A DNA stretch of 64,000 bases from positions 1,984,001-2,048,000 of the forward strand of contig NC_013037.1 of the NCBI RefSeq assembly GCF_000023125.1, read 5' to 3'. This stretch comes from Dyadobacter fermentans DSM 18053. Lineage in GTDB: Bacteria; Bacteroidota; Bacteroidia; Cytophagales; Spirosomataceae. The notes beneath the pieces are model-generated. The model saw only the letters and a list, made by a program, of their open reading frames with translations, did no database searches and was not told the DNA's origin. Shown here piece by piece: positions 1-64,000 of the stretch (its first letter is position 1; each line of letters begins with the position of its first letter). The translations under genes and the position numbers were made by a program.

Positions 1-242
1 GGAAGCAGGTCATTTTTTATTATCCCAACAGCATTACCGCGGCCGAGCAGCGGGTACTGGCGCAGGTCGCGCCATTTTTGCCGGATGCACAATGCATTCC
101 ACTGCCCGCACCTCCCCTGCTCGATTCGCTGTTTACGCCCGGCAACCTCTTCGACGCCCACCATCTCAACCAACGGGGGGCATCGGCCTACACCCGGTTC
201 TTCCGGGAGGAGGCTGCCAAACGCATTTCGGTTAATCGCTGA
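1..242 (+). CDS. C-terminal fragment of an SGNH-like/acyltransferase-associated protein (partial)
   Basis: An open frame enters from the left edge (first full codon at base 3) and stops at 240-242, giving about 79 residues. It ends in a FDAHHLNQRGASAYT stretch followed by a short basic tail. An Asp-x-x-His-Leu-Asn block followed by Gly-Ala near the C terminus is typical of SGNH/GDSL-type hydrolases that accompany MBOAT acyltransferases in Bacteroidota, where the Asp and His belong to the catalytic triad. The N-terminal part lies outside the window, so the family call rests on this one block. It converges with the DUF6250 gene on the other strand. The 82 bases between them hold only a weak 6-bp inverted repeat. 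Confidence 0.5.
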   Translation, partial: KQVIFYYPNSITAAEQRVLAQVAPFLPDAQCIPLPAPPLLDSLFTPGNLFDAHHLNQRGASAYTRFFREEAAKRISVNR

Positions 243-324
243 ATCACTTCGTCACAGCGCGCATTCGCAGCTGCAAAGCCGGTGACGGGCACAGCGGCCT
301 CACCGTACAAGCGCGGCCGGCACT

Positions 325-1068
325 TCAATTCAGCTTCCATACCCGGAACCGGTCAATCGCGTGCCGCGCTTGGGTCGACCGGAAACCGAACCAGCCCGCG
401 GTGAGCGGCGCAGGGTCTGTCCAGTCAAAAAGCACTTCCCCGTCCGCGGAAAAGGTCGTGCGGCCATCCTTTACGGTGATCACAATATGATAAGTGTGAT
501 TGGGTTTAAGCAAATGCGGCGCATCGAGGTATTCCTTCAAAAGCGGCTTGGTACCATCGCCGTGGTACTTGCGGAAACGCGTGGTGGTGTTGGTATTTCC
601 GCCAAAACCGACGTAGTAAAGCGACAATGAATCATATTCTGCAAAACTTCCGCTGCGCGCCTGCGCATTCGCGGCAAACAGGTCCGCATTGCGCGGGTTG
701 GTGGCCATCCAAAATTGATTAAGGTCCGAAAGCCGGTCGTTCCGGCCGGAATCCACGAGCACCGTCCAGTCGTATTCGATGCGAATGTTGCCTTCCAGCT
801 TCGGTTTGAACCAAACGGTTACCCCTCCGCCGGTGTCGAGAATCAGGCGGCCGTCTTGCGCACGCACCCGGGATCGGCCTTTCGGCTCTGTTTCGGCTAT
901 CCAGCGGCCGGCGAGCGGTTCTTGCGTAAAATCATCGGAATGTAGGAGCGTCGCATTACTGCCGCGTCCATCGTTCTGACTATAAGCCGGTTGCGCCGCG
1001 GCCTGAATGCAAAATAGCAGGACAACGCCCCGCGCCGTCCTGCTGATTATTTCAAAAATTCGTGTCAT
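325..1068 (-). CDS. Secreted DUF6250-like (concanavalin-A fold) protein
   Basis: This 247-residue protein has a signal peptide of about 30 residues ending near YSQ. One beta-rich domain follows from roughly residue 40 to the end, with aromatic blocks such as GWFGFRST near the C terminus. The pattern fits DUF6250, a jelly-roll domain found in Bacteroidota carbohydrate loci, often beside or fused to pectin-active enzymes. It is the last gene of the minus-strand PUL 1 operon. Its ATG overlaps the stop of the sulfatase by 4 bases, which suggests translational coupling. Its role is likely periplasmic or surface glycan binding or cleavage. I see no catalytic residues I can name, so an enzymatic role is unproven. 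Confidence 0.65.
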   Translation of the reverse strand: MTRIFEIISRTARGVVLLFCIQAAAQPAYSQNDGRGSNATLLHSDDFTQEPLAGRWIAETEPKGRSRVRAQDGRLILDTGGGVTVWFKPKLEGNIRIEYDWTVLVDSGRNDRLSDLNQFWMATNPRNADLFAANAQARSGSFAEYDSLSLYYVGFGGNTNTTTRFRKYHGDGTKPLLKEYLDAPHLLKPNHTYHIVITVKDGRTTFSADGEVLFDWTDPAPLTAGWFGFRSTQARHAIDRFRVWKLN

Positions 1069-2438
1069 TTGCCCTCCACCGGCCAGAATGGCGATTCCGT
1101 CCTGCTGGTTTTCAGATAGTTTTCAATTTTCGCTACAATCGCCGGGTTGTCCGCGGACACGTCGTTCGTTTCGCTGATGTCCTTATCCAGGTCGTACAGT
1201 TCCAGCTTTCCTTTGGCTTTCACCGCTTTCCATTTGCCGTAACGAACAGCCTGTTCAAAGCCTTTTTCAAAAAACTCCCAATACAAAAAGCGCGGCTGCC
1301 ATGCTGCCTTCCCCTTGATCGACGCCAGCACGCTCGCGCCGTCGGTCGTATAAGAAACTTTCGATCCGGCAATATCGGCGAATGTAGGCATAATGTCCGC
1401 GAAATAGGCCGGTTCGCTGCTCACGCTGCCCGGTTTCACAATCCCCGGCGCCCACACGACCATCGGCACGCGGATGCCGCCTTCGTACATATCCCGCTTA
1501 TATCCGCGAAGCCGGCCGTTGGAATCGAAAAACTCGGCGATGGCCGTCTGCTGCGGCGTACCTTCCGAGCGCGGACCGTTGTCGGAGCAGAAGAACACGA
1601 TGGTGTTTTTAGCTAAACCACTCTCGGTCAGATATTTTTTGATCTTGCCCACATTTTCATCGAGGTGATGCACCTGCGCGCCGTAGATTTTCATGTCCTG
1701 CGGCCAATCCCGGTCTTTGTACGCGGAGCTGTCGGCGGCATCCAGCGGCGAATGCGGACTGTTATAGTTGATCATCAGCACAAAAGGTTTCTTCGCATCC
1801 TTCTGCGCGGCCAGAAACGCCAGGCTTTCGTCGGTTGTGAGGTCGTCGGCGTAATAGCCCTTCCGGCCATTTTCATTTTGCTCAACATCTTTCAACACCC
1901 CATTGACGTACCGTTTTGCGGGCCAGTAACCATTGGCATACGTGCCGGGATAAGCAATCAGCCAGCCCGAAAACTGGTCGAAACCGCGGTGAATGGGCGT
2001 GGCGAGCGTGTCGTAGCCATCGAGGTGCCATTTGCCGGTCAGCGCGGTGGTGTACCCGCTCTGCGCCATCAGCTTCCCGACGGTGAAATCGCCGGCGGCG
2101 AGGTTCGCACGACGAACGGTTTGTTTGCCTTTGTTGCCGACAATGCCGCCCCGGATGGTCGCATTACCGCGGATGGTGGTATGCCCCGTGTGCAGTCCCG
2201 TGATGAGCACGCTGCGGGAAGGCGAGCACACGGGCGCACCTGCGTGGATGTCGGTGAAAATCATACCCTCTTTGGCCAGGGCGTCGATATTCGGTGTGCG
2301 GAGGAGCTTCTGGCCATGTGCGCCGATGTCGCCATACCCGAGGTCGTCGGCGAGGATGAAAACGATGTTCGGCGATTGTCCCATCGCCCGGGCGCCGATC
2401 AGCAGGGCCAGCGCCCATGTACTTAACCTTTTCAGCAT
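1065..2438 (-). CDS. Secreted S1-family sulfatase
   Basis: This 457-residue protein has a signal peptide (about residues 1-20). It shows the family S1 hallmarks: metal-binding Asp31-Asp32 in LADDLGYGD, the modification motif C71-S-P-S-R75 whose cysteine becomes formylglycine, a GKWH block at about 135-138, and D286-N287 in the second metal site. These support an active formylglycine sulfatase that removes sulfate esters from a glycan in the periplasm. The maturation enzyme is not in this window. It sits in PUL 1 directly after susD (26-bp gap) and overlaps the DUF6250 gene by 4 bp. Its presence implies a sulfated glycan or sulfated sugar as one PUL substrate. The exact sugar cannot be read from the sequence. 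Confidence 0.92.
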   Translation of the reverse strand: MLKRLSTWALALLIGARAMGQSPNIVFILADDLGYGDIGAHGQKLLRTPNIDALAKEGMIFTDIHAGAPVCSPSRSVLITGLHTGHTTIRGNATIRGGIVGNKGKQTVRRANLAAGDFTVGKLMAQSGYTTALTGKWHLDGYDTLATPIHRGFDQFSGWLIAYPGTYANGYWPAKRYVNGVLKDVEQNENGRKGYYADDLTTDESLAFLAAQKDAKKPFVLMINYNSPHSPLDAADSSAYKDRDWPQDMKIYGAQVHHLDENVGKIKKYLTESGLAKNTIVFFCSDNGPRSEGTPQQTAIAEFFDSNGRLRGYKRDMYEGGIRVPMVVWAPGIVKPGSVSSEPAYFADIMPTFADIAGSKVSYTTDGASVLASIKGKAAWQPRFLYWEFFEKGFEQAVRYGKWKAVKAKGKLELYDLDKDISETNDVSADNPAIVAKIENYLKTSRTESPFWPVEGK

Positions 2439-2464
2439 GAGTAATTTATTTGTATTTCAAAAAA

Positions 2465-4717
2465 TCAGTTATAACCTGGATTCTGGTATTTCCGGATCGC
2501 ATCCGTTCCCAGCGGCGCGCCTTTTTCGTCCGTCAGCATGTCCATGTACGACTGCGGGAACGGCTTGAATGTATCTTTTGCACTAAAAACACCTTTTCCA
2601 TTGCCATTCTGGCCGTTGGCGGCCACGGGGTTGTCGGCCACGGGCCAGTTGCCTGCGCGGGAAGATGCGAGCTGGTTATGGTGCAGCACGCGTTCGAGCT
2701 GGATGCCGGCGTGGTGAATGCCCTCGTACACGATCTGCTCGGAGTTGAATTCGCGCGAGTATTCATTGTATATAAAATGAATGAAGCGCCTGGCGGAAGT
2801 ATTCGCCTCGGGCGGATAATTTTCCAGTTTAGATTTGGTCGAAGCCCCGTCCCAATAGGAAGCGTCCACCCTGATTTTGGCATAAGTATCGGTCGCCGCG
2901 GCGTAGGGATAGCTTTTTTCCGACGCTGTAAGGCTTTCGGAGCCCGGATACAGGCGCGCAAGCACCTCCGCACGGCTCTCGCCCGATTTGTACGCGGCCC
3001 GTGCGCGAAGTACATTGATATCCGCGATCGCGCCGGCATAGTTACCCTGGCGACCCAGCACTTCGGCGCGGATCAGGTAAGTTTCGGCGAGGCGGAAGAT
3101 CGCCACGTCGCGCGTGCCGAAGTGGTTGTCCACCGTGCTGCGGTTGGGATCGATGAATTTGCGGGACGATGGACGCAAGGTACGGCCAAGGAGCAAGCCC
3201 GTGTTGGACGACAGCCTGTCCACCCCTGTTTTGCGGTAGTAATATTCATTTCCCTTTTTCACCCAGCGGGGGTACAGCACGTAAGGCTGCGCCAATGCTT
3301 CGTTAACATCGATCGCCGTTTCTTTGGTATTTTCCAAAAATACGAGGCCCAGGTCGCCCTGCCCTATTTTCCGCTCGCCAGCCACGGCTTTCCGCCCGCC
3401 CCACGACGGACGTTTGTAGCTGTTCTGAATGTTCGCATTGAAATAACCTGCCTCATCCGCCGTCCAGGTGAGCGACTTGTTGCCAGCATCGGTGTAGGTC
3501 AGCCCCGGGCCGTCCTGCAAGGCCGCATTGTCGAACGACGCGCTCACGTACTCGATCTGGAAGCTTTTTTCGAAGCGAGAGTCATTGATCTTATCCGTAA
3601 AAACATCGTAACCCCAGTCGGTCGGGAGGAAGCCCGTGCCTTTGCGGAGGCCGTATGCCCAGGTTTTGGAAGGAATGTTCCAGGCTGCATTGGTATAATC
3701 GCAGGTGAATGCAGCTGTGGTACGCATGCCGTAGCGGCCATTGTCGAGGTTGTTGCCGTAGGAAGCTTGCAGGATGATTTCCGGGTTGCTTTCATTGCTC
3801 CAATCTCCGCGCGCGGTTTTGAATAAATCCCAGTAATTATCCGCAAGCCCGCCGAACTGCCCGCCATTACTTGCGCCGTAAGTATCGATTACCTCGGTGG
3901 CAAAAATCCGGGCCGAATCGAGGTCGCTGGCGACTTCGCCCTTGTACAGCAATCCCAAGTGCGCATGGGCATCGCCCGGATTGACGGTGCCGTCCGCAGC
4001 GCGGTATTGCTTGAATTCCCTGCCCTGTGCGCGCTGCAAATACAATTTTGCAAGCAAATGCGACACGGCGCCTTTCGTAATGCGGCCGCGTTCGCCCTGG
4101 CGCACCGGCAAATGTCCGTGTGCAAAACGCAGGTCGGAAATAATGCGGCTGTACACCTCCGCCGAAGTCGATTTCGGGAAATTGAATGCCGTCGGCAGCG
4201 AGTTGTTGCTCTTCAAAGGCATCGGCACGTCGCCGAGCTGCGTTACCAGCATATAAAACGTCCAGGAGCGCAGGAAATACACTTCCGACAACCGCTGGTT
4301 GGCATAGGCCTTGTCCGAACCGAACTTGCCCGGCGCTTTTCCGGTAATGATTTCGATGGCCTTATTGCAATCATTGATGATCGGGTAGCTTCCCAGCAGC
4401 TGCGTGGCGTAGTAGCCCATGAGGTTATTGGCATAGTTGCCCGCCTCGCCCGTAGGCGCCCATACGGCAGGGCTGATCGTCGCCCAGTTGTTGTCCGTCG
4501 GTTCGGTAATGTCGGTGCCGGTTTCGAACAGGTACGGGCCTTCCATGAAGCCGTATTTCCACCGGAGCGTATTGTAGGAAGCCACCACGAGTTCTTCCGC
4601 GCCTTTTTCGGTTTCGAAATAGTCCTGCGTGATGGTCGACACCATTTTTTCTTCCAGGAACTCCTTGCAGGAGCTCAGCGGGAGCAAAAAGAGAATGGGT
4701 AATAGGTATTTTTTCAT
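2465..4717 (-). CDS. SusD/RagB-family surface glycan-binding lipoprotein (oversized)
   Basis: A lipoprotein signal with cysteine at residue 17 (PLSSC) is followed by the SusD N-terminal block (FLEEKMVST, then a YF-ETEKGAEELV helix). Later come the TPR-like helices and the C-terminal region RLAETYLIRAEV that all SusD proteins carry. SusD proteins sit on the outer membrane as a lid over their SusC partner and capture oligosaccharide. The gene follows susC by 16 bp. At 750 residues it is well above the usual 480-650, with extra sequence in the central and C-terminal parts, such as segments around residues 380-480 and 620-720. The C-terminal block ends in KYQNPGYN, as is typical for the family. 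Confidence 0.93.
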   Translation of the reverse strand: MKKYLLPILFLLPLSSCKEFLEEKMVSTITQDYFETEKGAEELVVASYNTLRWKYGFMEGPYLFETGTDITEPTDNNWATISPAVWAPTGEAGNYANNLMGYYATQLLGSYPIINDCNKAIEIITGKAPGKFGSDKAYANQRLSEVYFLRSWTFYMLVTQLGDVPMPLKSNNSLPTAFNFPKSTSAEVYSRIISDLRFAHGHLPVRQGERGRITKGAVSHLLAKLYLQRAQGREFKQYRAADGTVNPGDAHAHLGLLYKGEVASDLDSARIFATEVIDTYGASNGGQFGGLADNYWDLFKTARGDWSNESNPEIILQASYGNNLDNGRYGMRTTAAFTCDYTNAAWNIPSKTWAYGLRKGTGFLPTDWGYDVFTDKINDSRFEKSFQIEYVSASFDNAALQDGPGLTYTDAGNKSLTWTADEAGYFNANIQNSYKRPSWGGRKAVAGERKIGQGDLGLVFLENTKETAIDVNEALAQPYVLYPRWVKKGNEYYYRKTGVDRLSSNTGLLLGRTLRPSSRKFIDPNRSTVDNHFGTRDVAIFRLAETYLIRAEVLGRQGNYAGAIADINVLRARAAYKSGESRAEVLARLYPGSESLTASEKSYPYAAATDTYAKIRVDASYWDGASTKSKLENYPPEANTSARRFIHFIYNEYSREFNSEQIVYEGIHHAGIQLERVLHHNQLASSRAGNWPVADNPVAANGQNGNGKGVFSAKDTFKPFPQSYMDMLTDEKGAPLGTDAIRKYQNPGYN

Positions 4718-4733
4718 CGGTTCAAATGCTTTG

Positions 4734-7700
4734 TTATAGAGAAATTCTCAGGCCCAGCACCAGGCTGCGGTTCAGGATGGTGTTGTTGGTCTGCCCGCCC
4801 GACTGCGCGCCGGCGGTAGTGTCCCAGCCGGTGAGGTCCTCGGGGTTAAGGCCCGCTTTCACGGCCGCGCCGCCCCACATGAACGGGTTCAGCACCTGCG
4901 CGTAAATCTGCGCACTACCGATTTTGTAGCGGTCGGCAATGCCCTGGTTGAGCGTGTAGGTAAGCGACACATTGCGCAGCGCCACCAGCGAGCCGTTCAC
5001 GTAGTTCCGTACATAATTGTAGTTGGTGAACGTCGCGGTGGTCGGCTGCGGGTATTCCGCACCGGTGTTGGCCGGGCTCCACGTGTCGTTCTCCACGCGG
5101 CGGCCGTACGTTTGCAATGCGCCGTAATAGAGGTTGTTGATCCGTGCTTGCAGAAGAAAACTCAGTTCAAAGTTTTTGTAACCCAATGTATTGGTCAAAC
5201 CGGCTGTCCACGACGGGCGGTTGCTGCCCAGGATGGATTTGTCGCTGTCGTTGATCGTGCCAAAACCATTATCCAGGTAATTGACCACCTCGCCGCTTGC
5301 CAATGTGACGGATTTGGAGCCGGCAGCGCCGTCGCCCACTTCCACCAGCGGCTGGTCTTTGATCTTCACCTGGCCCGGCAGGGCGGTAATGTTTCCGATT
5401 TTCTTGTACAACTCGATCAGGCGCAGGTCTTCCGGCGTGTTCTGCCAGATGCGGTCATATGCGTAATCCCGGAAAACGGAGATCGGCTGACCGATGTACC
5501 AGCCATTCGAAAGATCGTCGGTAGCGCCGTTGGTCAGTTCGAGGATCTTCTCCCGGTTTGCCGACCAGTTCAGATCCGTGCGCCAGGTAAAATCTTTCCG
5601 ATGCACATTCACGCTCGAAATGGTGATCTCGACACCGCGGTTTTCGGTCCGGCCCACATTGCTCAGGATGCTCGTGTAACCGAGCACGGGCGGTATGGAG
5701 CGCGACATGAGCAAATCGCTCGTTTGCGCCTTGTACAATTCCACCGACCCCGAAATCCGGTTTCTCAGCAACCCGAAATCCAGTCCGATGTTCTGCTGAG
5801 CCGTTTTTTCCCAGCGCAATGCAGTGTTAGGCATCGTCGCCGATTTGTAACCCGCATATTGGGTTTCATTGAATACATAAGCCGCACCGACGATCGAACC
5901 GCCGGTAGAGTATGCCGCTACCGACGAGTTGCCGGTACGTCCCCAGCTGTACCGGAGCTTCAACTGGCTGATCCAGTCGATCTGCTTCACAAACTGCTCT
6001 TCTTCGAGCTTCCAGGCCAATGCCGCCGATGGGAAAAACTCCCATTTGTTGCCCTCGGCCAGCACCGAAGCCCCGTCCCAGCGACCGGTAAGGGTCACGA
6101 GGAAGCGATCGAGCAATCCGTAATTGATGCGGCCCATGTACGAAGCCAGCGCCGAGCGGCTGTACGAAGTGCCGTAGCCCATCGGGTTACCGATCGCATT
6201 CGCGGCGAGGTTGTACCACTGCGACGATGGGAATGTGATGCCCTGCGCGCGGATGTTGATCCCGTTGTTCGTATTCTGCTGCAAGGATTGCAGTGCCGTG
6301 ATGCCGATGTTATGTATCCCGATTTGTTTGTTAAAAAACAAAAGGTTCTCCAATGTCCAGCCCAGCGACTTGTTATGCGAATTGTAGCCGATCAGCGGCG
6401 CAGTGCCCACGGCGCTGAATGGATTGGTGTAGTTGGACCCGTAGAATGAGCCGTACTCCTTGTCGCTGTACTGCGCGCCGAATTTGCTCGAAAATTTCAG
6501 CCAGTCGGTGAAACGGATCTCGGCGTACACATTCGAAAGCAGCGAAGCCAGCTTGTGTTCGTTGGTGGAGTTATTGATGTTCAACAGCACGTTATGCGCC
6601 GAAAGTCCCTCGCGGTTGGTGTTCAGGATTTCGCCGTTGTCGTCGAATGCGCGGGCGTAGGGCATGAGCGCGAGCGCCTGTCCGTAGGAGTCCTTGGCTC
6701 CGCTGTTCGAGGAATTTTCCGAAGTACCGTAGTTCTGCAGCGAGTACACGCCATTCAGCGCCAGGCCCACCGTGAGCCATTTGCGGGGCGTGATGTCGCC
6801 TTTGAGGTTGAGCGTGTAGCGGTTGAAATCCTGGTCTTTCAACGTCCCGAGCTGGTTGAGATAACCCAGCGAGAGGTACACCCGCGACTTGTCGGTGCCG
6901 GACGAAAGCGAAAGCAAGTGGTTCTGCGTCCGGCCGGTGCGGGTCACGAGGTCGCCCCATTTCTGGTCAAACAGGCTGGCGGCGTTGTATACAGGGACCT
7001 GCGCTGCATAGCCAGCAGCCTGCTCTTCGGCGGTGGCGGCGCGGAGTTTTACCGAGCCATCGTCATTCCATTCATAGGCCGTTCGGATGCTGTTCATGCC
7101 GTACTCCTCGCCGCCTCCGAACGTCTGCACGTCGAAATCCGGGTCAGGTGCGGTGCCGTATTTGCCGGTGTAGGTGCCGCCGTTAATATGCGACTGCCGC
7201 TGCCAGTTCAGGAGCTGCCCGGAGTTCATCCAGTCGGTCATCGAATGAATGCGGGTGGACGTGTAGCTCACGTCGTAGCTGATATTGGTTTTACCCTTTT
7301 TTCCTTCCTTATAATTGATGAGGATCACGCCGTTGGCGCCGCGTGAGCCGTAAATGGCTGTGGCAGAAGCATCTTTGAGCACTTCCACGGATGCAATGTC
7401 GTTCGGGTTGATGGCCGTTATCTCGCTGGCTGAAAGCGGCACACCGTCCACCACGTAAAGCGGCTCGTTGGACGCATTGATGGACCGGTTACCGCGGATG
7501 CGGATTCGTCCCACTTCGCCTGGTCGCTGGTTGGTGGTGATGTCCACCCCGGCCACCTTTCCCTGCATGGCCTGCACCACATTCTGCACGGGCCGCTCGC
7601 GGATCTGGGCCTCCGAAAGGCTCGAAATCGCGCCGGTAATGTCGCTCTTCTTCTGCGTACCGTAGCCCACCACCACAAATTCTTCGAGGGATTTGGTATC

Positions 7701-8051
7701 AGGGAGCAGCACCACTTGCAGCACCGACTCGTTTTGGACGGTAACCTGCTGCTGCACATAACCGACAAACGAAAACACAAGCTGCACACCTTGCTCAGGC
7801 ACAGCGAGTTCGAAATTTCCCTGCTCGTCGGTGAGCGATCCGCGCGTGGTGCCTTTGATAACCACACTCACTCCGGGTAGCGGCTCGCCTTTGTCGTCTT
7901 TCACGGTACCCTTCACCGCCCGTTCGGCATGACGGCCGGCTTGCGATTTTTCGGACCGTGACCGCTTCGTTTCGGCGGGCTTTGCTTGCACCACAACCGA
8001 CGCCCCCGCCAGGCAGACGACGATGCTCAGATGATAAAATAGCTGTTTCAT
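4734..8051 (-). CDS. SusC/RagA-family TonB-dependent outer-membrane transporter
   Basis: From the ATG at 8049-8051 the protein has 1105 residues and opens with a clean signal peptide (MKQLFYHLSIVV...). The frame stays open upstream to 8120 but the extra 23 residues would bury the signal peptide. Domains in order are a carboxypeptidase-regulatory-like domain (GTTRGSLTDEQGNF), the SusC box EEFVVVGYGTQKKSDITGA, a plug with the VLKDASATAIYGSRGANGV block, and a 22-strand barrel ending in a hydrophobic aromatic-poor strand LGLRISL. There is no STN domain, so this pair is not driven by the ECF sigma route used by PUL 2. It imports oligosaccharides with the adjacent SusD. A matching promoter lies at 8331-8359, giving a leader of about 270 bases. 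Confidence 0.95.
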   Translation of the reverse strand: MKQLFYHLSIVVCLAGASVVVQAKPAETKRSRSEKSQAGRHAERAVKGTVKDDKGEPLPGVSVVIKGTTRGSLTDEQGNFELAVPEQGVQLVFSFVGYVQQQVTVQNESVLQVVLLPDTKSLEEFVVVGYGTQKKSDITGAISSLSEAQIRERPVQNVVQAMQGKVAGVDITTNQRPGEVGRIRIRGNRSINASNEPLYVVDGVPLSASEITAINPNDIASVEVLKDASATAIYGSRGANGVILINYKEGKKGKTNISYDVSYTSTRIHSMTDWMNSGQLLNWQRQSHINGGTYTGKYGTAPDPDFDVQTFGGGEEYGMNSIRTAYEWNDDGSVKLRAATAEEQAAGYAAQVPVYNAASLFDQKWGDLVTRTGRTQNHLLSLSSGTDKSRVYLSLGYLNQLGTLKDQDFNRYTLNLKGDITPRKWLTVGLALNGVYSLQNYGTSENSSNSGAKDSYGQALALMPYARAFDDNGEILNTNREGLSAHNVLLNINNSTNEHKLASLLSNVYAEIRFTDWLKFSSKFGAQYSDKEYGSFYGSNYTNPFSAVGTAPLIGYNSHNKSLGWTLENLLFFNKQIGIHNIGITALQSLQQNTNNGINIRAQGITFPSSQWYNLAANAIGNPMGYGTSYSRSALASYMGRINYGLLDRFLVTLTGRWDGASVLAEGNKWEFFPSAALAWKLEEEQFVKQIDWISQLKLRYSWGRTGNSSVAAYSTGGSIVGAAYVFNETQYAGYKSATMPNTALRWEKTAQQNIGLDFGLLRNRISGSVELYKAQTSDLLMSRSIPPVLGYTSILSNVGRTENRGVEITISSVNVHRKDFTWRTDLNWSANREKILELTNGATDDLSNGWYIGQPISVFRDYAYDRIWQNTPEDLRLIELYKKIGNITALPGQVKIKDQPLVEVGDGAAGSKSVTLASGEVVNYLDNGFGTINDSDKSILGSNRPSWTAGLTNTLGYKNFELSFLLQARINNLYYGALQTYGRRVENDTWSPANTGAEYPQPTTATFTNYNYVRNYVNGSLVALRNVSLTYTLNQGIADRYKIGSAQIYAQVLNPFMWGGAAVKAGLNPEDLTGWDTTAGAQSGGQTNNTILNRSLVLGLRISL

Positions 8052-8319
8052 AAAACCGGTGACCTTCGGTCGCTGCTGTTGGTAGTCATACTCTTTTTTT
8101 GGATTATTTAAATAAAGCACTCCCTGCCCGTGCAGGGCGGTTCTACACGGAAAGAAACTTCGGCAAATGCACCTGCCTGTCGCGACCAGGCCGGGCCTGC
8201 TGAATGTGCTCAGCTGATGATTGTTTACTAAATGCGGCTAACGGAATACAATGAAACCTTTGAAATTTTTACAATGAATCAACTATATATCATTAAAATA
8301 CAATTTCAAGGATTAAATG

Positions 8320-8327
8320 TAGGTTTG
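8320..8327 (+). promoter_or_regulatory. Candidate -7 box for the lyase-like gene
   Basis: TAGGTTTG is a perfect match to the Bacteroidota -7 element TAnnTTTG. It lies 115 bases upstream of the ATG at 8443. No good TTG is found at the usual spacing upstream, so this could be a chance match or an activator-dependent promoter. It sits 3 bases from the opposing susC -7 box. Confidence 0.3.
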
Positions 8328-8330
8328 ACA

Positions 8331-8359
8331 CAAAAATAGATATTCTATTTAATCTACAA
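8331..8359 (-). promoter_or_regulatory. Candidate housekeeping promoter of the PUL 1 susC operon
   Basis: Read on the minus strand, this is TTG (8357-8359), an 18-base spacer and TATTTTTG (8331-8338). It matches the known Bacteroidota sigma consensus TTG-N17-23-TAnnTTTG. The predicted start would give a 5' leader of roughly 270 bases before the susC ATG. Long leaders are common for susC genes. Confidence 0.5.
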
Positions 8360-8442
8360 TACCGATATACTAAAAAACTTTGCTAATTTGCCCGCTCATC
8401 CCGCTGGAAAGGCCTTGAAAACTCCCCTTAGCACGAATTGAA

Positions 8443-11217
8443 ATGAAGAAAATAACGCGAAGAAAATTTGTAAAAAACTCAGTTATAGCCGTGGCAGCAG
8501 CGCCTGCTTTTGCGCAGCTTTCGACTAATGCGAATACCCGGCTCGTCACCGGCGCCAGTGCGACGCTTCCGGCTGCGGCCACCGCGACGCCGTCGAAAAG
8601 CATCGCGCCCGACCCGCCTGTTGCCCCTCTGCATTGGCTCGAACAACCCACCGAACCCGTACGCGGCGTGACCTGGGGCGTACCCTGGCCGAAGGGTTCC
8701 GTGAAGGCCGACAGCGGCTTCCAGCTACTGGCCGGTGACACCGAAAGCCCGATCCAGACCTGGCCCCTCGCCTACTGGCCCGACGGCTCCCTGAAATGGA
8801 CCGCCCACGCGCTCGCACACGGGAATGCGCCGCAGGGTAACTGGTCGGTCCGGCCGGTTAAACGTGCGAAGAGCAATTCTTCGCTGCTGATCACCGAAAC
8901 GGGTACGCATTTGCATATCAACACCGGAAAGCTGCAATGCGAGATTGCCCGGGATGGCCATGTATTGTTCGAAACGCTTTCAACCCAAAACCAAACCACC
9001 GCAGCACAGGGCCGGCTTGTACTGCTCGTGCAGCAGCAGGATGCCGACGATGAGCAAACGCGCTTTTCGGTAAGCCGCTTCGAAGGTAAGATCAGCAAAC
9101 TGACCGTGGAACAGAATGGCCCGGTGCGTGCTGTGGTGAAGGTGGAAGGGCATCATGCCCATGCGGGACGGCAATTGCTGCCTTTCACGGTGAGGCTGTA
9201 TTTCTATGCCGGAAGCGAGTCTATCCGGCTCGTACACACCATTATTTATGATGCCGATGAGCAAAAGGACTTCATACGCGGCATCGGCGTGCGTTTCGAT
9301 GTGCCGCTTGGTCAGCAGGAACTACACAACCGCCATATCCGCTTTGCGGGTGAAAACGACGGCGTTTTCGCCGAAGCCGTGCGCGGGCTTACCGGCCTGC
9401 GGCGCGATCCGGGCAAGGCATTCACGGAGGCGCAGGTGGCAGGCAAAGCTACGCCAGGCAATGGGCAGCTGTCGGATAATGTCTCGAAACGGCTGCAATA
9501 CATTCCCGCATTCGGCTCTTACACGCTGTTCCAGCCCACGCCGGATGCTTTTGAAATACAAAAACAGACCAAACCCGGACATAGCTGGCTGCAATCGGCT
9601 TACGGCAAACGGTCGGCGGGAACGGGCTACCTGGGCTCGCCGGGCGGGGGAATGGCTTTTGGGATACGGAATTTCTGGCAAAGTCACCCCGCCCAGCTCG
9701 ATATCCGCCATGCCGACCATGACACCGGCGAGGTGACGCTCTGGCTGTGGGCACCGCGCGCCGAGCCGATGGACCTGCGCTTTTACCACGACGGCATGGG
9801 CCAGGACACCTACGCCGAGCAGCTCGAAGGACTGGAAATCACTTATGAAGATTACGAACCAGGCTTCGGGCGCCCGTACGGCGTGGCGCGGACGAGCGAA
9901 ATGCAGCTTTGGGCGCTGCCTGCCACGCCGTCCAACGCGGAGCTGGCAGGTATCGCGCAGCAAATCCAGTCGCCGCCGGTGCTGGTGCCCACGCCGGCCT
10001 GGCTGGCGTCGAGCGGGGTGTTTGGCGGCGCGTTCAGCCTGCCCGACCGCTCGGTACCGGCGAAGGCGGACATCGAAAAGCAACTGGATTTTTATTTCGA
10101 TTATTACAAAAACCAGGTCGAGGTCCGGCACTGGTACGGCTTCTGGAACTACGGCGATTTCATGCACGCCTACGACACCGACCGTCACGTATGGAAATAC
10201 GACGTGGGCGGCTTCGCGTGGGACAATTCGGAACTTTCGACTGACATCTGGCTCTGGTACTACTTACTCCGGAGCGGCCGGGCCGACGCATTCCGCATGG
10301 CCGAAGCCATGACGCGCCACACCGGCGAGGTGGATGTGCACCATATCGGGCCGTTCGCGCCGCTCGGTTCGCGGCATAATGTCATGCACTGGGGTTGCAG
10401 CGCCAAGCAGCTGCGCATCAGCACCGCCACCAACCGGAGGTTTTTCTACTACCTCACTGCCGACGAGCGCACGGGCGATCTCATGCGCGAGCAGATCGAC
10501 GCCGTGAAAACGCTGCAAACCATTGTACCGGTCAGAAAAGTGAATAAATCGGCACCGAAAAACACGGAAAACACCGACCTGGCCACCGTCTCATTCGGGA
10601 CCGACTGGGGCGCCATTGCCGGTGCCTGGCTCACGGAATGGGAACGCACGCAGGACAAGGCTGCCCGCGACAAGCTGCTCAGCAGCATGCGCACCATTGC
10701 CGCGCAGCCGCACGGTTTTTTCACAGGCTCATCCCTGATGAACCTTCAAACCGGCGCATTCCAACGCGAGCCAACCGGCAAAATATCCGTATCGCACCTG
10801 AGCGCCGTTTTCGGACTCGCGGAAGTGTGTTACGAGCTTACCAGCCTGGTGGACGACAAGGCATTCAAACAAGCCTGGATTGACTACTGCCGGCTGTACA
10901 ATGCCACCCCCGAGGCCCAAAAAGCCGAACTTGGCGAAAGTCTCAAAAAACTGAACTTGCAGCAAGGCCACTCGCGGCTGACGGCATTCGCGGCGAAGGT
11001 CACGGGCGACAAGCAGCTGGCAACGAGAGCCTGGCAGGAGTTCCACCGCGGGCAGGGCGGCAAGCGCGAGGCCGCCGATCAGACGATCGCCATAAATGCG
11101 CCGGACGTGCTCAATCCGTTGCAGGAAGCGCCGCGCGTTTCGACCAACGGTGCGGCGCAATGGAGCCTGGCAGCCATGCAATGCCTGGCATTTGCAGGGG
11201 ACGCCATCGGGCAGTGA
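8443..11217 (+). CDS. Tat-exported exo-rhamnogalacturonan-lyase-like protein (PcRGLX/YetA, PL26-like)
   Basis: The 924-residue product starts with a twin-arginine signal (TRRKFVKNS, then a hydrophobic Ala-rich stretch), so it is probably folded before export. The region from about 60 to 200 resembles the RIFT-barrel domain of PcRGLX/YetA proteins (GVPWPKGS, then WPDGSLKWTA). The middle (about 540-700) looks like the alpha/alpha-toroid region, rich in Trp, Tyr and His (RHWYGFWNYGDF, HHIGPFAPLGS, HWGCSAKQ). Family members related to Penicillium PL26 release unsaturated galacturonosyl-rhamnose from rhamnogalacturonan I. I infer a similar pectic or rhamnose-rich substrate, but PL26 activity is not proven for all YetA-like proteins. 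It is divergent from susC, so it probably belongs to the same PUL. Confidence 0.75.
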   Translation: MKKITRRKFVKNSVIAVAAAPAFAQLSTNANTRLVTGASATLPAAATATPSKSIAPDPPVAPLHWLEQPTEPVRGVTWGVPWPKGSVKADSGFQLLAGDTESPIQTWPLAYWPDGSLKWTAHALAHGNAPQGNWSVRPVKRAKSNSSLLITETGTHLHINTGKLQCEIARDGHVLFETLSTQNQTTAAQGRLVLLVQQQDADDEQTRFSVSRFEGKISKLTVEQNGPVRAVVKVEGHHAHAGRQLLPFTVRLYFYAGSESIRLVHTIIYDADEQKDFIRGIGVRFDVPLGQQELHNRHIRFAGENDGVFAEAVRGLTGLRRDPGKAFTEAQVAGKATPGNGQLSDNVSKRLQYIPAFGSYTLFQPTPDAFEIQKQTKPGHSWLQSAYGKRSAGTGYLGSPGGGMAFGIRNFWQSHPAQLDIRHADHDTGEVTLWLWAPRAEPMDLRFYHDGMGQDTYAEQLEGLEITYEDYEPGFGRPYGVARTSEMQLWALPATPSNAELAGIAQQIQSPPVLVPTPAWLASSGVFGGAFSLPDRSVPAKADIEKQLDFYFDYYKNQVEVRHWYGFWNYGDFMHAYDTDRHVWKYDVGGFAWDNSELSTDIWLWYYLLRSGRADAFRMAEAMTRHTGEVDVHHIGPFAPLGSRHNVMHWGCSAKQLRISTATNRRFFYYLTADERTGDLMREQIDAVKTLQTIVPVRKVNKSAPKNTENTDLATVSFGTDWGAIAGAWLTEWERTQDKAARDKLLSSMRTIAAQPHGFFTGSSLMNLQTGAFQREPTGKISVSHLSAVFGLAEVCYELTSLVDDKAFKQAWIDYCRLYNATPEAQKAELGESLKKLNLQQGHSRLTAFAAKVTGDKQLATRAWQEFHRGQGGKREAADQTIAINAPDVLNPLQEAPRVSTNGAAQWSLAAMQCLAFAGDAIGQ

Positions 11218-11222
11218 AACTC

Positions 11223-11254
11223 GGGCCGAGGCAAACGCACAGCTTGCTCGGCCC
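11223..11254 (+). terminator. Hairpin after the lyase-like gene
   Basis: GGGCCGAG (11223-11230) and CTCGGCCC (11247-11254) form a perfect 8-bp stem with a 16-base loop, 6 bases after the stop codon. No T-tract follows, so it may be a weak terminator or an mRNA-stabilising end. Confidence 0.4.
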
Positions 11255-11311
11255 ACCCCATTTGTGGCACGGGATTTGGTAATTGTTTTCAAACCAAAAT
11301 CCTATCCAGCA

Positions 11312-11500
11312 ATGTCCAAAGGTGTTTTTCAACTCAAAGAAGACGATACGCAGACCGTCCGCATCGGTCGCGACGAAGTGCAGGAAATCATTCCCGACGC
11401 CGATTTCCGGTTCAGCCTCATCATGCTGAAAGACGGACGTAAGTACTTCGTTTGCGGGACATTAGAAGAAGTTGACCAGACCTTTGAGGAAGCCAAGTGA
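11312..11500 (+). CDS. Small acidic protein of unknown function (62 residues)
   Basis: I chose the ATG at 11312 because the frame upstream of it (back to 11096) overlaps the 3' end of the lyase gene and codes for low-quality sequence. The 62-residue product is acidic and mostly beta-like. It has a central hydrophobic block followed by MLKDGRKYFVCGTLEEVDQTFEEAK-type sequence (residues about 38-62, key residues DGRKYFV and TLEEV). The layout 'short strand, turn DGR, strand, helix' is faintly like small regulators of the FlbD type, but I do not claim membership. It lies 75 bp upstream of the DUF932 gene and may be co-transcribed with it. Confidence 0.6.
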   Translation: MSKGVFQLKEDDTQTVRIGRDEVQEIIPDADFRFSLIMLKDGRKYFVCGTLEEVDQTFEEAK

Positions 11501-11575
11501 AGCTCAATGTGACTTTGGAAATATGAAATATCAAAATAGGTCGTTATATTTACAACTGTAAAAAACAATTGCAAG

Positions 11576-12544
11576 ATGACATACCTGAGTGCTGTACCGC
11601 AAGCTGCTACTACCTGGGATGAGATTTGCTACCCGGTGGAATCGATCATGCTGGGTGATTTATTGCCCGAATACGACATCGTCGCCTCCGACCGGCAACA
11701 GCTGATCGTGGGCGAGCCGTTCGGTCAACGGAAAACCGTTTTTGGCATTCAGAGCGCCGGATATACCATTATTCCAAATCATCTGATCCGACAGGCCGTC
11801 GACAGGCTGTTTACCGGCTATGAACTTCAGATCAAGCATACGGTAACGGGCGAGTTCAGCATCAGCATTATCCTTGCCGAGGAACTGGCCATTGGCGAAG
11901 AGCATCTCCGGCGCAGCATTATCGTCACGAATGGCTACAATGGCAAAACGCCGTTCAGCATTCAGGGGCGGACGCTCACCAGCGATCTCGGGCAGTCGGC
12001 CGGCAGCATGTACCGCGCATTGTGTCAAAACGGCCTTGTGGGCTGGGCCGACAGTTTTGCTGACCTCGGGCATTACCAGAACTGGCTCAGCGGCCAGTCG
12101 CCCGGCGCGGCCCGGAGCGCGCAGGGAAAAGCGAAACCGGCTGTCGGCATCGACCAGCCAGCGCAGCTGCGGAAGCAGAAGGGCTACCAGAGCGCCGACG
12201 AGCTGGAACTGCTTTTGGTGGAATCGCTCAGCGGGCTGCACCGCGAACTGAAACGCCAGCCGGCGCTGACGGCCATGGTGTATGAGCATTTACAAAGAAA
12301 ACAGGTCACGCGCGAGGATGAGCGGATACTGAGAAGTTTGCCGATCCCAGCCCAGCTGGCGAGGCAGGCATACGACCGGATGCGGATCGAACAACGGCTG
12401 CTGGGCGGTACGGCATCGTATTGGCTTATGTACAATGCGGTGAATTATGCCCTGTTTACGGCGCGCAGCAGCCTCACCCTAAACGACCGTTACAAGCTGG
12501 ACGAGCGGGTATTTCATCAGCTGGCCGCAATGGCGCTTGGCTAA
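11576..12544 (+). CDS. DUF932-like phage/plasmid-type protein
   Basis: This 322-residue protein has no signal peptide or membrane segment. The N-terminal two thirds follow the DUF932 pattern: an early segment with VASDRQQLIVGE, then VFGIQSAGYTIIPN, where members typically have a 'y.vvqN.e' block, then a strand-rich part ending in IIVTNGYNGKTPF. The C-terminal 110 residues are helical and charged, and may be lineage-specific. DUF932 proteins are found mainly in phages and plasmids and have no established biochemical role. Here there is no integrase, portal, capsid or replication gene nearby, so it is either a domesticated gene or a remnant. An AT-rich stretch with TATATTTA at 11545-11552 could supply its own promoter. 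Confidence 0.65.
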   Translation: MTYLSAVPQAATTWDEICYPVESIMLGDLLPEYDIVASDRQQLIVGEPFGQRKTVFGIQSAGYTIIPNHLIRQAVDRLFTGYELQIKHTVTGEFSISIILAEELAIGEEHLRRSIIVTNGYNGKTPFSIQGRTLTSDLGQSAGSMYRALCQNGLVGWADSFADLGHYQNWLSGQSPGAARSAQGKAKPAVGIDQPAQLRKQKGYQSADELELLLVESLSGLHRELKRQPALTAMVYEHLQRKQVTREDERILRSLPIPAQLARQAYDRMRIEQRLLGGTASYWLMYNAVNYALFTARSSLTLNDRYKLDERVFHQLAAMALG

Positions 12545-12612
12545 TGGGCTGTCTGCGACTGGCGGTTCACGACTGGCCGTCCGCGACTAGCCGTCCGCGA
12601 CTAGCCGTCCGC
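12543..12612. repeat. 14-bp tandem repeat, about five units
   Basis: Three near-identical units of GACTRGCCGTCCGC occupy 12571-12584, 12585-12598 and 12599-12612. The last two are identical. A copy with three mismatches precedes them (12557-12570) and a more decayed one lies at 12543-12556, starting inside the DUF932 stop codon. The unit length is not a multiple of three and the array lies between two genes. Confidence 0.85.
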
Positions 12613-12648
12613 ACCAATTTTTATAATGCAAATCTAGATTTGGCGAGC

Positions 12649-13014
12649 ATGAAAACAAGTGACATTTCAACGTACATCAGCAAGGTTCAGCAAGTTCTTC
12701 AAAGTTACGACTACGGGCATCGGCGGTCGGAGGCCCGGTTACACACTGCTGAAATCCAGATCATTACGAATTTTATTTATGAAAACACCGCTATACTCCA
12801 CCCCAATGCCGGCGAGCGTACCAGCCTGGCAGCGAAAGGGCAAGAGTTGTTTGAAAAAAGTACCTGCCGCTTCCTGTCGATTTTGAGGCGGCTGTCGAAG
12901 GCCGACGAGGGCGTATCGCGCCAGGAGCGGATTTTCCTTTATCAATATTGGGCCGATCTGGAAAAGGAGTTCCAGAATGCCCCGAATGCATTATCAGAAA
13001 AGCCGGGCAGCTGA
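12649..13014 (+). CDS. Hypothetical helical protein (121 residues)
   Basis: I chose the ATG at 12649 because the open frame upstream of it reads through the 14-bp repeat array and the end of the DUF932 gene. The 121-residue product is soluble, helical and charged (ISKVQQVLQSYDYGHRRSEARLH, key residues 8-29; later FLSILRRLSKADEG at about 75-88). It has no signal peptide and no motif I recognise. It lies between the DUF932 gene and a Rnk-like gene. A 6-bp hairpin, TGCGGC-GAC-GCCGCA, at 13032-13046 follows its stop. Its function is unknown. Confidence 0.6.
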   Translation: MKTSDISTYISKVQQVLQSYDYGHRRSEARLHTAEIQIITNFIYENTAILHPNAGERTSLAAKGQELFEKSTCRFLSILRRLSKADEGVSRQERIFLYQYWADLEKEFQNAPNALSEKPGS

Positions 13015-13074
13015 CAAGCGCCCGCCCATTGTGCGGCGACGCCGCAATTACATCAACTAAAAATCCATTTAAAA

Positions 13075-13479
13075 ATGAACAATACCCTTAACCCCGTTAT
13101 ACTTGGGAAGGATGATTTCAAGCTTCTCAAACAATTTGCACAAACCTTCCCGGACAACAACAGCTCGGAAACCATGTCGCTTGCCTACGAGCTGAACCGC
13201 GCTGTGGTGGTGGAAGACAACGAGCTTCCGGCCGGCAGCATCCGCCTGAATTCCTACGTGAAAGTCCGGGAAACGACTACCAACAAAGAAATGGCGTTCA
13301 GCATTGTAATGCCGAAAGACGCCGATATCGCCAAACAAAGAATATCTATCCTCACCCCCATGGGCGCCGCGCTGATCGGCCTGTGCAAAGGTGAAACCGT
13401 CGAATGGAAAATGCCCGCCGGAATCCGGCGGTTCAAGATCCTCGATGTGTGGTATGATCAGGAACAGAAAAACAGCTAG
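13075..13479 (+). CDS. GreA/GreB-family (Rnk-like) transcription elongation factor C-terminal domain protein
   Basis: This 134-residue protein carries the C-terminal FKBP-like fold of GreA/GreB from about residue 50 to 130: VVVEDNELPAGSIRLNS, then FSIVMPKDADIAKQRISILTPMGAALIG and WKMPAGIRRFKILDVWY. The N terminus (1-45) is a short helical arm, not a full GreA coiled coil. This matches the Rnk group, which binds RNA polymerase at the secondary channel without the cleavage-stimulating acidic tip. Bacteroidota often carry several such genes. The likely role is modulation of RNA polymerase, for example in slow growth. Context gives no firm partner, as it lies 60 bp after an unknown gene. Confidence 0.8.
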   Translation: MNNTLNPVILGKDDFKLLKQFAQTFPDNNSSETMSLAYELNRAVVVEDNELPAGSIRLNSYVKVRETTTNKEMAFSIVMPKDADIAKQRISILTPMGAALIGLCKGETVEWKMPAGIRRFKILDVWYDQEQKNS

Positions 13480-13613
13480 CTAGAACCGACATGAAGCATG
13501 AAACCAACTATCGCTCCGGGCATGGCAGACATGCGCAAGAGCAAATTTTTGCATCATTTTATGCTTTCATCTGGGTTTTTACCTACATTTTTCTTTGTTT
13601 TCTGATGGATAGA

Positions 13614-13635
13614 TATTTTTAGCTATGTAAAAATA
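13614..13635. promoter_or_regulatory. AT-rich palindrome upstream of chaA (candidate operator)
   Basis: TATTTTTA (13614-13621) and TAAAAATA (13628-13635) form a perfect 8-bp inverted repeat with a 6-base spacer. An overlapping AGCTAT/ATAGCT pair is also possible. It lies 86 bases before the chaA start codon. The symmetry suits a dimeric repressor, but no regulator can be named. Confidence 0.35.
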
Positions 13636-13674
13636 GCTTTCACCTGTCCTGATTCGAATAATGACGGCGACTTT

Positions 13675-13707
13675 GTAAGGCATACCGGCAACCGGCCGGT
13701 GCCTTAC
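13675..13707 (+). promoter_or_regulatory. Stem-loop in the chaA leader
   Basis: GTAAGGCA (13675-13682) pairs perfectly with TGCCTTAC (13700-13707). Inner CCGG (13685-13688) pairs with CCGG (13696-13699), leaving a 2-base bulge and a 7-base loop. The hairpin ends 13 bases before the chaA ATG, at or next to the ribosome binding site. It has no T-tract. It could block or expose the ribosome binding site. Confidence 0.5.
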
Positions 13708-13720
13708 CAACAAACAGGAT

Positions 13721-14800
13721 ATGGTAACTAGAATAACGAAATATTGGGCTGTAATTTTTCCGGCACTTGCCTGGATCGTGTATTATGTAAAATCAATCGG
13801 ATTCGCGGGGACATTTGATCTGGTGGTAGCCGGCGCGTTGGTTGGCGTGGTGTTGGCTGCCGTACACCACGCCGAAGTAATCGCACACCGTGTGGGAGAG
13901 CCGGCAGGCACGCTGGTGCTCGCGATAGCGATCACCGTTATTGAAGTCGCCCTGATCGTATCGCTGATGCTTACCGGCGGGAGCGATACGCACACACTGG
14001 CGCGGGACACGGTTTTTGCCGCGATCATGATCATTTTAACCGGGATTATCGGCCTTTGCCTGCTGGTAGGGGGCGTCCGGTACAGGGAGCAACATTTTGG
14101 CCGCCACGGCACCAGCGCAGCTCTGGTGACGCTGACGGCCATTTCCGTTCTTACGCTGATCTTACCCAATTACACCACGAGCGCTCCCGGGCCGGTGTAT
14201 AATTTGAGCCAGCTCGTGTTCGTGGCCATCATTTCCCTCGTGCTGTACGGCACTTTCGTGATGGTGCAAACCGTAAGGCACCGCGCCTACTTTCTTCCCG
14301 ACGAGATCGCAAGCGATGCGGATCTAGCCACCGAAAAACCTTCAAATCAAACCGCGCTGGTGAGTTTGCTGCTGCTGCTCGCCTGTCTTGGGGCCGTGGT
14401 GCTGCTCGCGAAAAAGCTCGCGCCGGTGATCGAAGAAAAGGTGGTGGCATTCGGCGCGCCGGAGTCGGTGGTGGGGGTGATTGTAGCCCTGGTTATTCTT
14501 CTTCCCGAAGGCGTGGCGGCTTTCCGGGCGGCGAGGAGAAATCACTTGCAAATCAGCCTGAACCTCGCATTGGGGTCGGCATTGGCGAGTATCGGGCTCA
14601 CGATCCCGGCCGTGGCGATCGTTTCGATGATGACGGACATGACCATTTCACTGGGTATCGACACCAAATCGACGGTGCTGCTGGTGCTGTCGCTATTCAC
14701 CGTTGCGCTTTCATTCACCACCGGTCGGACGACGATTATGCAGGGCGTGGTACTGCTGGTTCTATTTGCGGTTTACCTGTTCACGACCATTGTTCCCTAA
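13721..14800 (+). CDS. chaA: ChaA-type Ca2+(Na+)/H+ antiporter of the CaCA family
   Basis: The 359-residue protein has about 11 hydrophobic segments. It contains the CaCA alpha-repeat signature in its first half, with the block HHAEVIAHRVGEPAGTLVLAIAITVIEVAL (key residues H50, H51, E53, E60, E74 by count). The second repeat is around VVALVILLPEGVAAFRAARRNHLQISLNLALGSALASIGLTIP, with its acidic residue in PEG. This matches ChaA, an inner-membrane exchanger that expels Ca2+ or Na+ in return for protons. The cytoplasmic loop at about 185-205 is short. The leader carries a palindrome and a hairpin that may control expression. The gene appears to be monocistronic. Confidence 0.9.
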   Translation: MVTRITKYWAVIFPALAWIVYYVKSIGFAGTFDLVVAGALVGVVLAAVHHAEVIAHRVGEPAGTLVLAIAITVIEVALIVSLMLTGGSDTHTLARDTVFAAIMIILTGIIGLCLLVGGVRYREQHFGRHGTSAALVTLTAISVLTLILPNYTTSAPGPVYNLSQLVFVAIISLVLYGTFVMVQTVRHRAYFLPDEIASDADLATEKPSNQTALVSLLLLLACLGAVVLLAKKLAPVIEEKVVAFGAPESVVGVIVALVILLPEGVAAFRAARRNHLQISLNLALGSALASIGLTIPAVAIVSMMTDMTISLGIDTKSTVLLVLSLFTVALSFTTGRTTIMQGVVLLVLFAVYLFTTIVP

Positions 14801-14862
14801 CGGAATTTAAAAGCTAATTGGGTAGGCTGATATTTTCGCGGCTAATGATTATCCGTTTTTTA

Positions 14863-14893
14863 TTGGAGATCATTCATTCCAACCGTTTATTTG
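14863..14893 (+). promoter_or_regulatory. Candidate promoter of the PhyH-family gene
   Basis: TTG (14863-14865), a 20-base spacer and TTTATTTG (14886-14893) match the Bacteroidota consensus at all but one position of the -7 box. It leaves a leader of about 65 bases to the ATG at 14966. The surroundings are AT-rich, as expected of a promoter. Confidence 0.4.
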
Positions 14894-14965
14894 TTAATTG
14901 AGTCACCTTTTATAATTAATAAATAACGCCAAGTCTCCGCATTAAAATCAGCAAAAACTAAACTC

Positions 14966-15937
14966 ATGGTCACCGCAAATCTCCCGTGGATAGAATCACC
15001 ATTTTTTGAAGAAATTCTTAAAACCAAAAAATTAACAGACCAGCAGCTCAGCTATGTACTTGAATATCAAAAAAATGGTTTCGTAGTCATCCCGGGCCTG
15101 CTGCCCTTGTCGCTGGTGGACCAAACCCGGGCCGATGCCGAAGAAAAGGCATTCAACCCCGACTTCCCGATTAAAACGCAGCGGGACGACCGCAGGATAC
15201 AGGACTTCTGGATGGTATCCGAAGCGTCGCGGCAACTGGCTTGCTACCCTGCATTGCTCGAAATCCTTGAAATTTTTTACGGCCGGGAAGCCATTCCTTT
15301 TCAAACTTTGAATTTCAGATACGGATCGCAGCAACGGGCGCATTCGGATACGATTCATTTCAGTTCGCTGCCTGCCAAATTCATGTGCGGGGTTTGGGTT
15401 GCATTGGAAGATATTACGGAAGAAAACGGTCCCGTATTTTATTATCCGGGTTCGCAAAAACTGCCTGAATACGACTTTTCCCACATCCGTCCCGACGCGG
15501 TAACGCCTTCGTATAAAGACTATGTGCAATACGAGGATTTCATTGAAAAAATCGTGGAAGCGCACCAGTTTGAAAAGAAGAAGTTCCTCGCTAAAAAAGG
15601 GGATCTTTTAATTTGGTCATCCAACATTATCCACGGCGGCTCGCCCGTTACCCGCGAAGGTGCCACGCGGTGGTCGCAGGTGACGCATTACTTTTTCAAG
15701 GACTGCTATTATTACACGCCCATGCTTTCCAACATGGTAACCAAACAATTGTATCTGCGCAACGAGCTCGTCAATATGGTTACCGGCGAAAAAGTGGACC
15801 AGACCTACAACGGCGACCACATCAATGCTCTTAGATCCGATAAGAAAATCTACACGCTTTTAAGCAAAAAGGTTGGCCTCGGCTCCCTGGCCATGCGTTT
15901 TCTGAAAGGCAAGGCCTATTTGAGCCAAAAAGGCTGA
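14966..15937 (+). CDS. Phytanoyl-CoA dioxygenase (PhyH) family protein
   Basis: This 323-residue soluble protein has the non-haem Fe(II)/2-oxoglutarate oxygenase triad H126-x-D128 (RAHSDTIHF) and H223 (IIHGGSP), with R235 placed to bind 2-oxoglutarate. Family members hydroxylate small or lipid-like substrates and release succinate and CO2. Bacterial members act on varied substrates, for example ectoine or secondary metabolites, so the substrate is open. It stands alone, with a promoter-like sequence upstream and a strong hairpin downstream. No biosynthetic cluster surrounds it. Confidence 0.85.
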   Translation: MVTANLPWIESPFFEEILKTKKLTDQQLSYVLEYQKNGFVVIPGLLPLSLVDQTRADAEEKAFNPDFPIKTQRDDRRIQDFWMVSEASRQLACYPALLEILEIFYGREAIPFQTLNFRYGSQQRAHSDTIHFSSLPAKFMCGVWVALEDITEENGPVFYYPGSQKLPEYDFSHIRPDAVTPSYKDYVQYEDFIEKIVEAHQFEKKKFLAKKGDLLIWSSNIIHGGSPVTREGATRWSQVTHYFFKDCYYYTPMLSNMVTKQLYLRNELVNMVTGEKVDQTYNGDHINALRSDKKIYTLLSKKVGLGSLAMRFLKGKAYLSQKG

Positions 15938-15957
15938 TCTATTAAAAAACTGCATTG

Positions 15958-15989
15958 TTTCACCGCGGCCGGAATGGTTCGCGGTGAAA
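15958..15989. terminator. Strong intergenic hairpin between PhyH and dehydrogenase genes
   Basis: TTTCACCGCG (15958-15967) and CGCGGTGAAA (15980-15989) are perfect 10-bp arms with a 12-base loop. T-rich bases precede the stem and A-rich bases follow, so both strands fold with an A/U lower stem. It starts 21 bases after the PhyH stop and probably ends that transcript, but the classical T-tract is missing. Confidence 0.5.
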
Positions 15990-16029
15990 ACAATTCGTAT
16001 CTTGCTTTTGCTCACCATCCGACCATCCA

Positions 16030-17022
16030 ATGCGCATTCTGTTTTTTTCCGCGAAGCCCTACGACAAGCAATTTTTCAACAAGGCCAACGAGGAGTACGG
16101 CCATCAGATCGAATACCTCGAAACGCATTTGGGCCCGCACATTGTGCAGGCGGTGGACGGACAGGAGGCGGTGTGCGTGTTTGTGAATGATAAAGTGAAT
16201 GCCGGGGTGATCGGCGTGCTGGCCGACAGGGGCGTAAAGATCATCGCGCTGCGCTGCGCGGGCTTCAACAACGTCGACCTGGAAGCCGCGCGGAAGGCCG
16301 GTATCCGGGTTTGCCGCGTTCCCGAATATTCGCCCGAAGCCGTGGCCGAGCACACGATTGCGATGATCCTCACGCTCGTCCGCAAAACCCACAAGGCCTA
16401 CAACCGCGTGCGCGAGCAAAATTTCTCGCTGAACGGCCTCATCGGCATGAACCTGCACCAGAAGACGGTGGGCATTATCGGCACCGGCAAAATCGGGAAG
16501 GCATTTGCCAGGATCATGACCGGCTTCGGCTGCCGGGTGATCGCCTACGACCCCTACCCCGATCCGCAATTCGATACCGTCACTTATCTGCCGCTCGATG
16601 CGCTGCTGGCCGAATCGGACATTATCTCGCTGCATTGCCCGCTCACGGACGATACCCGCCACATTATCAACAAGCAGACGCTTTCGGCCATGAAAAAGGG
16701 CGTCACGCTCATCAATACCAGCCGCGGGGCGTTGGTGAACACCGCCGACGTAATCCAGGCATTGAAGCGACACCATATCGCATTTCTGGGAATCGACGTG
16801 TACGAGCAGGAAGAGCAGCTGTTTTTCAAAGACCTTTCCGAAAGCATCATCGAAGACGATACCATTCAGCGGCTCATGAGTTTTCCGAACGTGCTGGTGA
16901 CGGCGCACCAGGCATTTTTCACCCAGGAAGCCCTGCACGAAATCGCGACGGTGACATTGGATTCGGTCACTGCGCTCAACGCGGGCAATGAGCCGGAAAA
17001 TCGCGGGGTGATGCTGGTCTGA
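16030..17022 (+). CDS. ldhA: D-lactate dehydrogenase-like D-2-hydroxyacid dehydrogenase
   Basis: The 330-residue protein fits the D-isomer 2-hydroxyacid dehydrogenase family. Its NAD-binding glycine motif is G151-T-G153-K-I-G156. Active-site residues are R75 (LRCAGFNNVD), R232 (NTSRGALVNT), E261 (DVYEQE) and H293 (TAHQAFFT). The subgroup with RCAGFNNVD and AHQAFFT is typical of D-lactate dehydrogenases such as E. coli LdhA, which reduce pyruvate to D-lactate in the cytoplasm. It probably helps re-oxidise NADH under oxygen limitation. The gene follows a hairpin by 40 bases and is probably transcribed alone. Other 2-hydroxyacids remain possible substrates. Confidence 0.88.
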   Translation: MRILFFSAKPYDKQFFNKANEEYGHQIEYLETHLGPHIVQAVDGQEAVCVFVNDKVNAGVIGVLADRGVKIIALRCAGFNNVDLEAARKAGIRVCRVPEYSPEAVAEHTIAMILTLVRKTHKAYNRVREQNFSLNGLIGMNLHQKTVGIIGTGKIGKAFARIMTGFGCRVIAYDPYPDPQFDTVTYLPLDALLAESDIISLHCPLTDDTRHIINKQTLSAMKKGVTLINTSRGALVNTADVIQALKRHHIAFLGIDVYEQEEQLFFKDLSESIIEDDTIQRLMSFPNVLVTAHQAFFTQEALHEIATVTLDSVTALNAGNEPENRGVMLV

Positions 17023-17047
17023 TCCGAAAAGAAAGCCGGCTTTACTG

Positions 17048-17077
17048 CTGCGGGACATTGCGGCTTGTGTAACTTTG
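17048..17077 (+). promoter_or_regulatory. Candidate promoter of the AraC-SulP pair
   Basis: TAACTTTG (17070-17077) is a perfect -7 box. A CTG sits at 17048-17050, one base from TTG, at the ideal 19-base spacing. The predicted start lies about 34 bases before the AraC gene ATG at 17118. Confidence 0.5.
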
Positions 17078-17117
17078 CACCGTTCATTTCCATCCGGAAC
17101 AACAGTTACTAAAAGCC

Positions 17118-17933
17118 ATGAATATCGTTCAGCACAAAATTTTCACACCACCCAAACATCTCCAACCCTACATCCGCTTCTACTGGACGCTCGACCTGAA
17201 CGGCAGCGGCGTCGTGGACCAGACTTTCTGGATGTATGCCCGGCGCTATCCCCGGCTCGTGGTCCAGCATTATGACGGATCGTCGGCCGTGACGAACGCC
17301 AATGGCTACCTGCCCGTGTCGTACCTGGGCGGACTTAACCTGACGCCCTACGCATGCGGCATTCACCCCTGCGCTAAAATAATGGGCGCCAGCTTCTACC
17401 CCCACACGCTCCGCCGCTTTTTCGGCTTCGATGTCGTGGATATGGTAGACGAATTGCCCGATCTGACCAACTTCGCGCCCGAATGGTGGGTGGCCTCGAT
17501 GGTCGAGGAGACGGACGAAAACCGGAAGCTGGCAAAACTATCGGAGTTTTTCACAAGCCGGCTGCTGCACGCCGCTCCCCGGGATTCGGCGATCCAGACC
17601 GGCTGGGAAAAGATTAGTCAGTTCCCGGCTTCCTGTAACATCATGTCGCTCGCGAAGGATTTCGGCATATCGCCCAGGCAGCTGGAACGGCGGTTCAAGC
17701 TGACGATCGGTTATTCGCCCAAACAGTTTTTACGCGTCAGCCGGTTTGAAATAGCACTTGCCGAGCTCAAAGCGCGCATCGATCCGAAGATCTCCGACAT
17801 TGCCTATCGCCTCGGCTACGCCGACCAGTCGCATTTGATCAGGGAATTCAAGGAGTTTTCGGGCCACACGCCAACGCGGTACCTTAGTACCGGTAAATTT
17901 TACGAGGAAAACGGTGCATTCATCGTCAAATAG
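17118..17933 (+). CDS. AraC-family transcriptional regulator (DUF6597-type N-terminal domain)
   Basis: This is a 271-residue regulator. The N-terminal half (about 1-160) has the PPKHLQPYIRFYW opening typical of DUF6597-type sensor domains. The C-terminal 100 residues hold two helix-turn-helix motifs of the AraC class (SLAKDFGISPRQLERRFKLTIGYSPKQF, then ISDIAYRLGYADQSHLIREFKEFSGHTPTRY, key residues about 179-255). It probably binds DNA as an activator after sensing an unknown ligand. It lies 24 bp upstream of the SulP transporter on the same strand, which suggests it may control that gene or share its transcript. Confidence 0.85.
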   Translation: MNIVQHKIFTPPKHLQPYIRFYWTLDLNGSGVVDQTFWMYARRYPRLVVQHYDGSSAVTNANGYLPVSYLGGLNLTPYACGIHPCAKIMGASFYPHTLRRFFGFDVVDMVDELPDLTNFAPEWWVASMVEETDENRKLAKLSEFFTSRLLHAAPRDSAIQTGWEKISQFPASCNIMSLAKDFGISPRQLERRFKLTIGYSPKQFLRVSRFEIALAELKARIDPKISDIAYRLGYADQSHLIREFKEFSGHTPTRYLSTGKFYEENGAFIVK

Positions 17934-17957
17934 AGTTAATAACAACAATTTTAAAGC

Positions 17958-19493
17958 GTGCAGGCATATTTAAATCTGTTTGATTTCAAACAAAAAGTCA
18001 ATTACAAAAACGAAATTCTCGCCGGTCTGACAGTGGCTATGACCATGATGCCCGAATCGTTGTCATTTGCCATCCTGGCCGGCTTCCCGCCGCTGGTGGG
18101 GCTTTACGCGGCATTTATCATGGGATTGGTGACGGCCGTGTTTGGCGGCAGGCCCGGGCTGATTTCCGGCGGCGCGGGTGCCACGGCGGTGGTGCTGGTG
18201 GCGCTCATGCAAAGCCACGGGATCGAATATGTGTTCGCGGCCGTGGCGCTGGCCGGGGTTACCCAAATCGTGATCGGGGTTTTCCGGCTGGCAAAGTTCA
18301 TTCGCCTGGTGCCGCAGCCGGTCATGTATGGGTTTGTGAATGGCCTCGCGGTGATCATTTTTATGTCGCAGCTCAACCAGTTTAAAGAATCGGGCAGCGA
18401 TGGTGCGGCATGGCTTACGGGCGGGCCGCTACTGACGATGGCGGCACTGGTGGCGCTTACAATTCTGACGATCATCGTCGTTCCGCGGTTTACAAAGGCG
18501 GTACCGGCGTCGCTGGTGGCCATTATCATCGTATTCGCCGTTGTGCTGGGGTTTGGGATTGAAACAAAAACGGTAAGCGATATCGCGTCGGTGGCCGGGG
18601 GCTTCCCGCCATTCCACGTGCCGGCTATCCCGTTCGACCTCGAAACGCTGCGCATTGTGGCGCCTTATGCGCTGATTATGGCGGCGGTGGGACTGACGGA
18701 AGGCTTGCTGACCCTTAACCTGGTGGACGAGATCACCGGCACCAAAGGCAACGGCAACCGCGAATGCGTGGCGCAGGGCGGGGCCAATCTGCTGAACGGC
18801 TTCTTTTACGGAATGGGCGGCTGCCCGATGATCGCCCAAACGCTCGTGAACCTCGGCTCTGGTGCCAGGGCACGGCTGTCGGGCATTATCGCCGCGCTCA
18901 CGATCCTTTGCGTGGTATTATTCGGTGCGCCCGTTATCGGGCGCTTGCCGATAGCGGCGTTAACGGGCGTGATGATCATGGTGGCCGTGGGCACATTTGA
19001 GTGGGCGAGCTTCCGCATTATCAATAAAATGCCGCGGCAGGATGTGTTCGTCGGGATGCTGGTCGCTGCGATCACCATTTTCCTGCACAACCTCGCCCTG
19101 GCCGTGCTGATCGGAGTGATCATATCCGCGCTTGTGTTTGCCTGGGAAAGCGCCCGGCGGATCAGGGCGAGGAAGTATATCGATGAACACGGCGTGAAAC
19201 ACTACGAAATTTACGGTCCGCTCTTCTTCGCCTCCGTTTCGGCATTTAATGAAAAATTCGATGTTGCCGCCGACCCTGCACGCGTGGTCATCGACTTCCG
19301 GGAGAGCAGGATTGCGGACATGTCGGCCATCGAAGCCATCAACAAGCTCACCGGGCGCTACCGCGCGGCAGGCAAAGAGCTCCATTTGAAACACCTCAGC
19401 GAAGATTGCCGCAAGCTCCTCAAAAACGCCGAAGCCGTGATTGACATTAACCTTATAGAAGACCCTGTTTACAATGTAGCGACCGAGCGGTAG
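17958..19493 (+). CDS. SulP-family inorganic anion transporter with STAS domain
   Basis: From a GTG start at 17958 (no in-frame ATG is available before the first membrane segments) the protein has 511 residues. It has about 11-12 membrane segments, beginning with the SulP signature LTVAMTMMPESLSFAILAGFPPLVGLYAAF. A cytoplasmic STAS domain follows from about 410 to 505 (YGPLFFASVSAFNEKF, then VVIDFRESRIADMSAIEAI). SulP proteins carry sulfate, bicarbonate or other anions across the inner membrane, often coupled to Na+ or H+. The substrate cannot be told from sequence. The gene probably forms an operon with the AraC gene. Given the sulfatase in PUL 1, sulfate is one option but the loci are 10 kb apart. 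Confidence 0.9.
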   Translation: MQAYLNLFDFKQKVNYKNEILAGLTVAMTMMPESLSFAILAGFPPLVGLYAAFIMGLVTAVFGGRPGLISGGAGATAVVLVALMQSHGIEYVFAAVALAGVTQIVIGVFRLAKFIRLVPQPVMYGFVNGLAVIIFMSQLNQFKESGSDGAAWLTGGPLLTMAALVALTILTIIVVPRFTKAVPASLVAIIIVFAVVLGFGIETKTVSDIASVAGGFPPFHVPAIPFDLETLRIVAPYALIMAAVGLTEGLLTLNLVDEITGTKGNGNRECVAQGGANLLNGFFYGMGGCPMIAQTLVNLGSGARARLSGIIAALTILCVVLFGAPVIGRLPIAALTGVMIMVAVGTFEWASFRIINKMPRQDVFVGMLVAAITIFLHNLALAVLIGVIISALVFAWESARRIRARKYIDEHGVKHYEIYGPLFFASVSAFNEKFDVAADPARVVIDFRESRIADMSAIEAINKLTGRYRAAGKELHLKHLSEDCRKLLKNAEAVIDINLIEDPVYNVATER

Positions 19494-19606
19494 CAGTCGC
19501 CGGTCGCTGCGGCCCGGAAGCATTGGCAGCAAAGCAGCAGATATTAGTTTATTTTGTTTTATATAAAATATAATTATATATTACAACGTCACCTAAACCA
19601 CTGTTT

Positions 19607-22009
19607 ATGCTCGCACATTATCTCACTCTCTCCCTCCGCCGCATGTGGCGGCAGCGCCAGGTTAATCTGATACGCGTCGTAAGCCTTGCACTCGGGCTTG
19701 CCAGCGGATTGGTGATTTTCCTGGTGGTGAACTACATGTTCAGCTTCGATCGCCACCATCCGCACATGAACCGGTCGTACTGGGTGGTGACCGACATTAA
19801 AAAGGAGAACGTCATGCAAACCGACGCCGCGCCCCGCCCGCTGGCGGAAGTGCTTCGGCGCGACTACCCGTTCGTGGAAAGTGCCACAAGGCTCGAAACC
19901 GTTTTCGGATGGACGATCAGCGTCCCGGCCGCGAAAGCCGGGGCGGAGAAGAAGTTCAACGAAGCCCGGAATGTGTGTTTCGCTGAACCTCAGTATTTCA
20001 ATCATTTCCTGGTCGAATGGGTGTCCGGCAACCCTGCCACCGCCCTATCGTCGCCGAATACGGTCGTGATTAGCGAGCGGTATGCCCGCAAATACTTCGA
20101 TAACGCCGATCCGATGGGCCGGACATTGCGGCTGGACAACCGCGCTGAGCTTACCGTAACCGGCATTATCAAAAATCCGCCTGCCAACACCCAGCTGCGT
20201 TACGATGTGCTGATATCCTATGCCACCATTCCCGGTTTGGAGCAGAATGGGACCATGCAGGATTGGGAAGGCCTGCAAAGCATGTGCTTCGTGCTGCTGC
20301 GCGACGGCACCAACCCGGCGAAGCTGACAACCACATTGGAAGAAATCCGCAAAAAGAACCTTCCCGCTGCGCGAGCGGCGCAGTTTGCCTACCACATGCT
20401 GCCCCTCGCCGACCTCAACCACGAGCGCAGCGGCATGGCGCCCCGCCCGGTTTTATATGCGCTGATCGCCGTGGGGCTGCTCCTCGTGCTGGCTGCGTGC
20501 GTCAATTACATTAACCTCGCCACCGCCCAGGCATTGCAGCGGGCCAGAGAGGTAGGGTTGCGCAAGGTGGTCGGCAGCACCCAGTTTCAGCTCATCAGGC
20601 AATTTTTGCTTGAAACTGCATTGCTTACCGTGTTTGCGGTGATTGTATCCCTCGTGCTGGTGCAGCTGGCCATGCCGCTGGTGAATGGTACGCTCGCCAA
20701 ACAGGTAGATATGCTGCATCCGGACATTTCCATCCTGGATTTGTTTCAGCCAGGGGGACTGAAATGGTTCTTGGCATTGGTGGCCGGCGTGATCGTGCTT
20801 GCGGGATTGTACCCGGCCTGGGTACTGTCCAGGTTTAGCCCTACCAAAGCCATTACCGGTCAGCTGACGACGCAAACAGTCGGTGGATTCACCATCAGGC
20901 GGACGCTCATCACCGGGCAATTCGTACTCTCACAGCTTTTTCTGATCATCGTCCTCGTCATTTCCGCTCAGCTGAAATACATGCAAAAGGTAGATTGGGG
21001 TTTTGATCACGACCGGAAACTGACCGTCTGGCTTTCACGCTCCACTCCTGCCCCGTTTGATCAGCTGCGTAACGGCTGGTTGCAGCTGCCCGGCGTCGAA
21101 AAAGTTACTTATGCCAGCGATCCTCCGGCCTCCCCGTACAACCGCCCCGTTCCATTCAGTTACCACATTCCATCCAGGCCGGAAGCGTTCGAAACGCGCC
21201 TTCGCGCCGCCGATGAACAGTATTTGAAGACATTCGGACTGGCGCTCGTCGCGGGGCGCAATTTCCGGGCTACCGACACGACGGCCCGGGAGGTGCTGGT
21301 GAACGAAACGCTCGTCCGGCAATTGGGCGTCTCGTCTGCGGACGCCATTGTGGGCAAGACTATGCGGGTCAAAGACGAGGACCGCGTGATAGTGGGTGTT
21401 GTGAAAGATTTCCGGAGCGGCGATCTGCATCAGCCCGTCATGCCTGTTACCCTTGTGCACGACCTGCGGCATACGACCATGGCCGTGCTAACCTTGTCCC
21501 CCAACTACCCGGCTTCCACTTTAAAGACCATCGAGGCGGTATGGGACGAAACCATGCCCCGCCAGGTGTATAAGGCCGATCACCTGAACGACCTGCTGGC
21601 GTCGTTTCTGAACATGGAGCGGTTGCTGGCCGGATTTGTACAGGCATTTGCATGCATTGCCATGGCTATGAGCTGCCTGGGACTGTACGGATTGGTAACT
21701 TTTATGGCCGAGGGACGCGCCAAGGAGATTGGTGTGCGGCGGGTGCTGGGCGCAAAAACGCGGCAATTACTGTGGATATTCGGCAAAGAATTCGGCCGCC
21801 TGATCCTGATCGGCTTCCTGGTGGCTGCACCGCTTGGCTGGTGGCTTACCAACGGATGGTTGCAGCAGTACGCCCACAGGATTCCAACCAATACCTGGTC
21901 GCTGGCGGCAACGCTCGGCATTACCGTGCTCATTACGGCGGCAACCGTTCTCGGGCATGCGCTGAAAGCGGCCATGCGAAACCCTGTCGAGTATTTCAGG
22001 ACGCAATAG
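19607..22009 (+). CDS. FtsX-like/MacB-type ABC transporter permease
   Basis: The 800-residue protein has the double layout common in Cytophagales: an N-terminal membrane segment (about 20-45), a large periplasmic MacB-like core, an FtsX block of three or four membrane segments (about 282-420), a second periplasmic core, and a final FtsX block (about 675-790). Conserved pieces include YINLATAQALQRAREVGLRKVVGST and its second copy RAKEIGVRRVLGAK. These permeases couple to a separate ATPase and work in extrusion or lipoprotein handling; no ATPase gene is adjacent. The 3' end overlaps the convergent universal stress protein gene by 14 bp. Confidence 0.9.
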   Translation: MLAHYLTLSLRRMWRQRQVNLIRVVSLALGLASGLVIFLVVNYMFSFDRHHPHMNRSYWVVTDIKKENVMQTDAAPRPLAEVLRRDYPFVESATRLETVFGWTISVPAAKAGAEKKFNEARNVCFAEPQYFNHFLVEWVSGNPATALSSPNTVVISERYARKYFDNADPMGRTLRLDNRAELTVTGIIKNPPANTQLRYDVLISYATIPGLEQNGTMQDWEGLQSMCFVLLRDGTNPAKLTTTLEEIRKKNLPAARAAQFAYHMLPLADLNHERSGMAPRPVLYALIAVGLLLVLAACVNYINLATAQALQRAREVGLRKVVGSTQFQLIRQFLLETALLTVFAVIVSLVLVQLAMPLVNGTLAKQVDMLHPDISILDLFQPGGLKWFLALVAGVIVLAGLYPAWVLSRFSPTKAITGQLTTQTVGGFTIRRTLITGQFVLSQLFLIIVLVISAQLKYMQKVDWGFDHDRKLTVWLSRSTPAPFDQLRNGWLQLPGVEKVTYASDPPASPYNRPVPFSYHIPSRPEAFETRLRAADEQYLKTFGLALVAGRNFRATDTTAREVLVNETLVRQLGVSSADAIVGKTMRVKDEDRVIVGVVKDFRSGDLHQPVMPVTLVHDLRHTTMAVLTLSPNYPASTLKTIEAVWDETMPRQVYKADHLNDLLASFLNMERLLAGFVQAFACIAMAMSCLGLYGLVTFMAEGRAKEIGVRRVLGAKTRQLLWIFGKEFGRLILIGFLVAAPLGWWLTNGWLQQYAHRIPTNTWSLAATLGITVLITAATVLGHALKAAMRNPVEYFRTQ

Positions 22010-22808
22010 ATCGCCGGTGCCTCAGCGGATAGGCCAAAACGGGTATCCGGCCGTGATTCACAACATCGGCCGCGATACTCGGGCGGAACATATGCGCCGG
22101 ATCGGGGTCACCCAGCGTGCCCATGGCAATCATATCCGCGCCCACCAGGCTCGCGTATTTCAGTATTTCGTCCACCACGTCTTCCGCGTGCACCACCGCA
22201 TTGACACAATTGCTGAGCCCGAGCTTCCTGTCGTATGCTGCAAGCAGCTCGGAGGCGGCCTGCCGGGTTACGGCCGGGTCGGTGTTGATATACAAGAGAT
22301 AAAAACGGCCGCTGAACCATTCGCCCAGCTCGGTTAAAAACGCCTGCATTTCCGCCGGATCGCGATCGATATCGATCGGCACGACGATGTTCCGCAGCCC
22401 TGCAAAGCGCGGGCTGCGCTGGATGGCAAGCACCGGAACCGGGGATACGCGCACGATCCGCTCGGCGTGGGAGCCCATAAACACCCCTTCCCAACCCCGG
22501 GCACCGCGCGTTCCAACCACCACGAGATCAATGCCTTGCGTGGCAACGGCGTCGAGCACGACGGTCACGAACCGGCCGCGCTCCTGCAACAGGCGGACCT
22601 GCATGGTAGCGGGAAAGGCATTAAGCCATTCCGCAAGGTGACTTTCGGCAAATGCCCCTGCTGCGCGCATCGGGTCGTCGACGGTGAGGATAAACACTTC
22701 AACCGGCACATGCCATTCGAATTTTGCACAGGCGTCGAGCGCCTGGCGGGAAGCTTCGGAATAGTCGCAGGGAACGAGAATGCGGAACGGTTGGGGGTTA
22801 TTGGTCAT
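21996..22808 (-). CDS. Tandem-domain universal stress protein (UspA family)
   Basis: I chose the ATG at 22806-22808 because the Usp fold begins a few residues later (FRILVPCDYSEASRQALD); the frame upstream (to 22985) codes for unrelated sequence. The 270-residue protein has two Usp domains. Domain 1 (about 8-145) has the nucleotide-binding block VVVGTRGARGWEGVFMGSHAERIVRVSPVPVLAI, a good match to the ATP-binding G-2x-G-9x-G-S pattern. Domain 2 (about 150-270) ends in IAMGTLGDP and PVLAYPLR and looks less complete, so it may not bind ATP. The role is a general stress response in the cytoplasm. It overlaps the FtsX gene end on the other strand. Confidence 0.88.
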   Translation of the reverse strand: MTNNPQPFRILVPCDYSEASRQALDACAKFEWHVPVEVFILTVDDPMRAAGAFAESHLAEWLNAFPATMQVRLLQERGRFVTVVLDAVATQGIDLVVVGTRGARGWEGVFMGSHAERIVRVSPVPVLAIQRSPRFAGLRNIVVPIDIDRDPAEMQAFLTELGEWFSGRFYLLYINTDPAVTRQAASELLAAYDRKLGLSNCVNAVVHAEDVVDEILKYASLVGADMIAMGTLGDPDPAHMFRPSIAADVVNHGRIPVLAYPLRHRRSIAS

Positions 22809-22948
22809 ATCTAAAGGGCTTGGCCGGCGCGGTCGGGTAAGCTTGGCGGCCATTCCGATAGCGCCGGTATCATTGCATTTGGCGTGAATGTGAAGGCAAA
22901 ATTGGCCACGAATAGCACGCGGATTCATGACTGTCGTCAGTTTCAAAG

Positions 22949-22985
22949 GTGACGTTCGCAGTCGGTACGCGAACGCTTTCGTCAC
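22949..22985. promoter_or_regulatory. Bulged stem-loop between the USP and GLPGLI genes
   Basis: CGTTCGC (22953-22959) and GCGAACG (22969-22975) form a perfect 7-bp stem. Outer GTGAC (22949-22953) and GTCAC (22981-22985) can extend it past a 5-base bulge. It sits in the 258-base divergent region (22809-23066), which holds no other gene I can see. It could be an operator or an mRNA structure. Confidence 0.35.
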
Positions 22986-23066
22986 AAATTAGGCATGAAA
23001 CGGTGACAAGTTGTGAACTATCAGTAAATTACAATATATTCCTATTTAAAACATAAATAATCTGAT

Positions 23067-23882
23067 ATGGGACGATTCGGTTTTGTCGCATTAATGATAC
23101 TTGTTTCCGGCTTTGCAATGAGCCAGGGCAAAGAATCCACGCCGGTTCCTTACGACGTTACCTGTTCTTTCCAGCTCACATTTTTCCCGGACAGCACCAA
23201 TACCGGTGCCAAAACGGAGACGTTTCTGCTATTTTTCAACCAGGAGCAATCCCTGTTCAAGAGCAGAAACCGATTCCTGTCCGACTCGGCGATCGTGGCC
23301 AGTGAGCGTAGCCAAAACCGCCGGGATTTGATGTCGTTCCTGCAATCGCACCGGACGGACTTCAATTTCAACATCGTCAAAAAAGGCTGCAACGCCGTCC
23401 ATACAACCGACCAGATCCACCACAACTATTTTACCTATCCGGAAACCGCGGGACATTTGCAATGGACTTTAACCCAGGACACTATGACCATTACCGGCTA
23501 TCCGGCCCAACGGGCCACGACGGCATTCGGCGGGCGAAAATGGGACGCCTGGTTTACAGAGGCCGTGCCTGTCAGCGAAGGGCCATACAAGTTTTGCGGG
23601 CTGCCCGGCCTGATCATCCGCCTCACCGATTCGCGAAAGCAGTACGATTTTGTATTGAATGGCTTGACGCAGTCGCGGCGCGAGCTGGCCGGACAGATGC
23701 CCCAATCGGTAAAAACCGACAAGCGCACATTCATTAAAAAGCAGCAGGAATACCGTGCAAATCCCATCGGCGTCGCCGAGCAGTCGGGTGTGGTGTTTAC
23801 ATCGGGCCGAAGCGAAATAGCCCAGCGGGTGCAGCAAAAGATCAAATCCGACAACAACCCAATTGAGTTTTTCCCCAATTGA
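23067..23882 (+). CDS. GLPGLI family protein
   Basis: The 271-residue protein has a signal peptide (about 1-20, ending SQG) and the defining motif GLPGLI at residues 178-183, within PYKFCGLPGLIIRLTDS. The family is common in Bacteroidota and is nearly always found beside a TonB-type or carboxypeptidase-regulatory beta-barrel protein, as here. The stop codon overlaps the TTG start of that next gene by 4 bases (TTGA), so the two are translationally coupled. The function is not established; an exported partner of the barrel protein is a reasonable inference. Confidence 0.9.
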   Translation: MGRFGFVALMILVSGFAMSQGKESTPVPYDVTCSFQLTFFPDSTNTGAKTETFLLFFNQEQSLFKSRNRFLSDSAIVASERSQNRRDLMSFLQSHRTDFNFNIVKKGCNAVHTTDQIHHNYFTYPETAGHLQWTLTQDTMTITGYPAQRATTAFGGRKWDAWFTEAVPVSEGPYKFCGLPGLIIRLTDSRKQYDFVLNGLTQSRRELAGQMPQSVKTDKRTFIKKQQEYRANPIGVAEQSGVVFTSGRSEIAQRVQQKIKSDNNPIEFFPN

Positions 23883-26518
23883 AGATCGGAATAGCCCAGC
23901 GAATCATCCCGGCCCTGATTCTCCTCTTGCAAATCGGGTGCTTCCGCGCCTACGCCCAAGCGACGATTTCGGGCAAGGTGCAGGACGAGCACGGCACGCC
24001 GATTCCCAATGCGAACATTGCGATTATTCAGAAAAACAATACGATTTCAGCCTTCACATTCAGCGCTAATGATGGGAGTTTTACATTAAAAATTTCCGTG
24101 GTGGCCGATACGCTCACGATCAAGGCCACACGCCTGGGTTTCGATGCGCGATTGTTCATAGTCGCAAACAAAACGCAGCCGGTACAACTGGTTTTGAAGG
24201 AAAGTGCATTAAAACTTCAAGAACTGACCGTGAAAGCACCGCCGGTGATTATACGGAAGGACACGATCGACTACCAGGTAAGCGCGTTCCGCACGGAGGC
24301 CGACCGGACCATTTCGGACGTGATCAAACGCATGCCCGGCATTGAGGTGAAGGAAAACGGCCAGATACTCTATCAGGGAAATCCGATCGGGAAGTATTAC
24401 ATCAACGGCCTCGATTTGCTGGAAGGCCGGTACAATCTCGCGAATGAGAACCTCCCGGCCGACGCCGTGAGAAAAGTGCAGGTAATGGAGAACGACCAGC
24501 CGATTAAAATCCTGAAATCCAATGCATTTTCCGACAAAGCGTCATTGAACATACAGCTAAAAAAAGTCACCACCACCGGCAGCGCGCGGGCGGGCGCAGG
24601 ACTGAGCCCGGCATTGTGGGATGTGAATGCAACGCCGATGATCTTCAACCGGAGCTTCCAGGCGATCGCGAGCGTGCAAAGCAATAATGCAGGGACGGAC
24701 CTTTACAGGCAACTGGATGTATTGACGAAAACAACCCAAATCAGCATTCCCGCGCCGGTAACGGGCATTCAGCCACTCAATCCCCCCCAGATCAGCCCCG
24801 ATCGCTGGCTCGACAACCGTTCGCACCTCGCCTCATTCAACCTGATTAAAAAAACAAAAGACCAGACCGAACTGAAACTGGGCCTGGGCCTGCGGGATGA
24901 AATGCAGCGGCAGGCCGGCAGGAACCATACCAGGCTGCTAACACCCGCCGGCGTGATCGAAATAGACGAACGGATCACCAACCGCGCCGATACCCGGTCG
25001 CTGAATGCCCATTTGACCATTGAAAAAAATACGGACCGGCTTTTTCTGAAAAGCAATGCGAGCGGGCAGTTCGGGCAACTGAGCGGCCTCGGCGATGTGA
25101 GCAGGAACCTGCTTCCCACCAACCAGAAACTGAAAAACGACCACACGCAGCTGCAAAACAGCCTTGCCATTATCACCCATGCGGGAAAACAGCTGCTGAA
25201 TATCCATTCGCAAACAGTCTATTACCGGCGACCGGAAACGCTGCTCGTACGCCCCGGCGTTTTCGATGCGCTTTTCAATGCGGGTAAAAGCCTCGAATCT
25301 ATTTCCCAAAATGCAACCACTGCGGAATTCGACACCCGGAACTCCGTCAGCTTTACCCGGAAACTGTCGGCGGTAGCCATTACGCCAATGGCGGGCGTAA
25401 ATTTCCGGGAACATCGGTTCGACAGCGCAATCGGTACCAGCGCGGGCGATAGCGCTGGCACGCACGGCCACCCATTCCGAAACGACCTGAAATATGCGCA
25501 GTTCACGTCATTTGCACAAATCGGCGGCTATTATGAATCTTCAAAATGGCAGGTAGAACTGACGCTGCCCTTCCGAATGCATACGTTCAGGGTGTCGGAT
25601 TTTGTTCAAAACAGCTTTCAGAAGCAGCATCGGCCTGCATTCGAGCCTTCGCTGGCGGTGCGCTACCGGCTGACGGAATACACAGACCTCACGTCGGGCG
25701 TGAACTATGCCTACGATTTCGGGAATCCATCGCAGGTGTACAGCGGCTTCATTATAAGATCGTACCGCAATGTGCAGCGAACCAACGGCACCATTCCGCA
25801 GAACAGGATACTGATGGGAAGAATTGGGATAAACTATAAAAACCCGCTTTCGCTCGTGTTCCTCAACATGGCCGGTTCGGTGCTGCGGATACAGAACAAT
25901 CTGCAATACCGCACCGGTATCGACTCCGCGGGTGCCGCTGAACTTACCTATATTCTCAATGACAATGTCCAGCTTTCCAAAAATGTCCATCTGGGCGTAG
26001 GAAAGTATTTTGGCGCAATCAAAACCTCACTGAAACTGAATGGCGACGCCGGATTCTCCCGCTCCGAACAGATCGTGACCGACCGCACGGTTACCGTCCG
26101 CAACCGGAACTACCGTGTGGGGCTCTCAGCCTCTACCCTGTTCTCGACGTATCTCGGCGTCGACCTGTCGGGCAATGCGAGCTTTTTCCGCAATGCCGTT
26201 GCCGCTCAGCGCAGCGCAGCGACGGCACTCACGCAGCTGCAACTGGGTATTGACATCTACCCGGCCGCAGCACACGCATTACGCGTGGACGCCGAGCAAT
26301 ATGCCACCCGGGGAAGCGCGCGGCAAAATCAGTTTTATCTCAACCTCCGCTACCGTTACACTTTCGGCAAAAGAAAGATCGATCTCGAAATCAGGGGCAC
26401 TAATCTGACGAACGCGCAAAGCTACCTTTCGATCGTCAATTCCGCATTCACGATCGCGGAAAGCAGCTTCCGCCTCCGGCCGCGGCAGGGGATGATTGCG
26501 GTTAGGATTCCGTTTTGA
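23879..26518 (+). CDS. Carboxypeptidase-regulatory-domain outer-membrane TonB-type receptor, partner of GLPGLI protein
   Basis: The gene starts with TTG at 23879-23881, which fuses with the TGA of the GLPGLI gene. The first residues MKIGIAQRIIPALILLL form a signal peptide with cleavage near AYAQ. Residues 28-110 are a carboxypeptidase-regulatory-like beta-sandwich. Residues 120-230 form a plug-like domain (DTIDYQVSAF, ISDVIKRMPGIEVKENGQILYQG, YYINGLDLLEGRYN). The rest is a long beta-barrel rich in alternating residues. The full 879 residues are intact. The plug differs from SusC, so it is probably not a glycan porin. It may import or assemble a substrate with the GLPGLI protein; the ligand is unknown. 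Confidence 0.85.
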   Translation: MKIGIAQRIIPALILLLQIGCFRAYAQATISGKVQDEHGTPIPNANIAIIQKNNTISAFTFSANDGSFTLKISVVADTLTIKATRLGFDARLFIVANKTQPVQLVLKESALKLQELTVKAPPVIIRKDTIDYQVSAFRTEADRTISDVIKRMPGIEVKENGQILYQGNPIGKYYINGLDLLEGRYNLANENLPADAVRKVQVMENDQPIKILKSNAFSDKASLNIQLKKVTTTGSARAGAGLSPALWDVNATPMIFNRSFQAIASVQSNNAGTDLYRQLDVLTKTTQISIPAPVTGIQPLNPPQISPDRWLDNRSHLASFNLIKKTKDQTELKLGLGLRDEMQRQAGRNHTRLLTPAGVIEIDERITNRADTRSLNAHLTIEKNTDRLFLKSNASGQFGQLSGLGDVSRNLLPTNQKLKNDHTQLQNSLAIITHAGKQLLNIHSQTVYYRRPETLLVRPGVFDALFNAGKSLESISQNATTAEFDTRNSVSFTRKLSAVAITPMAGVNFREHRFDSAIGTSAGDSAGTHGHPFRNDLKYAQFTSFAQIGGYYESSKWQVELTLPFRMHTFRVSDFVQNSFQKQHRPAFEPSLAVRYRLTEYTDLTSGVNYAYDFGNPSQVYSGFIIRSYRNVQRTNGTIPQNRILMGRIGINYKNPLSLVFLNMAGSVLRIQNNLQYRTGIDSAGAAELTYILNDNVQLSKNVHLGVGKYFGAIKTSLKLNGDAGFSRSEQIVTDRTVTVRNRNYRVGLSASTLFSTYLGVDLSGNASFFRNAVAAQRSAATALTQLQLGIDIYPAAAHALRVDAEQYATRGSARQNQFYLNLRYRYTFGKRKIDLEIRGTNLTNAQSYLSIVNSAFTIAESSFRLRPRQGMIAVRIPF

Positions 26519-26564
26519 TATTCACGCGATTATAAATTCGAATGCGTGCAGAAAATGGATTCCC

Positions 26565-27740
26565 CTACTCATTGCCGCGATTGAAAAAGACACACAGCCC
26601 GTCCTTGCCAGCCACGATAATGTCCTTTCGGTTATCGCCATTGAGGTCAGCGATGGAGAAATACACCCCGATTCCCTTGCCATCGCCATAAGGCCCGTGC
26701 GAGATCGTTTGCTTCACGAACGCCTCGCCATTCCACTGAAAATAGTACAGCCCGACCATATCCTTTTCGCCGGGATCGCCGCCATTGTGCGCCCGGTAGC
26801 GCTTGCCGGTAACGAGCTCCATTTTGCCGTCGCCGTCGAGATCCACCCAATCCATTGTGTGATATTGAGAGGTAAACGGGTCGATGGTGTGTTTAATCCA
26901 CGAAATGGCTCCCGACTTCGTGGTTTGTTCGTACCAGTCGAGCCCGTAGCTGTGCGCCTGGCCTACGATGATGTCATTCTTCGAGTCGCCGTTCACGTCG
27001 GCCACGATCATGGGCACGCTCGCGTCTTCAAAAGTGAAGTCGCTGTGGAGAATCCATTTGTCCTTCATGATGTCCTTCGGCGCTTCCAGCCAGCCTGAGC
27101 TGATGATGAGGTCGCCGCGACCATCGCCGTTAATGTCTCCGAAACCCAAGCCATGACCTTGTTTATCAGCCACCTGCACTTTGGTAAATTTGCCTTGACC
27201 CTTCCCGGAAGGCGTACGATCCAGTTTGTAGAATTTCAAAGGCAGGTTCGGGTTATTAGGAATAATTTCCGGGTAACCGTCCTGATCGATATCCCAGGCG
27301 CGGGCCGTTTCCACATTGCCGGTTTCGTCGATCTCGTGACTCTTCCAGGGTTTGTTGTTGCCGGGGTTTTCCCGCCATATCAGGCTTTTGTTGAACCAGC
27401 CGCCGGTGATAAAATCCACATTGCCGTCGCCGTTCACGTCCATAGGAATAGTCGCGAAATCGTCCCAGTATTCTCTTTCCCGTTTCACTTCTGCGATGTA
27501 GTACCGGTCGAAGAACTCAGGGCCTTTGTACCAGAATTCCCCTGAGATCAGGTCGGGCTTCCCGTCGTTGTCCACATCGGCAACGCCGACGGATTCGACG
27601 CTTTCAGAGGCTATCATTTTCTTTTCAAATACAATCGGCGACGCCCGCTGCTCTTTTTGCTGCGCTTGCGCCGATAGCGACGCGCAGGCGCCCATGAGGA
27701 AAGTAAAGGCGAATTTAACGGAATGATATTTCATACGCAT
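26565..27740 (-). CDS. Secreted FG-GAP/VCBS repeat protein
   Basis: This 391-residue protein has a signal peptide (about 1-26, ending AQAQ). It carries about seven FG-GAP/VCBS repeats with calcium-binding loops of the DxDxDGxxD type: DVDNDGKPD, DVNGDGNVD, DIDQDGYPE, DINGDGRGD, DVNGDSKND, DLDGDGKME and DLNGDNRKD. These should fold as a seven-bladed beta-propeller. It closes the PUL 2 operon, 84 bases after susD, with a perfect hairpin in the gap. Such propellers in PULs may bind glycan or act as lyases, for example the PL11/PL22/PL24-type folds, but no catalytic residues are evident. Export to the periplasm or surface is likely. Confidence 0.85.
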   Translation of the reverse strand: MRMKYHSVKFAFTFLMGACASLSAQAQQKEQRASPIVFEKKMIASESVESVGVADVDNDGKPDLISGEFWYKGPEFFDRYYIAEVKREREYWDDFATIPMDVNGDGNVDFITGGWFNKSLIWRENPGNNKPWKSHEIDETGNVETARAWDIDQDGYPEIIPNNPNLPLKFYKLDRTPSGKGQGKFTKVQVADKQGHGLGFGDINGDGRGDLIISSGWLEAPKDIMKDKWILHSDFTFEDASVPMIVADVNGDSKNDIIVGQAHSYGLDWYEQTTKSGAISWIKHTIDPFTSQYHTMDWVDLDGDGKMELVTGKRYRAHNGGDPGEKDMVGLYYFQWNGEAFVKQTISHGPYGDGKGIGVYFSIADLNGDNRKDIIVAGKDGLCVFFNRGNE

Positions 27741-27757
27741 TGGATAAAACGATTGGA

Positions 27758-27781
27758 GTGATCACCGCTTCCGGTGATCAC
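27758..27781 (-). terminator. Perfect hairpin between susD and the FG-GAP gene
   Basis: GTGATCACCG (27758-27767) and CGGTGATCAC (27772-27781) form a perfect 10-bp stem with a 4-base loop, inside the operon and 17 bases before the FG-GAP ATG. There is no T-tract. It probably acts as an attenuator, an RNA-processing site or an mRNA stabiliser that lowers expression of the last gene relative to susCD. Confidence 0.5.
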
Positions 27782-27824
27782 AACTGTGTTAAGGGTTAGG
27801 AATAGTAGGTTAGGTATTTAAAAG

Positions 27825-29318
27825 TCAATATCCTGGGTTCTGCTTCAAGTCGGGATTGACTTGTATTTCGAGGAACGGTATTGGAAAAAGCAAATCGTCC
27901 TCCGTGAGCGTGTAGGACGCCGGCGTAAGGTAGAAGTAGGCAGGATTTGCTTTCAATTTTGCTCCGTAAGCATTCATCACAGAAATGGCGTTGCCCGTCC
28001 GGACGAGGTCCAGCCAGCGTTTGTTTTCGAATGCCAGCTCCACCCGCCGCTCTTTCAGGATCGCAGCGCGGAGTGCCGTTTGGTCTTTGGCCGGTGAGTC
28101 GCCCAGCCCGGCCCGGGTGCGCACCTGGTTAAGATATCGCTGCGCGTCGGCTAGCTTGCCCTGCTCGTTAGCCGCTTCGGCCAGCATCAGCAGTGTTTCG
28201 GCATAGCGGTAAACCGGAAAATTGGTGTTGGTTTGGTTAAAAACCGAATGCGGGTATTGGTATTTTTTAATGTAAGGTAAATTCACATAGCTGGTGTCCG
28301 ACACGGTTGACGGCCCGGTGAGGAAGCCAATGGAGGCACTGAACCGCTTGTCGGCGGTGCGGCTTTCGTACGACGCCAGCAGGTCGTCGGTAGGGATGTT
28401 CCATCCTGAGCCGGAAGCCGACTGCGAGCCGACCGGGCCCAATGTCAGCTTTGTGTAATCCGGTGTGAGCGGGACGAATGCGTAGGGAAAAGAACTGGAC
28501 AAATTCAACGATGTTCCCTGTAAATACTGGACTTCAAATACGGATTCCTGGTTGTTTTTATTGGAAGGACTAAAAACAGCCGCGTAGTCGCCCAGCAACG
28601 TGTAACCAGTCACTTTCAAAAGCGCTGTTTCGGCTTCTGCCCAGTTTTTCCTTGTCAGGTGCACGTCGCCCAGCAACATCCAGGCGGCTCCCGATGTGGC
28701 CCGGCCGGCTTCCTGGTTAGCCCTGACCGGCAGCAATGCAGCGGCCTCGGTGGCGTCGGCGATGATCTGGGTGTAAACTTCCTCTGCGGTGGAGCGCGGC
28801 AATGTAGCCGAACCGAGGTCCGTAGCTGGCGTCAGCGGAAGGGGTACGCCACCGTAATAACGCACCAGATCGAAATACGCCAATGCGCGCAGGAACAGCA
28901 CTTGTCCTTTGAAATTATCACTTTTTGCCTTGTCGAGATTGGCGTCGTCGATCACGGAGAGGATCTTGTTCGCGCGGGCAATCATGTCAAAATTGATGTA
29001 GTACCGGTCGGCAGTTACCGTATTTTCGGCGCCATTCACGAACTCGTCGATTTCCTCCGGCATGGGTGAGCGGAAGTCGTTGTTGTAGAAAAAATGGGTA
29101 TTATCCGACCGCATTTCGCCCATCGCCCAGCTCGACGAATTGTTGTACATGGACTGCAAGGGGGCGTACGCGCCATTAACCGCCTGAACGAAGTCGGCCT
29201 CCGACTGGAAAAAATTGGAAGGTACTACGGCATTTTTCGGGGCGATGTCCAGAAAGTCGCTGCAAGCGCCCAGTGCTGCGGATATTGCCACAAACAATAG
29301 TATGGTCTTTATTCTCAT
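27825..29318 (-). CDS. SusD/RagB-family lipoprotein of PUL 2
   Basis: The 497-residue protein has a lipoprotein signal with cysteine at residue 19 (ALGAC). SusD features follow: FLDIAPKNAVVPSNFFQSEADFVQAVNGAY, then a RALAYFDLVRYYGGVPL block that is nearly invariant in the family, then YAETLLMLAEAANEQGK and LKERRVELAFENKRWLDLVR near the C terminus. The final NPGY is the family's usual end. The length is normal for the family. It sits 32 bp after the STN-SusC gene and forms the capture lid for that transporter on the cell surface. Confidence 0.95.
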   Translation of the reverse strand: MRIKTILLFVAISAALGACSDFLDIAPKNAVVPSNFFQSEADFVQAVNGAYAPLQSMYNNSSSWAMGEMRSDNTHFFYNNDFRSPMPEEIDEFVNGAENTVTADRYYINFDMIARANKILSVIDDANLDKAKSDNFKGQVLFLRALAYFDLVRYYGGVPLPLTPATDLGSATLPRSTAEEVYTQIIADATEAAALLPVRANQEAGRATSGAAWMLLGDVHLTRKNWAEAETALLKVTGYTLLGDYAAVFSPSNKNNQESVFEVQYLQGTSLNLSSSFPYAFVPLTPDYTKLTLGPVGSQSASGSGWNIPTDDLLASYESRTADKRFSASIGFLTGPSTVSDTSYVNLPYIKKYQYPHSVFNQTNTNFPVYRYAETLLMLAEAANEQGKLADAQRYLNQVRTRAGLGDSPAKDQTALRAAILKERRVELAFENKRWLDLVRTGNAISVMNAYGAKLKANPAYFYLTPASYTLTEDDLLFPIPFLEIQVNPDLKQNPGY

Positions 29319-29350
29319 GACCTTATCTGATTAAGATTTTACGTAAATGT

Positions 29351-32300
29351 TTAGAATCCGACGTTCACGCCGATCGTACAAGTGCGCGGTACGGGATACG
29401 AGCCGCCGTCGATACCCAGACCGGTGGACGCCGTGCTGACGGCAACCTGCGGGTTGGCTCCCGGGTATTTGGTGAAAATATGCAGCTGCTGAACGCTCGC
29501 ATAAGCTCTGAGCCTTTTCACGCCCCTGGTCGCTTTCAGCGGAACGGTGTAGCCCAGCGTAACGTTGTTCACCGAAATATGGCTTGCCTTGTACAACATC
29601 TGGCTGCCCCACCAGTCGCGTTCGAGGCCGGTGGTGCCTGCCGCCAGGCTTCCATAACGGCCCTTGCCCGGGTTCTCGGGCGACCGCCAGCGGTCCTTCA
29701 CATCGGCCAGCACGTTGAATACGCCGTCGAGGTTGGTGAGCGTCTGCTCCGAGCCGCGCAGGATATCATTCCCATAGGTACCCGACAACGTAACCGACAC
29801 ATCGAAGCTATTGTATTGCAGCGAGTTGGTCATCCCGAAAATGAATTTAGGATGCGGATTGCCGATGATCGTCGCGTCGTTAACCGTGATGGCACCGTCG
29901 TTGTCCACATCACGGAATTTCACCGTGCCCACCTGTGACGTGGTATGCTTGGGAAAACGGTCGAAATCCGCCTGATCTTTATAAACCCCCAAATGGTCCA
30001 TGCCGTAAAGCATTCCGATCGGCTGACCGACGATGGTAATGTGCGAGCCGCCGATCACGCCGCTGCCGGGGCCGGTAATGAGTTTGGAAGTTTTGTTTCC
30101 GAGCGAAACGACCTCGTTCCGGTCGAACGAAATGTTGAAATCGGTAGTCCATCTCAACGCTTTGCGCTGGATATTGGTCGTACTGACGGAGAACTCATGT
30201 CCCCAGAACTTCAATTCACCGATATTGGTCTGGATATTCGAATATCCCGAAGCCCTTGGAACACCCACGTTAAATAGCAAATCGCTGGTGTTCTTGCGGT
30301 AATAGTTGTAGGTAACATTGATCCTGTCGTTGAAAAGGTTCACATCCAACCCGATATTGAGCTGTTTGTTAGACTCCCAGCCGATGCCCTCATCGGCCAG
30401 ATTATCCACCCTCCTGCCCCCGGCCACGCCTGCGCCGAACACATAGTTCGCAGTGGAAATGGTAGGAATGTGGCTGTAATTGCCGATATTAAAATTGCCG
30501 GTAACCCCGTAGCTCGCCCTCAGTTTCAGAAACGAGATCGTGCGCATATCCGCCATGAAGCTTTCTTCAGACAAAATCCAGCCTAGCGACAGCGACGGAA
30601 AGTTCCCCCAGCGATTCTGCGCGCCAAAGCGGGACGAGCCATCGCGGCGAATCGAGGCCGACACGAGGTATTTCCCTTTGAAATTATAATTCAGCCTGGC
30701 GAGGTAAGACAGCAGGCTCCATTCCTGAATGCTGCTCGAAGCGGTGATCGTCCCGGCTGCGCTGATAGTCTGCACTTTGTCGTCGGGATAATTGCTGCCG
30801 TTGATAGCGCTATTGTCCTGTTTGAATTTTTGCGCCGTAAAACCAACCAATGCATCGAAGTTATGGTCGCCGATTTCTTTTGTATAATTCGCTGTGTTTT
30901 CATTCACCCACGAGAGATAGGAGCTTTCGCTCAACGCCGAGGTAGGTGTTTTGTAAAGTCCGACGCCACGCTCGCCGGTGGTCGTTCCCTTAAACAGGAA
31001 GTTTCGCGAATCGCCCATATCGATATTGCCCGATGTACGCAGGTACAGGCCCTTAATGGGCTGATATTCCGCGAAAAGATTGGACAGGATACGGGTATTG
31101 CTGTTGTTCACCACGCGGTCGGTAAGCGTTCTCGCATAATTGGGTGTGTCAAACATGCCCGGAGAAGTCGCTTTCAGCGTCAGGCTGCCGTCCGGGTTTC
31201 TCAACGGCGCCAGCGGGGAGGTTTGCAAAGCCTCGTTGAAATCCCCACCTACATTGTCGATGCCGCTGTTGGTATTGGTAGCGTAAGTCGGTGCCACGTT
31301 CAGGCCGATGGTCAGTTTTTCGACAGGCCGGAAAGTGGTATTGATGCGCAGCGAATATCTTTTGTATCCCGATCCCAGCACCACGCCGTCCTGGTTCAAA
31401 AACCCGGCAGTCGCCGTGGTGCTGAACTTCTCCGTTCCGGTGCTGAGCGACAGGCTATGTTCGGTCATAGGGGCCGTGCGGGTAATCGCATTGAACCAGT
31501 TGGTACCCTCGCCATATTGTTCAGGATTTTGGAACACCGGGTCCACATCCAGGCCGCGTTCCTCGGCCAGTTCCTTGCGCCAGGTGGCAAATTCGCGGGC
31601 GTTCATCATATCGGGGCGGCCGCGCTGCGGCACCTGCTGAATCCCGAAATAGGCGCTGTAATCGATGCGCGTCTGGCCTGCGACTGCTTTTTTGGTCTCG
31701 ATCAGCACCACCCCATTGGCTGCGCGGGAACCGTACAGGGCCGTGGCCGAGGCGTCTTTCAGTACGCTGATGCTCTCGATCTCATTCGGGTTGATATTGC
31801 TGATGCTGCCCACAATGGGGTTTCCGTCAATCACATACAACGGATCGGCGCCGGCATTGAGGGAAGCGGCCCCTCTGATGCGCACGGTCATGCCCGCGCC
31901 GGGAGTGCCGGTTGCCTGGGATATTTGCACGCCCGCCAGTTTGCCCTGCAATTTTTGGGTGAATTGTGAAACGGGAAGGTCCGCAAAATCCTTGCCGCTT
32001 ACCGTTGCGACGGAGCTCGAAAGCTGCCGCGTCGATTGTTTTCCATACCCCACCACTACCAATTCATCCAGCGACTTCTCGTCGTCGGCCATCATCACAT
32101 CCACCTGGGCGCGGTTGGCGACGGCGATTTCCTGGCTTATGTAGCCCACAAATGAAAATACCAGCACGGCATTCTCATCCGGCACGCTGATTGAATATGC
32201 ACCGTCGGCATCGGAGATCGTTCCCTGTTGGGAGCCTTTCAAAATGATACTGACGCCGGGCAACGCTCCGCCTTTCGCGTCGGTCACCTTGCCGGACACC

Positions 32301-32719
32301 TGCTTGTCAGCCACCACCGCCTCTTCTTTTTGCGGCCGGGGCTCTGCTGCTTTTTCCGGCACCTTCCGCAGCATGATTTGCCCGCCGACAATGCTATATG
32401 TAATGTTGAGGGGCTTCAAAGCCATATTGAGAACGTCCGATAACTTCCGGTCAATGGCCACCACGCTGATTTTCCGATCGGCGCCAATGGCATTGGAACT
32501 GTACACGAACTCCACCTTCGCCTTGCTCTCGATTTGCGCGAGCACTTTCCGGATCTCGGTGTTTTCGGCCCGGATCGTAATGGAGCGGTCGAGCAGGTCC
32601 TGGGTGCGCCCTTCATGCGCGTACCCCAGCGAAATGCCGATACATAGTAAAATCGATTGTAGAATGGTGATCCTCATAATTTGCACGATGAGAGGATGGA
32701 GGCGTATTCGTTTTTTCAT
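29351..32719 (-). CDS. SusC-family TonB-dependent transducer with N-terminal STN domain
   Basis: I chose the ATG at 32717-32719, which opens with MKKRIRLHPLIVQIMRITILQ; an upstream in-frame ATG at 32761 adds 14 residues without homology. The 1122-residue protein has a signal sequence, an STN domain (about 50-105, ISVVAIDRKLSDVLNMALKPLNITY), a carboxypeptidase-regulatory domain, the SusC box DELVVVGYGKQSTRQ, a plug with VLKDASATALYGSRAANGV, and the barrel. The STN domain contacts the C-terminal part of a FecR anti-sigma factor, so this transporter is also a signalling receptor. Its genes are directly adjacent: FecR lies 177 bp upstream and the ECF sigma before it. Confidence 0.95.
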   Translation of the reverse strand: MKKRIRLHPLIVQIMRITILQSILLCIGISLGYAHEGRTQDLLDRSITIRAENTEIRKVLAQIESKAKVEFVYSSNAIGADRKISVVAIDRKLSDVLNMALKPLNITYSIVGGQIMLRKVPEKAAEPRPQKEEAVVADKQVSGKVTDAKGGALPGVSIILKGSQQGTISDADGAYSISVPDENAVLVFSFVGYISQEIAVANRAQVDVMMADDEKSLDELVVVGYGKQSTRQLSSSVATVSGKDFADLPVSQFTQKLQGKLAGVQISQATGTPGAGMTVRIRGAASLNAGADPLYVIDGNPIVGSISNINPNEIESISVLKDASATALYGSRAANGVVLIETKKAVAGQTRIDYSAYFGIQQVPQRGRPDMMNAREFATWRKELAEERGLDVDPVFQNPEQYGEGTNWFNAITRTAPMTEHSLSLSTGTEKFSTTATAGFLNQDGVVLGSGYKRYSLRINTTFRPVEKLTIGLNVAPTYATNTNSGIDNVGGDFNEALQTSPLAPLRNPDGSLTLKATSPGMFDTPNYARTLTDRVVNNSNTRILSNLFAEYQPIKGLYLRTSGNIDMGDSRNFLFKGTTTGERGVGLYKTPTSALSESSYLSWVNENTANYTKEIGDHNFDALVGFTAQKFKQDNSAINGSNYPDDKVQTISAAGTITASSSIQEWSLLSYLARLNYNFKGKYLVSASIRRDGSSRFGAQNRWGNFPSLSLGWILSEESFMADMRTISFLKLRASYGVTGNFNIGNYSHIPTISTANYVFGAGVAGGRRVDNLADEGIGWESNKQLNIGLDVNLFNDRINVTYNYYRKNTSDLLFNVGVPRASGYSNIQTNIGELKFWGHEFSVSTTNIQRKALRWTTDFNISFDRNEVVSLGNKTSKLITGPGSGVIGGSHITIVGQPIGMLYGMDHLGVYKDQADFDRFPKHTTSQVGTVKFRDVDNDGAITVNDATIIGNPHPKFIFGMTNSLQYNSFDVSVTLSGTYGNDILRGSEQTLTNLDGVFNVLADVKDRWRSPENPGKGRYGSLAAGTTGLERDWWGSQMLYKASHISVNNVTLGYTVPLKATRGVKRLRAYASVQQLHIFTKYPGANPQVAVSTASTGLGIDGGSYPVPRTCTIGVNVGF

Positions 32720-32822
32720 TAGTTTTGAGCGTTTTGTTAAATGCTTGAAAAAGTTTGGCAAAACCCCTCTCCGTTCATTAATTTTTTAATGAAAACCTGT
32801 TAGACGCAAAAAGGGGAGATTC

Positions 32823-32855
32823 AGAGTCGGAAGTGCTCGCAACACCTTCGGCTCT
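32823..32855. terminator. Hairpin between fecR and susC (bidirectional terminator-like)
   Basis: AGAGTCGGAAGTG (32823-32835) and CACCTTCGGCTCT (32843-32855) form a 13-bp stem with mismatches or wobble pairs at three positions and a 7-base loop. A T-tract follows on the plus strand, and on the minus strand CCCCTTTTTG follows after about 8 bases. It probably separates the sigma-fecR transcript from the susCD transcript, so each can be expressed on its own. Confidence 0.5.
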
Positions 32856-32896
32856 TTCTTTTTTGTAGGGATGTTACATCATATCGGATATAGGTT

Positions 32897-33934
32897 TTAG
32901 TTGATACCTGAGCAGCCTTTCCCACTGATCAATATGCGGGTTCCGCGCACTTCGTAGCTTGCATTTATCGAGTTGCAAAGCAAATCCAGCTTGGTGAACA
33001 GCGGTTGCCGGGTAATGTTGCCGCTGAACATGCAGCCCTTGATGGTTTCGTCTTCCAGGATGATTTCAATCCCATAGGCTTCTTCTATCTTCCCGATCAC
33101 TTCGCTGAACGGACTTTCCTGAAAATCAAACGAGCCCGACACCTTGTTGCCCGCCTTATCGACCGGCATGGGAACCGGCGCCGCTACCAGGCCTGTTTCG
33201 AATGTATGCGTTTGCGATGTGTATTTAACCCGCTGGTTAGCGGTGAGGATCACGCCATTTGCCACTTTGCCCGTGCCGGCCGGGTCCGGACCGGTATGCT
33301 GCGATACGGCCACCTTCCCGGTCACCACCGACACTTCGATGGCGCTGTTGTTGTCCATCCCCTTCACCCAGAAACTGGTGCCCAGCACCTTGGTCACAAC
33401 GTCGCCCGTGTGCACCAGGAATGGTCGGCGCGAGTCTTTCCGCACGTGGAAAAACGCATTTCCTTCGAGGTAAACCTCCCGCTGCACGCCATCGAACCGG
33501 GGTTCGTAGCTGATACTGCTCTTTGGCGAAAGCCGGATTTCGGAACCGTCGGGCAGCTGAAACGCCTTAGGGGCATTGGATTGGTTGGTATTGGTAACAA
33601 GGTTTTTGCGGGTGACTTTTTCCGCAGATGCCCCGGCTAGCGATGGCGGCTGGGTTGCCTGGTACCGGTAGGTGGCCCAGCCTGCCACGAGCAAAACCAC
33701 GGCGGCGGCGGCCCACTTCCACCATGAGAGGTTGAAAATCCCGTTGCGGTCGTCGGTCCGCTGCTGGATTGCAGTCCAGATGCGCTCTTCGACGGCCTCA
33801 TTGTCCGCACTGTCGTAATGGGGAATCTCTTCGTCGAGGGTTAAAAACCATTGCTCCACCAGCCTTTTCTCCTGGTCCGTGCAGGTGCCTGCCTGGTACC
33901 GTTTCAGCAGTGTATAAAAGTTCTTTTTTGTCAT
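32897..33934 (-). CDS. FecR-family anti-sigma factor
   Basis: The 345-residue protein has the standard FecR layout. A cytoplasmic N-terminal domain (about 1-70) has the QAGTCTDQEKRLVEQWF helix pair. One membrane segment (about 71-90) is followed by the FecR beta-helix domain (about 110-225, including SSISYEPRFDGVQREVYLEGNAFFHV and FLVHTGDVVTKVLGTSFWV). The C-terminal DUF4974 domain (about 270-340) begins FDFQESPFSEVIGKIEEAYGIEI. The C-terminal part contacts the STN domain of the SusC receptor, and the N-terminal part holds the sigma factor. The gene lies 110 bp downstream of the sigma gene. Confidence 0.95.
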   Translation of the reverse strand: MTKKNFYTLLKRYQAGTCTDQEKRLVEQWFLTLDEEIPHYDSADNEAVEERIWTAIQQRTDDRNGIFNLSWWKWAAAAVVLLVAGWATYRYQATQPPSLAGASAEKVTRKNLVTNTNQSNAPKAFQLPDGSEIRLSPKSSISYEPRFDGVQREVYLEGNAFFHVRKDSRRPFLVHTGDVVTKVLGTSFWVKGMDNNSAIEVSVVTGKVAVSQHTGPDPAGTGKVANGVILTANQRVKYTSQTHTFETGLVAAPVPMPVDKAGNKVSGSFDFQESPFSEVIGKIEEAYGIEIILEDETIKGCMFSGNITRQPLFTKLDLLCNSINASYEVRGTRILISGKGCSGIN

Positions 33935-34044
33935 AGCCGCATGATGTCGTCTTTAAAAGGACAAAAAAGTGGCCCCCAACCGCAAATGGGATAAAGAAAT
34001 CATCAAAAGTTTATATTTATTAATCAAAACCCGCGATGTAATCT

Positions 34045-34656
34045 TTAAAATTTAATATTTATAATAACTGCAATGATAATGGATGTACTGTTGCGGAGCA
34101 GTACTTTCAGCTGGCGAAGCGCCTGGGTGATGTGGTATTCGATGGTACGTTCGGGGATTGCGAGCTGAGAGGAAATTTCGCTCACCGATTTTCCCTCGAA
34201 CCGGCTGAGAAAGAAGATGTCGTGCGTTTTTTGGGGAAGCTGGCCCAGGGCGTTTCTCAATGCAGCGTCGAGCTCTTCCAGAAACAGCGGATAATCGGGA
34301 GCTACGGAATCAGAAGCACTGTCCAGATCTGCAAAGATTGCCTGCTTGTAGTGGTTGATGACCTTGTTGCGCACCGACACGAAGAGGTAGCTCTGGTAGT
34401 TTGTCACCCGCAATTCCCGGCGTTTTTCCCAAATGGTTACAAACAAGTCCTGTACGATTTCCTCCGCAACGTCCCTGTCGTGCGTTTTGGAAAGGGCAAA
34501 ATTGTACAAGCGCTGCCAATACAACCTGTAAAGTGCCTCAAAATCTTTCTTTTGAAGGACTTTCGGTTCCGAAAAAGGATCGGCGCTATGCAGGGACTCG
34601 GAATCCAATTGCTGGTAACGAATTAGTGGATTAACCCTCGCAAAAGCCGGGTGCAT
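34045..34656 (-). CDS. ECF-type RNA polymerase sigma factor of PUL 2
   Basis: The 203-residue protein has sigma region 2 at about 39-105 (DFEALYRLYWQRLYNFALSK, then DVAEEIVQDLFVTIWEKR) and region 4 at about 128-185 (LGQLPQKTHDIFFLSRFEGKS, then ISSQLAIPERTIEYHITQALRQLK). This is the ECF class that pairs with FecR anti-sigma factors in Bacteroidota. It should drive susCD transcription once the STN-SusC receptor senses its glycan. The N terminus before region 2 is about 38 residues, longer than usual, and no later ATG precedes region 2. The last 15 residues (SIIIAVIINIKF) are unusually hydrophobic. Confidence 0.93.
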   Translation of the reverse strand: MHPAFARVNPLIRYQQLDSESLHSADPFSEPKVLQKKDFEALYRLYWQRLYNFALSKTHDRDVAEEIVQDLFVTIWEKRRELRVTNYQSYLFVSVRNKVINHYKQAIFADLDSASDSVAPDYPLFLEELDAALRNALGQLPQKTHDIFFLSRFEGKSVSEISSQLAIPERTIEYHITQALRQLKVLLRNSTSIIIAVIINIKF

Positions 34657-34737
34657 GAGCCTTTTTACTTGCCGGTCGAAATCGCCGGCTGAAAAGTTCG
34701 TTATACTTTCCGACCGGAGACCCTTTGCAGGTTCCGT

Positions 34738-34762
34738 GCTTGCACTGATGATCGTTGCAAGC
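34738..34762. promoter_or_regulatory. Inverted repeat in the sigma/T9SS divergent region
   Basis: GCTTGCA (34738-34744) and TGCAAGC (34756-34762) form a perfect 7-bp inverted repeat with an 11-base spacer. It lies in the 262-base divergent gap (34657-34918), upstream of the ECF sigma gene. A second, longer-range pair, CCGGTCG/CGACCGG, lies at 34672-34678 and 34711-34717. Either could be an operator. Confidence 0.3.
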
Positions 34763-34887
34763 GCCTAAAGGCTCGCATTACAACCCGCCACAAGCCGCGC
34801 ATCAGCATGGAAACATTACTAAATGCCGGGTACAATAAATTCTATTACAAAAGGCGATTTCGCTACGTTTCCGCGCTCACAGCCAAG

Positions 34888-34895
34888 TAGGTTTG
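34888..34895 (+). promoter_or_regulatory. Candidate -7 box for the T9SS protein gene
   Basis: TAGGTTTG is a perfect Bacteroidota -7 match, 23 bases before the ATG at 34919. The start of transcription would leave a short leader that still contains an AAAAGGA ribosome binding site. No TTG is found at 17-23 bases upstream. Confidence 0.35.
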
Positions 34896-34918
34896 CATGA
34901 AACCGTAAAAGGATAATC

Positions 34919-36394
34919 ATGAGAATCTCTACATCCACTTTAATTGCATTTTTCAATCTGGCATTCTTCGGAAGTGCTGCAGTTGCCCAGGGACCGGTGT
35001 CGATCACCGGCACAGTATGGCAGGAAAAGAAACCGTTTGATGGAATCCGGGACCCTTCGGAGGCCGTAGTACCCGCCGTGCTGGTGAAACTGCTCGCCTC
35101 CGACGGCAAAGTTGTTGGCACGACCATCAGCAAAAGCGACGGAACATTTGCACTGAGTGCCGCTACCGCGGGAGCGTACTTTCTGGAATACGTGTATCCA
35201 ACCAAAGGATATTCCGTTGTACCGAAGCGCGCAGGCAGCGACAACTCGGTAAACAGCGCAGCAAACAGTTCGAACTATTCCGATCAGATTGTCGTCGATG
35301 GCGTAACGCCCGTTGAAGCACAAGGGCTCGGCCTGCAACCGAAACCCAACACGATCACATACTGTACCATGAAAGAGCCCGCGGTAACAGTATGGCAAGA
35401 GGATCTGCTCCTCCCCAAATCCAGCGTGGAGCCGCAACCGGTTGCCGTCAACATCTTCGCCTCCGGGGCGGTATGGCACCCCACTATCGGGATCGAAAAC
35501 CTGGGAACACCCGACGAATATGACATTTCGGTACAGGGCATTATCACCCTGGCACTGCCCAAAAGCCAGACATTGAAAGTCAATAGCGATGTCCCTAAAA
35601 CCGGAAATTTGCCAGCTTACGATGGTACGCAGGACTACGGCGGCACATCGGGAATCAGCTGGCCCAACGAGTATTCATTCGCGACGGGCAGTTACGACTA
35701 TGCTCCGTTTTTAGTGGACGGCGCTTTCAAAGGAAACGAATCACTGGTGATAGAGGGCGACTCTAAAAGTGGCGTGACCGTGGTGGGAAGCGGTAACCAG
35801 CAGACCTTCGTGCAAACGTACGTAAGCGCGGGTGCGTGTGTGGTGTACCAGTATGCAGAAGGTGCATTGCCCGTGACGCTCGTTGCTTTCTCTGCCAACC
35901 AGGAAGCAGGCCAGGTGCAGCTCAAATGGGAAACCGGCGAAGAGACCAATAGCAGCCATTTCGAAGTAGAAGCCAGTGCCGATGGCAAGAAATTCGTGCA
36001 GATAGGGCGAGTAGCCGCCTCCGGTGAAAGCTCAGAGCGCAAAACCTATACATTCACTGATGCAAAACCGCTGGCCCCGGTGACGCTGTACCGTTTGAAA
36101 ATGGTTGATACCGACGAAACTTTCGCATACAGCCGGATCGTCGTTACGAAAAACAACCAGGCTACCCTGTTCTCCGTATTCCCTAACCCTGCTGCCAATG
36201 AGCTCGTTGTGCGCTCGGCACAGGAAGGAAATGTGGCGGAAGTACAGCTGTTCGATGCGCGCTCGGTGCTCGTGCTGAAAAAGACCGGTGCAGAACCGAT
36301 CGATATTTCGAAGCTCACGCCCGGCACTTACGTGGTGCGTGTGGTAGATCACAATGGAGCGGCCCAGTCGCAGAAACTGCTGATCCACCGCTAA
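34919..36394 (+). CDS. Secreted protein with SdrD-B-like domain and type IX secretion sorting domain
   Basis: The 491-residue protein begins with a signal peptide (about 1-23, ending AVAQ). Residues 27-125 look like an SdrD-type B domain (GTVWQEKKPFDGIRDPSEAVVPAVLVKLLASDGK). A central beta-sandwich region follows, of the kind called choice-of-anchor in Bacteroidota, then a linker starting LPVTLVAFSANQ. From about 417 the protein has a type IX secretion C-terminal domain (FPNPAANELVVRS, ending in a KLLIHR strand). It is therefore exported across the outer membrane by T9SS and probably anchored at the surface. It is divergent from the ECF sigma gene. The substrate or role is unknown, possibly adhesion. 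Confidence 0.85.
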   Translation: MRISTSTLIAFFNLAFFGSAAVAQGPVSITGTVWQEKKPFDGIRDPSEAVVPAVLVKLLASDGKVVGTTISKSDGTFALSAATAGAYFLEYVYPTKGYSVVPKRAGSDNSVNSAANSSNYSDQIVVDGVTPVEAQGLGLQPKPNTITYCTMKEPAVTVWQEDLLLPKSSVEPQPVAVNIFASGAVWHPTIGIENLGTPDEYDISVQGIITLALPKSQTLKVNSDVPKTGNLPAYDGTQDYGGTSGISWPNEYSFATGSYDYAPFLVDGAFKGNESLVIEGDSKSGVTVVGSGNQQTFVQTYVSAGACVVYQYAEGALPVTLVAFSANQEAGQVQLKWETGEETNSSHFEVEASADGKKFVQIGRVAASGESSERKTYTFTDAKPLAPVTLYRLKMVDTDETFAYSRIVVTKNNQATLFSVFPNPAANELVVRSAQEGNVAEVQLFDARSVLVLKKTGAEPIDISKLTPGTYVVRVVDHNGAAQSQKLLIHR

Positions 36395-36425
36395 CAGCCG
36401 ATCACCATTCGTCCGGTTTATCATC

Positions 36426-36451
36426 AGGGGCCCGCAGGTATGCGGGCCCCT
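36426..36451 (+). terminator. Terminator hairpin of the T9SS gene
   Basis: AGGGGCCCGCA (36426-36436), loop GGTA and TGCGGGCCCCT (36441-36451) form a perfect 11-bp GC-rich stem, 32 bases after the stop codon. The tract that follows is TGTCTGTTG, so it is a weak U-tract type. Confidence 0.65.
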
Positions 36452-36551
36452 GTCTGTTGCCGTCAGGTTACCAACGTTTTTTATCAACTATTTCTGTTTG
36501 CAGACTAGTTTTGCAGCAAAGCGAAGTCTGGTCGCGCCAAAATGCTGTTTA

Positions 36552-37766
36552 ATGAATACCCATCTACATAAAGCGGGCCTGGCCGTGGCAGCCTCGATCC
36601 CGCTATTCGTATTGCCGGCCCGCATTTCCGAAGGGCAGTTGAATGACCCTGTTAACCTGATCGGCTCGGAAATCGTGATTTTCCTGATGTCGCTCACATG
36701 CTGGTACAGCATCCATTACATCCGGCGACGGGTCAAAAGCTGGAAGGGCATTGTGCTGTCGGTACTTTGCTGCTGCTTTTGGTCCAATGTCTTTTTCTTC
36801 ACATTCAATCCCTATTTTAAAGACTTCCCTTTCCGTACGTCCCGGAGCTTTTCCATGCGGGTGATGATGCTGTCGAGCCGGGGCGTGCTGATGAGCATTG
36901 TCCTGATCCCCGCGGCGGTGTACCTCAAAAGAGACTATGAAGCGCGTTTTCAGCGCAGGGAGAATGAGCGGCTCGCATTGGAACGGATCAAGGTCGAGAA
37001 CGAGTTGCTCGAAGAGGCCGTGGCCGAACGGACGCACGCATTGCACCAAACGCTCCATTCCCTAGAAGAGTCGCAGCAAAGCTTGAAGCACCAATTGTAC
37101 GTCCAATCGCGCCTCGTGGCGTCTATCACGCACGATATCGGCGCGCCGTTCAATTACCTGCTCATGGTGTCCAGGAACATCTGTGAGCTGCTCCAACGGC
37201 AGGAGTACGACACCGTGGAAACCCATAGCATCGAGCTGACCAAGTCCCTCGAAACCATGTATGGTTATGTCAAAAACCTGCTTGAATTCACTAAGCTGCC
37301 TGTCGAGCACAAGCTGTCGAGGCTGGAAACGATCCACCTCGGACAGCTCGTGGTGCAGAAATCTGCATTATTTAAAGGGGTGATCAACAGCCAGGGCAAT
37401 ACCCTCGAACTGGAACTGAATGCAGCGGCCGGGATCGTGAGTAACCCCGGCCTGCTGGGCGTGGTGCTGCATAACCTCATCGACAACGCTAATAAACATA
37501 CGCGCAACGGCCGGATCGTGATCAGGAGCGCCATGCAGCACGAGCAGGCGCACCTGTCGATCGAAAATACCGGCAACCAGGTACCGCCCGCTATCGTGCA
37601 ATGGTTCAATTCCAAAACCGGGGAACCGGTTTTGCAGCGGGATATCGCGCCACTGGCCGGCATTGGGCTCATTCTGGTAAAGGAAATCTCCACGATGCTC
37701 GGAATCGCCGTCTGCATGCGGTCAGATGAGCGGTCGACGGCAGTGGAACTGGCATTCCAAAGCTAA
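36552..37766 (+). CDS. Membrane sensor histidine kinase
   Basis: I chose the ATG at 36552 (MNTHLHKAGLAV); an upstream TTG at 36498 would add 18 residues and lies closer to the terminator. The 404-residue protein has about four membrane segments in the first 125 residues, then a coiled coil (about 130-185), a DHp helix with H194 (THDIGAPFN), and a HATPase domain with N312 (NLIDNANKHT). The usual DNG box reads ENTGN, a variant seen in many Bacteroidota kinases. The last glycine box is AGIGLILVKE. It senses a membrane or cytoplasmic signal. The convergent NarL-type regulator 30 bp downstream is its probable partner. Confidence 0.88.
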   Translation: MNTHLHKAGLAVAASIPLFVLPARISEGQLNDPVNLIGSEIVIFLMSLTCWYSIHYIRRRVKSWKGIVLSVLCCCFWSNVFFFTFNPYFKDFPFRTSRSFSMRVMMLSSRGVLMSIVLIPAAVYLKRDYEARFQRRENERLALERIKVENELLEEAVAERTHALHQTLHSLEESQQSLKHQLYVQSRLVASITHDIGAPFNYLLMVSRNICELLQRQEYDTVETHSIELTKSLETMYGYVKNLLEFTKLPVEHKLSRLETIHLGQLVVQKSALFKGVINSQGNTLELELNAAAGIVSNPGLLGVVLHNLIDNANKHTRNGRIVIRSAMQHEQAHLSIENTGNQVPPAIVQWFNSKTGEPVLQRDIAPLAGIGLILVKEISTMLGIAVCMRSDERSTAVELAFQS

Positions 37767-37796
37767 CCGACCGGTACTAACCTCTTTATGAACAGG

Positions 37797-38429
37797 TTAA
37801 TCAATATACCAAAGCGTTTTGCGCACAAGGTCCACAATGTTGGTTGCTTCCATTTTCTGCATGATCCGCTCTTTGTAGGTGCTTACAGTGGACTGCTTCA
37901 TGCGCAGCGATTCACTGATCTCCTTGATCGTGTCGCCGTCGAGCATTTTGTGCAAGACCTCCTTTTCGCGCGGCGAGAGGCCATCGTAGCTGTTCGCGTC
38001 AATCGCCTTGTTGGAAGTCAGGGCTTCGAGCATTTGTGCCTGCAACTGGCTGCTTACGTACTTTTTGTCGTTGATGACGGTCTTCAAAGCAGTCCGTATT
38101 TCGTCCTGCGAGGACATTTTGTGTAAAAAACCATTCGCACCCGCCCGCAGGTAAATGGGCGCGTTCATGGACTCGTCACGCGCGCTGAACACCAGAATAC
38201 GCACCTCCGGCTGTCGCTCGCGCAGTTGTTTGATCATGTCCACACCCGCACTGCCCGGAATACCCAGGTCCAGCACGATCAAATCGATGTTGGTTTCGTC
38301 CAGTCTCGCAAGTGAATCCTGAAACGAAGCCGTCATGTGTACGTTACAACCTTCGAAAATTTCTTTCAATAGAAGTTGCAGGCTGATCTGCATCATAGGA
38401 TGATCATCAACCACTAAAAATTGCTTCAT
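37797..38429 (-). CDS. NarL/FixJ-type response regulator
   Basis: This is a 210-residue protein. The receiver domain (about 1-120) has the acidic pair D8-D9 in VVDDHP, phospho-acceptor D54 (IVLDLGIPG) and the lysine in FLHK. The C-terminal LuxR-type helix-turn-helix (about 145-205) begins LSPREKEVLHKMLDG. It binds DNA after phosphorylation. It converges with the membrane kinase at 36552-37766 rather than forming an operon with it, so the partnership is inferred from position only. A 9-bp imperfect inverted repeat lies upstream at 38486-38515. Confidence 0.92.
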   Translation of the reverse strand: MKQFLVVDDHPMMQISLQLLLKEIFEGCNVHMTASFQDSLARLDETNIDLIVLDLGIPGSAGVDMIKQLRERQPEVRILVFSARDESMNAPIYLRAGANGFLHKMSSQDEIRTALKTVINDKKYVSSQLQAQMLEALTSNKAIDANSYDGLSPREKEVLHKMLDGDTIKEISESLRMKQSTVSTYKERIMQKMEATNIVDLVRKTLWYID

Positions 38430-38485
38430 AATTGGGGGGTAAGTGAGTTAATCCATTGTGCAGCCAAAATAAGTAATATTTACGA

Positions 38486-38515
38486 CCGGTTACCTTTTTG
38501 CGGAATGGCAACCGG
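38486..38515. promoter_or_regulatory. Inverted repeat upstream of the response regulator
   Basis: CCGGTTACC (38486-38494) and GGCAACCGG (38507-38515) are inverted repeats with one mismatch and a 12-base spacer, about 57 bases before the regulator's start codon. Response regulators often autoregulate at such sites. The gap 38430-38643 holds no other feature I can see. Confidence 0.35.
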
Positions 38516-38643
38516 ACGAACTACTTTTAATTTTGATGCTGACGGATCGAATTATAATGAGCAGACATCGAACAACTTCGTATCACGAAATTGTAAATAT
38601 CGACAGAGAATCACTGCCTGCCTGCTGCCTGAATGCGCGGCTT

Positions 38644-40347
38644 TTACCGTAGGGAAATCCGGCCGTCGGCGACCTGCAACTGGCGGTCGAGGCGATGGAA
38701 AACCGGGGCATTGTGACCGGCCACATCCAGCACTCCGAGGTCGTAGCCACCGGGGCTCAGGTCGTCGCTGCGGAGCAGTGTGTTGAAGCCCGGCTGGAAA
38801 TATCCCCGGCCCGTGAACACCTTTTTGCGGCCCTCTATTTTGGGATTGGCGCACATGAGGTGAATGCGATTGTCGTCACGGCTGCGGAGGACCAGGAACC
38901 GGTCGCTGAGTAGGGCCCTGGGTGCGGGCGCGTCGTGGCTGGTCAGGAAAAACATCTCCATGATCTCGTTCCCCTCGCGCAGCGGCCGCTCTACGGTCCA
39001 CGTTTCGAGAAACACCTTGAAATCCTCCCCTTCGGGTGTTGCGGCAAACATGGAATCGAGCTGGCGTTCGGCAACGACCGGGGCCGGCAGCCGGAAAAAG
39101 CCCTTCGCGTAGGCGGGCGAGAGGTAAAAGTCGCCGTTACGGATAATGCTTTTCTCGACGGAGAACATGTTTTTGTTGGTGGTCCAGTTGTAGACGTCCG
39201 CGAGGTAGGTCGTTTTCTTGTTCGCGACCACACCCGTGTAGCGGTAGTAGGAATAGGCCCAATAGCCGACGCTCAGCACGAGAATGGTTGCCAGCACTCC
39301 TTTTTTCCTGAAAAACGGCAGGTAATCGACCAGAAACACGTAAAATATCACCGTCGACAATGCGGCGTAAATCTGAAAACGGCTTGCGAGTGTGCTTCCC
39401 GTCCACGACCGGAACAGAGCGATTACAAAGCTGGTCACGGCGATAAAGACAAATAGCGTCAACAGCTCCGCCGTTCCCGTCCTGATCACCACGTCTTTTT
39501 TGAAATACCCCATTAAAACCTTCACGATCAGGTAAATCATGAATGCAGTAATGACGAGCCCCCACAACATCGACAGCGTCTCGGGATAAGACCACATGGA
39601 CATTCCCGAACCGATAAAACCGAAGAACGAAAGCGTGAACGAGCCGATGCTTTTGGGCAAATCAACCGCCTGCCCGGATTCGTATCCGGCGAGGTAAATC
39701 ACCAGACAGATCACCATGAACACGACCGTCAAACCCGCCTTGCGCAGGTCTTTTAAACACAAATAATAAAAAATGATCGCCGGGAACGAGAGCACGCCGT
39801 TCCCATGTGTGAATGTGGCCAGAAAGCAACAGAACATCGCCAGGTAAAAGCCGCCGCGCACACGCCCGGAGGCGATAAGAATAGCCGTGACGGTGAATGC
39901 CGTGAGAAACGTATGCTGCATGCCGTTGAGCGCCCAGCCGGAAATATCATGGAAAAGCGGGTGAAAAAACAGGAACGGGACAGGCAGGAAATAATACAGC
40001 GGGAGCTGCATTTTCCGGAACTGGATAAATACGAAACTGAATATATAAATGATGTTGGCGAGCACCAGGAAAATGTAGAAACGGAAATGGAGGTGCCCGG
40101 TAAGGGTATAGTCGATCAGGGCTATGAGCCTCGGTACTACTGCTTTATGATCATTGAACGTGCGGAACAGCTCGGTGAGAAGCCCCTCCACCCCTATTTG
40201 CTGCCCGGATATTGCTTCAATAAATTGGATTAGTAGAAAATCGTCCTGAAATGGAAAGTTGACTGAGAAGAAGATGTTGTACACCAAATAAATTGCAACA
40301 ACCAGGCATAAAACCGCTGCCGGCACAATTCGTAAAATTATGTTCAT
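38644..40347 (-). CDS. Polytopic membrane protein of unknown function
   Basis: From the ATG at 40345-40347 (MNIILRIVPAAVLC) the protein has 567 residues. It has about ten membrane segments, followed by a soluble C-terminal domain of about 150 residues from roughly 400 onward. A loop after the first segment has an aspartate-containing block (FPFQDDFLLIQFIEAI), reminiscent of the acidic motif in the first external loop of GT-C glycosyltransferases. I can see no more decisive motif. It could be a lipid-linked-sugar glycosyltransferase or an O-antigen-like polymerase. It lies alone, 227 bases downstream of ApbE on the same strand. A frame start further upstream at 40473 adds non-conserved sequence. 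Confidence 0.75.
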   Translation of the reverse strand: MNIILRIVPAAVLCLVVAIYLVYNIFFSVNFPFQDDFLLIQFIEAISGQQIGVEGLLTELFRTFNDHKAVVPRLIALIDYTLTGHLHFRFYIFLVLANIIYIFSFVFIQFRKMQLPLYYFLPVPFLFFHPLFHDISGWALNGMQHTFLTAFTVTAILIASGRVRGGFYLAMFCCFLATFTHGNGVLSFPAIIFYYLCLKDLRKAGLTVVFMVICLVIYLAGYESGQAVDLPKSIGSFTLSFFGFIGSGMSMWSYPETLSMLWGLVITAFMIYLIVKVLMGYFKKDVVIRTGTAELLTLFVFIAVTSFVIALFRSWTGSTLASRFQIYAALSTVIFYVFLVDYLPFFRKKGVLATILVLSVGYWAYSYYRYTGVVANKKTTYLADVYNWTTNKNMFSVEKSIIRNGDFYLSPAYAKGFFRLPAPVVAERQLDSMFAATPEGEDFKVFLETWTVERPLREGNEIMEMFFLTSHDAPAPRALLSDRFLVLRSRDDNRIHLMCANPKIEGRKKVFTGRGYFQPGFNTLLRSDDLSPGGYDLGVLDVAGHNAPVFHRLDRQLQVADGRISLR

Positions 40348-40574
40348 GATCGGGTGATTACCGCTTCGGCAAACACTTTTGGTGAAAACCGACGCGTTGG
40401 ACTTCCATGCTGAGGCTGGGGGGCCGCTGTTAAAAACTATGGTCAGTTGGTACCAGGAAAAATACCGTTCCATCGGAACGCATTATCCGGAGCAGCACAA
40501 ACCAATTTGCGAAAATAGCCCCCTTATCGGATATTTCCATGCATAATTGCACGTCGCAATGAGCAGCCGGTGCG

Positions 40575-41561
40575 TTATTTGCCTCTGCTGCGTACAATCC
40601 GTGCATGATCGGTGAGAAGCAGGCATTGATATCCGGGAAAACGTTTCACCAGATCGAGGCCGTTTGGCACGCCCAGAACCATTACCGACGTGCTGAGGAA
40701 ATTGGCAAACTCCGTGCTGGGCCCGGAGATGGTGACGCTGGTAATGCCCGTCGACGGATAGCCCGTTTGGGGATTAATGATGTGTGAAAATCGCTTGCCG
40801 TCGATCTCGGCATATTTCTCATAGCTGCCCGAAGTAGCGAAGGAACCGGTCCTGATTTTAAAAACCTTCACCATTTTCCGCGTTTTGAATGGATTATTAA
40901 TGCCGATTGCCCAGGGTTTTCCGTCGGCCTGCTCACCCCATGCGGCCAGGTCGCCCGAGGCATTTACGATTCCGCCCGGCACGCCCCGCGCTTGCAGGAG
41001 CTCGCGGCAGCGGTCGGCGGCGTAGCCTTTTCCAATGGAGCCAAAACCGATTTTCATGCCCGGTCGCGACAGGTAAATCGTGGAATGCAGGCTATCGAGC
41101 ACGATGTGCCGGAACCCCACGTTTTCGATCGATTTCCGGATCGCTTCCGGGTCGGGCATTTCGGTCATGCTGCCATCGTACCGCCATAGCTTGTCCATGG
41201 CGGCAATGCTCACGTCGAATGCGCCACCGGTCATATTGGAATATTGAACGGCCCGCCGGGTGAGTTCAAATACTTCCCTGTCCACCGTTACCGGCCTGAT
41301 CCCGGCATTCCTGTTCACTTCGGAGATCTGCGTTTCGGGGCGCCATTCGGAGATCAGGTTTTCGATGCGCGTGATTTCTTCCACCGCCCGGTCGATTTCC
41401 GCATGAGCGCCAGCCGAATCCCTGGCCGTAATGCTGATGTCGAACAATGACCCCATGAGCGTCACCCGGCGCTTCACCGTCACCTGGGCATGGCCGGGTA
41501 GTGCACATCCGGCCACGAATGCAAGCATTGCCAGCCAAGCCACCAGCGATCTTATAAGCAT
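40575..41561 (-). CDS. apbE: ApbE-family FAD:protein FMN transferase (lipoprotein)
   Basis: The 328-residue protein has a lipobox with cysteine at residue 19 (FVAGC). The ApbE fold follows: RVTLMGSLFDISI, ISEWRPETQISEVN, then the FAD and metal site pieces GGAFDVSI, IGFGSIGKGYAADRC, GIVNASGDLAAWG and HIINPQTGYPS. ApbE moves FMN from FAD to a Ser or Thr on extracytoplasmic proteins, in a motif like [S/T]GA[S/T]. It starts 1 bp after the PepSY reductase gene, so the two are translationally coupled. The likely target in the operon is the DUF2271 protein, which carries TGAS at residues 90-93. Confidence 0.95.
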   Translation of the reverse strand: MLIRSLVAWLAMLAFVAGCALPGHAQVTVKRRVTLMGSLFDISITARDSAGAHAEIDRAVEEITRIENLISEWRPETQISEVNRNAGIRPVTVDREVFELTRRAVQYSNMTGGAFDVSIAAMDKLWRYDGSMTEMPDPEAIRKSIENVGFRHIVLDSLHSTIYLSRPGMKIGFGSIGKGYAADRCRELLQARGVPGGIVNASGDLAAWGEQADGKPWAIGINNPFKTRKMVKVFKIRTGSFATSGSYEKYAEIDGKRFSHIINPQTGYPSTGITSVTISGPSTEFANFLSTSVMVLGVPNGLDLVKRFPGYQCLLLTDHARIVRSRGK

Positions 41562-41562
41562 T

Positions 41563-43761
41563 TTAATAACAATCCGTTAAAATCTGACCGCGGTCCTTGT
41601 AGTAACTCAGGCCGCGGATATTTCCTGAAACACAAAGATCCTCGAGCAAAAGCTCCACGTCCTTCTGCATTTTCAGCGAGCCGCAAATCATGATCACGCC
41701 GTCATTGGCCAGCAAGTCCGTGAAATACAGGGCATCCCGCCGGATGAGGTCCATCACGTATTGCGGTTCGGCTCCGCGGGAATAGGCAATATGCAGGCCT
41801 TCCAGTCGCTTTTCGTCGATTTCCGCCGAAGCGAATTGCCTGTAATGCGCCGTCAGCTCGTTGTCGTGCCTGAAACCCGCGTACATCCGCACCGGCACAT
41901 TCGCCCGGTTGTTCATCACCATTCCCAGAAACGGCGCGATGCCCGTGCCGTTGGCGATCATCGCCACGGTTGTCGCTTTTTGCGGGAAATGGAAGCCCGG
42001 ATTGGGCATAATGCGGGCTTTCAGTGTGCTGTTCGGTTCGAGTCCGTAGAGGTATCCCGAGCCCAGGCCGTCTTCGTAGAGCTTCACCATCAGCTGGATC
42101 ATCCCATTGTTTTGTCCAATGGAATAAAACCGCTCGCGGCTGTCGGACGCGGGGTAAATAGCCAGCAAATCGCCCGACTGGAAGCCATTCCGCGACTCGG
42201 GTGCGAGCACGATTTTGAAAGTGGCATTATCCGCACTCACCGAAGTTTTTTCTACTACTTTCAGGTTTTTCAGCCCTACCTGCCGGGTGGTATACAATGC
42301 TGGCGCCGTAGCCAGGGCCGTGAGCGACTGCTCGCTCCATGCATGCACCCATTTTACAAATTCCTCCGGCGACTTGTCATTCACCGTGTGAAGATCCAGG
42401 TAGCGTCTGGCCCATTGCTGTCCTTCCAGCAGCTGATCCACCTCCATCGCGAATGCGCAAAAATCGGGATAGGCTTTGGAGCCAAACCCCACGACGCTGA
42501 ACGTCATGTCCTGCTGCTGCGGCACTTTTTTTACCAATGCGGCAAAATGCGTGGCATTGGCGGGCGGGCTGCCGAGGCCGTAGGTGGACGTGAAAATAAT
42601 GAGATGTTTCGCCTGCGGATAGGCACGGTACTGGTTCATTTCGGCGAGAAAAGAGCGCTTTCCGTCCGAGAGCAGCTGCCGGTGGATTTGGTTGGCAAAA
42701 AATAACGTGCTGCCGTTTTCGGTGCCAGTCAGCACCACTATTTCTGCGTTTTCGGGTTTGAACCGGTTTTTAATGCTCGTCCGGGTCCGCTTCCAGGTCA
42801 TCACGAAACCGGTGTAGATAAATGCCAGGATATTGAGTGAAGAAAGCCCGAGCACAATGGCCCAGATGATGTTCGTGCGGCCGGTGTGCAGGTCCAGACT
42901 CAGTTTTTCAAATACAACTGCCCTGGCCTGTGCCGCCTCGCTCACAATGCTGCCGTCGATCTGATTAATGGTGACCGTTTTGTCTCGGAGTTTGAGCACA
43001 AAAAATTCTTCCGGGTCGTCTTCCAGCAGCGGGAATTCCACCTTTTCCACCTCCGCCAGCCTGGTTTGCTGAAATACCGGAAATTGGCTTTTTTCAAGAG
43101 ATGCCGCATCGGCAGCCTGTTCCGTCGGCACCGGTTCGCCTGCTTCTTGTTCCAGCAAGCCGATCCGCATCATAAACAGGTAAGTGCCCGTAAGCGAGAT
43201 CACGAGAATGGGAACCAGGAAGAGCCGGCCGGTGACGACGTGGAAGTATTGGGAGAAAAAATCGCGGTTGATCCTATCAAAGAAATGGCGCAGCCCCTGC
43301 TGCCGTTTGAGGATCAGCACAAAGCCGCTAACGGTGATCAGGAATAGCAAAAAGGACACCACCCCGACCACGATACGGCCCGTCTCTTTCAGGAAAAGCG
43401 AACGGTGTAAAGCAATATTCCACTGCATAAACGCACTTTTGGGCACAACAGGCCCCAGCACAGCGCCATTGCGCGGATTAATGTAAGCTTTCACCGGCTC
43501 GCCGTCCGCATCGGTAGCGTCTATTGCTACAAACTGGTTATGGTCGACCGTAAGTTCAATGATTTCGGGGTAAACTTTACTTAATGCGGGAATGCATTCC
43601 GCGAGTGTAATGCCGTCGATATCGCTCACGCGATAGGCTGGCATTTTCTCATTCACCGCGTCGAATGCAAGGATGACGCCCGTTACCGAGAGGATCACCA
43701 GAAACAGCGTGGATACAAATGCCAGCGCCAAATGTGCATACCGCCAGATGGAGAGCGTCAT
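41563..43761 (-). CDS. PepSY-flavodoxin-FNR fusion reductase (XusC-like)
   Basis: The 732-residue protein is a fusion. PepSY-type membrane segments lie at about 9-32, 130-152, 178-198 and 299-322. Histidines H10, H119, H174 and H292 are placed like haem ligands in this group. A flavodoxin-like domain (about 340-480, starting VVLTGTENGST) and a ferredoxin-reductase domain (about 500-732, with RFYSIGQ for FAD, ANGTGIAPFLGM and ICGSLKMQKDVE for NADPH) follow. It should pass electrons from cytoplasmic NADPH through FAD and FMN across the membrane. In the Xus system a PepSY protein acts beside a siderophore receptor and reduces ferric iron. It starts 5 bp after the DUF2271 gene. Confidence 0.88.
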   Translation of the reverse strand: MTLSIWRYAHLALAFVSTLFLVILSVTGVILAFDAVNEKMPAYRVSDIDGITLAECIPALSKVYPEIIELTVDHNQFVAIDATDADGEPVKAYINPRNGAVLGPVVPKSAFMQWNIALHRSLFLKETGRIVVGVVSFLLFLITVSGFVLILKRQQGLRHFFDRINRDFFSQYFHVVTGRLFLVPILVISLTGTYLFMMRIGLLEQEAGEPVPTEQAADAASLEKSQFPVFQQTRLAEVEKVEFPLLEDDPEEFFVLKLRDKTVTINQIDGSIVSEAAQARAVVFEKLSLDLHTGRTNIIWAIVLGLSSLNILAFIYTGFVMTWKRTRTSIKNRFKPENAEIVVLTGTENGSTLFFANQIHRQLLSDGKRSFLAEMNQYRAYPQAKHLIIFTSTYGLGSPPANATHFAALVKKVPQQQDMTFSVVGFGSKAYPDFCAFAMEVDQLLEGQQWARRYLDLHTVNDKSPEEFVKWVHAWSEQSLTALATAPALYTTRQVGLKNLKVVEKTSVSADNATFKIVLAPESRNGFQSGDLLAIYPASDSRERFYSIGQNNGMIQLMVKLYEDGLGSGYLYGLEPNSTLKARIMPNPGFHFPQKATTVAMIANGTGIAPFLGMVMNNRANVPVRMYAGFRHDNELTAHYRQFASAEIDEKRLEGLHIAYSRGAEPQYVMDLIRRDALYFTDLLANDGVIMICGSLKMQKDVELLLEDLCVSGNIRGLSYYKDRGQILTDCY

Positions 43762-43766
43762 CGGGT

Positions 43767-44252
43767 TTACTGTACTTTACTAAGTTTTACAAAACGGACA
43801 TATCCCTTGCCGGTAGCCCGCTCGGCGAGGCCTTCGGTGGTCAACGGGATCTCGACGTCGGTAACATGGTATTTCTGTTCTTCCACAGCCGATTCGAATC
43901 GCAGCTTGTAACCCTTGTTGAGCTTCGCGTCGTCGATCTCGATCACGTGCACGGCACGGTCGCCGCCGGCGATGGATGCGCCCGTGATGGCGCTGAGTTT
44001 CGCCTTGGTTTTGGTTTGATACTTATGCCATTCTTTCAGGGTGTTGTACCACTGTTTGTCGGGACCGAGTACATAGAGGGTTTTGTCGTAAGCGCCCTGC
44101 GGATTAATGAGCGAAATCACCACGTAGGCCGCCTCGCCGCGGTAGCCGTCCATTTGCACAAGGCATTTGTATTTGCTCGTCTGCGCGAATGCGTTTACAG
44201 TAAAAAGGAGTGCGAAAACAATCGGCAAAAGGAATCTTGAAGAATGCTTCAT
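43767..44252 (-). CDS. Exported DUF2271 protein with flavinylation-like motif
   Basis: From the ATG at 44250-44252 (signal peptide MKHSSRFLLP..., cleavage after about residue 24) the protein has 161 residues. The upstream frame to 44345 codes for non-homologous sequence. DUF2271 proteins fold as a beta-sandwich of the FlgD type. Here residues 85-95 read KLSAITGASIA. T90-G-A-S93 lies where family members have D-A-x-[ST]-G-A-[ST] and resembles the ApbE acceptor consensus. The first residue of that block is Ser instead of Asp. If flavinylated, the protein could carry electrons to ferric siderophore in the periplasm. It starts 97 bases after the ankyrin gene. Confidence 0.85.
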   Translation of the reverse strand: MKHSSRFLLPIVFALLFTVNAFAQTSKYKCLVQMDGYRGEAAYVVISLINPQGAYDKTLYVLGPDKQWYNTLKEWHKYQTKTKAKLSAITGASIAGGDRAVHVIEIDDAKLNKGYKLRFESAVEEQKYHVTDVEIPLTTEGLAERATGKGYVRFVKLSKVQ

Positions 44253-44290
44253 CGGTTGGTTTGTCAATAATTTCAATGGGTGAAAAGAAT

Positions 44291-44339
44291 CCGCCGCAAT
44301 GCGGTCGCCCGGGAAAAACGGTTGACTGCAATGCGGCGG
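44291..44339 (-). terminator. Large hairpin between the ankyrin and DUF2271 genes
   Basis: CCGCCGCAATGCGGTC (44291-44306) pairs with GACTGCAATGCGGCGG (44324-44339) along 16 bases, with one mismatch and one wobble, and a 17-base loop. It lies within the operon, 39 bases before the DUF2271 ATG on the minus strand. It could attenuate or protect the downstream transcript, lowering DUF2271-PepSY-ApbE relative to the receptor genes. No clear T-tract follows. Confidence 0.5.
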
Positions 44340-44349
44340 AAGCAAATAA

Positions 44350-45879
44350 CTATTTAAGGAAATCGATGGTTACCTTATTGTCCGCGAGGAAGTTATTTTC
44401 CTTTGCCAGGTCATAGGCCGTCTCACCGAACTCGGTTTTGAGCTCCTTTTTCGCGCCGAGCGCGATCAGCGCTTTCAGCACTTTATCATCTTTGGCAGTA
44501 AGGGCCGCTTTGTGCAGAGGCGTTGCCCCTTCCTTATCCTGCGCATTGATGTTGGCGCCCAGTGCCGAAGCTCTCTGGAACAGCTTCTCGTTGCCCTTCG
44601 CTACGGCGAGGTGGAAAAGCGTGTTGCCGTTTTTCTGCGGAGCCGACACATCCAGACCGGCGCTTTTCAGCAATTCCAGCTTTTTCTCAAACTCCTGCTC
44701 GGCACGTTCACGGCCATTGCCGCTACCGGAGCCCGGACCGCCCGGTCCCGCACCTTCGCGGTACGATTCGAACCAGTAGTAGGCCAGGTTGTATTGGTCT
44801 TTGTCCAGCACCTGCACGTCCGCGCCGTTTTTGAGCAGCAATGCCGCCATTTCAGACGATCCGGTGGCAATGGCCTTCGTCAATGCCGATTCACCTTTTT
44901 CATTTTTTGCATTGATGTTCTTGACCTTCGGCAGCAACGTTTGCTCCACGAGCTGTACGTCCCTTCCCGACGCGGCCAGCATGAGCAGCGTATTGCCCTC
45001 ATTATCAGCCTTGTTCAAATCAACACCTTTGTCCACGAAGTAGGCGATCACCTCCGCATTAGGTCTGCGGATGAGCTGGTGCAGCACCGTTGCGCCGTCC
45101 TTGCTGATCGTTTTCGGGTCCAGTTTCAGCGTTTCTACCAGGTATTTGTAGGTATCAATGCCGTTGCTCGACATGCGTGATCCCTGCGAGGCAAAGAACA
45201 ATGCCTGGCCCGTCGGCTTCACGCCCCTTTTGATGAGCTTTTCCATCAGCTCGCGGTTGCCCGTGCGGGCAGCGTAGTCGGCTACGGTACGTCCGTATTC
45301 GTCCTTATCGGTGATGGAAAGCCCTTTGGAAATGAAATAGTCGGTCAGCGTAAGTTCCGGGTCGGCGGCCACGCCCAGCATGAGCACGGTAGCGCCGTTG
45401 TCATACTTTGCTTTGGGCGACACACCCGCTTTGAACAGCGCTTCGTAAACGCCCTTGTCCTGGTTGCCATTGGCTGCGGCATTGCCGATCACACTTGCGC
45501 CGTGGCTATCCGTCAAGTGCACATCCGAGCCCTTGTCGATCAGGTAGCCCACCAGTTCCGCATTCCCCCGCGCAGCCGCCCAATGCAGGTACGATGCGCT
45601 GTGGTGCGTTTTTTTCTTCACGCTATTCCCCTCCTGCTCCACCATTAACTTAATGGTTTCCAATGGGGCGCCGTTCAGGATGGCACGGGCTGTGGGGTCC
45701 CAGGAAGCGGCATCCGGCTGGGAAGGGCTGTTGCCCTTCGCGATTTCCGCCTTCACCTGCTCCACGGTAGGTTTGGTTTTCCAGAAATCGGGGCTCATCA
45801 ACGTGTTGCCCCGGGGCCCTTGCTGTGCATTGGCGAACATCGCCGACAGCATGAATGCGGTTAGAAGGATTTTTTTCAT
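44350..45879 (-). CDS. Exported ankyrin-repeat protein in the siderophore operon
   Basis: From the ATG at 45877-45879 ([19 protein letters not shown], a good signal peptide) the protein has about 509 residues. It contains roughly ten ankyrin repeats, many with the TxLHxA-type helix start: [54 protein letters not shown] Gly-rich stretch ([14 protein letters not shown]) sits between repeats at about residue 375. Ankyrin repeats usually bind other proteins. In Pseudomonas a periplasmic ankyrin protein (AnkB) supports catalase, so a chaperone-like role for a redox partner is possible. It lies 7 bp after the DUF4374 gene. This gene is not part of the published Xus operon as I know it. Confidence 0.88.
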
Positions 45880-45886
45880 ATCAATA

Positions 45887-47227
45887 TTAGTAAGATCCCA
45901 GATAGCTTGATCCCGACTGACCTGCCAGCACCGCACCTTTGGTCACTTCTTTTGTTTTCCAGTTAACCACGTACAATCTGCCCGCTTCGCCTGTTGGGGT
46001 AAGTGGTACATAAATGTGATCGCCGCTCACTGCCAGGTTCTGGAACTGACCGAAGTCCAGGCCTGCTTCGTAATCGTTCGCGATTTTGGTCGCGGTTTTT
46101 GCATTCAGGTCAATCATTGCAATATAGCCACCTTCTCCCGCAATATTATACAACGCCATCCCGATGCCGTCCTTAATATATCTCCAAGCCTGGATGCGCG
46201 TGCCGGTCAGGCCCAGTGCCGCGTCGAGGTCGAAGTGGTAGGTATTGTCATAATCGTTGGTTGACTTGCTGATGCGCAGGATGTCCTTGCCGCCGGTAGC
46301 CGTTGCCTGGTACACATGGCCGTCGGCGCCTACGTACTGCGTCATGGTGCGGTACGAGTGGTTGTTGGTTTTAGAAACTGTGGAGTAGATCAGCTTCGGG
46401 TTCTGGAGTGACGGGTAATCTACCACGAGGGTTGTCGTGCCCAGCGCTCTGTTAGCCGCGTCGTTAGCCCATACCGGGTTTCCGCTGGCATTGTAGCTCA
46501 ATTTCGTAGGATCGATTTTGCTTACGTTGCAGCCAATGTAGATTTTGTCCTTGGCCTCGTTCAAAACCGGCACGTCGATGCGTCCTACCGAATATCCCTG
46601 CGCTTCGAGCTCAGCCGGGAATGGGAAGTCGAATTCTGTGGAGTTGGGAACCCGTGCATTTTCGAGGTCGATCACGGCGATGCGCACTTTTCCGCGGGTG
46701 TATTTAAACACGTGGTTCGGCGCGGTGCCTTCGGTAACCGTGGTGCTTCCCGTCAAATGCACGCCTATGCCGATGTTTTCGGCCGCTTTGGTCCAGCGCG
46801 GCGATGTGCCCACGATGTCCGAAAGGTCAAGCTCGTTGCCGGTATCCTGATAGTTTTTAGCGCCTTTTACCAGGTATTTGTTAAACACACCGCCGTCTTC
46901 GCCGGTATACTGGATGTTGTACAGCTCGGTACCGTCCTCGGATGCCTGCACGCGGGCTGTACGGGCGGATCTCAAACCGAAACCATCCTTATAAATGTCT
47001 ACCGAGAAGTTGGGGTTTACAGCCTGCTCATGCGTGATCGCATAAGCCATTGTTCCGCCGTTACCGGCTGTTCCGGCCTCGTCAGGAATAGAAGCCGTAA
47101 GGGAAATAAACTCTCTCTCGCTTTCCGGCGTTCCCTGGCCCGGGCCGGGTGTTCCTTCATCATCATTACACCCTGCGAAAACCAGGGTCATACCTAAAAT
47201 AGCTGCGCTTAACAGGCTCTTTTTCAT
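45887..47227 (-). CDS. DUF4374 lipoprotein (XusB-like)
   Basis: The 446-residue protein has a lipobox with cysteine at residue 20 (VFAGC), followed by an acidic linker ([15 protein letters not shown]) typical of surface-exposed Bacteroidota lipoproteins. The rest is beta-rich with propeller-like repeats (for example [23 protein letters not shown] and [20 protein letters not shown]). DUF4374 proteins sit beside TonB receptors in iron loci. In Bacteroides thetaiotaomicron the surface lipoprotein XusB binds ferric enterobactin. It lies between the TonB receptor gene (11-bp gap) and the ankyrin gene (7-bp gap). The ligand here is inferred, not shown. Confidence 0.85.
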
Positions 47228-47238
47228 ATTGAAACGGA

Positions 47239-49710
47239 TTATAGAAATTTACTGATTGTATAATTCAATTTGATGGATATGCTTCTGCCGGGCTTCTGCA
47301 CGCCGAAGTTGTCATACATTTCGGCATTGAGAATGTTTTTCAGGTCGAGGCTGGCTACCATTTTGCCGCTGGGGAAGCGGTAGCTCGCGCCAATGTCGTG
47401 GTAGAATTGCGTGGGTGTCGTAAACCATTCCGATTCCATCCAAACCGTATTGAATGGCGCTACGTAGCCGGTGTTATAATAAAGGTTCAGGATGGATTTT
47501 TTCTGGAACTTGTCATTCAGCCGGTATTGCACGCTGCCGTTCATTGTGAAAAACGGCTCGTTGGGTAATTGTAAGTCGTACAAATCGTGCGGGTTGCCCT
47601 TCTGGTCGGTCTTTTGCTTGAACAGTGTGGCGAACTTGGAGAAGTTGAAAAGCGCATTCAAACGATTGTCGTACACATAAATGATCTCTCCTTCAAAACC
47701 TCTCGACTGTGTCCGTCCGATGTTTACATATTTCGTCACCTGGATATCCGCGTCGCTTTCGCGGCCGGGGATGATCTGATCTTCCACCGCCTGCTGGGTG
47801 ATTTTGTTATAACCGTTCCGCCAGAATGCGCTCGCGTAGAGCGTGAGCTTGTGCTTGCCCGTTTGAATGGGTCCGTGCCGGAAGCCGAGGTTGTAGTTGA
47901 TGTTCTTCTCGGGCACCAGGTCCAGGTTTTCGAGAATGTTATTCTCAGGGTCGCCGTAGAGCTGGTTTTCAGTTGCCGATACATAGGAGTTTTGCGTGGA
48001 GCCGATGACATACATTTTGGAAAACACATTGTACGACACTGTGGCTCCATATCCGAAATTGTTGTTCACCGCTTTACTTTCCACCCGGTTCACCACATTC
48101 TCGCCGTCCTGTTCCACCAGTTCCGGCTTCGTCTGGATGGTGCGGTTGGAGGTGTATTTTCCTAAAATATTGGTTTTCAGCTTGTCGTTCAGCACCTGCG
48201 CCTCGTAGTTCAGCGCAACGATGTTGGTCATTACATTACTCACCGTCACGAGGTCTTTGTTCACCGAGTTGAGCAGGTCGTTATCATCTCGGTCGGTCGC
48301 TTCCAGCTTGTGGTTCAGGGATATCCGATGGCCGGGGAAGATGGTGTAGCCGAGGTTCGAGCGCATGTTGGTGATCTTGCGGTTCACCTCCACAATGCTT
48401 TTCGCTCCCTGCTGGCCCATTCCGGGCGTGGGCGGCACGGGGATCACCTCTCCATTGCGGATGAGCATGCGCGGGTTGCCGTCCCAGTTGTACACCTGCC
48501 CTACCGTGTCCTGCACGTAGGTGCTGCGGTAACTTCTCACGGCGTTCACATTCAGCGCCATGCCTTTTACCAGGAAATTATTTTTGTTATAATTCAAACT
48601 CACCACATGCGCCTGGTACTCGCCAAACCGTCCCACATAAGGCCGCGCCATGGTGGTACCGTGTGGAATGTCGGCGTAAGTGTCCGACACGTTGTAGCCT
48701 ACAAAAAACTGGTCCGCCCAGTTAACATTGGTAAAACCGACCTCAAAACGCCCGCCGACCGTCCGGTAGGCATTGTTGAAGCGCTTGGCGCGATAGTAGC
48801 GTTCAAGGGTCCTGTCGGGGTGTACAAACTTCGAGAACTTGCCCCAGGTAGTGTAACTATTATCGGTATACGTATAAAAGCCCGAGCCCCTCGTTGTGAA
48901 GCCCGTACGCTTGTTCCGGTAAATTCCGGACAGGTCCGCCTGAAAGGTATTGAATGACCCGTAGGCAACGGCCGCGGTAATGTTGTTTTGCGAAGCGTCC
49001 TTTTTGAGCACCACGTTAATGGCCCCGCCCACGTAGTCGCCCGAGAGGTGCGCGGGCAGCACGCCCTTGTACACCTCGATGCGCTCGATCATCGCCGGCG
49101 GAATATTGTTCAGGTTGAAGGACGATCCGTAGGTCGATATTTCGATCCCGTCGAGGAAAATCCCGACCGCGCTGCCCGACATGCCATTCAGGTTATACTC
49201 TACCCGTGAGCCGATCCCGCCGTTCTGCCGGACGCGCACGCCTACCGAGCGGTCGAGCAGTTCGTTCGTGTTCAGGTTTCGGAGCGATGCTTCTTTCGTT
49301 TCGATCACCGCCACGGCAAAGCCCTGCGTTTCGATCTGCTTCTTTTCCGTCTTTTGGACAATATTCACTTCGCTGAGCTCCTGCGCGGTCCTAGCCACCA
49401 CGGGGTTGAGCTCGTGCGTGGGCTTGATCACATGGAGTTTCAGCTTTTTGGTTTCGATCTCCACCGATGTGATCACGATGTCCTGATGTCCGTAAGGCAC
49501 GTCTTTCAGCTGAAATGTCCCGTCGGTTTCAGAGAACGTAGCGATGTTGGAATCGCCCACACGCACCGTGACAAAGCTCACCACCGCGCCCCTTTCGTCC
49601 TTCACTTTTCCTTTAATCGTCGCCTTCCTGGTAGCCGTCGTCTGGGCATTCGTACTGAAATGGAACAGCGTGGCGATGGCTGCGATGCGTAAAGCGTGTT
49701 TCAATAGCAT
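47239..49710 (-). CDS. TonB-dependent siderophore receptor (XusA-like)
   Basis: This is an 823-residue protein with a signal peptide (about 1-22). A carboxypeptidase-regulatory-like domain lies at about 28-100. A classical plug (about 115-240) carries LDRSVGVRVRQNGGIGSR, GIFLDGIEISTYG, MIERIEVYKGVLPAHL and GDYVGGAINVV. A barrel follows, ending YTISKFL. The plug matches ferric siderophore/haem receptors rather than SusC. It is the first gene of the operon. A perfect -7 box (49804-49811) and a Fur-like palindrome (49782-49803) lie upstream, in a pattern suggesting iron repression. It should import a ferric complex with TonB energy. Confidence 0.92.
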   Translation of the reverse strand: MLLKHALRIAAIATLFHFSTNAQTTATRKATIKGKVKDERGAVVSFVTVRVGDSNIATFSETDGTFQLKDVPYGHQDIVITSVEIETKKLKLHVIKPTHELNPVVARTAQELSEVNIVQKTEKKQIETQGFAVAVIETKEASLRNLNTNELLDRSVGVRVRQNGGIGSRVEYNLNGMSGSAVGIFLDGIEISTYGSSFNLNNIPPAMIERIEVYKGVLPAHLSGDYVGGAINVVLKKDASQNNITAAVAYGSFNTFQADLSGIYRNKRTGFTTRGSGFYTYTDNSYTTWGKFSKFVHPDRTLERYYRAKRFNNAYRTVGGRFEVGFTNVNWADQFFVGYNVSDTYADIPHGTTMARPYVGRFGEYQAHVVSLNYNKNNFLVKGMALNVNAVRSYRSTYVQDTVGQVYNWDGNPRMLIRNGEVIPVPPTPGMGQQGAKSIVEVNRKITNMRSNLGYTIFPGHRISLNHKLEATDRDDNDLLNSVNKDLVTVSNVMTNIVALNYEAQVLNDKLKTNILGKYTSNRTIQTKPELVEQDGENVVNRVESKAVNNNFGYGATVSYNVFSKMYVIGSTQNSYVSATENQLYGDPENNILENLDLVPEKNINYNLGFRHGPIQTGKHKLTLYASAFWRNGYNKITQQAVEDQIIPGRESDADIQVTKYVNIGRTQSRGFEGEIIYVYDNRLNALFNFSKFATLFKQKTDQKGNPHDLYDLQLPNEPFFTMNGSVQYRLNDKFQKKSILNLYYNTGYVAPFNTVWMESEWFTTPTQFYHDIGASYRFPSGKMVASLDLKNILNAEMYDNFGVQKPGRSISIKLNYTISKFL

Positions 49711-49781
49711 TGTATTATTTACTGATGTCCGGGGGTCTAGCCTGCTGGCCTTCGTTTAAACGGGTGATTTAACGAAAAACC

Positions 49782-49803
49782 TTATTTAGACTAATAATAA
49801 ATG
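49782..49803 (-). promoter_or_regulatory. Candidate Fur-like operator of the siderophore operon
   Basis: The bases TTATTTAGACTAATAATAAA with two flanking bases (49782-49803) contain half-sites ATTTA and TAAAT in opposite orientation, centred at the predicted start of transcription. Fur sites are AT-rich palindromes with similar ATTTA/TAAAT ends, so this is a candidate iron-repression site. It overlaps the predicted +1 of the receptor promoter. The inner bases are not fully symmetric. Confidence 0.4.
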
Positions 49804-49811
49804 CAAAGATA
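49804..49811 (-). promoter_or_regulatory. Candidate -7 box of the siderophore operon
   Basis: On the minus strand this reads TATCTTTG, a perfect TAnnTTTG match. It is 94 bases upstream of the receptor ATG. The -33 region lacks an exact TTG at the normal spacing, which is common for promoters helped by an activator. The PchR-like gene immediately upstream is a candidate activator. Confidence 0.5.
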
Positions 49812-49858
49812 AGTGGCCACGCGAACCGAAAACGACGCGAGAGGGAATACGGGAGACG

Positions 49859-50875
49859 TCAGAGGGAGTAATTGGATTTACTGAGCCTGCTGGGCAGGAT
49901 TCCGTGGTATTTCTTGAAGGCGGCCGTGAAATGCGTGGGGTGTTTGTAGCCCATGCGCTGGGCAATGTCGTTCACCGACGATCCCGGCTGGCAGAGCTCG
50001 TCCTTGGCCGTTTCCATCCGTTTCTGGTGCAGATAGCCGAATACCGTCTCACCGAACACTTCCTTGAAATACTTTTTAAGGTTGAATTCATTGGTACCTA
50101 CTCGCCGCGCAAGCTCTTTCAGCGACCATTGCTGGCCCAGGTTTTCGTCCAGGATGTTTTTCACAAGCTGCATTTGTTCGGCATGTGCGCTGTTCAGGCT
50201 GGACAGGATGCTGGGCAGCGGCAAATGCTCGTGCTGTTCCATTTGGAGGAGCAAAAGCTCCACCGTTTTGGCTTTCACAAAAAGGCTTTTATGGTGCCCG
50301 GTGTATTCGCAATGGAGTATTTCAAACAAAATACGGCCCATCTGCGCAGTCACCGGCAGGTTGCGCATGCTCATAAATGCCGGCAGCCGTTGCTCGATGC
50401 CCATTTGGAAATGCTGGCTGAGGCGCTGGGAAGGCGGTAGAAGGCTTTGGAAAAAATCAGTGCAAAGGCTGAGTGAGAAGATCTCCGAATGCTCATCGGC
50501 CGACCAGTGCATTTGAATATCCCCTTCCGGAATGAGGATGAGGTTATGCTGGCCGGTGCTGAACCGTACGAATACTTTTTCCAGTTTGTTGGAATAGAAA
50601 GACGTGCTGCCTTGCAGGTTGAAGTTCATCTGCACGCGCGGGGCATCGTTCCGGATCTGCCAGGTCCGCTGGTGGGCGAATTTCAGGGACTGGTACCACA
50701 GGTGAATGCCTTCGACGGCAATTTCCCGTCCGATACCGGCAAAATCCTGCTCGTCCATCGTCAATGCCCTGTCCGACACCTCGTGCGCCTTCATCTGGCA
50801 AATGTCCGGAAACCGGTAATGATGGATCACTACGCTGCTGTCCGGCTCCAACTTACCCACGCCTCTTTTTTCCAT
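49859..50875 (-). CDS. PchR-like AraC-family regulator
   Basis: The 338-residue regulator has an N-terminal ligand-sensing region (about 1-230) with a FNLQGSTSFYS-like strand block and a helical linker. The AraC DNA-binding domain (about 240-338) reads LKELARRVGTNEFNLKKYFKEVFGETVFGYLHQKRMETAK, then VNDIAQRMGYKHPTHFTAAFKKYHGILPSRL. The layout and length match PchR, which activates siderophore receptor genes when bound to the ferric siderophore. The gene is on the same strand, 148 bp upstream of the receptor gene, and probably controls it. It shares a 165-base divergent region with the RsbR gene. Confidence 0.87.
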   Translation of the reverse strand: MEKRGVGKLEPDSSVVIHHYRFPDICQMKAHEVSDRALTMDEQDFAGIGREIAVEGIHLWYQSLKFAHQRTWQIRNDAPRVQMNFNLQGSTSFYSNKLEKVFVRFSTGQHNLILIPEGDIQMHWSADEHSEIFSLSLCTDFFQSLLPPSQRLSQHFQMGIEQRLPAFMSMRNLPVTAQMGRILFEILHCEYTGHHKSLFVKAKTVELLLLQMEQHEHLPLPSILSSLNSAHAEQMQLVKNILDENLGQQWSLKELARRVGTNEFNLKKYFKEVFGETVFGYLHQKRMETAKDELCQPGSSVNDIAQRMGYKHPTHFTAAFKKYHGILPSRLSKSNYSL

Positions 50876-51040
50876 GCTCCAAAGTTCGCAATCGGGCCGG
50901 CAAAATCAAACGCTATTTTGCGCCTCCCGCCGCGCTGCGAGGCTGCGGACAGACGATTTTTGAAAATAAGTGAGGGCGTTACTTAAACTGTCTGGCCTTA
51001 TCCTTACCTTGGTCGCTTTGTACTTAACCTTTCACAAAAA

Positions 51041-51907
51041 ATGACGATAGCGATTGTAGAGTCTCTGCGCACTAAACAAGATCAGATACTGGATAATTGG
51101 GTAAACCAGCGCGAACTGGCCGACGACTTCCAGGGCAATTTCAATTCATCCGACGACCTCAAAGCACAATCGTCCGAACTGCTGGACGTACTCCTGAAAG
51201 CAATCACCGCCGAAAACATCACAGACATCTACTCGGTGGATCTCGAACCGCTGTTCGATTTCATTTCCGGGCTGACCCTCTCCCGCGCCAAGCAGGGTTT
51301 TTCGCCGAGAGAAACGGCCACCTATATTTTCTCGCTGAAAGACGCGCTGTTCAAGGCCCTGGCCGAAATTGTGGGCGACAACCCGCGTGAACTGTATGAC
51401 GTTACGCTGGAACTGAGCAAATTTATCGACAATATCGGCATCATCAGCTTCGAAACCTTCATCAAGGGACGTGAGGAAGTGATCCTCAGCCAGGCCGACG
51501 AAATGGCCGAGCTATCCACGCCGGTCATCAAGGTTTGGGACGGCATTATCGCCATGCCGATCATCGGCACGCTCGACAGCGCCCGCACGCAGGTAGTGAT
51601 GGAAAACCTGTTGCAGGGAATCGTGGAAAATGAGAGCTCAATCGCCATTCTCGACATTTCGGGCGTGCCTGCGGTGGACTCGCTCGTAGCGCAGCACCTG
51701 ATCAAAACGGTAAATGCGATCCGCCTCCTCGGTGCCGACTGCATTATCAGCGGCATCCGCCCGGAAATCGCGCAAACAGTGGTGCACCTTGGCATAGATC
51801 TTTCCAAGATGGTTACAAAAGCCACCCTTGCGGGCGCTTTGAAATTTGCTTTTGGAACGCTGCAACTGGAAGTGAAACGTATGCAGAAAGAAAAATTGAA
51901 CCCGTAA
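51041..51907 (+). CDS. rsbR: RsbR-type stressosome sensor protein (RsbRD N-terminal domain plus STAS)
   Basis: The 288-residue protein has an alpha-helical N-terminal domain (about 1-150) of the RsbRD/globin-like class and a C-terminal STAS domain (about 160-275). In the STAS domain S214 (AVDSLVAQHL) and T246 (EIAQTVVHLG) match the two phosphorylation sites of Bacillus RsbR (T171 and T205), but the first is Ser here. RsbR proteins build the stressosome core and set the threshold for releasing RsbT. The gene starts an operon of six genes and is followed by rsbS after 19 bp. A weak -7-like TCGCTTTG lies at 51014-51021, upstream. Confidence 0.9.
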   Translation: MTIAIVESLRTKQDQILDNWVNQRELADDFQGNFNSSDDLKAQSSELLDVLLKAITAENITDIYSVDLEPLFDFISGLTLSRAKQGFSPRETATYIFSLKDALFKALAEIVGDNPRELYDVTLELSKFIDNIGIISFETFIKGREEVILSQADEMAELSTPVIKVWDGIIAMPIIGTLDSARTQVVMENLLQGIVENESSIAILDISGVPAVDSLVAQHLIKTVNAIRLLGADCIISGIRPEIAQTVVHLGIDLSKMVTKATLAGALKFAFGTLQLEVKRMQKEKLNP

Positions 51908-51926
51908 CGGCCTTTTACATTAATAT

Positions 51927-52325
51927 ATGGAAAGAATACCTATCCTGAAAATGGGTAAATTCCTGTTGGTTACCATTCAGGTCGATCTGTATGACAGGCT
52001 GGCGCTCACGCTGGAAGAAGATCTGATCCAGATGGTGCACAAAACAGGCGCGCGGGGCGTTCTCATCGACATTTCCGCCTTGTCCATCGTCGACTCGTTT
52101 ATGGGCAAAATCATCGGGAACATTGCGGCGATGTCCAGCATTCTCGACGCAGAAACAGTGGTGGTGGGCATGCAGCCCGCCGTCGCCATTACATTGATAG
52201 AACTTGGTCTTCCTTTGTCCGGTGTCCATACTGCCCTGAATGTAGAACGCGGGATGGCTTTACTTGCAGCGCGAATGCCCGACGAAACGGACGACATAGA
52301 TGTTGACGACAACGACGAATATTAG
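51927..52325 (+). CDS. rsbS: RsbS-type stressosome scaffold (single STAS domain)
   Basis: The 132-residue protein is a lone STAS domain (about 3-110) with an acidic tail ending DDIDVDDNDEY. S57 in SIVDSFMGK matches the RsbS phosphorylation site S59 in Bacillus. In the stressosome, RsbS traps RsbT until RsbT phosphorylates it. The 3' end overlaps rsbT by 26 bp in another frame, so the two are coupled and likely made in equal amounts. The acidic tail is encoded within that overlap and is longer than in Bacillus RsbS. Confidence 0.93.
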   Translation: MERIPILKMGKFLLVTIQVDLYDRLALTLEEDLIQMVHKTGARGVLIDISALSIVDSFMGKIIGNIAAMSSILDAETVVVGMQPAVAITLIELGLPLSGVHTALNVERGMALLAARMPDETDDIDVDDNDEY

Positions 52326-52719
52326 GGAAATCCTTTCCGTCCGTCAAGAGCGGGACGTGGTGATTTGTCGCAACAGGGTTAAAGAAGTTGCGGCCAAACT
52401 TGGTATGGGGATTGTCAACCAAACCAAACTGATCACCGCGGTAAGCGAACTGGCGCGAAACATGCTCATTTACGGAGGCGGCGGCAATGTATTGCTCCAA
52501 ACCGTAACCCGGGGCCGTGAGCCCGGCGTACAGCTCATTTTCGAAGACAAAGGCCCCGGCATAGCCGACATCAAAAAAGCCATGCAGGATGGGTTCACAA
52601 CCGGCAAGAGCATGGGCATGGGGCTCCCCGGCGCCAAGCGGCTGGTGAGTGAGTTCAGTATTGACAGTACAGTAGGAAAAGGCACTACCGTTAAAATTAT
52701 TAAGTGGAAGAATGGATAG
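52300..52719 (+). CDS. rsbT: RsbT-type serine/threonine kinase (GHKL)
   Basis: The 139-residue protein is a GHKL kinase. The N box has N54 (SELARNMLIYG), the G1 box is D83-K-G-P-G87, and the G2 box is SMGMGLPGAKRL at about 104-115. These residues match an active RsbT, which phosphorylates RsbR and RsbS and is released to activate a downstream partner. In Bacillus the partner is the RsbU phosphatase; none is present here. Its start lies inside rsbS, and its end overlaps the phosphatase gene by 8 bp. The alternative partners here are the phosphatase fusion and the histidine kinase. Confidence 0.93.
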   Translation: MLTTTTNIREILSVRQERDVVICRNRVKEVAAKLGMGIVNQTKLITAVSELARNMLIYGGGGNVLLQTVTRGREPGVQLIFEDKGPGIADIKKAMQDGFTTGKSMGMGLPGAKRLVSEFSIDSTVGKGTTVKIIKWKNG

Positions 52720-53719
52720 TGCACAACAAATTGCGTTTGACCTGAAAGACCGCAGTTCGATCACCCTCGTTAAAAAAGAAGCATCCCGGTTGGCACAAAA
52801 AATGACCCTATCGGCGAAGCAACTGGCGGAACTCGACATTATTATCAGTGAAATATCGACCAATCTCCTCAAACACGCCGGCGGCGGGGAAATTATCCTG
52901 CGGGGCATTGTGGATGGCGACACGCGTGCCGTGGAGGTGCTCAGCATCGACAGCGGCCCCGGAATGAGCGATCCCGCACGGATGATCGAAGACGGGGTGT
53001 CCACCACGGGGACATTGGGACAGGGATTAGGAGCTATCAAACGGTTATCCGACCAGTTCCAGATCTACTCGGTGCCGGGCTGGGGCACGATTTTGATGGT
53101 GAGAGTTTTTAAGCAAAACCCATCAAAAGTGAATCCTTTCAGATACGGAATCTATCCTATTGTGCTTCCGAAACCCGGCGAGCAGTATTGCGGCGACCTT
53201 TTCAGCTGGAAAGCCAATGCATATTTCCTGAAAGTCATGCTGGCCGACGGCCTCGGCCACGGTATACTGGCCCAGCAAGCCTCGGAAAAAGCGGCGGAAG
53301 CTTTTCAGAAAAGCCTTTTCAACACGCCGCATCAGATCCTGACCGACATGCATCACCAGGTGAAAAGCACACGCGGACTGGTGGCCACGGTGGGCGTGTA
53401 TGACCTGACTGCGAAAACGTGGCAGTTTTGCGGGATAGGGAATATCTCCACGAGGCTGCATGACGCGATTTCGTCCAAGTCGTACCTGCCTTATAATGGC
53501 ATCGTAGGCGTGAACATACCACGGCACCTCGAATCGCAGACGGTGAAATCGGAAGCCGGCAGGCACCTGGTGCTTTGCTCCGACGGGGTCTCCTCGCGTT
53601 GGGATGCCTCCAAGCACATCGGCGCGTTCCGGTGCGACCAGTCGATTCTCGCAGCAGTCATTTACAAGGATTTCGCACGTCATTCCGATGATACTTCCGT
53701 AGTTGTAGTCAAAACCTAG
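52712..53719 (+). CDS. GHKL ATP-binding domain fused to RsbX/SpoIIE-type PP2C phosphatase
   Basis: The 335-residue protein has two domains. Residues 1-135 form a GHKL domain (N51 in SEISTNLLKHAG, D80 in SIDSGPGM, GQGLGAIKRL). Residues 150-335 form a SpoIIE-type phosphatase with metal residues G161-D162 (YCGDLFSW), D179-G180 (LADGLGHG), D291-G292 (CSDGVSS) and D326-D327 (SDDTSVV). RsbX-type phosphatases dephosphorylate RsbR and RsbS to reset the stressosome. Having both a kinase-like domain and the phosphatase on one chain suggests a bifunctional reset enzyme. It overlaps rsbT by 8 bp and is followed by the kinase gene after 4 bp. Confidence 0.9.
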   Translation: MDSAQQIAFDLKDRSSITLVKKEASRLAQKMTLSAKQLAELDIIISEISTNLLKHAGGGEIILRGIVDGDTRAVEVLSIDSGPGMSDPARMIEDGVSTTGTLGQGLGAIKRLSDQFQIYSVPGWGTILMVRVFKQNPSKVNPFRYGIYPIVLPKPGEQYCGDLFSWKANAYFLKVMLADGLGHGILAQQASEKAAEAFQKSLFNTPHQILTDMHHQVKSTRGLVATVGVYDLTAKTWQFCGIGNISTRLHDAISSKSYLPYNGIVGVNIPRHLESQTVKSEAGRHLVLCSDGVSSRWDASKHIGAFRCDQSILAAVIYKDFARHSDDTSVVVVKT

Positions 53720-53723
53720 CCCT

Positions 53724-55400
53724 ATGCACGTCATTACCAAACTGAATCTCGACAACGACCTGGATCTGATGCTGGCCCACAAGCGGTCGATGCAGGTGGC
53801 TGAGTTTGCCGGGTTGGGGCTGGTGCATCAAACCAGCTTTGCGACGGCGGTTTCGGAAGTGTGCCGGCTGGTGCTCGATAAGGGCAGCCGCTCGCATATG
53901 ATGCTGGGTTTCCTCAAAACACCCCACGGCAAAAACAGCGTATATGCGAAGATCGTCGATACTTCCATCGGCGACATCGCGCGGGATAATCCGAACCTGG
54001 GCTACGCACGCCGGCTGGTAAGCGGTTTCAGCGTCGATCCGGATTCGATTTTGCTGCTCTTCGAAATGCCCGTCGGCTCCCGGCTGAGCAGGGAGTACAT
54101 TATTAAAGGGCAAAAACTATTTGACGAAATGCCGCCCGTGACTCCGTACGAGCAGGCAAAACAGCTGAACATGCAGCTGCAAGAAATGGCCAATAAACTG
54201 GTAGAGAGCGAAAAACGCTACCAGACATTGACCGACACGATTCCGCTGATGATGTTTACCCTTAACGACCAGGGACGCCTTCTTTTTGCCAACGAGGGTT
54301 TCAAACTTTTCGCGGGCAGCGACATTCAGAACGTCGGCGGCAACTGGATCAACTGGCTTTCGGGATGCGAGCCAAGCGTGCCCGTGGAGCAGGTCCGCGA
54401 GCAGCTTTCGGGGAATTCGGAGTTTTCGATGGAGATTTCGCTGACCAAAAAATCCAACGGCGAGCGGATCTGGCATCTGCTTTCCATGAGCCCGGTGCTC
54501 AACTCATCGACCGGCCTTCCCGAATGGGCGGGCTTCCTGGTCAACATTCACGCGCAGAAACTGGTGGAAGAAACGCTGCGCGACAATGCCGAGCTGCGCG
54601 ACACAAAAAGAGTGTTGCAAAAGCGCCAGATCGAACTCGATGCAACGATCACGGACTTGAACCGCAAAAACCAGGAACTGGCGCGCTTTGCCTACGTGGC
54701 TTCGCACGACTTGCAGGAACCTGCCCGCAAAATGATCGTGTTTTCCGAAATGCTCAACAGCCGTTTCGGGCATTTGCTCCCGGCGGACGGAACGAGCCTG
54801 CTCAACCGGGTCAAATCCGGCTCGGAGCGGATGGTAGCCGTGATCCGCGACCTGCTCGATTACTCCGGCATATCGGCCGACCAGGACATTGACGTGCACC
54901 CGATCGAACTGCTCGAAATCGTGGACCAGGTAAGGGAGCATCTGGACAAGGAAATCAGCGAATCCAATGCAGAAATACAGCTACGCGGCTCTGCTACGCT
55001 GGTCGGCAACAGGCGGCTGCTGGTGCTGCTGTTCCAGAATTTTGTGGGAAATGCGATCAAATTCGTCAGGGACGGGGCAGCCCCGCGCATTCAGATTACC
55101 TATTCTTTCCCGGCCGCGGAAGTGATCGACGCCAACGGCCTCGACCAGCAAACGACCTGGGTGCAGGTGGACGTGAGCGACAATGGCATCGGATTTGACG
55201 AAAAGCACGTCGACCGGATATTTCAGATGTTTCAGCGGCTGCACACACAGGATCAGTTCAAGGGCACAGGAATCGGGCTCGCTATTTGCAAGCGGATCAT
55301 TGAAATGCACCGCGGGAGCATCAGTGTGAAAAGCAAGATCAATCAGGGATCTGTTTTCAGTGTTTATTTACCTTACCAAATTAACCCACCTCTCTTATGA
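53724..55400 (+). CDS. Histidine kinase with degenerate RsbT-like N-terminal domain and PAS
   Basis: The 558-residue soluble protein has three parts. Residues 1-130 align by eye with RsbT from the same operon (GLGLVHQTSFATAVSEVCRLV against GMGIVNQTKLITAVSELARNM). The N-box Asn is Leu49 and the GPG of the G1 box is lost after D79, so it probably cannot bind ATP. Residues 165-285 form a PAS domain. Residues 315-555 form a kinase core with H328 (ASHDLQEPARK), N443 (FVGNAIKFV), D486-N-G-I-G490 and G514-T-G-I-G518, like phytochrome-type kinases. It overlaps the receiver gene by 4 bp. It may take input directly from the stressosome. Confidence 0.9.
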   Translation: MHVITKLNLDNDLDLMLAHKRSMQVAEFAGLGLVHQTSFATAVSEVCRLVLDKGSRSHMMLGFLKTPHGKNSVYAKIVDTSIGDIARDNPNLGYARRLVSGFSVDPDSILLLFEMPVGSRLSREYIIKGQKLFDEMPPVTPYEQAKQLNMQLQEMANKLVESEKRYQTLTDTIPLMMFTLNDQGRLLFANEGFKLFAGSDIQNVGGNWINWLSGCEPSVPVEQVREQLSGNSEFSMEISLTKKSNGERIWHLLSMSPVLNSSTGLPEWAGFLVNIHAQKLVEETLRDNAELRDTKRVLQKRQIELDATITDLNRKNQELARFAYVASHDLQEPARKMIVFSEMLNSRFGHLLPADGTSLLNRVKSGSERMVAVIRDLLDYSGISADQDIDVHPIELLEIVDQVREHLDKEISESNAEIQLRGSATLVGNRRLLVLLFQNFVGNAIKFVRDGAAPRIQITYSFPAAEVIDANGLDQQTTWVQVDVSDNGIGFDEKHVDRIFQMFQRLHTQDQFKGTGIGLAICKRIIEMHRGSISVKSKINQGSVFSVYLPYQINPPLL

Positions 55401-55807
55401 ATGTAACCGGACCTATCGTATTGGTGGAGGACGACGAGGACGATATCTTCCTGATCACGACCGCATTGGACGAATTGCGCCTCGAAAATTCGGTGAAAGT
55501 ATTCCGTAACGGCCACGACGCGCTCGATTATCTGCAGGAAACCAACCCTACACCCGTCGTCATCATCAGCGACGTCAATATGCCGGTCATGAACGGTTTC
55601 GAATTACTCGACGCGTTACTTACGCACCGCGGTTTGGGGAATACCCTACCCCCGTTCGTGTTCCTCACTACTTCCGACCCATCGGCCTTCCAATCGGCCG
55701 GTATGGACAGCGACCGCATTGCCGTGTTCACGAAGGGATATTCGTACAAAGAAATCTCCGAAACGCTTCTGTCCATTCTTGAATACAGCAAGTCGGGCTT
55801 GAAGTGA
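55397..55807 (+). CDS. Single-domain CheY/Rcp1-like response regulator
   Basis: This 136-residue protein is a receiver domain only. The acidic pocket is E11-D12-D13 (VEDDEDDIFL), phospho-acceptor D59 (ISDVNMPVMNG), with a threonine in FLTTSD and a lysine in FTKGYSYKE. It has no output domain, so it acts as a protein-binding or phosphotransfer switch. It overlaps the 3' end of the kinase gene by 4 bp, which strongly suggests the two are partners. It is the last gene of the stressosome operon. How it affects transcription is not shown by the sequence. Confidence 0.93.
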   Translation: MNVTGPIVLVEDDEDDIFLITTALDELRLENSVKVFRNGHDALDYLQETNPTPVVIISDVNMPVMNGFELLDALLTHRGLGNTLPPFVFLTTSDPSAFQSAGMDSDRIAVFTKGYSYKEISETLLSILEYSKSGLK

Positions 55808-55904
55808 GCGGGATGATTGCAGAAATACCCTGAAATATTCGCCGCTGTTCCAACTAATTGAGCAGCCTTCATGTCACCAATCAGACGCAAATCCTAGATC
55901 TGAC

Positions 55905-56600
55905 ATGAAAGTAAACTTCTTCTTACCTGCTTTATTGTTTTTGGGAATAACCATTACCAGCTGCCGCGTGGAACCGGACGAGCCGATCATCGTCGGGCCG
56001 GAACCTGAGCCACGGGTCAACTACCTCGGCAGGGACAGCATCACCACGGGCGATTACCGCGGCATTGGCATCCGCGCATCCGCGGACGAGGCTTTCGAAG
56101 TGCTGGAAGCCCACCGCGAGAAAAAGACGGTAGCCTACATCAGCGCTGTCAATAACTACTTCGCCGACGTCACAGACTTGAAAAACCGCCTGCAATTTTT
56201 CGACTGGATGGTACTCGACGAGAAGTTCGATACACCTAACGGTGTGCAGCTGCAACTCGCTGCGGGCAAAGTAACCGGCATTCGGCTCAACCAGGGCACG
56301 ATGCTTACACAATGGCCGGAAGCCGGCGAAGCCGCGGATGCAATCCAGGTAGGCGATGCATTGGGAGTATTATATCAAAAACTCGTTACACTGAGCGTGC
56401 AGGACGCATATGCGCATAAATTCCAGCGCGTGGTGCTGGGAAGCAAATACGACTACGCCCAGTATGATTCTAAAAAGGCAGAGCTGCCATGGATTTTCAT
56501 TTACGACACGCAATCACAAGGCATTAGCGAGCAGGTGCAAGTTTATTTCAAAGACAAAAAAGTGGATTACATTATCGTAAACCGCTTCCAGCAATATTAA
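55905..56600 (+). CDS. Lipoprotein of unknown function (231 residues)
   Basis: The 231-residue protein has a lipobox with cysteine at residue 20 (ITSC), an acidic proline-rich linker (EPDEPIIVGPEPEPR), then a soluble alpha/beta domain with no motif I recognise. Segments such as YISAVNNYFADVTDLKNRLQFF and DYIIVNRFQQY suggest a compact fold. It follows the stressosome operon after 97 bases on the same strand. It converges with the OBAP gene, with only 3 bases between the stops. It is probably anchored in the outer or inner membrane; the function is unknown. Confidence 0.75.
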   Translation: MKVNFFLPALLFLGITITSCRVEPDEPIIVGPEPEPRVNYLGRDSITTGDYRGIGIRASADEAFEVLEAHREKKTVAYISAVNNYFADVTDLKNRLQFFDWMVLDEKFDTPNGVQLQLAAGKVTGIRLNQGTMLTQWPEAGEAADAIQVGDALGVLYQKLVTLSVQDAYAHKFQRVVLGSKYDYAQYDSKKAELPWIFIYDTQSQGISEQVQVYFKDKKVDYIIVNRFQQY

Positions 56601-56603
56601 GCG

Positions 56604-57356
56604 CTAATGCTTGTGTACCGCCGAATCCGCCCTGCTGCTCACGACCAGCTGGCGCACTTTGCCCTTTTCCCAGGCATTGGCCAGCGGGTCCACGGCCGGT
56701 AGCGGAATATCTTTCCTTCGTTTCTTAATTTCTTCGGTATTAATTTCAAAACGTTTGTCCCGGCTTGCCAGCAACGCTTTGTCCAGCTGACCTTCGCGGG
56801 TGAAGCCCATCATGATCATCGGCGCGCCCACGGGAATGGGCCGCTGCTGATCGGTGTGCCAGGTGTGGATCGTTTTGCCATAGGTCGAAATGAGCTTTTC
56901 CATCAGTTCGTGTTCGGCAATGTCGGGAATACCCGGCGCGATGAGCGTTCCCGAGCTTACCTCGTGGTGGTGGCTGTGCCAGAGCAGTTTTTCACTATCG
57001 TCCAGCGTTTTGAAAAGCTTTTCGGTAATGATATATTCCACGCCCATCAGCTTCGCTTTATTGCCATTCCCATCGAAAATTATTGCCTGGTAAACGTCCT
57101 CGTTCAGCTGCTGCACGTAATGGTGCGCCTCCATTTGCGCTTGCAGGTTTCCATTGTAAAAGTGAAATCCGTCCAGGTAAACGTTGAAAGCCCGCAGGGG
57201 CGTTTTGTCTTGCAGGAGGGCTGCTCCCGCTTCCAGCACGGCCTCTTTGGCTGGCTGGCCGTCGCCGGGCGCCTCCACGTTTGAGCTGGTATTCCTTCCT
57301 CCGCAGGCCGTAACCAACGCGAGGCAGGCGCAGATGATCGCATTCCGATGCTTCAT
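56604..57356 (-). CDS. OBAP/DUF1264-family lipoprotein
   Basis: The 250-residue protein (ATG at 57354-57356; an upstream in-frame ATG at 57368 adds four residues) has a lipobox with cysteine at residue 18 (LVTAC). Most of the rest matches the oil-body-associated protein (DUF1264) family: GFHFYNGNLQAQMEAHHYV, DGNGNKAKLMGVEYIITEKLF, LWHSHHHEVSSGTLIAPG and HTWHTDQQ. The conserved histidine cluster HSHHHE is clear. The family's role is unclear outside plants, where it associates with oil bodies. Here the domain carries a lipoprotein signal, so it sits at a membrane surface. It ends near the catalase cluster. Confidence 0.85.
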   Translation of the reverse strand: MKHRNAIICACLALVTACGGRNTSSNVEAPGDGQPAKEAVLEAGAALLQDKTPLRAFNVYLDGFHFYNGNLQAQMEAHHYVQQLNEDVYQAIIFDGNGNKAKLMGVEYIITEKLFKTLDDSEKLLWHSHHHEVSSGTLIAPGIPDIAEHELMEKLISTYGKTIHTWHTDQQRPIPVGAPMIMMGFTREGQLDKALLASRDKRFEINTEEIKKRRKDIPLPAVDPLANAWEKGKVRQLVVSSRADSAVHKH

Positions 57357-57367
57357 AATCCCATCCA

Positions 57368-57598
57368 TTATTGCCGCGGTTCGTCGCTTTGGGTGGTGTC
57401 CCTGCCTGGCAGCGTCAGTTTTTGCTCGTCGCTGTTCTCAATGTCTTTCCGGGTGCTCACCGGGCTCGTGTCCTTTCCTACCACCGCCGTGTCGATGGGC
57501 GTTCCGGCATCAGCGGCTTCTTCCGCATTGTCATTCTTTGTGCATCCTGCCGATAGCAAGCCCGCGATCATCAGGATGGTGAGTGTTTTAGCTTTCAT
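57368..57598 (-). CDS. Small lipoprotein (76 residues)
   Basis: From the ATG at 57596-57598 the product has 76 residues. It has a lipobox with cysteine at residue 19 (LLSAGC), then a low-complexity tail rich in Asp, Thr and Glu, with no folded domain I can see. The frame upstream to 57643 lacks a signal peptide at its start. It lies 11 bases upstream of the OBAP gene on the same strand, so the two probably form an operon. It diverges from the manganese catalase gene across a 129-base gap. Confidence 0.65.
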   Translation of the reverse strand: MKAKTLTILMIAGLLSAGCTKNDNAEEAADAGTPIDTAVVGKDTSPVSTRKDIENSDEQKLTLPGRDTTQSDEPRQ

Positions 57599-57636
57599 CT
57601 TAAAATTATTCAGTTCCAACATATCAGAAAATCGAC

Positions 57637-57662
57637 CGGGCATCCCATAAAAAGCATGCCCG
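57637..57662. promoter_or_regulatory. Inverted repeat between the lipoprotein and catalase genes
   Basis: CGGGCAT (57637-57643) and ATGCCCG (57656-57662) are perfect 7-bp arms with a 12-base spacer, in the middle of the divergent region. It may bind a regulator shared by the small lipoprotein operon and the catalase gene. Confidence 0.35.
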
Positions 57663-57727
57663 CGATGCCACTGATGGAACGGTTTTTATGTAACCCGGCG
57701 CCATTTCTCACCTAAAAAATCCAGATT

Positions 57728-58600
57728 ATGTTTTATCATGACGGAAAGCTTCAGTACACCGTGAGGGTCGACAAACCAAACCCTCAATTCGCAAAATTGC
57801 TTCAACAGGCCATCGGCGGCATCGAAGGTGAAATGCGCGTTTGTTTGCAATACCTGTTTCAGGCCTGGAACTCGCGGGGGCCTCAGAAGTACAGGGATAT
57901 GCTGCTCGAAACCGGAACCGAAGAAATTGCCCACATCGAAATGCTCGCTACCGCCGTATGCCTCAACCTGGAAGGTTCGTCCAGCGCCGTGAAGGACGAG
58001 ATGGCTATGAGCAACCCGATGGTCGAAGCCGTAATGGGCGGACGCGACCCGCGGCATATTCTCTCGGCCGGACTGGGCGCAATGGCCGCCGACGCCAACG
58101 GCGTGCCGTTTAATGGCTCATGGGTGGTAAGCAGCGGCAACATTGCCGCCGATATGCATGCCAATGTAATGGCCGAAACCACCGGCCGCGTGCTCGCCAC
58201 GCGGTTGTACGAAATGACCGACGACAACGGGATGAAAGACATGCTCGCATTCCTCATCGCCCGCGACACCATGCACCAGAACCAATGGATGGCCGTGCTC
58301 GAAGAGCTCGGGCCCGACGCCTATCCTATCCCGAACAGCTTCCCGTCGTCGCTTCAACACGAGAATGTCGCATACAGCTTCCTGAGTACGAGCGTCAACG
58401 ACATGAGTAATGCAACCGGCCGCTGGACCGAAGGCGCGTCCATCGACGGCAAAGGCGTTTTCCGTTTTGAAAAAGCGGTTCCTACCGGCGGCGCTCCGGT
58501 ACTGGCACCGGCTGACAAGGAAATCCACGCCCAGGTCGAACAGGGTGTTGCACCCGACGCGGGCTTTATCGATAAGGTAAAGGACATGATCTCCGGCTAA
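57728..58600 (+). CDS. Manganese catalase
   Basis: The 290-residue cytoplasmic protein keeps the full dimanganese ligand set: E35 (GGIEGEMRV), E66 and H69 (EEIAH), E150 (MAETTGR) and H183 (DTMHQNQW). The first three positions are identical in number to the Lactobacillus plantarum enzyme (E35, E66, H69) and the last two are shifted by two. It splits hydrogen peroxide without haem. The length is normal for the family. It is divergent from a lipoprotein/OBAP pair. A possible regulatory repeat lies in the gap. It may be induced by oxidative stress or stationary phase. Confidence 0.95.
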   Translation: MFYHDGKLQYTVRVDKPNPQFAKLLQQAIGGIEGEMRVCLQYLFQAWNSRGPQKYRDMLLETGTEEIAHIEMLATAVCLNLEGSSSAVKDEMAMSNPMVEAVMGGRDPRHILSAGLGAMAADANGVPFNGSWVVSSGNIAADMHANVMAETTGRVLATRLYEMTDDNGMKDMLAFLIARDTMHQNQWMAVLEELGPDAYPIPNSFPSSLQHENVAYSFLSTSVNDMSNATGRWTEGASIDGKGVFRFEKAVPTGGAPVLAPADKEIHAQVEQGVAPDAGFIDKVKDMISG

Positions 58601-58705
58601 TGCCCCCCGATCGCACAACACCGGGTCGCCGGCAGGCCAAAGTTAAGCATGCCGGCGGCCCGGTTCCGCATGCGGACGAGAAATGCCATTTGGAACTGTT
58701 GCAAC

Positions 58706-59104
58706 ATGATCAAGAAACGCCAAAACAGAAAACTGCTGCAAATTGCGCTCGGGGTGTGTGCCCTGGTGCCCATCTTTACCGGCCTGCTGGGAATGGCGGG
58801 GAACAATAACCCGCTTTACTACGGAACCGACCAACCCGCCGGACTCCTTCTGGACAGCAACCTCCGGTTCCTGAATGGCCTTTCGGTAGGAATCGGTGTG
58901 TGTACATTATCCATTATCCCCGACATTAAGCGCCGCTCGGCCGAGCTGAGGCTCATTTGCACCGTCATTTTCATCGGGGCCGTAGGCCGGATGCTCTCGA
59001 TCGCCAGCTACGGTTTCCCGCCTTTTCCATTCGACATCATCGTATTTTTCGAAATGGCCCTGCCGCCGCTGTTCGTATTCTGGCAATCCAAAGTCGCGGA
59101 TTAG
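58706..59104 (+). CDS. DUF4345 membrane protein
   Basis: I chose the ATG at 58706 (MIKKRQNRKLLQIALGV); the upstream frame from 58649 is not homologous. The 132-residue protein has about four membrane segments and matches DUF4345: an LLQIALGVCALVPIFTGLLGM start, a NLRFLNGLSVGIGV second segment and GAVGRMLSIASYG in the third. The function of this family is unknown. It lies 105 bp downstream of the manganese catalase gene on the same strand and may share its transcript. Confidence 0.82.
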   Translation: MIKKRQNRKLLQIALGVCALVPIFTGLLGMAGNNNPLYYGTDQPAGLLLDSNLRFLNGLSVGIGVCTLSIIPDIKRRSAELRLICTVIFIGAVGRMLSIASYGFPPFPFDIIVFFEMALPPLFVFWQSKVAD

Positions 59105-59172
59105 CAACAAATTACACATCTTTGCAAGCAAGCGCTCGCCCCAATCCCGGCGCGAGCGTCAGCCAAAGTCGG

Positions 59173-59604
59173 ATGAACACGATCTGGAACATTTTGAAAG
59201 GTTTCTTCTTAGGGTTGCTTTTTTTTATCGTGGCTTCCTATCTATGGTATTTGTTTGAAACCAGTCATGTCAAAACCATGCGTGTAAAAGACTGCGAGCG
59301 TTCGGCCGGACAAAGCTTGAAGGCATTGAGCGCATACGTCGAAGGACGCTGGTTCGAGCGGAAACATTACGATATCGAGGTGTTTTCAGACGGCCCGTGC
59401 ATGTTCTTTCAGTACTACGAGAAGCCGGGTACATTATACTTCGGCCAGGCTACGTCGAGCGGTCATTTCGTAGCCGTTGCCATGACTTCCCGGGAGCTGC
59501 ATCAACTGGCGGATTCCATCCCCGCCGACTTCGGCTTCGAACAAATGAGTAACTATCTGTTTCAGCGGGCAAAGACAAAACCAGCGCCCATGCACGAACT
59601 GTAA
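59173..59604 (+). CDS. Small membrane-anchored protein of unknown function
   Basis: I chose the ATG at 59173 because it opens a membrane segment (MNTIWNILKGFFLGLLFFIVASYLWYLF, key residues 8-27); the frame upstream reads through the DUF4345 gene. The 143-residue protein then has a soluble domain with VKDCERSAGQSLKALSAYVEGRWFERKHYDIEVFSDGPCMFFQYYEKPG (residues 39-87). I recognise no family. It is the third of a plus-strand trio after the catalase gene. The 241 bases that follow hold the leader of the third susC and no other gene. Confidence 0.65.
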   Translation: MNTIWNILKGFFLGLLFFIVASYLWYLFETSHVKTMRVKDCERSAGQSLKALSAYVEGRWFERKHYDIEVFSDGPCMFFQYYEKPGTLYFGQATSSGHFVAVAMTSRELHQLADSIPADFGFEQMSNYLFQRAKTKPAPMHEL

Positions 59605-59649
59605 CCCAGCCCCTCCCGACCGGATTACAACACCCAAAGTCCCCACACG

Positions 59650-59657
59650 TAATTTTG
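59650..59657 (+). promoter_or_regulatory. Candidate -7 box for the third susC gene
   Basis: TAATTTTG is a perfect TAnnTTTG match. It gives a leader of about 180 bases to the susC ATG at 59846. No TTG is at the normal distance upstream, so confidence is low. Confidence 0.35.
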
Positions 59658-59845
59658 ACTTATTTCAATAAAAAATATCAGTAAAAGGCGTACAACGAAC
59701 TACTTTGTACAGCATATTTAACTGCCCGCTTATTACAGGCCGGGATGAATTCGCCGGCAATGCGGCGGACTTCACCCGGGCGATTATCCGGCTTGCCGGA
59801 CGATGCACTTTTCAAGTTTTTTTTCCACTACCTAACGTTTCGTTT

Positions 59846-62800
59846 ATGAGAAAAAAACACTTCTACCCATCGCTCAATTTTGCCCGATTTTTTCCGCTGG
59901 TTTGTGCCTTATTCGGCATCATGGCCTGCTGCACTGCCGCCTTCGCACAGCCCGTTTCCGGGACTGTGCTGGACGAATCGGGCTCCGGCCTGCCGGGCGT
60001 CAGCGTCGTCGTGAAAGGGACGGCAAACGGTACTACCACCGACACAAAAGGTAAATTCCAGCTCGATGTGCCGGGCGACAACCCGACATTGGTTTTCAGC
60101 TTCGTAGGGTACGCAACGCAGGAAATCGCGGTCAGTAAACGTACAAGCATTACCGTTAACATGGCGGTCGAGGATCGGCTCATGACCGAAGTGGTGGTGG
60201 TCGGCTACGGAACGCAGCAAAAGGTGAACGTAACCGGCGCCGTGGGCGTGGCCGATGCCAAACGCATCGAAAACCGCCCCATTGCCAACACCGGCGAGGG
60301 CCTGCAAGGCGTGATTCCCAACCTGAACATCACCGTGCGCAATGGCGACCCGGCCCAGTCGCCCAGCTTCAACATCCGGGGCTATGAGTCGATCAACGGC
60401 GGCGCGCCGCTGATTCTCGTCGATAACGTGCCGATGGACATTAACCGCATCAATCCCAACGACATCGAGAGCATCAGCGTGCTCAAAGACGCCTCCGCAG
60501 CGGCCATTTACGGCGCCCGCGCGGCATTCGGCGTGGTGCTCGTGACGACCAAAAGCGGCAAGGCGGGCAAAGTACAGGTGAATTTCGGCACCCAGTTTTC
60601 GTTGGCCAAACCCATTTTCAATATGGATGTCGTCACCGATCCCTACCAGTTTGTGCAGGCGCGCAATGCAGCCAACATCCGCACGCTGGGCGCTCCGAGC
60701 TACAACGACCAGTTTGTGGCAGCCGTGAAAAAATACTCCGAAAACCCCATTCCCGAAAACGAATGGGGCGTGGTAGACGGGGCATTGCAGTATTACGGCT
60801 ACAACCGCTACCAGGAAAAAATCATGACCAATTACGCGCCTACCAACCAGCAGGACCTGTCGATTTCGGGCGGTGGCGATAAGTCGAAATTCTTCTTTTC
60901 ATTCGGGCGGTACAGCAAGGATGGCTACCTGCGCTATAACAATGAGAAGTTTAAGCGCTACAACATTCTGATGAAAGCGGATTTTCAGGTCAACAAATGG
61001 CTCAGTTTGTCGGAAAAAGTGGTTTTCAATTCCCAAAACAGCGACAAGCCGCACTTCTATAACTGGGACGTGAACATCAATTCACTCGCGAGGGTGAACC
61101 CGTTGCAGGCCATTCAGTTTCCGGACCTTCCGCAGTACATGGCGCCCGGCGACCACGATAAATATGCGCCGCTGATCGGTAAGTATTTCGGCGGGACCAA
61201 CTTTTTCCCCTACCTGCTCGACGGCGGCCGCGAAACATTCACCAAAAACGACCTTTGGCTGTCGCAGGAAGCCGTACTCACGCCCCTCCCCGGCTTGAAG
61301 ATCACGGGTAATTTCTCGTACAACATCTACAACAATATGTACCAGGATGTCCAGAGCAAGGTGGAGATCGTGTCGCAGGACCTGAAAGAGGCGAATCCGA
61401 TCAGCTACGGTTTCAGCGGCGACGACTGGATCAAGAATATGAATGAATACAACCGGTATTATGTGCTCAACACATTTGCCGAATATACATTCCAAAACCT
61501 GGGGAAACATCAGCTGATGGCGCTGATTGGCTACAACCAGGAAATGGGTAATTACCAATCGTCCACGGCACAGGCCCGCTCGCTCATTACCCCGCAGGTG
61601 CCCGACCTGAGCACCACCACCGGCACGCAGCAGACTCTGGGCGGCAGGTCGCAGGTGGCGCTGCGCGGCGTGTTTTACCGGCTAGCCTACAACTACGGCG
61701 ACCGCTACCTGCTTGAATTCAACGGCCGGTACGACGGCACATCGCGCTTTCCGAAAAACGACCGGTTCGGGTTTTTCCCGTCCTTCTCGGCCGGCTGGCG
61801 GATCAGCAACGAGAAATTCATGACCGGTACCAACAGCTGGCTCGATAACCTCAAACTGAGAGGCTCTTTCGGAACGCTTGGCAACCAGATCATCCAGAAC
61901 CGGAGCACGGGGGCGCAAATCTACTATCCGTCCGTATCCACAATGGGATCAGGACAAGCTCCTTACATTTTTGCAGGCTCGCTTATCCCGTTCGTTTCGG
62001 CCGCCGGCCTCGTGAGCCCGACGCTCACCTGGGAGTCGGTCACGTCCAAAAACCTCGGTCTGGACCTGACGATTTTAAGAAGCCGCCTGGATATGTCGTT
62101 CGACATTTACACCCGCGACACCAAGAAAATGCTCATGAACGTGGCCTACCCCGACATTCTCGGAACTACCGCTCCGCAGGAAAACGCGGCCGATCTCCGC
62201 ACGAAAGGCTGGGAACTTTCGCTGACCTGGCGCGACAAATTCAAATCCGACTGGACCTACGACGTCACCCTCGCCCTGTCCGACGCCAGCGCCACCATTA
62301 CCAAATTCCGCAACCCTTCCGGCGCATTGCCCAACGAAGGCAGCGGGATTTACTACGAAGGCCAGAAACTGGGCGAGATTTGGGGATACCAAACGGTAGG
62401 CATATTTCAGTCGGCCGACGATGTGGCGGCGGCCCCCAACCAGTCGCGCCTCGGCAACAACTGGCGGGCGGGTGACATCCAGTATGCCGACCTGAACGGC
62501 GACGGCATTATCAGCTCCGGCAACAACACGCTTGGAAACCCCGGCGACTACAAGATCATCGGAAACTCGTCGCCGCGCTACACCTACGGCATCAATGCGA
62601 GCATCGGCTACAAGGGCTTGCGCCTGACCGCATTCTTCCAGGGCATCGGCAAAGCGGATTACCTGCCCAACAACGGCAACTGGAACTGGTTTTATCCTTT
62701 CAATGCGGGCCACGTAGAGAAGTACTACATCACCGACACGTGGTCTGAAACCAACCGTGACGCCTATTTCGCGGCACCGCATATATCCACGAGCGATAAA

Positions 62801-63058
62801 AAGAACATCCTGCCGCAATCCAGATATGTGCAAAATGCCTCGTACCTGCGTGCGAAGAACATCATGCTCAGCTACACATTGCCCTACGACCTCACGGGCC
62901 GGATCGGCATATCGCGGGCGCAGGTATTCGTGTCGGGGATGAATTTGTTTGAATTCACCAAAATCCGCAAACCGCTCGATCCTGAAACGATCCGGACGCC
63001 GACGATCGAATACCCCATGCAGCGCATCGGAACGATCGGTATCAATATATCCTTTTAA
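59846..63058 (+). CDS. SusC-family TonB-dependent transporter of PUL 3
   Basis: From the ATG at 59846 (MRKKHFYPSLNFARF, then a hydrophobic signal) the protein has 1070 residues. The frame upstream to 59705 is not a signal peptide. Domains in order are a carboxypeptidase-regulatory domain (GTVLDESGSGLPGVSVVVKG), the SusC box MTEVVVVGYGTQQKVNVTGAVG, a plug with VLKDASAAAIYGARAAFGVVLVTTKSG, and a barrel ending RIGTIGINISF. It has no STN domain, so it is not coupled to a FecR anti-sigma. A susD gene follows after 101 bp. The substrate is unknown. Confidence 0.95.
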   Translation: MRKKHFYPSLNFARFFPLVCALFGIMACCTAAFAQPVSGTVLDESGSGLPGVSVVVKGTANGTTTDTKGKFQLDVPGDNPTLVFSFVGYATQEIAVSKRTSITVNMAVEDRLMTEVVVVGYGTQQKVNVTGAVGVADAKRIENRPIANTGEGLQGVIPNLNITVRNGDPAQSPSFNIRGYESINGGAPLILVDNVPMDINRINPNDIESISVLKDASAAAIYGARAAFGVVLVTTKSGKAGKVQVNFGTQFSLAKPIFNMDVVTDPYQFVQARNAANIRTLGAPSYNDQFVAAVKKYSENPIPENEWGVVDGALQYYGYNRYQEKIMTNYAPTNQQDLSISGGGDKSKFFFSFGRYSKDGYLRYNNEKFKRYNILMKADFQVNKWLSLSEKVVFNSQNSDKPHFYNWDVNINSLARVNPLQAIQFPDLPQYMAPGDHDKYAPLIGKYFGGTNFFPYLLDGGRETFTKNDLWLSQEAVLTPLPGLKITGNFSYNIYNNMYQDVQSKVEIVSQDLKEANPISYGFSGDDWIKNMNEYNRYYVLNTFAEYTFQNLGKHQLMALIGYNQEMGNYQSSTAQARSLITPQVPDLSTTTGTQQTLGGRSQVALRGVFYRLAYNYGDRYLLEFNGRYDGTSRFPKNDRFGFFPSFSAGWRISNEKFMTGTNSWLDNLKLRGSFGTLGNQIIQNRSTGAQIYYPSVSTMGSGQAPYIFAGSLIPFVSAAGLVSPTLTWESVTSKNLGLDLTILRSRLDMSFDIYTRDTKKMLMNVAYPDILGTTAPQENAADLRTKGWELSLTWRDKFKSDWTYDVTLALSDASATITKFRNPSGALPNEGSGIYYEGQKLGEIWGYQTVGIFQSADDVAAAPNQSRLGNNWRAGDIQYADLNGDGIISSGNNTLGNPGDYKIIGNSSPRYTYGINASIGYKGLRLTAFFQGIGKADYLPNNGNWNWFYPFNAGHVEKYYITDTWSETNRDAYFAAPHISTSDKKNILPQSRYVQNASYLRAKNIMLSYTLPYDLTGRIGISRAQVFVSGMNLFEFTKIRKPLDPETIRTPTIEYPMQRIGTIGINISF

Positions 63059-63159
63059 GCGTCCCCGAACGCAACGGCAGGTCTGCCACATTCGCAGGAA
63101 GCATGTTGCAGCAGCGCTTATCAGTACACAAGATTCAATTGGTTTTAAATCAGATTTGT

Positions 63160-64000
63160 ATGAAAGATATATTCTTAAAATCCCTGACGGCCATTGCCCT
63201 GCTTCTGCTTGCAGGCTGTAACGATGAGTTCCTCGACCGGGCGCCGATCGACAAAATCACCAATGCAACCTACTGGAACACCGAAAACGACCTGGCTGTT
63301 TACAACAACAGCCTTTACAACATTGCCCGCAACGACTGGAAAATACCCATTATGATGGGCCATACCGAGGGCTTCGACAGCCATTTCGGTAATATCTGGT
63401 CGCTCGACGAGCTTTCGGACAACATGGCCCCGCGCGAGCCGCGACACAACTTTTTCCAGCAGATCCGCGCCGGGAAATACAACGTCCCATCCAGCCCCGA
63501 CTGGTTCGGCTACCAGGGCTGGGACTTCGTGCGGGCCATTAACGTGGGCCTCGCCAACTACGACCGCGCCAAAGTGAGTCAGGCGATCAAAGACAAATAC
63601 ATTGCCGAGGCCAGGCTTTTCCGCGGGTGGTTTTACGCCGATAAGGTGCAGAAGTTCGGCGATGTGCCCTTCGTGGAAAAAGAACTCACCATCGACTCGG
63701 AAGAACTGTACGCCGCCCGCACCCCGCGCGCCGAGGCCATGCAGAAAGTGCTCGACGACCTGAATTTCGCCAGCCAGAAACTGCCCAACAGCTGGGGCGA
63801 CGGCAATGCGCCCGGGAGGATCAACCGCTGGGGAGCATTGCTGGTGAAAGCGCGCGTGTGCCTTTATGAAGGAACATATAATAAATACCACAATGCGGGC
63901 GATTCCAAAATGTGGCTCGAAGAAGCCGCCAAGGCGGCCGCTGAACTGATGGACACCGGCCCCTACCGCCTTTACAACACCGGTAAGCCGCAAAGCGATT
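63160..64000 (+). CDS. SusD/RagB-family lipoprotein of PUL 3 (partial)
   Basis: The gene starts at the ATG at 63160 and runs off the right edge, giving about 280 residues. It has a lipobox with cysteine at residue 20 (LLLAGC). The SusD N-terminal region follows (DEFLDRAPIDKITNATYWNTENDLAVYNNSLYN), and later KYIAEARLFRGWFYADKVQKFGDVPFVEKEL, the family's RAxxYxxLxxxFGDVPL block. It is the partner of the susC gene directly upstream. The C-terminal half is beyond the window. Confidence 0.93.
   Translation, partial: MKDIFLKSLTAIALLLLAGCNDEFLDRAPIDKITNATYWNTENDLAVYNNSLYNIARNDWKIPIMMGHTEGFDSHFGNIWSLDELSDNMAPREPRHNFFQQIRAGKYNVPSSPDWFGYQGWDFVRAINVGLANYDRAKVSQAIKDKYIAEARLFRGWFYADKVQKFGDVPFVEKELTIDSEELYAARTPRAEAMQKVLDDLNFASQKLPNSWGDGNAPGRINRWGALLVKARVCLYEGTYNKYHNAGDSKMWLEEAAKAAAELMDTGPYRLYNTGKPQSD

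Follow-up and report, generated by a model that had tools for sequence, protein, structure and literature searches.

What is the role of RsbT in bacteria that have neither RsbU nor sigma-B? The question is raised by a six-gene operon of Dyadobacter fermentans DSM 18053, located at positions 51041-55807 of the stretch of DNA that was analysed (64,000 nucleotides, here called the window), in which stressosome genes are followed by genes for a histidine kinase (HK) and a receiver. The genome that holds it is complete (6.97 Mb). Stressosome modules that adjoin two-component genes are already known, a point on which we agree with the original prediction made for this DNA (PMC9237108). In Vibrio vulnificus and other Gram-negative bacteria, with Bacteroidetes among those named, the genes of RsbR, RsbS, RsbT and RsbX (RSTX) stand before output genes that include those of HisKA/REC proteins, without SigB, and RsbU_N is present on some outputs and on most is not; RsbT-dependent phosphorylation of the kinase has been proposed (PMC9237108). 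For a Vibrio RsbT, whose operon adjoins a CheY-like gene, the partner further down the pathway has been called unknown (PMC4976288).

Organization of the operon

The six genes share the + strand and are, as predicted, coupled by overlaps or tiny gaps (gaps of 4-19 bp, overlaps of 4-26 bp), and both the open reading frame coordinates and the Pfam make-up of the products bear out the six-gene arrangement. A gap of 19 bp separates RsbR (51041-51907) from RsbS (51927-52325), which overlaps RsbT (52300-52719) by 26 bp; RsbT in turn overlaps an RsbX-type phosphatase (52712-53719) by 8 bp, followed after 4 bp by the HK (53724-55400, 558 aa), which overlaps the receiver (55397-55807) by 4 bp.

The first four products have the make-up of an RSTX module. 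RsbR consists of an N-terminal sensor-type domain (RsbRD_N, PF14361) and a STAS domain (PF01740), RsbS of a single STAS domain, and both match solved chains of their namesakes (best E 8.8e-34 and 2.6e-32, respectively). Aligned to these chains, they carry Ser or Thr at the positions phosphorylated in Bacillus (VDSLVA and IAQTVV in RsbR; VDSFMGK, with the candidate phosphoserine, in RsbS). RsbT is a switch protein of the GHKL serine kinase type, recognised by Pfam (HATPase_c), with the N, G1 and G2 motifs in place. RsbX has a SpoIIE/PP2C domain (PF07228, match at 53231-53620, 36.2 bits against a cut-off of 25) preceded by an RsbT-like domain (~52712-53116; PF13581, HATPase_c_2) that keeps N box and G1, and it falls into group X of the domain tree described below. 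Two features had escaped the original prediction, namely this N-terminal domain of RsbX and a degenerate RsbT-like domain at the N-terminus of the HK.

In a motif alignment of 335 domains, none of the 120 RsbT rows has lost the glycines of G1 or the first and second glycine of G2; 118 have the N-box Asn, and the other two have gaps there. Of the 108 RsbX-borne domains, 107 keep N and G1; in G2, all 108 have the first and second glycine but Ala, Ser or Thr in place of the third.

Following its N-terminal domain (residues 1-118, 53724-54077), the HK has a mostly helical linker (residues 119-165, 54078-54218) with a conserved P-Y-x-x-x-K-x-x-N-x-x-L region, after which Pfam detects PAS (~54216-54551), HisKA (54678-54869) and HATPase_c (55008-55379) domains. 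His328 (54705-54707), the N-box and both G-box residues are kept in all 14 aligned HK sequences. The receiver is a single Response_reg domain (PF00072) with no output domain, and its candidate phospho-Asp59 (55571-55573) has an Asp aligned to it in the best solved receiver. Judged by sequence, the two proteins have the HisKA phospho-His, the N, G1 and G2 boxes and the receiver phospho-Asp of a two-component system. In the 403-aa HK of another locus (L156), which the 402-aa HK of L161 resembles, Pfam does not find the PAS domain.

The N-terminal domain of the histidine kinase

Pfam detects no domain in residues 1-118 of the HK. By blastp, however, the HK N-terminus shares 30% identity with the RsbT encoded in the same operon (113 aa aligned, E 2e-9, single pair), and hhalign supports the homology of residues 1-118 to RsbT (E 2.5e-12). 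Derivation from the RsbX-borne domain was rejected (hhalign probability 1.6%). Because the full-length HK model reached a pTM of only 0.43, the domain was folded alone; the AF2 model (pLDDT 90) has the fold of RsbW/SpoIIAB. No RsbT chain appears in the structure-match lists of the domain, which says nothing about its fold, and an RsbT profile picked out no such chain among the matched solved sequences. Between anti-sigma factors and HK domains, the structure list places SiaB (10.8) and Leptospira LvrC (10.3).

Fold and sequence homology are those of the RsbT/RsbW GHKL serine kinases, but the N-box, G1 and G2 ATP-binding motifs are not, N box and G1 both being absent from the domain in this operon. 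Across the Bacteroidota, the G1 glycines are missing from the HK-borne domain in 99 of 99 rows (90 after removing the nine repeated loci still among them; locus numbers served to assign the rows, which include L107, a record titled Williamsia). All 99 rows have the Glu that precedes the N box; the G1 Asp is found in 65 of them, the second G2 glycine in 54 and the N-box Asn in 24, while the first G2 glycine lies outside the eight residues tabulated. By its motifs, the HK-borne domain is a pseudokinase, and it is unlike the anti-sigma serine kinases RsbW, SpoIIAB and UsfX in that the G1 glycines are missing (Bacteroidota rows), that it is fused to an HK and that no sigma partner is seen. Homology places three RsbT-type GHKL domains in one operon: RsbT itself, the copy fused to RsbX and the copy fused to the HK.

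It is very improbable that residues 1-118 are no more than a functionless remnant left by an ancient fusion, with PAS alone driving the kinase and the gene order reflecting history. Such a remnant would fit the loss of the G1 glycines throughout the Bacteroidota rows and the silence of Pfam, but not the 27 invariant columns among 14 aligned rows of residues 1-165; an orphan HK does exist in Larkinella rosea, but conversely the domain is kept in the L156 HK in which no PAS is found. Furthermore, dN/dS of the HK-borne domain is 0.012-0.107 in 22 of the 23 computable pairs; of 83 candidate pairs, 24 were analysed, which have genomes in common and for many of which dS exceeds 1 or could not be calculated. 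Only L118/L127 has a higher value (0.32), and there the two remaining regions are elevated as well (0.28 and 0.25). On these ratios, the domain is under purifying selection.

The RSTX modules covered in PMC9237108 have a globin-type RsbR and are described with a single-domain RsbX, whereas here RsbX and HK each carry an RsbT-like domain; its presence on the HK (and on RsbX) appears to set this operon apart from them. No statement on an RsbT-like domain of a stressosome HK was found in the literature searched, which comprised mostly sources other than subscription journals, and PMC9237108 without its Figure 3. Taken as a whole, we consider it probable that the HK is the dedicated output of this stressosome, and that it would read the stressosome through its built-in RsbT-like domain, by STAS docking or by pairing with RsbT.

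Conservation of the locus

A scan of the genome collection with the alignment of the HK N-terminus found 138 relatives, 80 of which were kept. Together with the loci of the genome set, and after removal of nine repeats (L053-L057, L059, L060, L062 and L119), they gave 91 non-redundant loci for the neighbourhood count. Homologues of RsbR, RsbS, RsbT and RsbX all lie within 3.6 kb upstream of the HK and on the same strand at 87 of these, and the association is thus beyond chance. Two of the remaining loci are at contig edges (L096, with RsbT and RsbX, and L076), and at L084 RsbT is located elsewhere in the genome. The fourth, L092, is that of Larkinella rosea, where the HK is present and the assembly holds no RsbT match, which counts against our reading of the HK.

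The original prediction had paired the HK with the receiver as output, and this did not hold across loci: a receiver lies directly downstream of the HK at 48/91 and directly upstream of RsbR at 9/91, with one locus having both, and it is in neither place at 35/91. The count is too low with respect to L080, where the HK is split into two frames and a receiver comes after the second piece. The receiver was accordingly rejected as a fixed partner, and the conserved unit is RsbR-RsbS-RsbT-RsbX-HK.

RsbT-family matches (E 1e-15) were found in 18 of 395 sampled genomes of the phylum. In the stretches fetched, eight of the 18 have the degenerate HK, one has a fusion with ATP motifs and nine have neither; these nine were counted against the reading of the HK as dedicated output.

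Relatives and origin of the RsbT-like domains

A domain tree was calculated from 86 chosen and sampled rows; it has few columns and some long branches, and its bootstrap has not settled. The 36 HK-borne domains all fall to the same side of one branch (96/91; found in 97% of 200 bootstrap trees), as do the 19 RsbX-borne domains with respect to another (99/96). The 28 HK-borne domains of Bacteroidota other than L166 form a group (100/100) on a long stem. The RsbT rows do not all group together: one from Vibrio joins the RsbX-borne domains.

L166, from another genome of the phylum, encodes after RSTX a fusion of RsbT and HK that has the ATP motifs. Outside the phylum, where only plasmid records were covered, such fusions follow stressosome genes in Sphingomonas, Phaeobacter, Paraburkholderia (2) and Deinococcus (2). 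N and G1 are kept in 7/8 of the RsbT-HK fusions outside the main set, and a Caballeronia HK carries a degenerate RsbT-like domain. Among the plasmid loci with such fusions, L178 and L180 have a disrupted RsbR frame, and no RsbR was found in the stretch examined of L172. Several plasmids were counted against our reading: two Variovorax records have a two-domain RsbX and an HK without the RsbT-like domain, on a Vibrio plasmid, RsbX is single-domain and the HK again lacks the RsbT-like domain, and on a Streptomyces plasmid a SpoIIE protein takes the place of the HK after RSTX.

The sigma-B branch and other possible outputs

RsbU, RsbV, RsbW and SigB had been predicted to be absent from the window, which is correct for 51041-55807, where there is no RsbV/RsbW partner switch, and for the flanks inspected. 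Genome-wide, no SigB/F/G factor scores above the cut-off (TIGR02980, best 110.7 bits versus 234.35). Neither the complete genome nor the HK gave a match to RsbU_N (PF08673), which among 14 control genomes was matched only in B. subtilis. With neither RsbU_N nor a SigB-family factor above the cut-off, output through sigma-B was rejected for this genome.

RsbU, RsbV and RsbW elsewhere in the genome had been named as a finding that would speak against phosphorelay output, and a trio of this kind does exist at ~C1:209-211 kb, made up of a REC-SpoIIE phosphatase, a STAS protein and a weak HATPase_c_2 match below the cut-off (22.7 bits versus 27.4). Its phosphatase, however, carries a receiver at the place that RsbU_N would occupy. 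The signal of the HK could be received by this REC-SpoIIE protein (~210 kb), so that the stressosome would feed an unlinked RsbU/V/W-like partner switch, but the two are distributed differently: REC-SpoIIE is present in 43/47 sampled genomes of the same genus and 0/51 other relatives, and full-length HK relatives are found in 8 and 5 of these same sets, respectively (E 1e-60 for both). No association is seen; with a distribution unlike that of the HK, the trio is a weak candidate for the output and this route is highly unlikely.

RsbT could also act on the HK much as on RsbU, free RsbT binding or phosphorylating the kinase and thereby activating it, with the RsbT-like domain as its heterodimer partner. 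SpoIIAB-type GHKL proteins dimerise, and the well-conserved first helix of the HK domain fits a heterodimer with RsbT. There is precedent in the ordering of the RsbU linker by RsbT (PMC12143880) and in HKs with RsbU_N that adjoin rsbT in some Proteobacteria (PMC12143880; PMC9237108), and the HK resembles RsbU and the RsbU_N-bearing HKs and diguanylate cyclases in having a stressosome-linked N-terminal domain, a helical linker and an output enzyme (PMC12143880). RsbU_N, however, is helical, mediates dimerisation and binds RsbT (PMC12143880), whereas the N-terminal domain of the HK is itself RsbT-like; moreover, RsbU_N is undetected on the HK and in the genome alike, and an action of this type would not need an ATP-binding kinase domain in cis, as is seen in other phyla. 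We thus judge it unlikely, and as RsbU_N goes undetected on the HK, which has an RsbT-like domain of its own, RsbT need not stimulate it as it does RsbU.

Discussion

Phosphorelay output, as originally predicted, is supported as the best reading, by the catalytic residues that are kept in 14/14 HKs and by a genome in which neither RsbU_N nor a SigB-family factor above the cut-off was found. The accompanying idea that RsbT stimulates the kinase, as it does RsbU, was not supported in that form; most likely, the HK is a reader that would use its own domain, rather than an RsbU-like target. A sensor kinase also feeds the stress response in the RsbK-RsbY system of Bacillus cereus, but that pair has been placed upstream of SigB (PMC9912610, PMC4574943), whereas here the kinase gene comes after those of the stressosome and SigB was not detected.

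The HK, as a reader through its own domain, could work as follows. RsbT-like domains would dock onto the STAS core (RsbR/RsbS) or onto each other. RsbT would phosphorylate the core, the domain borne by RsbX would deliver this phosphatase to its substrate, and the pseudokinase of the HK would anchor the HK on the core, or pair with RsbT. Stress-driven phosphorylation by RsbT may then alter the occupancy of the core, upon which the helical linker of the HK dimer would be released or ordered and autokinase activity would change; this gating is modelled on the ordering of the RsbU linker by RsbT in Bacillus (PMC12143880). Phosphate would pass to the operon's receiver here and to an unlinked one in species without it, with PAS as a second input that can be missing.

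More tentatively, RsbT-like domains might be a general stressosome docking tag. The HK would then be a subunit of the complex on the STAS core, its pseudokinase would compete with RsbT and the RsbX-borne copy, and in Bacteroidota, Pseudomonadota and Deinococcota a Ser/Thr partner switch would directly gate a His-Asp phosphorelay; we hold this wider proposal to be possible, if somewhat doubtful.

For the role of RsbT in bacteria without RsbU and sigma-B, the RsbT-like domain that recurs on output kinases offers a concrete, testable physical link. If the proposed role is true, partner switching and two-component signalling would be joined in one complex, and nature would have supplied, in this domain, an example of a GHKL kinase converted into a pseudokinase with a signalling role, as seems to have happened in a Caballeronia HK too.

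Partner-switching and receiver components

Outside the stressosome operon, the D. fermentans genome carries a separate trio encoding a REC-SpoIIE protein, a STAS protein and a weak HATPase match (NC_013037.1, 209.0-211.2 kb), an RsbU/V/W-like set. The REC-SpoIIE protein was present in 43 of the 47 sampled members of the genus, versus none of 51 other relatives, and the trio is a putative partner switch that is genus-wide. The window holds a further STAS domain (19191-19439), which closes a transporter ORF judged SulP-like by inspection of its sequence and lies outside the stressosome.

The solved structure nearest to the receiver of the operon (55397-55807) is a receiver that other entries also show fused to a bacteriophytochrome (Deinococcus); Rcp1-type phytochrome receivers rank further down the same list.

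Variation in stressosome loci and in the kinase-borne RsbT domain

Sediminibacterium roseum carries two tandem RsbR-RsbS-RsbT sets, followed by a single RsbX and a single histidine kinase (HK; L113:3604-10046), and in a Deinococcus radiodurans plasmid record the RsbX-type phosphatase gene is split over two reading frames (L178:7440-8548). The Larkinella rosea assembly, in which no RsbT match was found, encodes a stressosome-type HK (L092:8001-9677) where Ser replaces Asp14, a residue invariant across the 14 aligned HK rows.

In another genome of the same phylum (G282, L166:5970-12032), RsbR-RsbS-RsbT-RsbX (RSTX) is followed by a REC-REC-HK, next by an HK whose RsbT domain retains its ATP motifs, and then by a receiver; this arrangement looks like the state preceding the pseudokinase. 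The RsbT-like domain of an HK on a Caballeronia plasmid (L176:8178-10202) has likewise lost the N-box Asn and the G1 glycines, apparently in an event independent of the loss in Bacteroidota.
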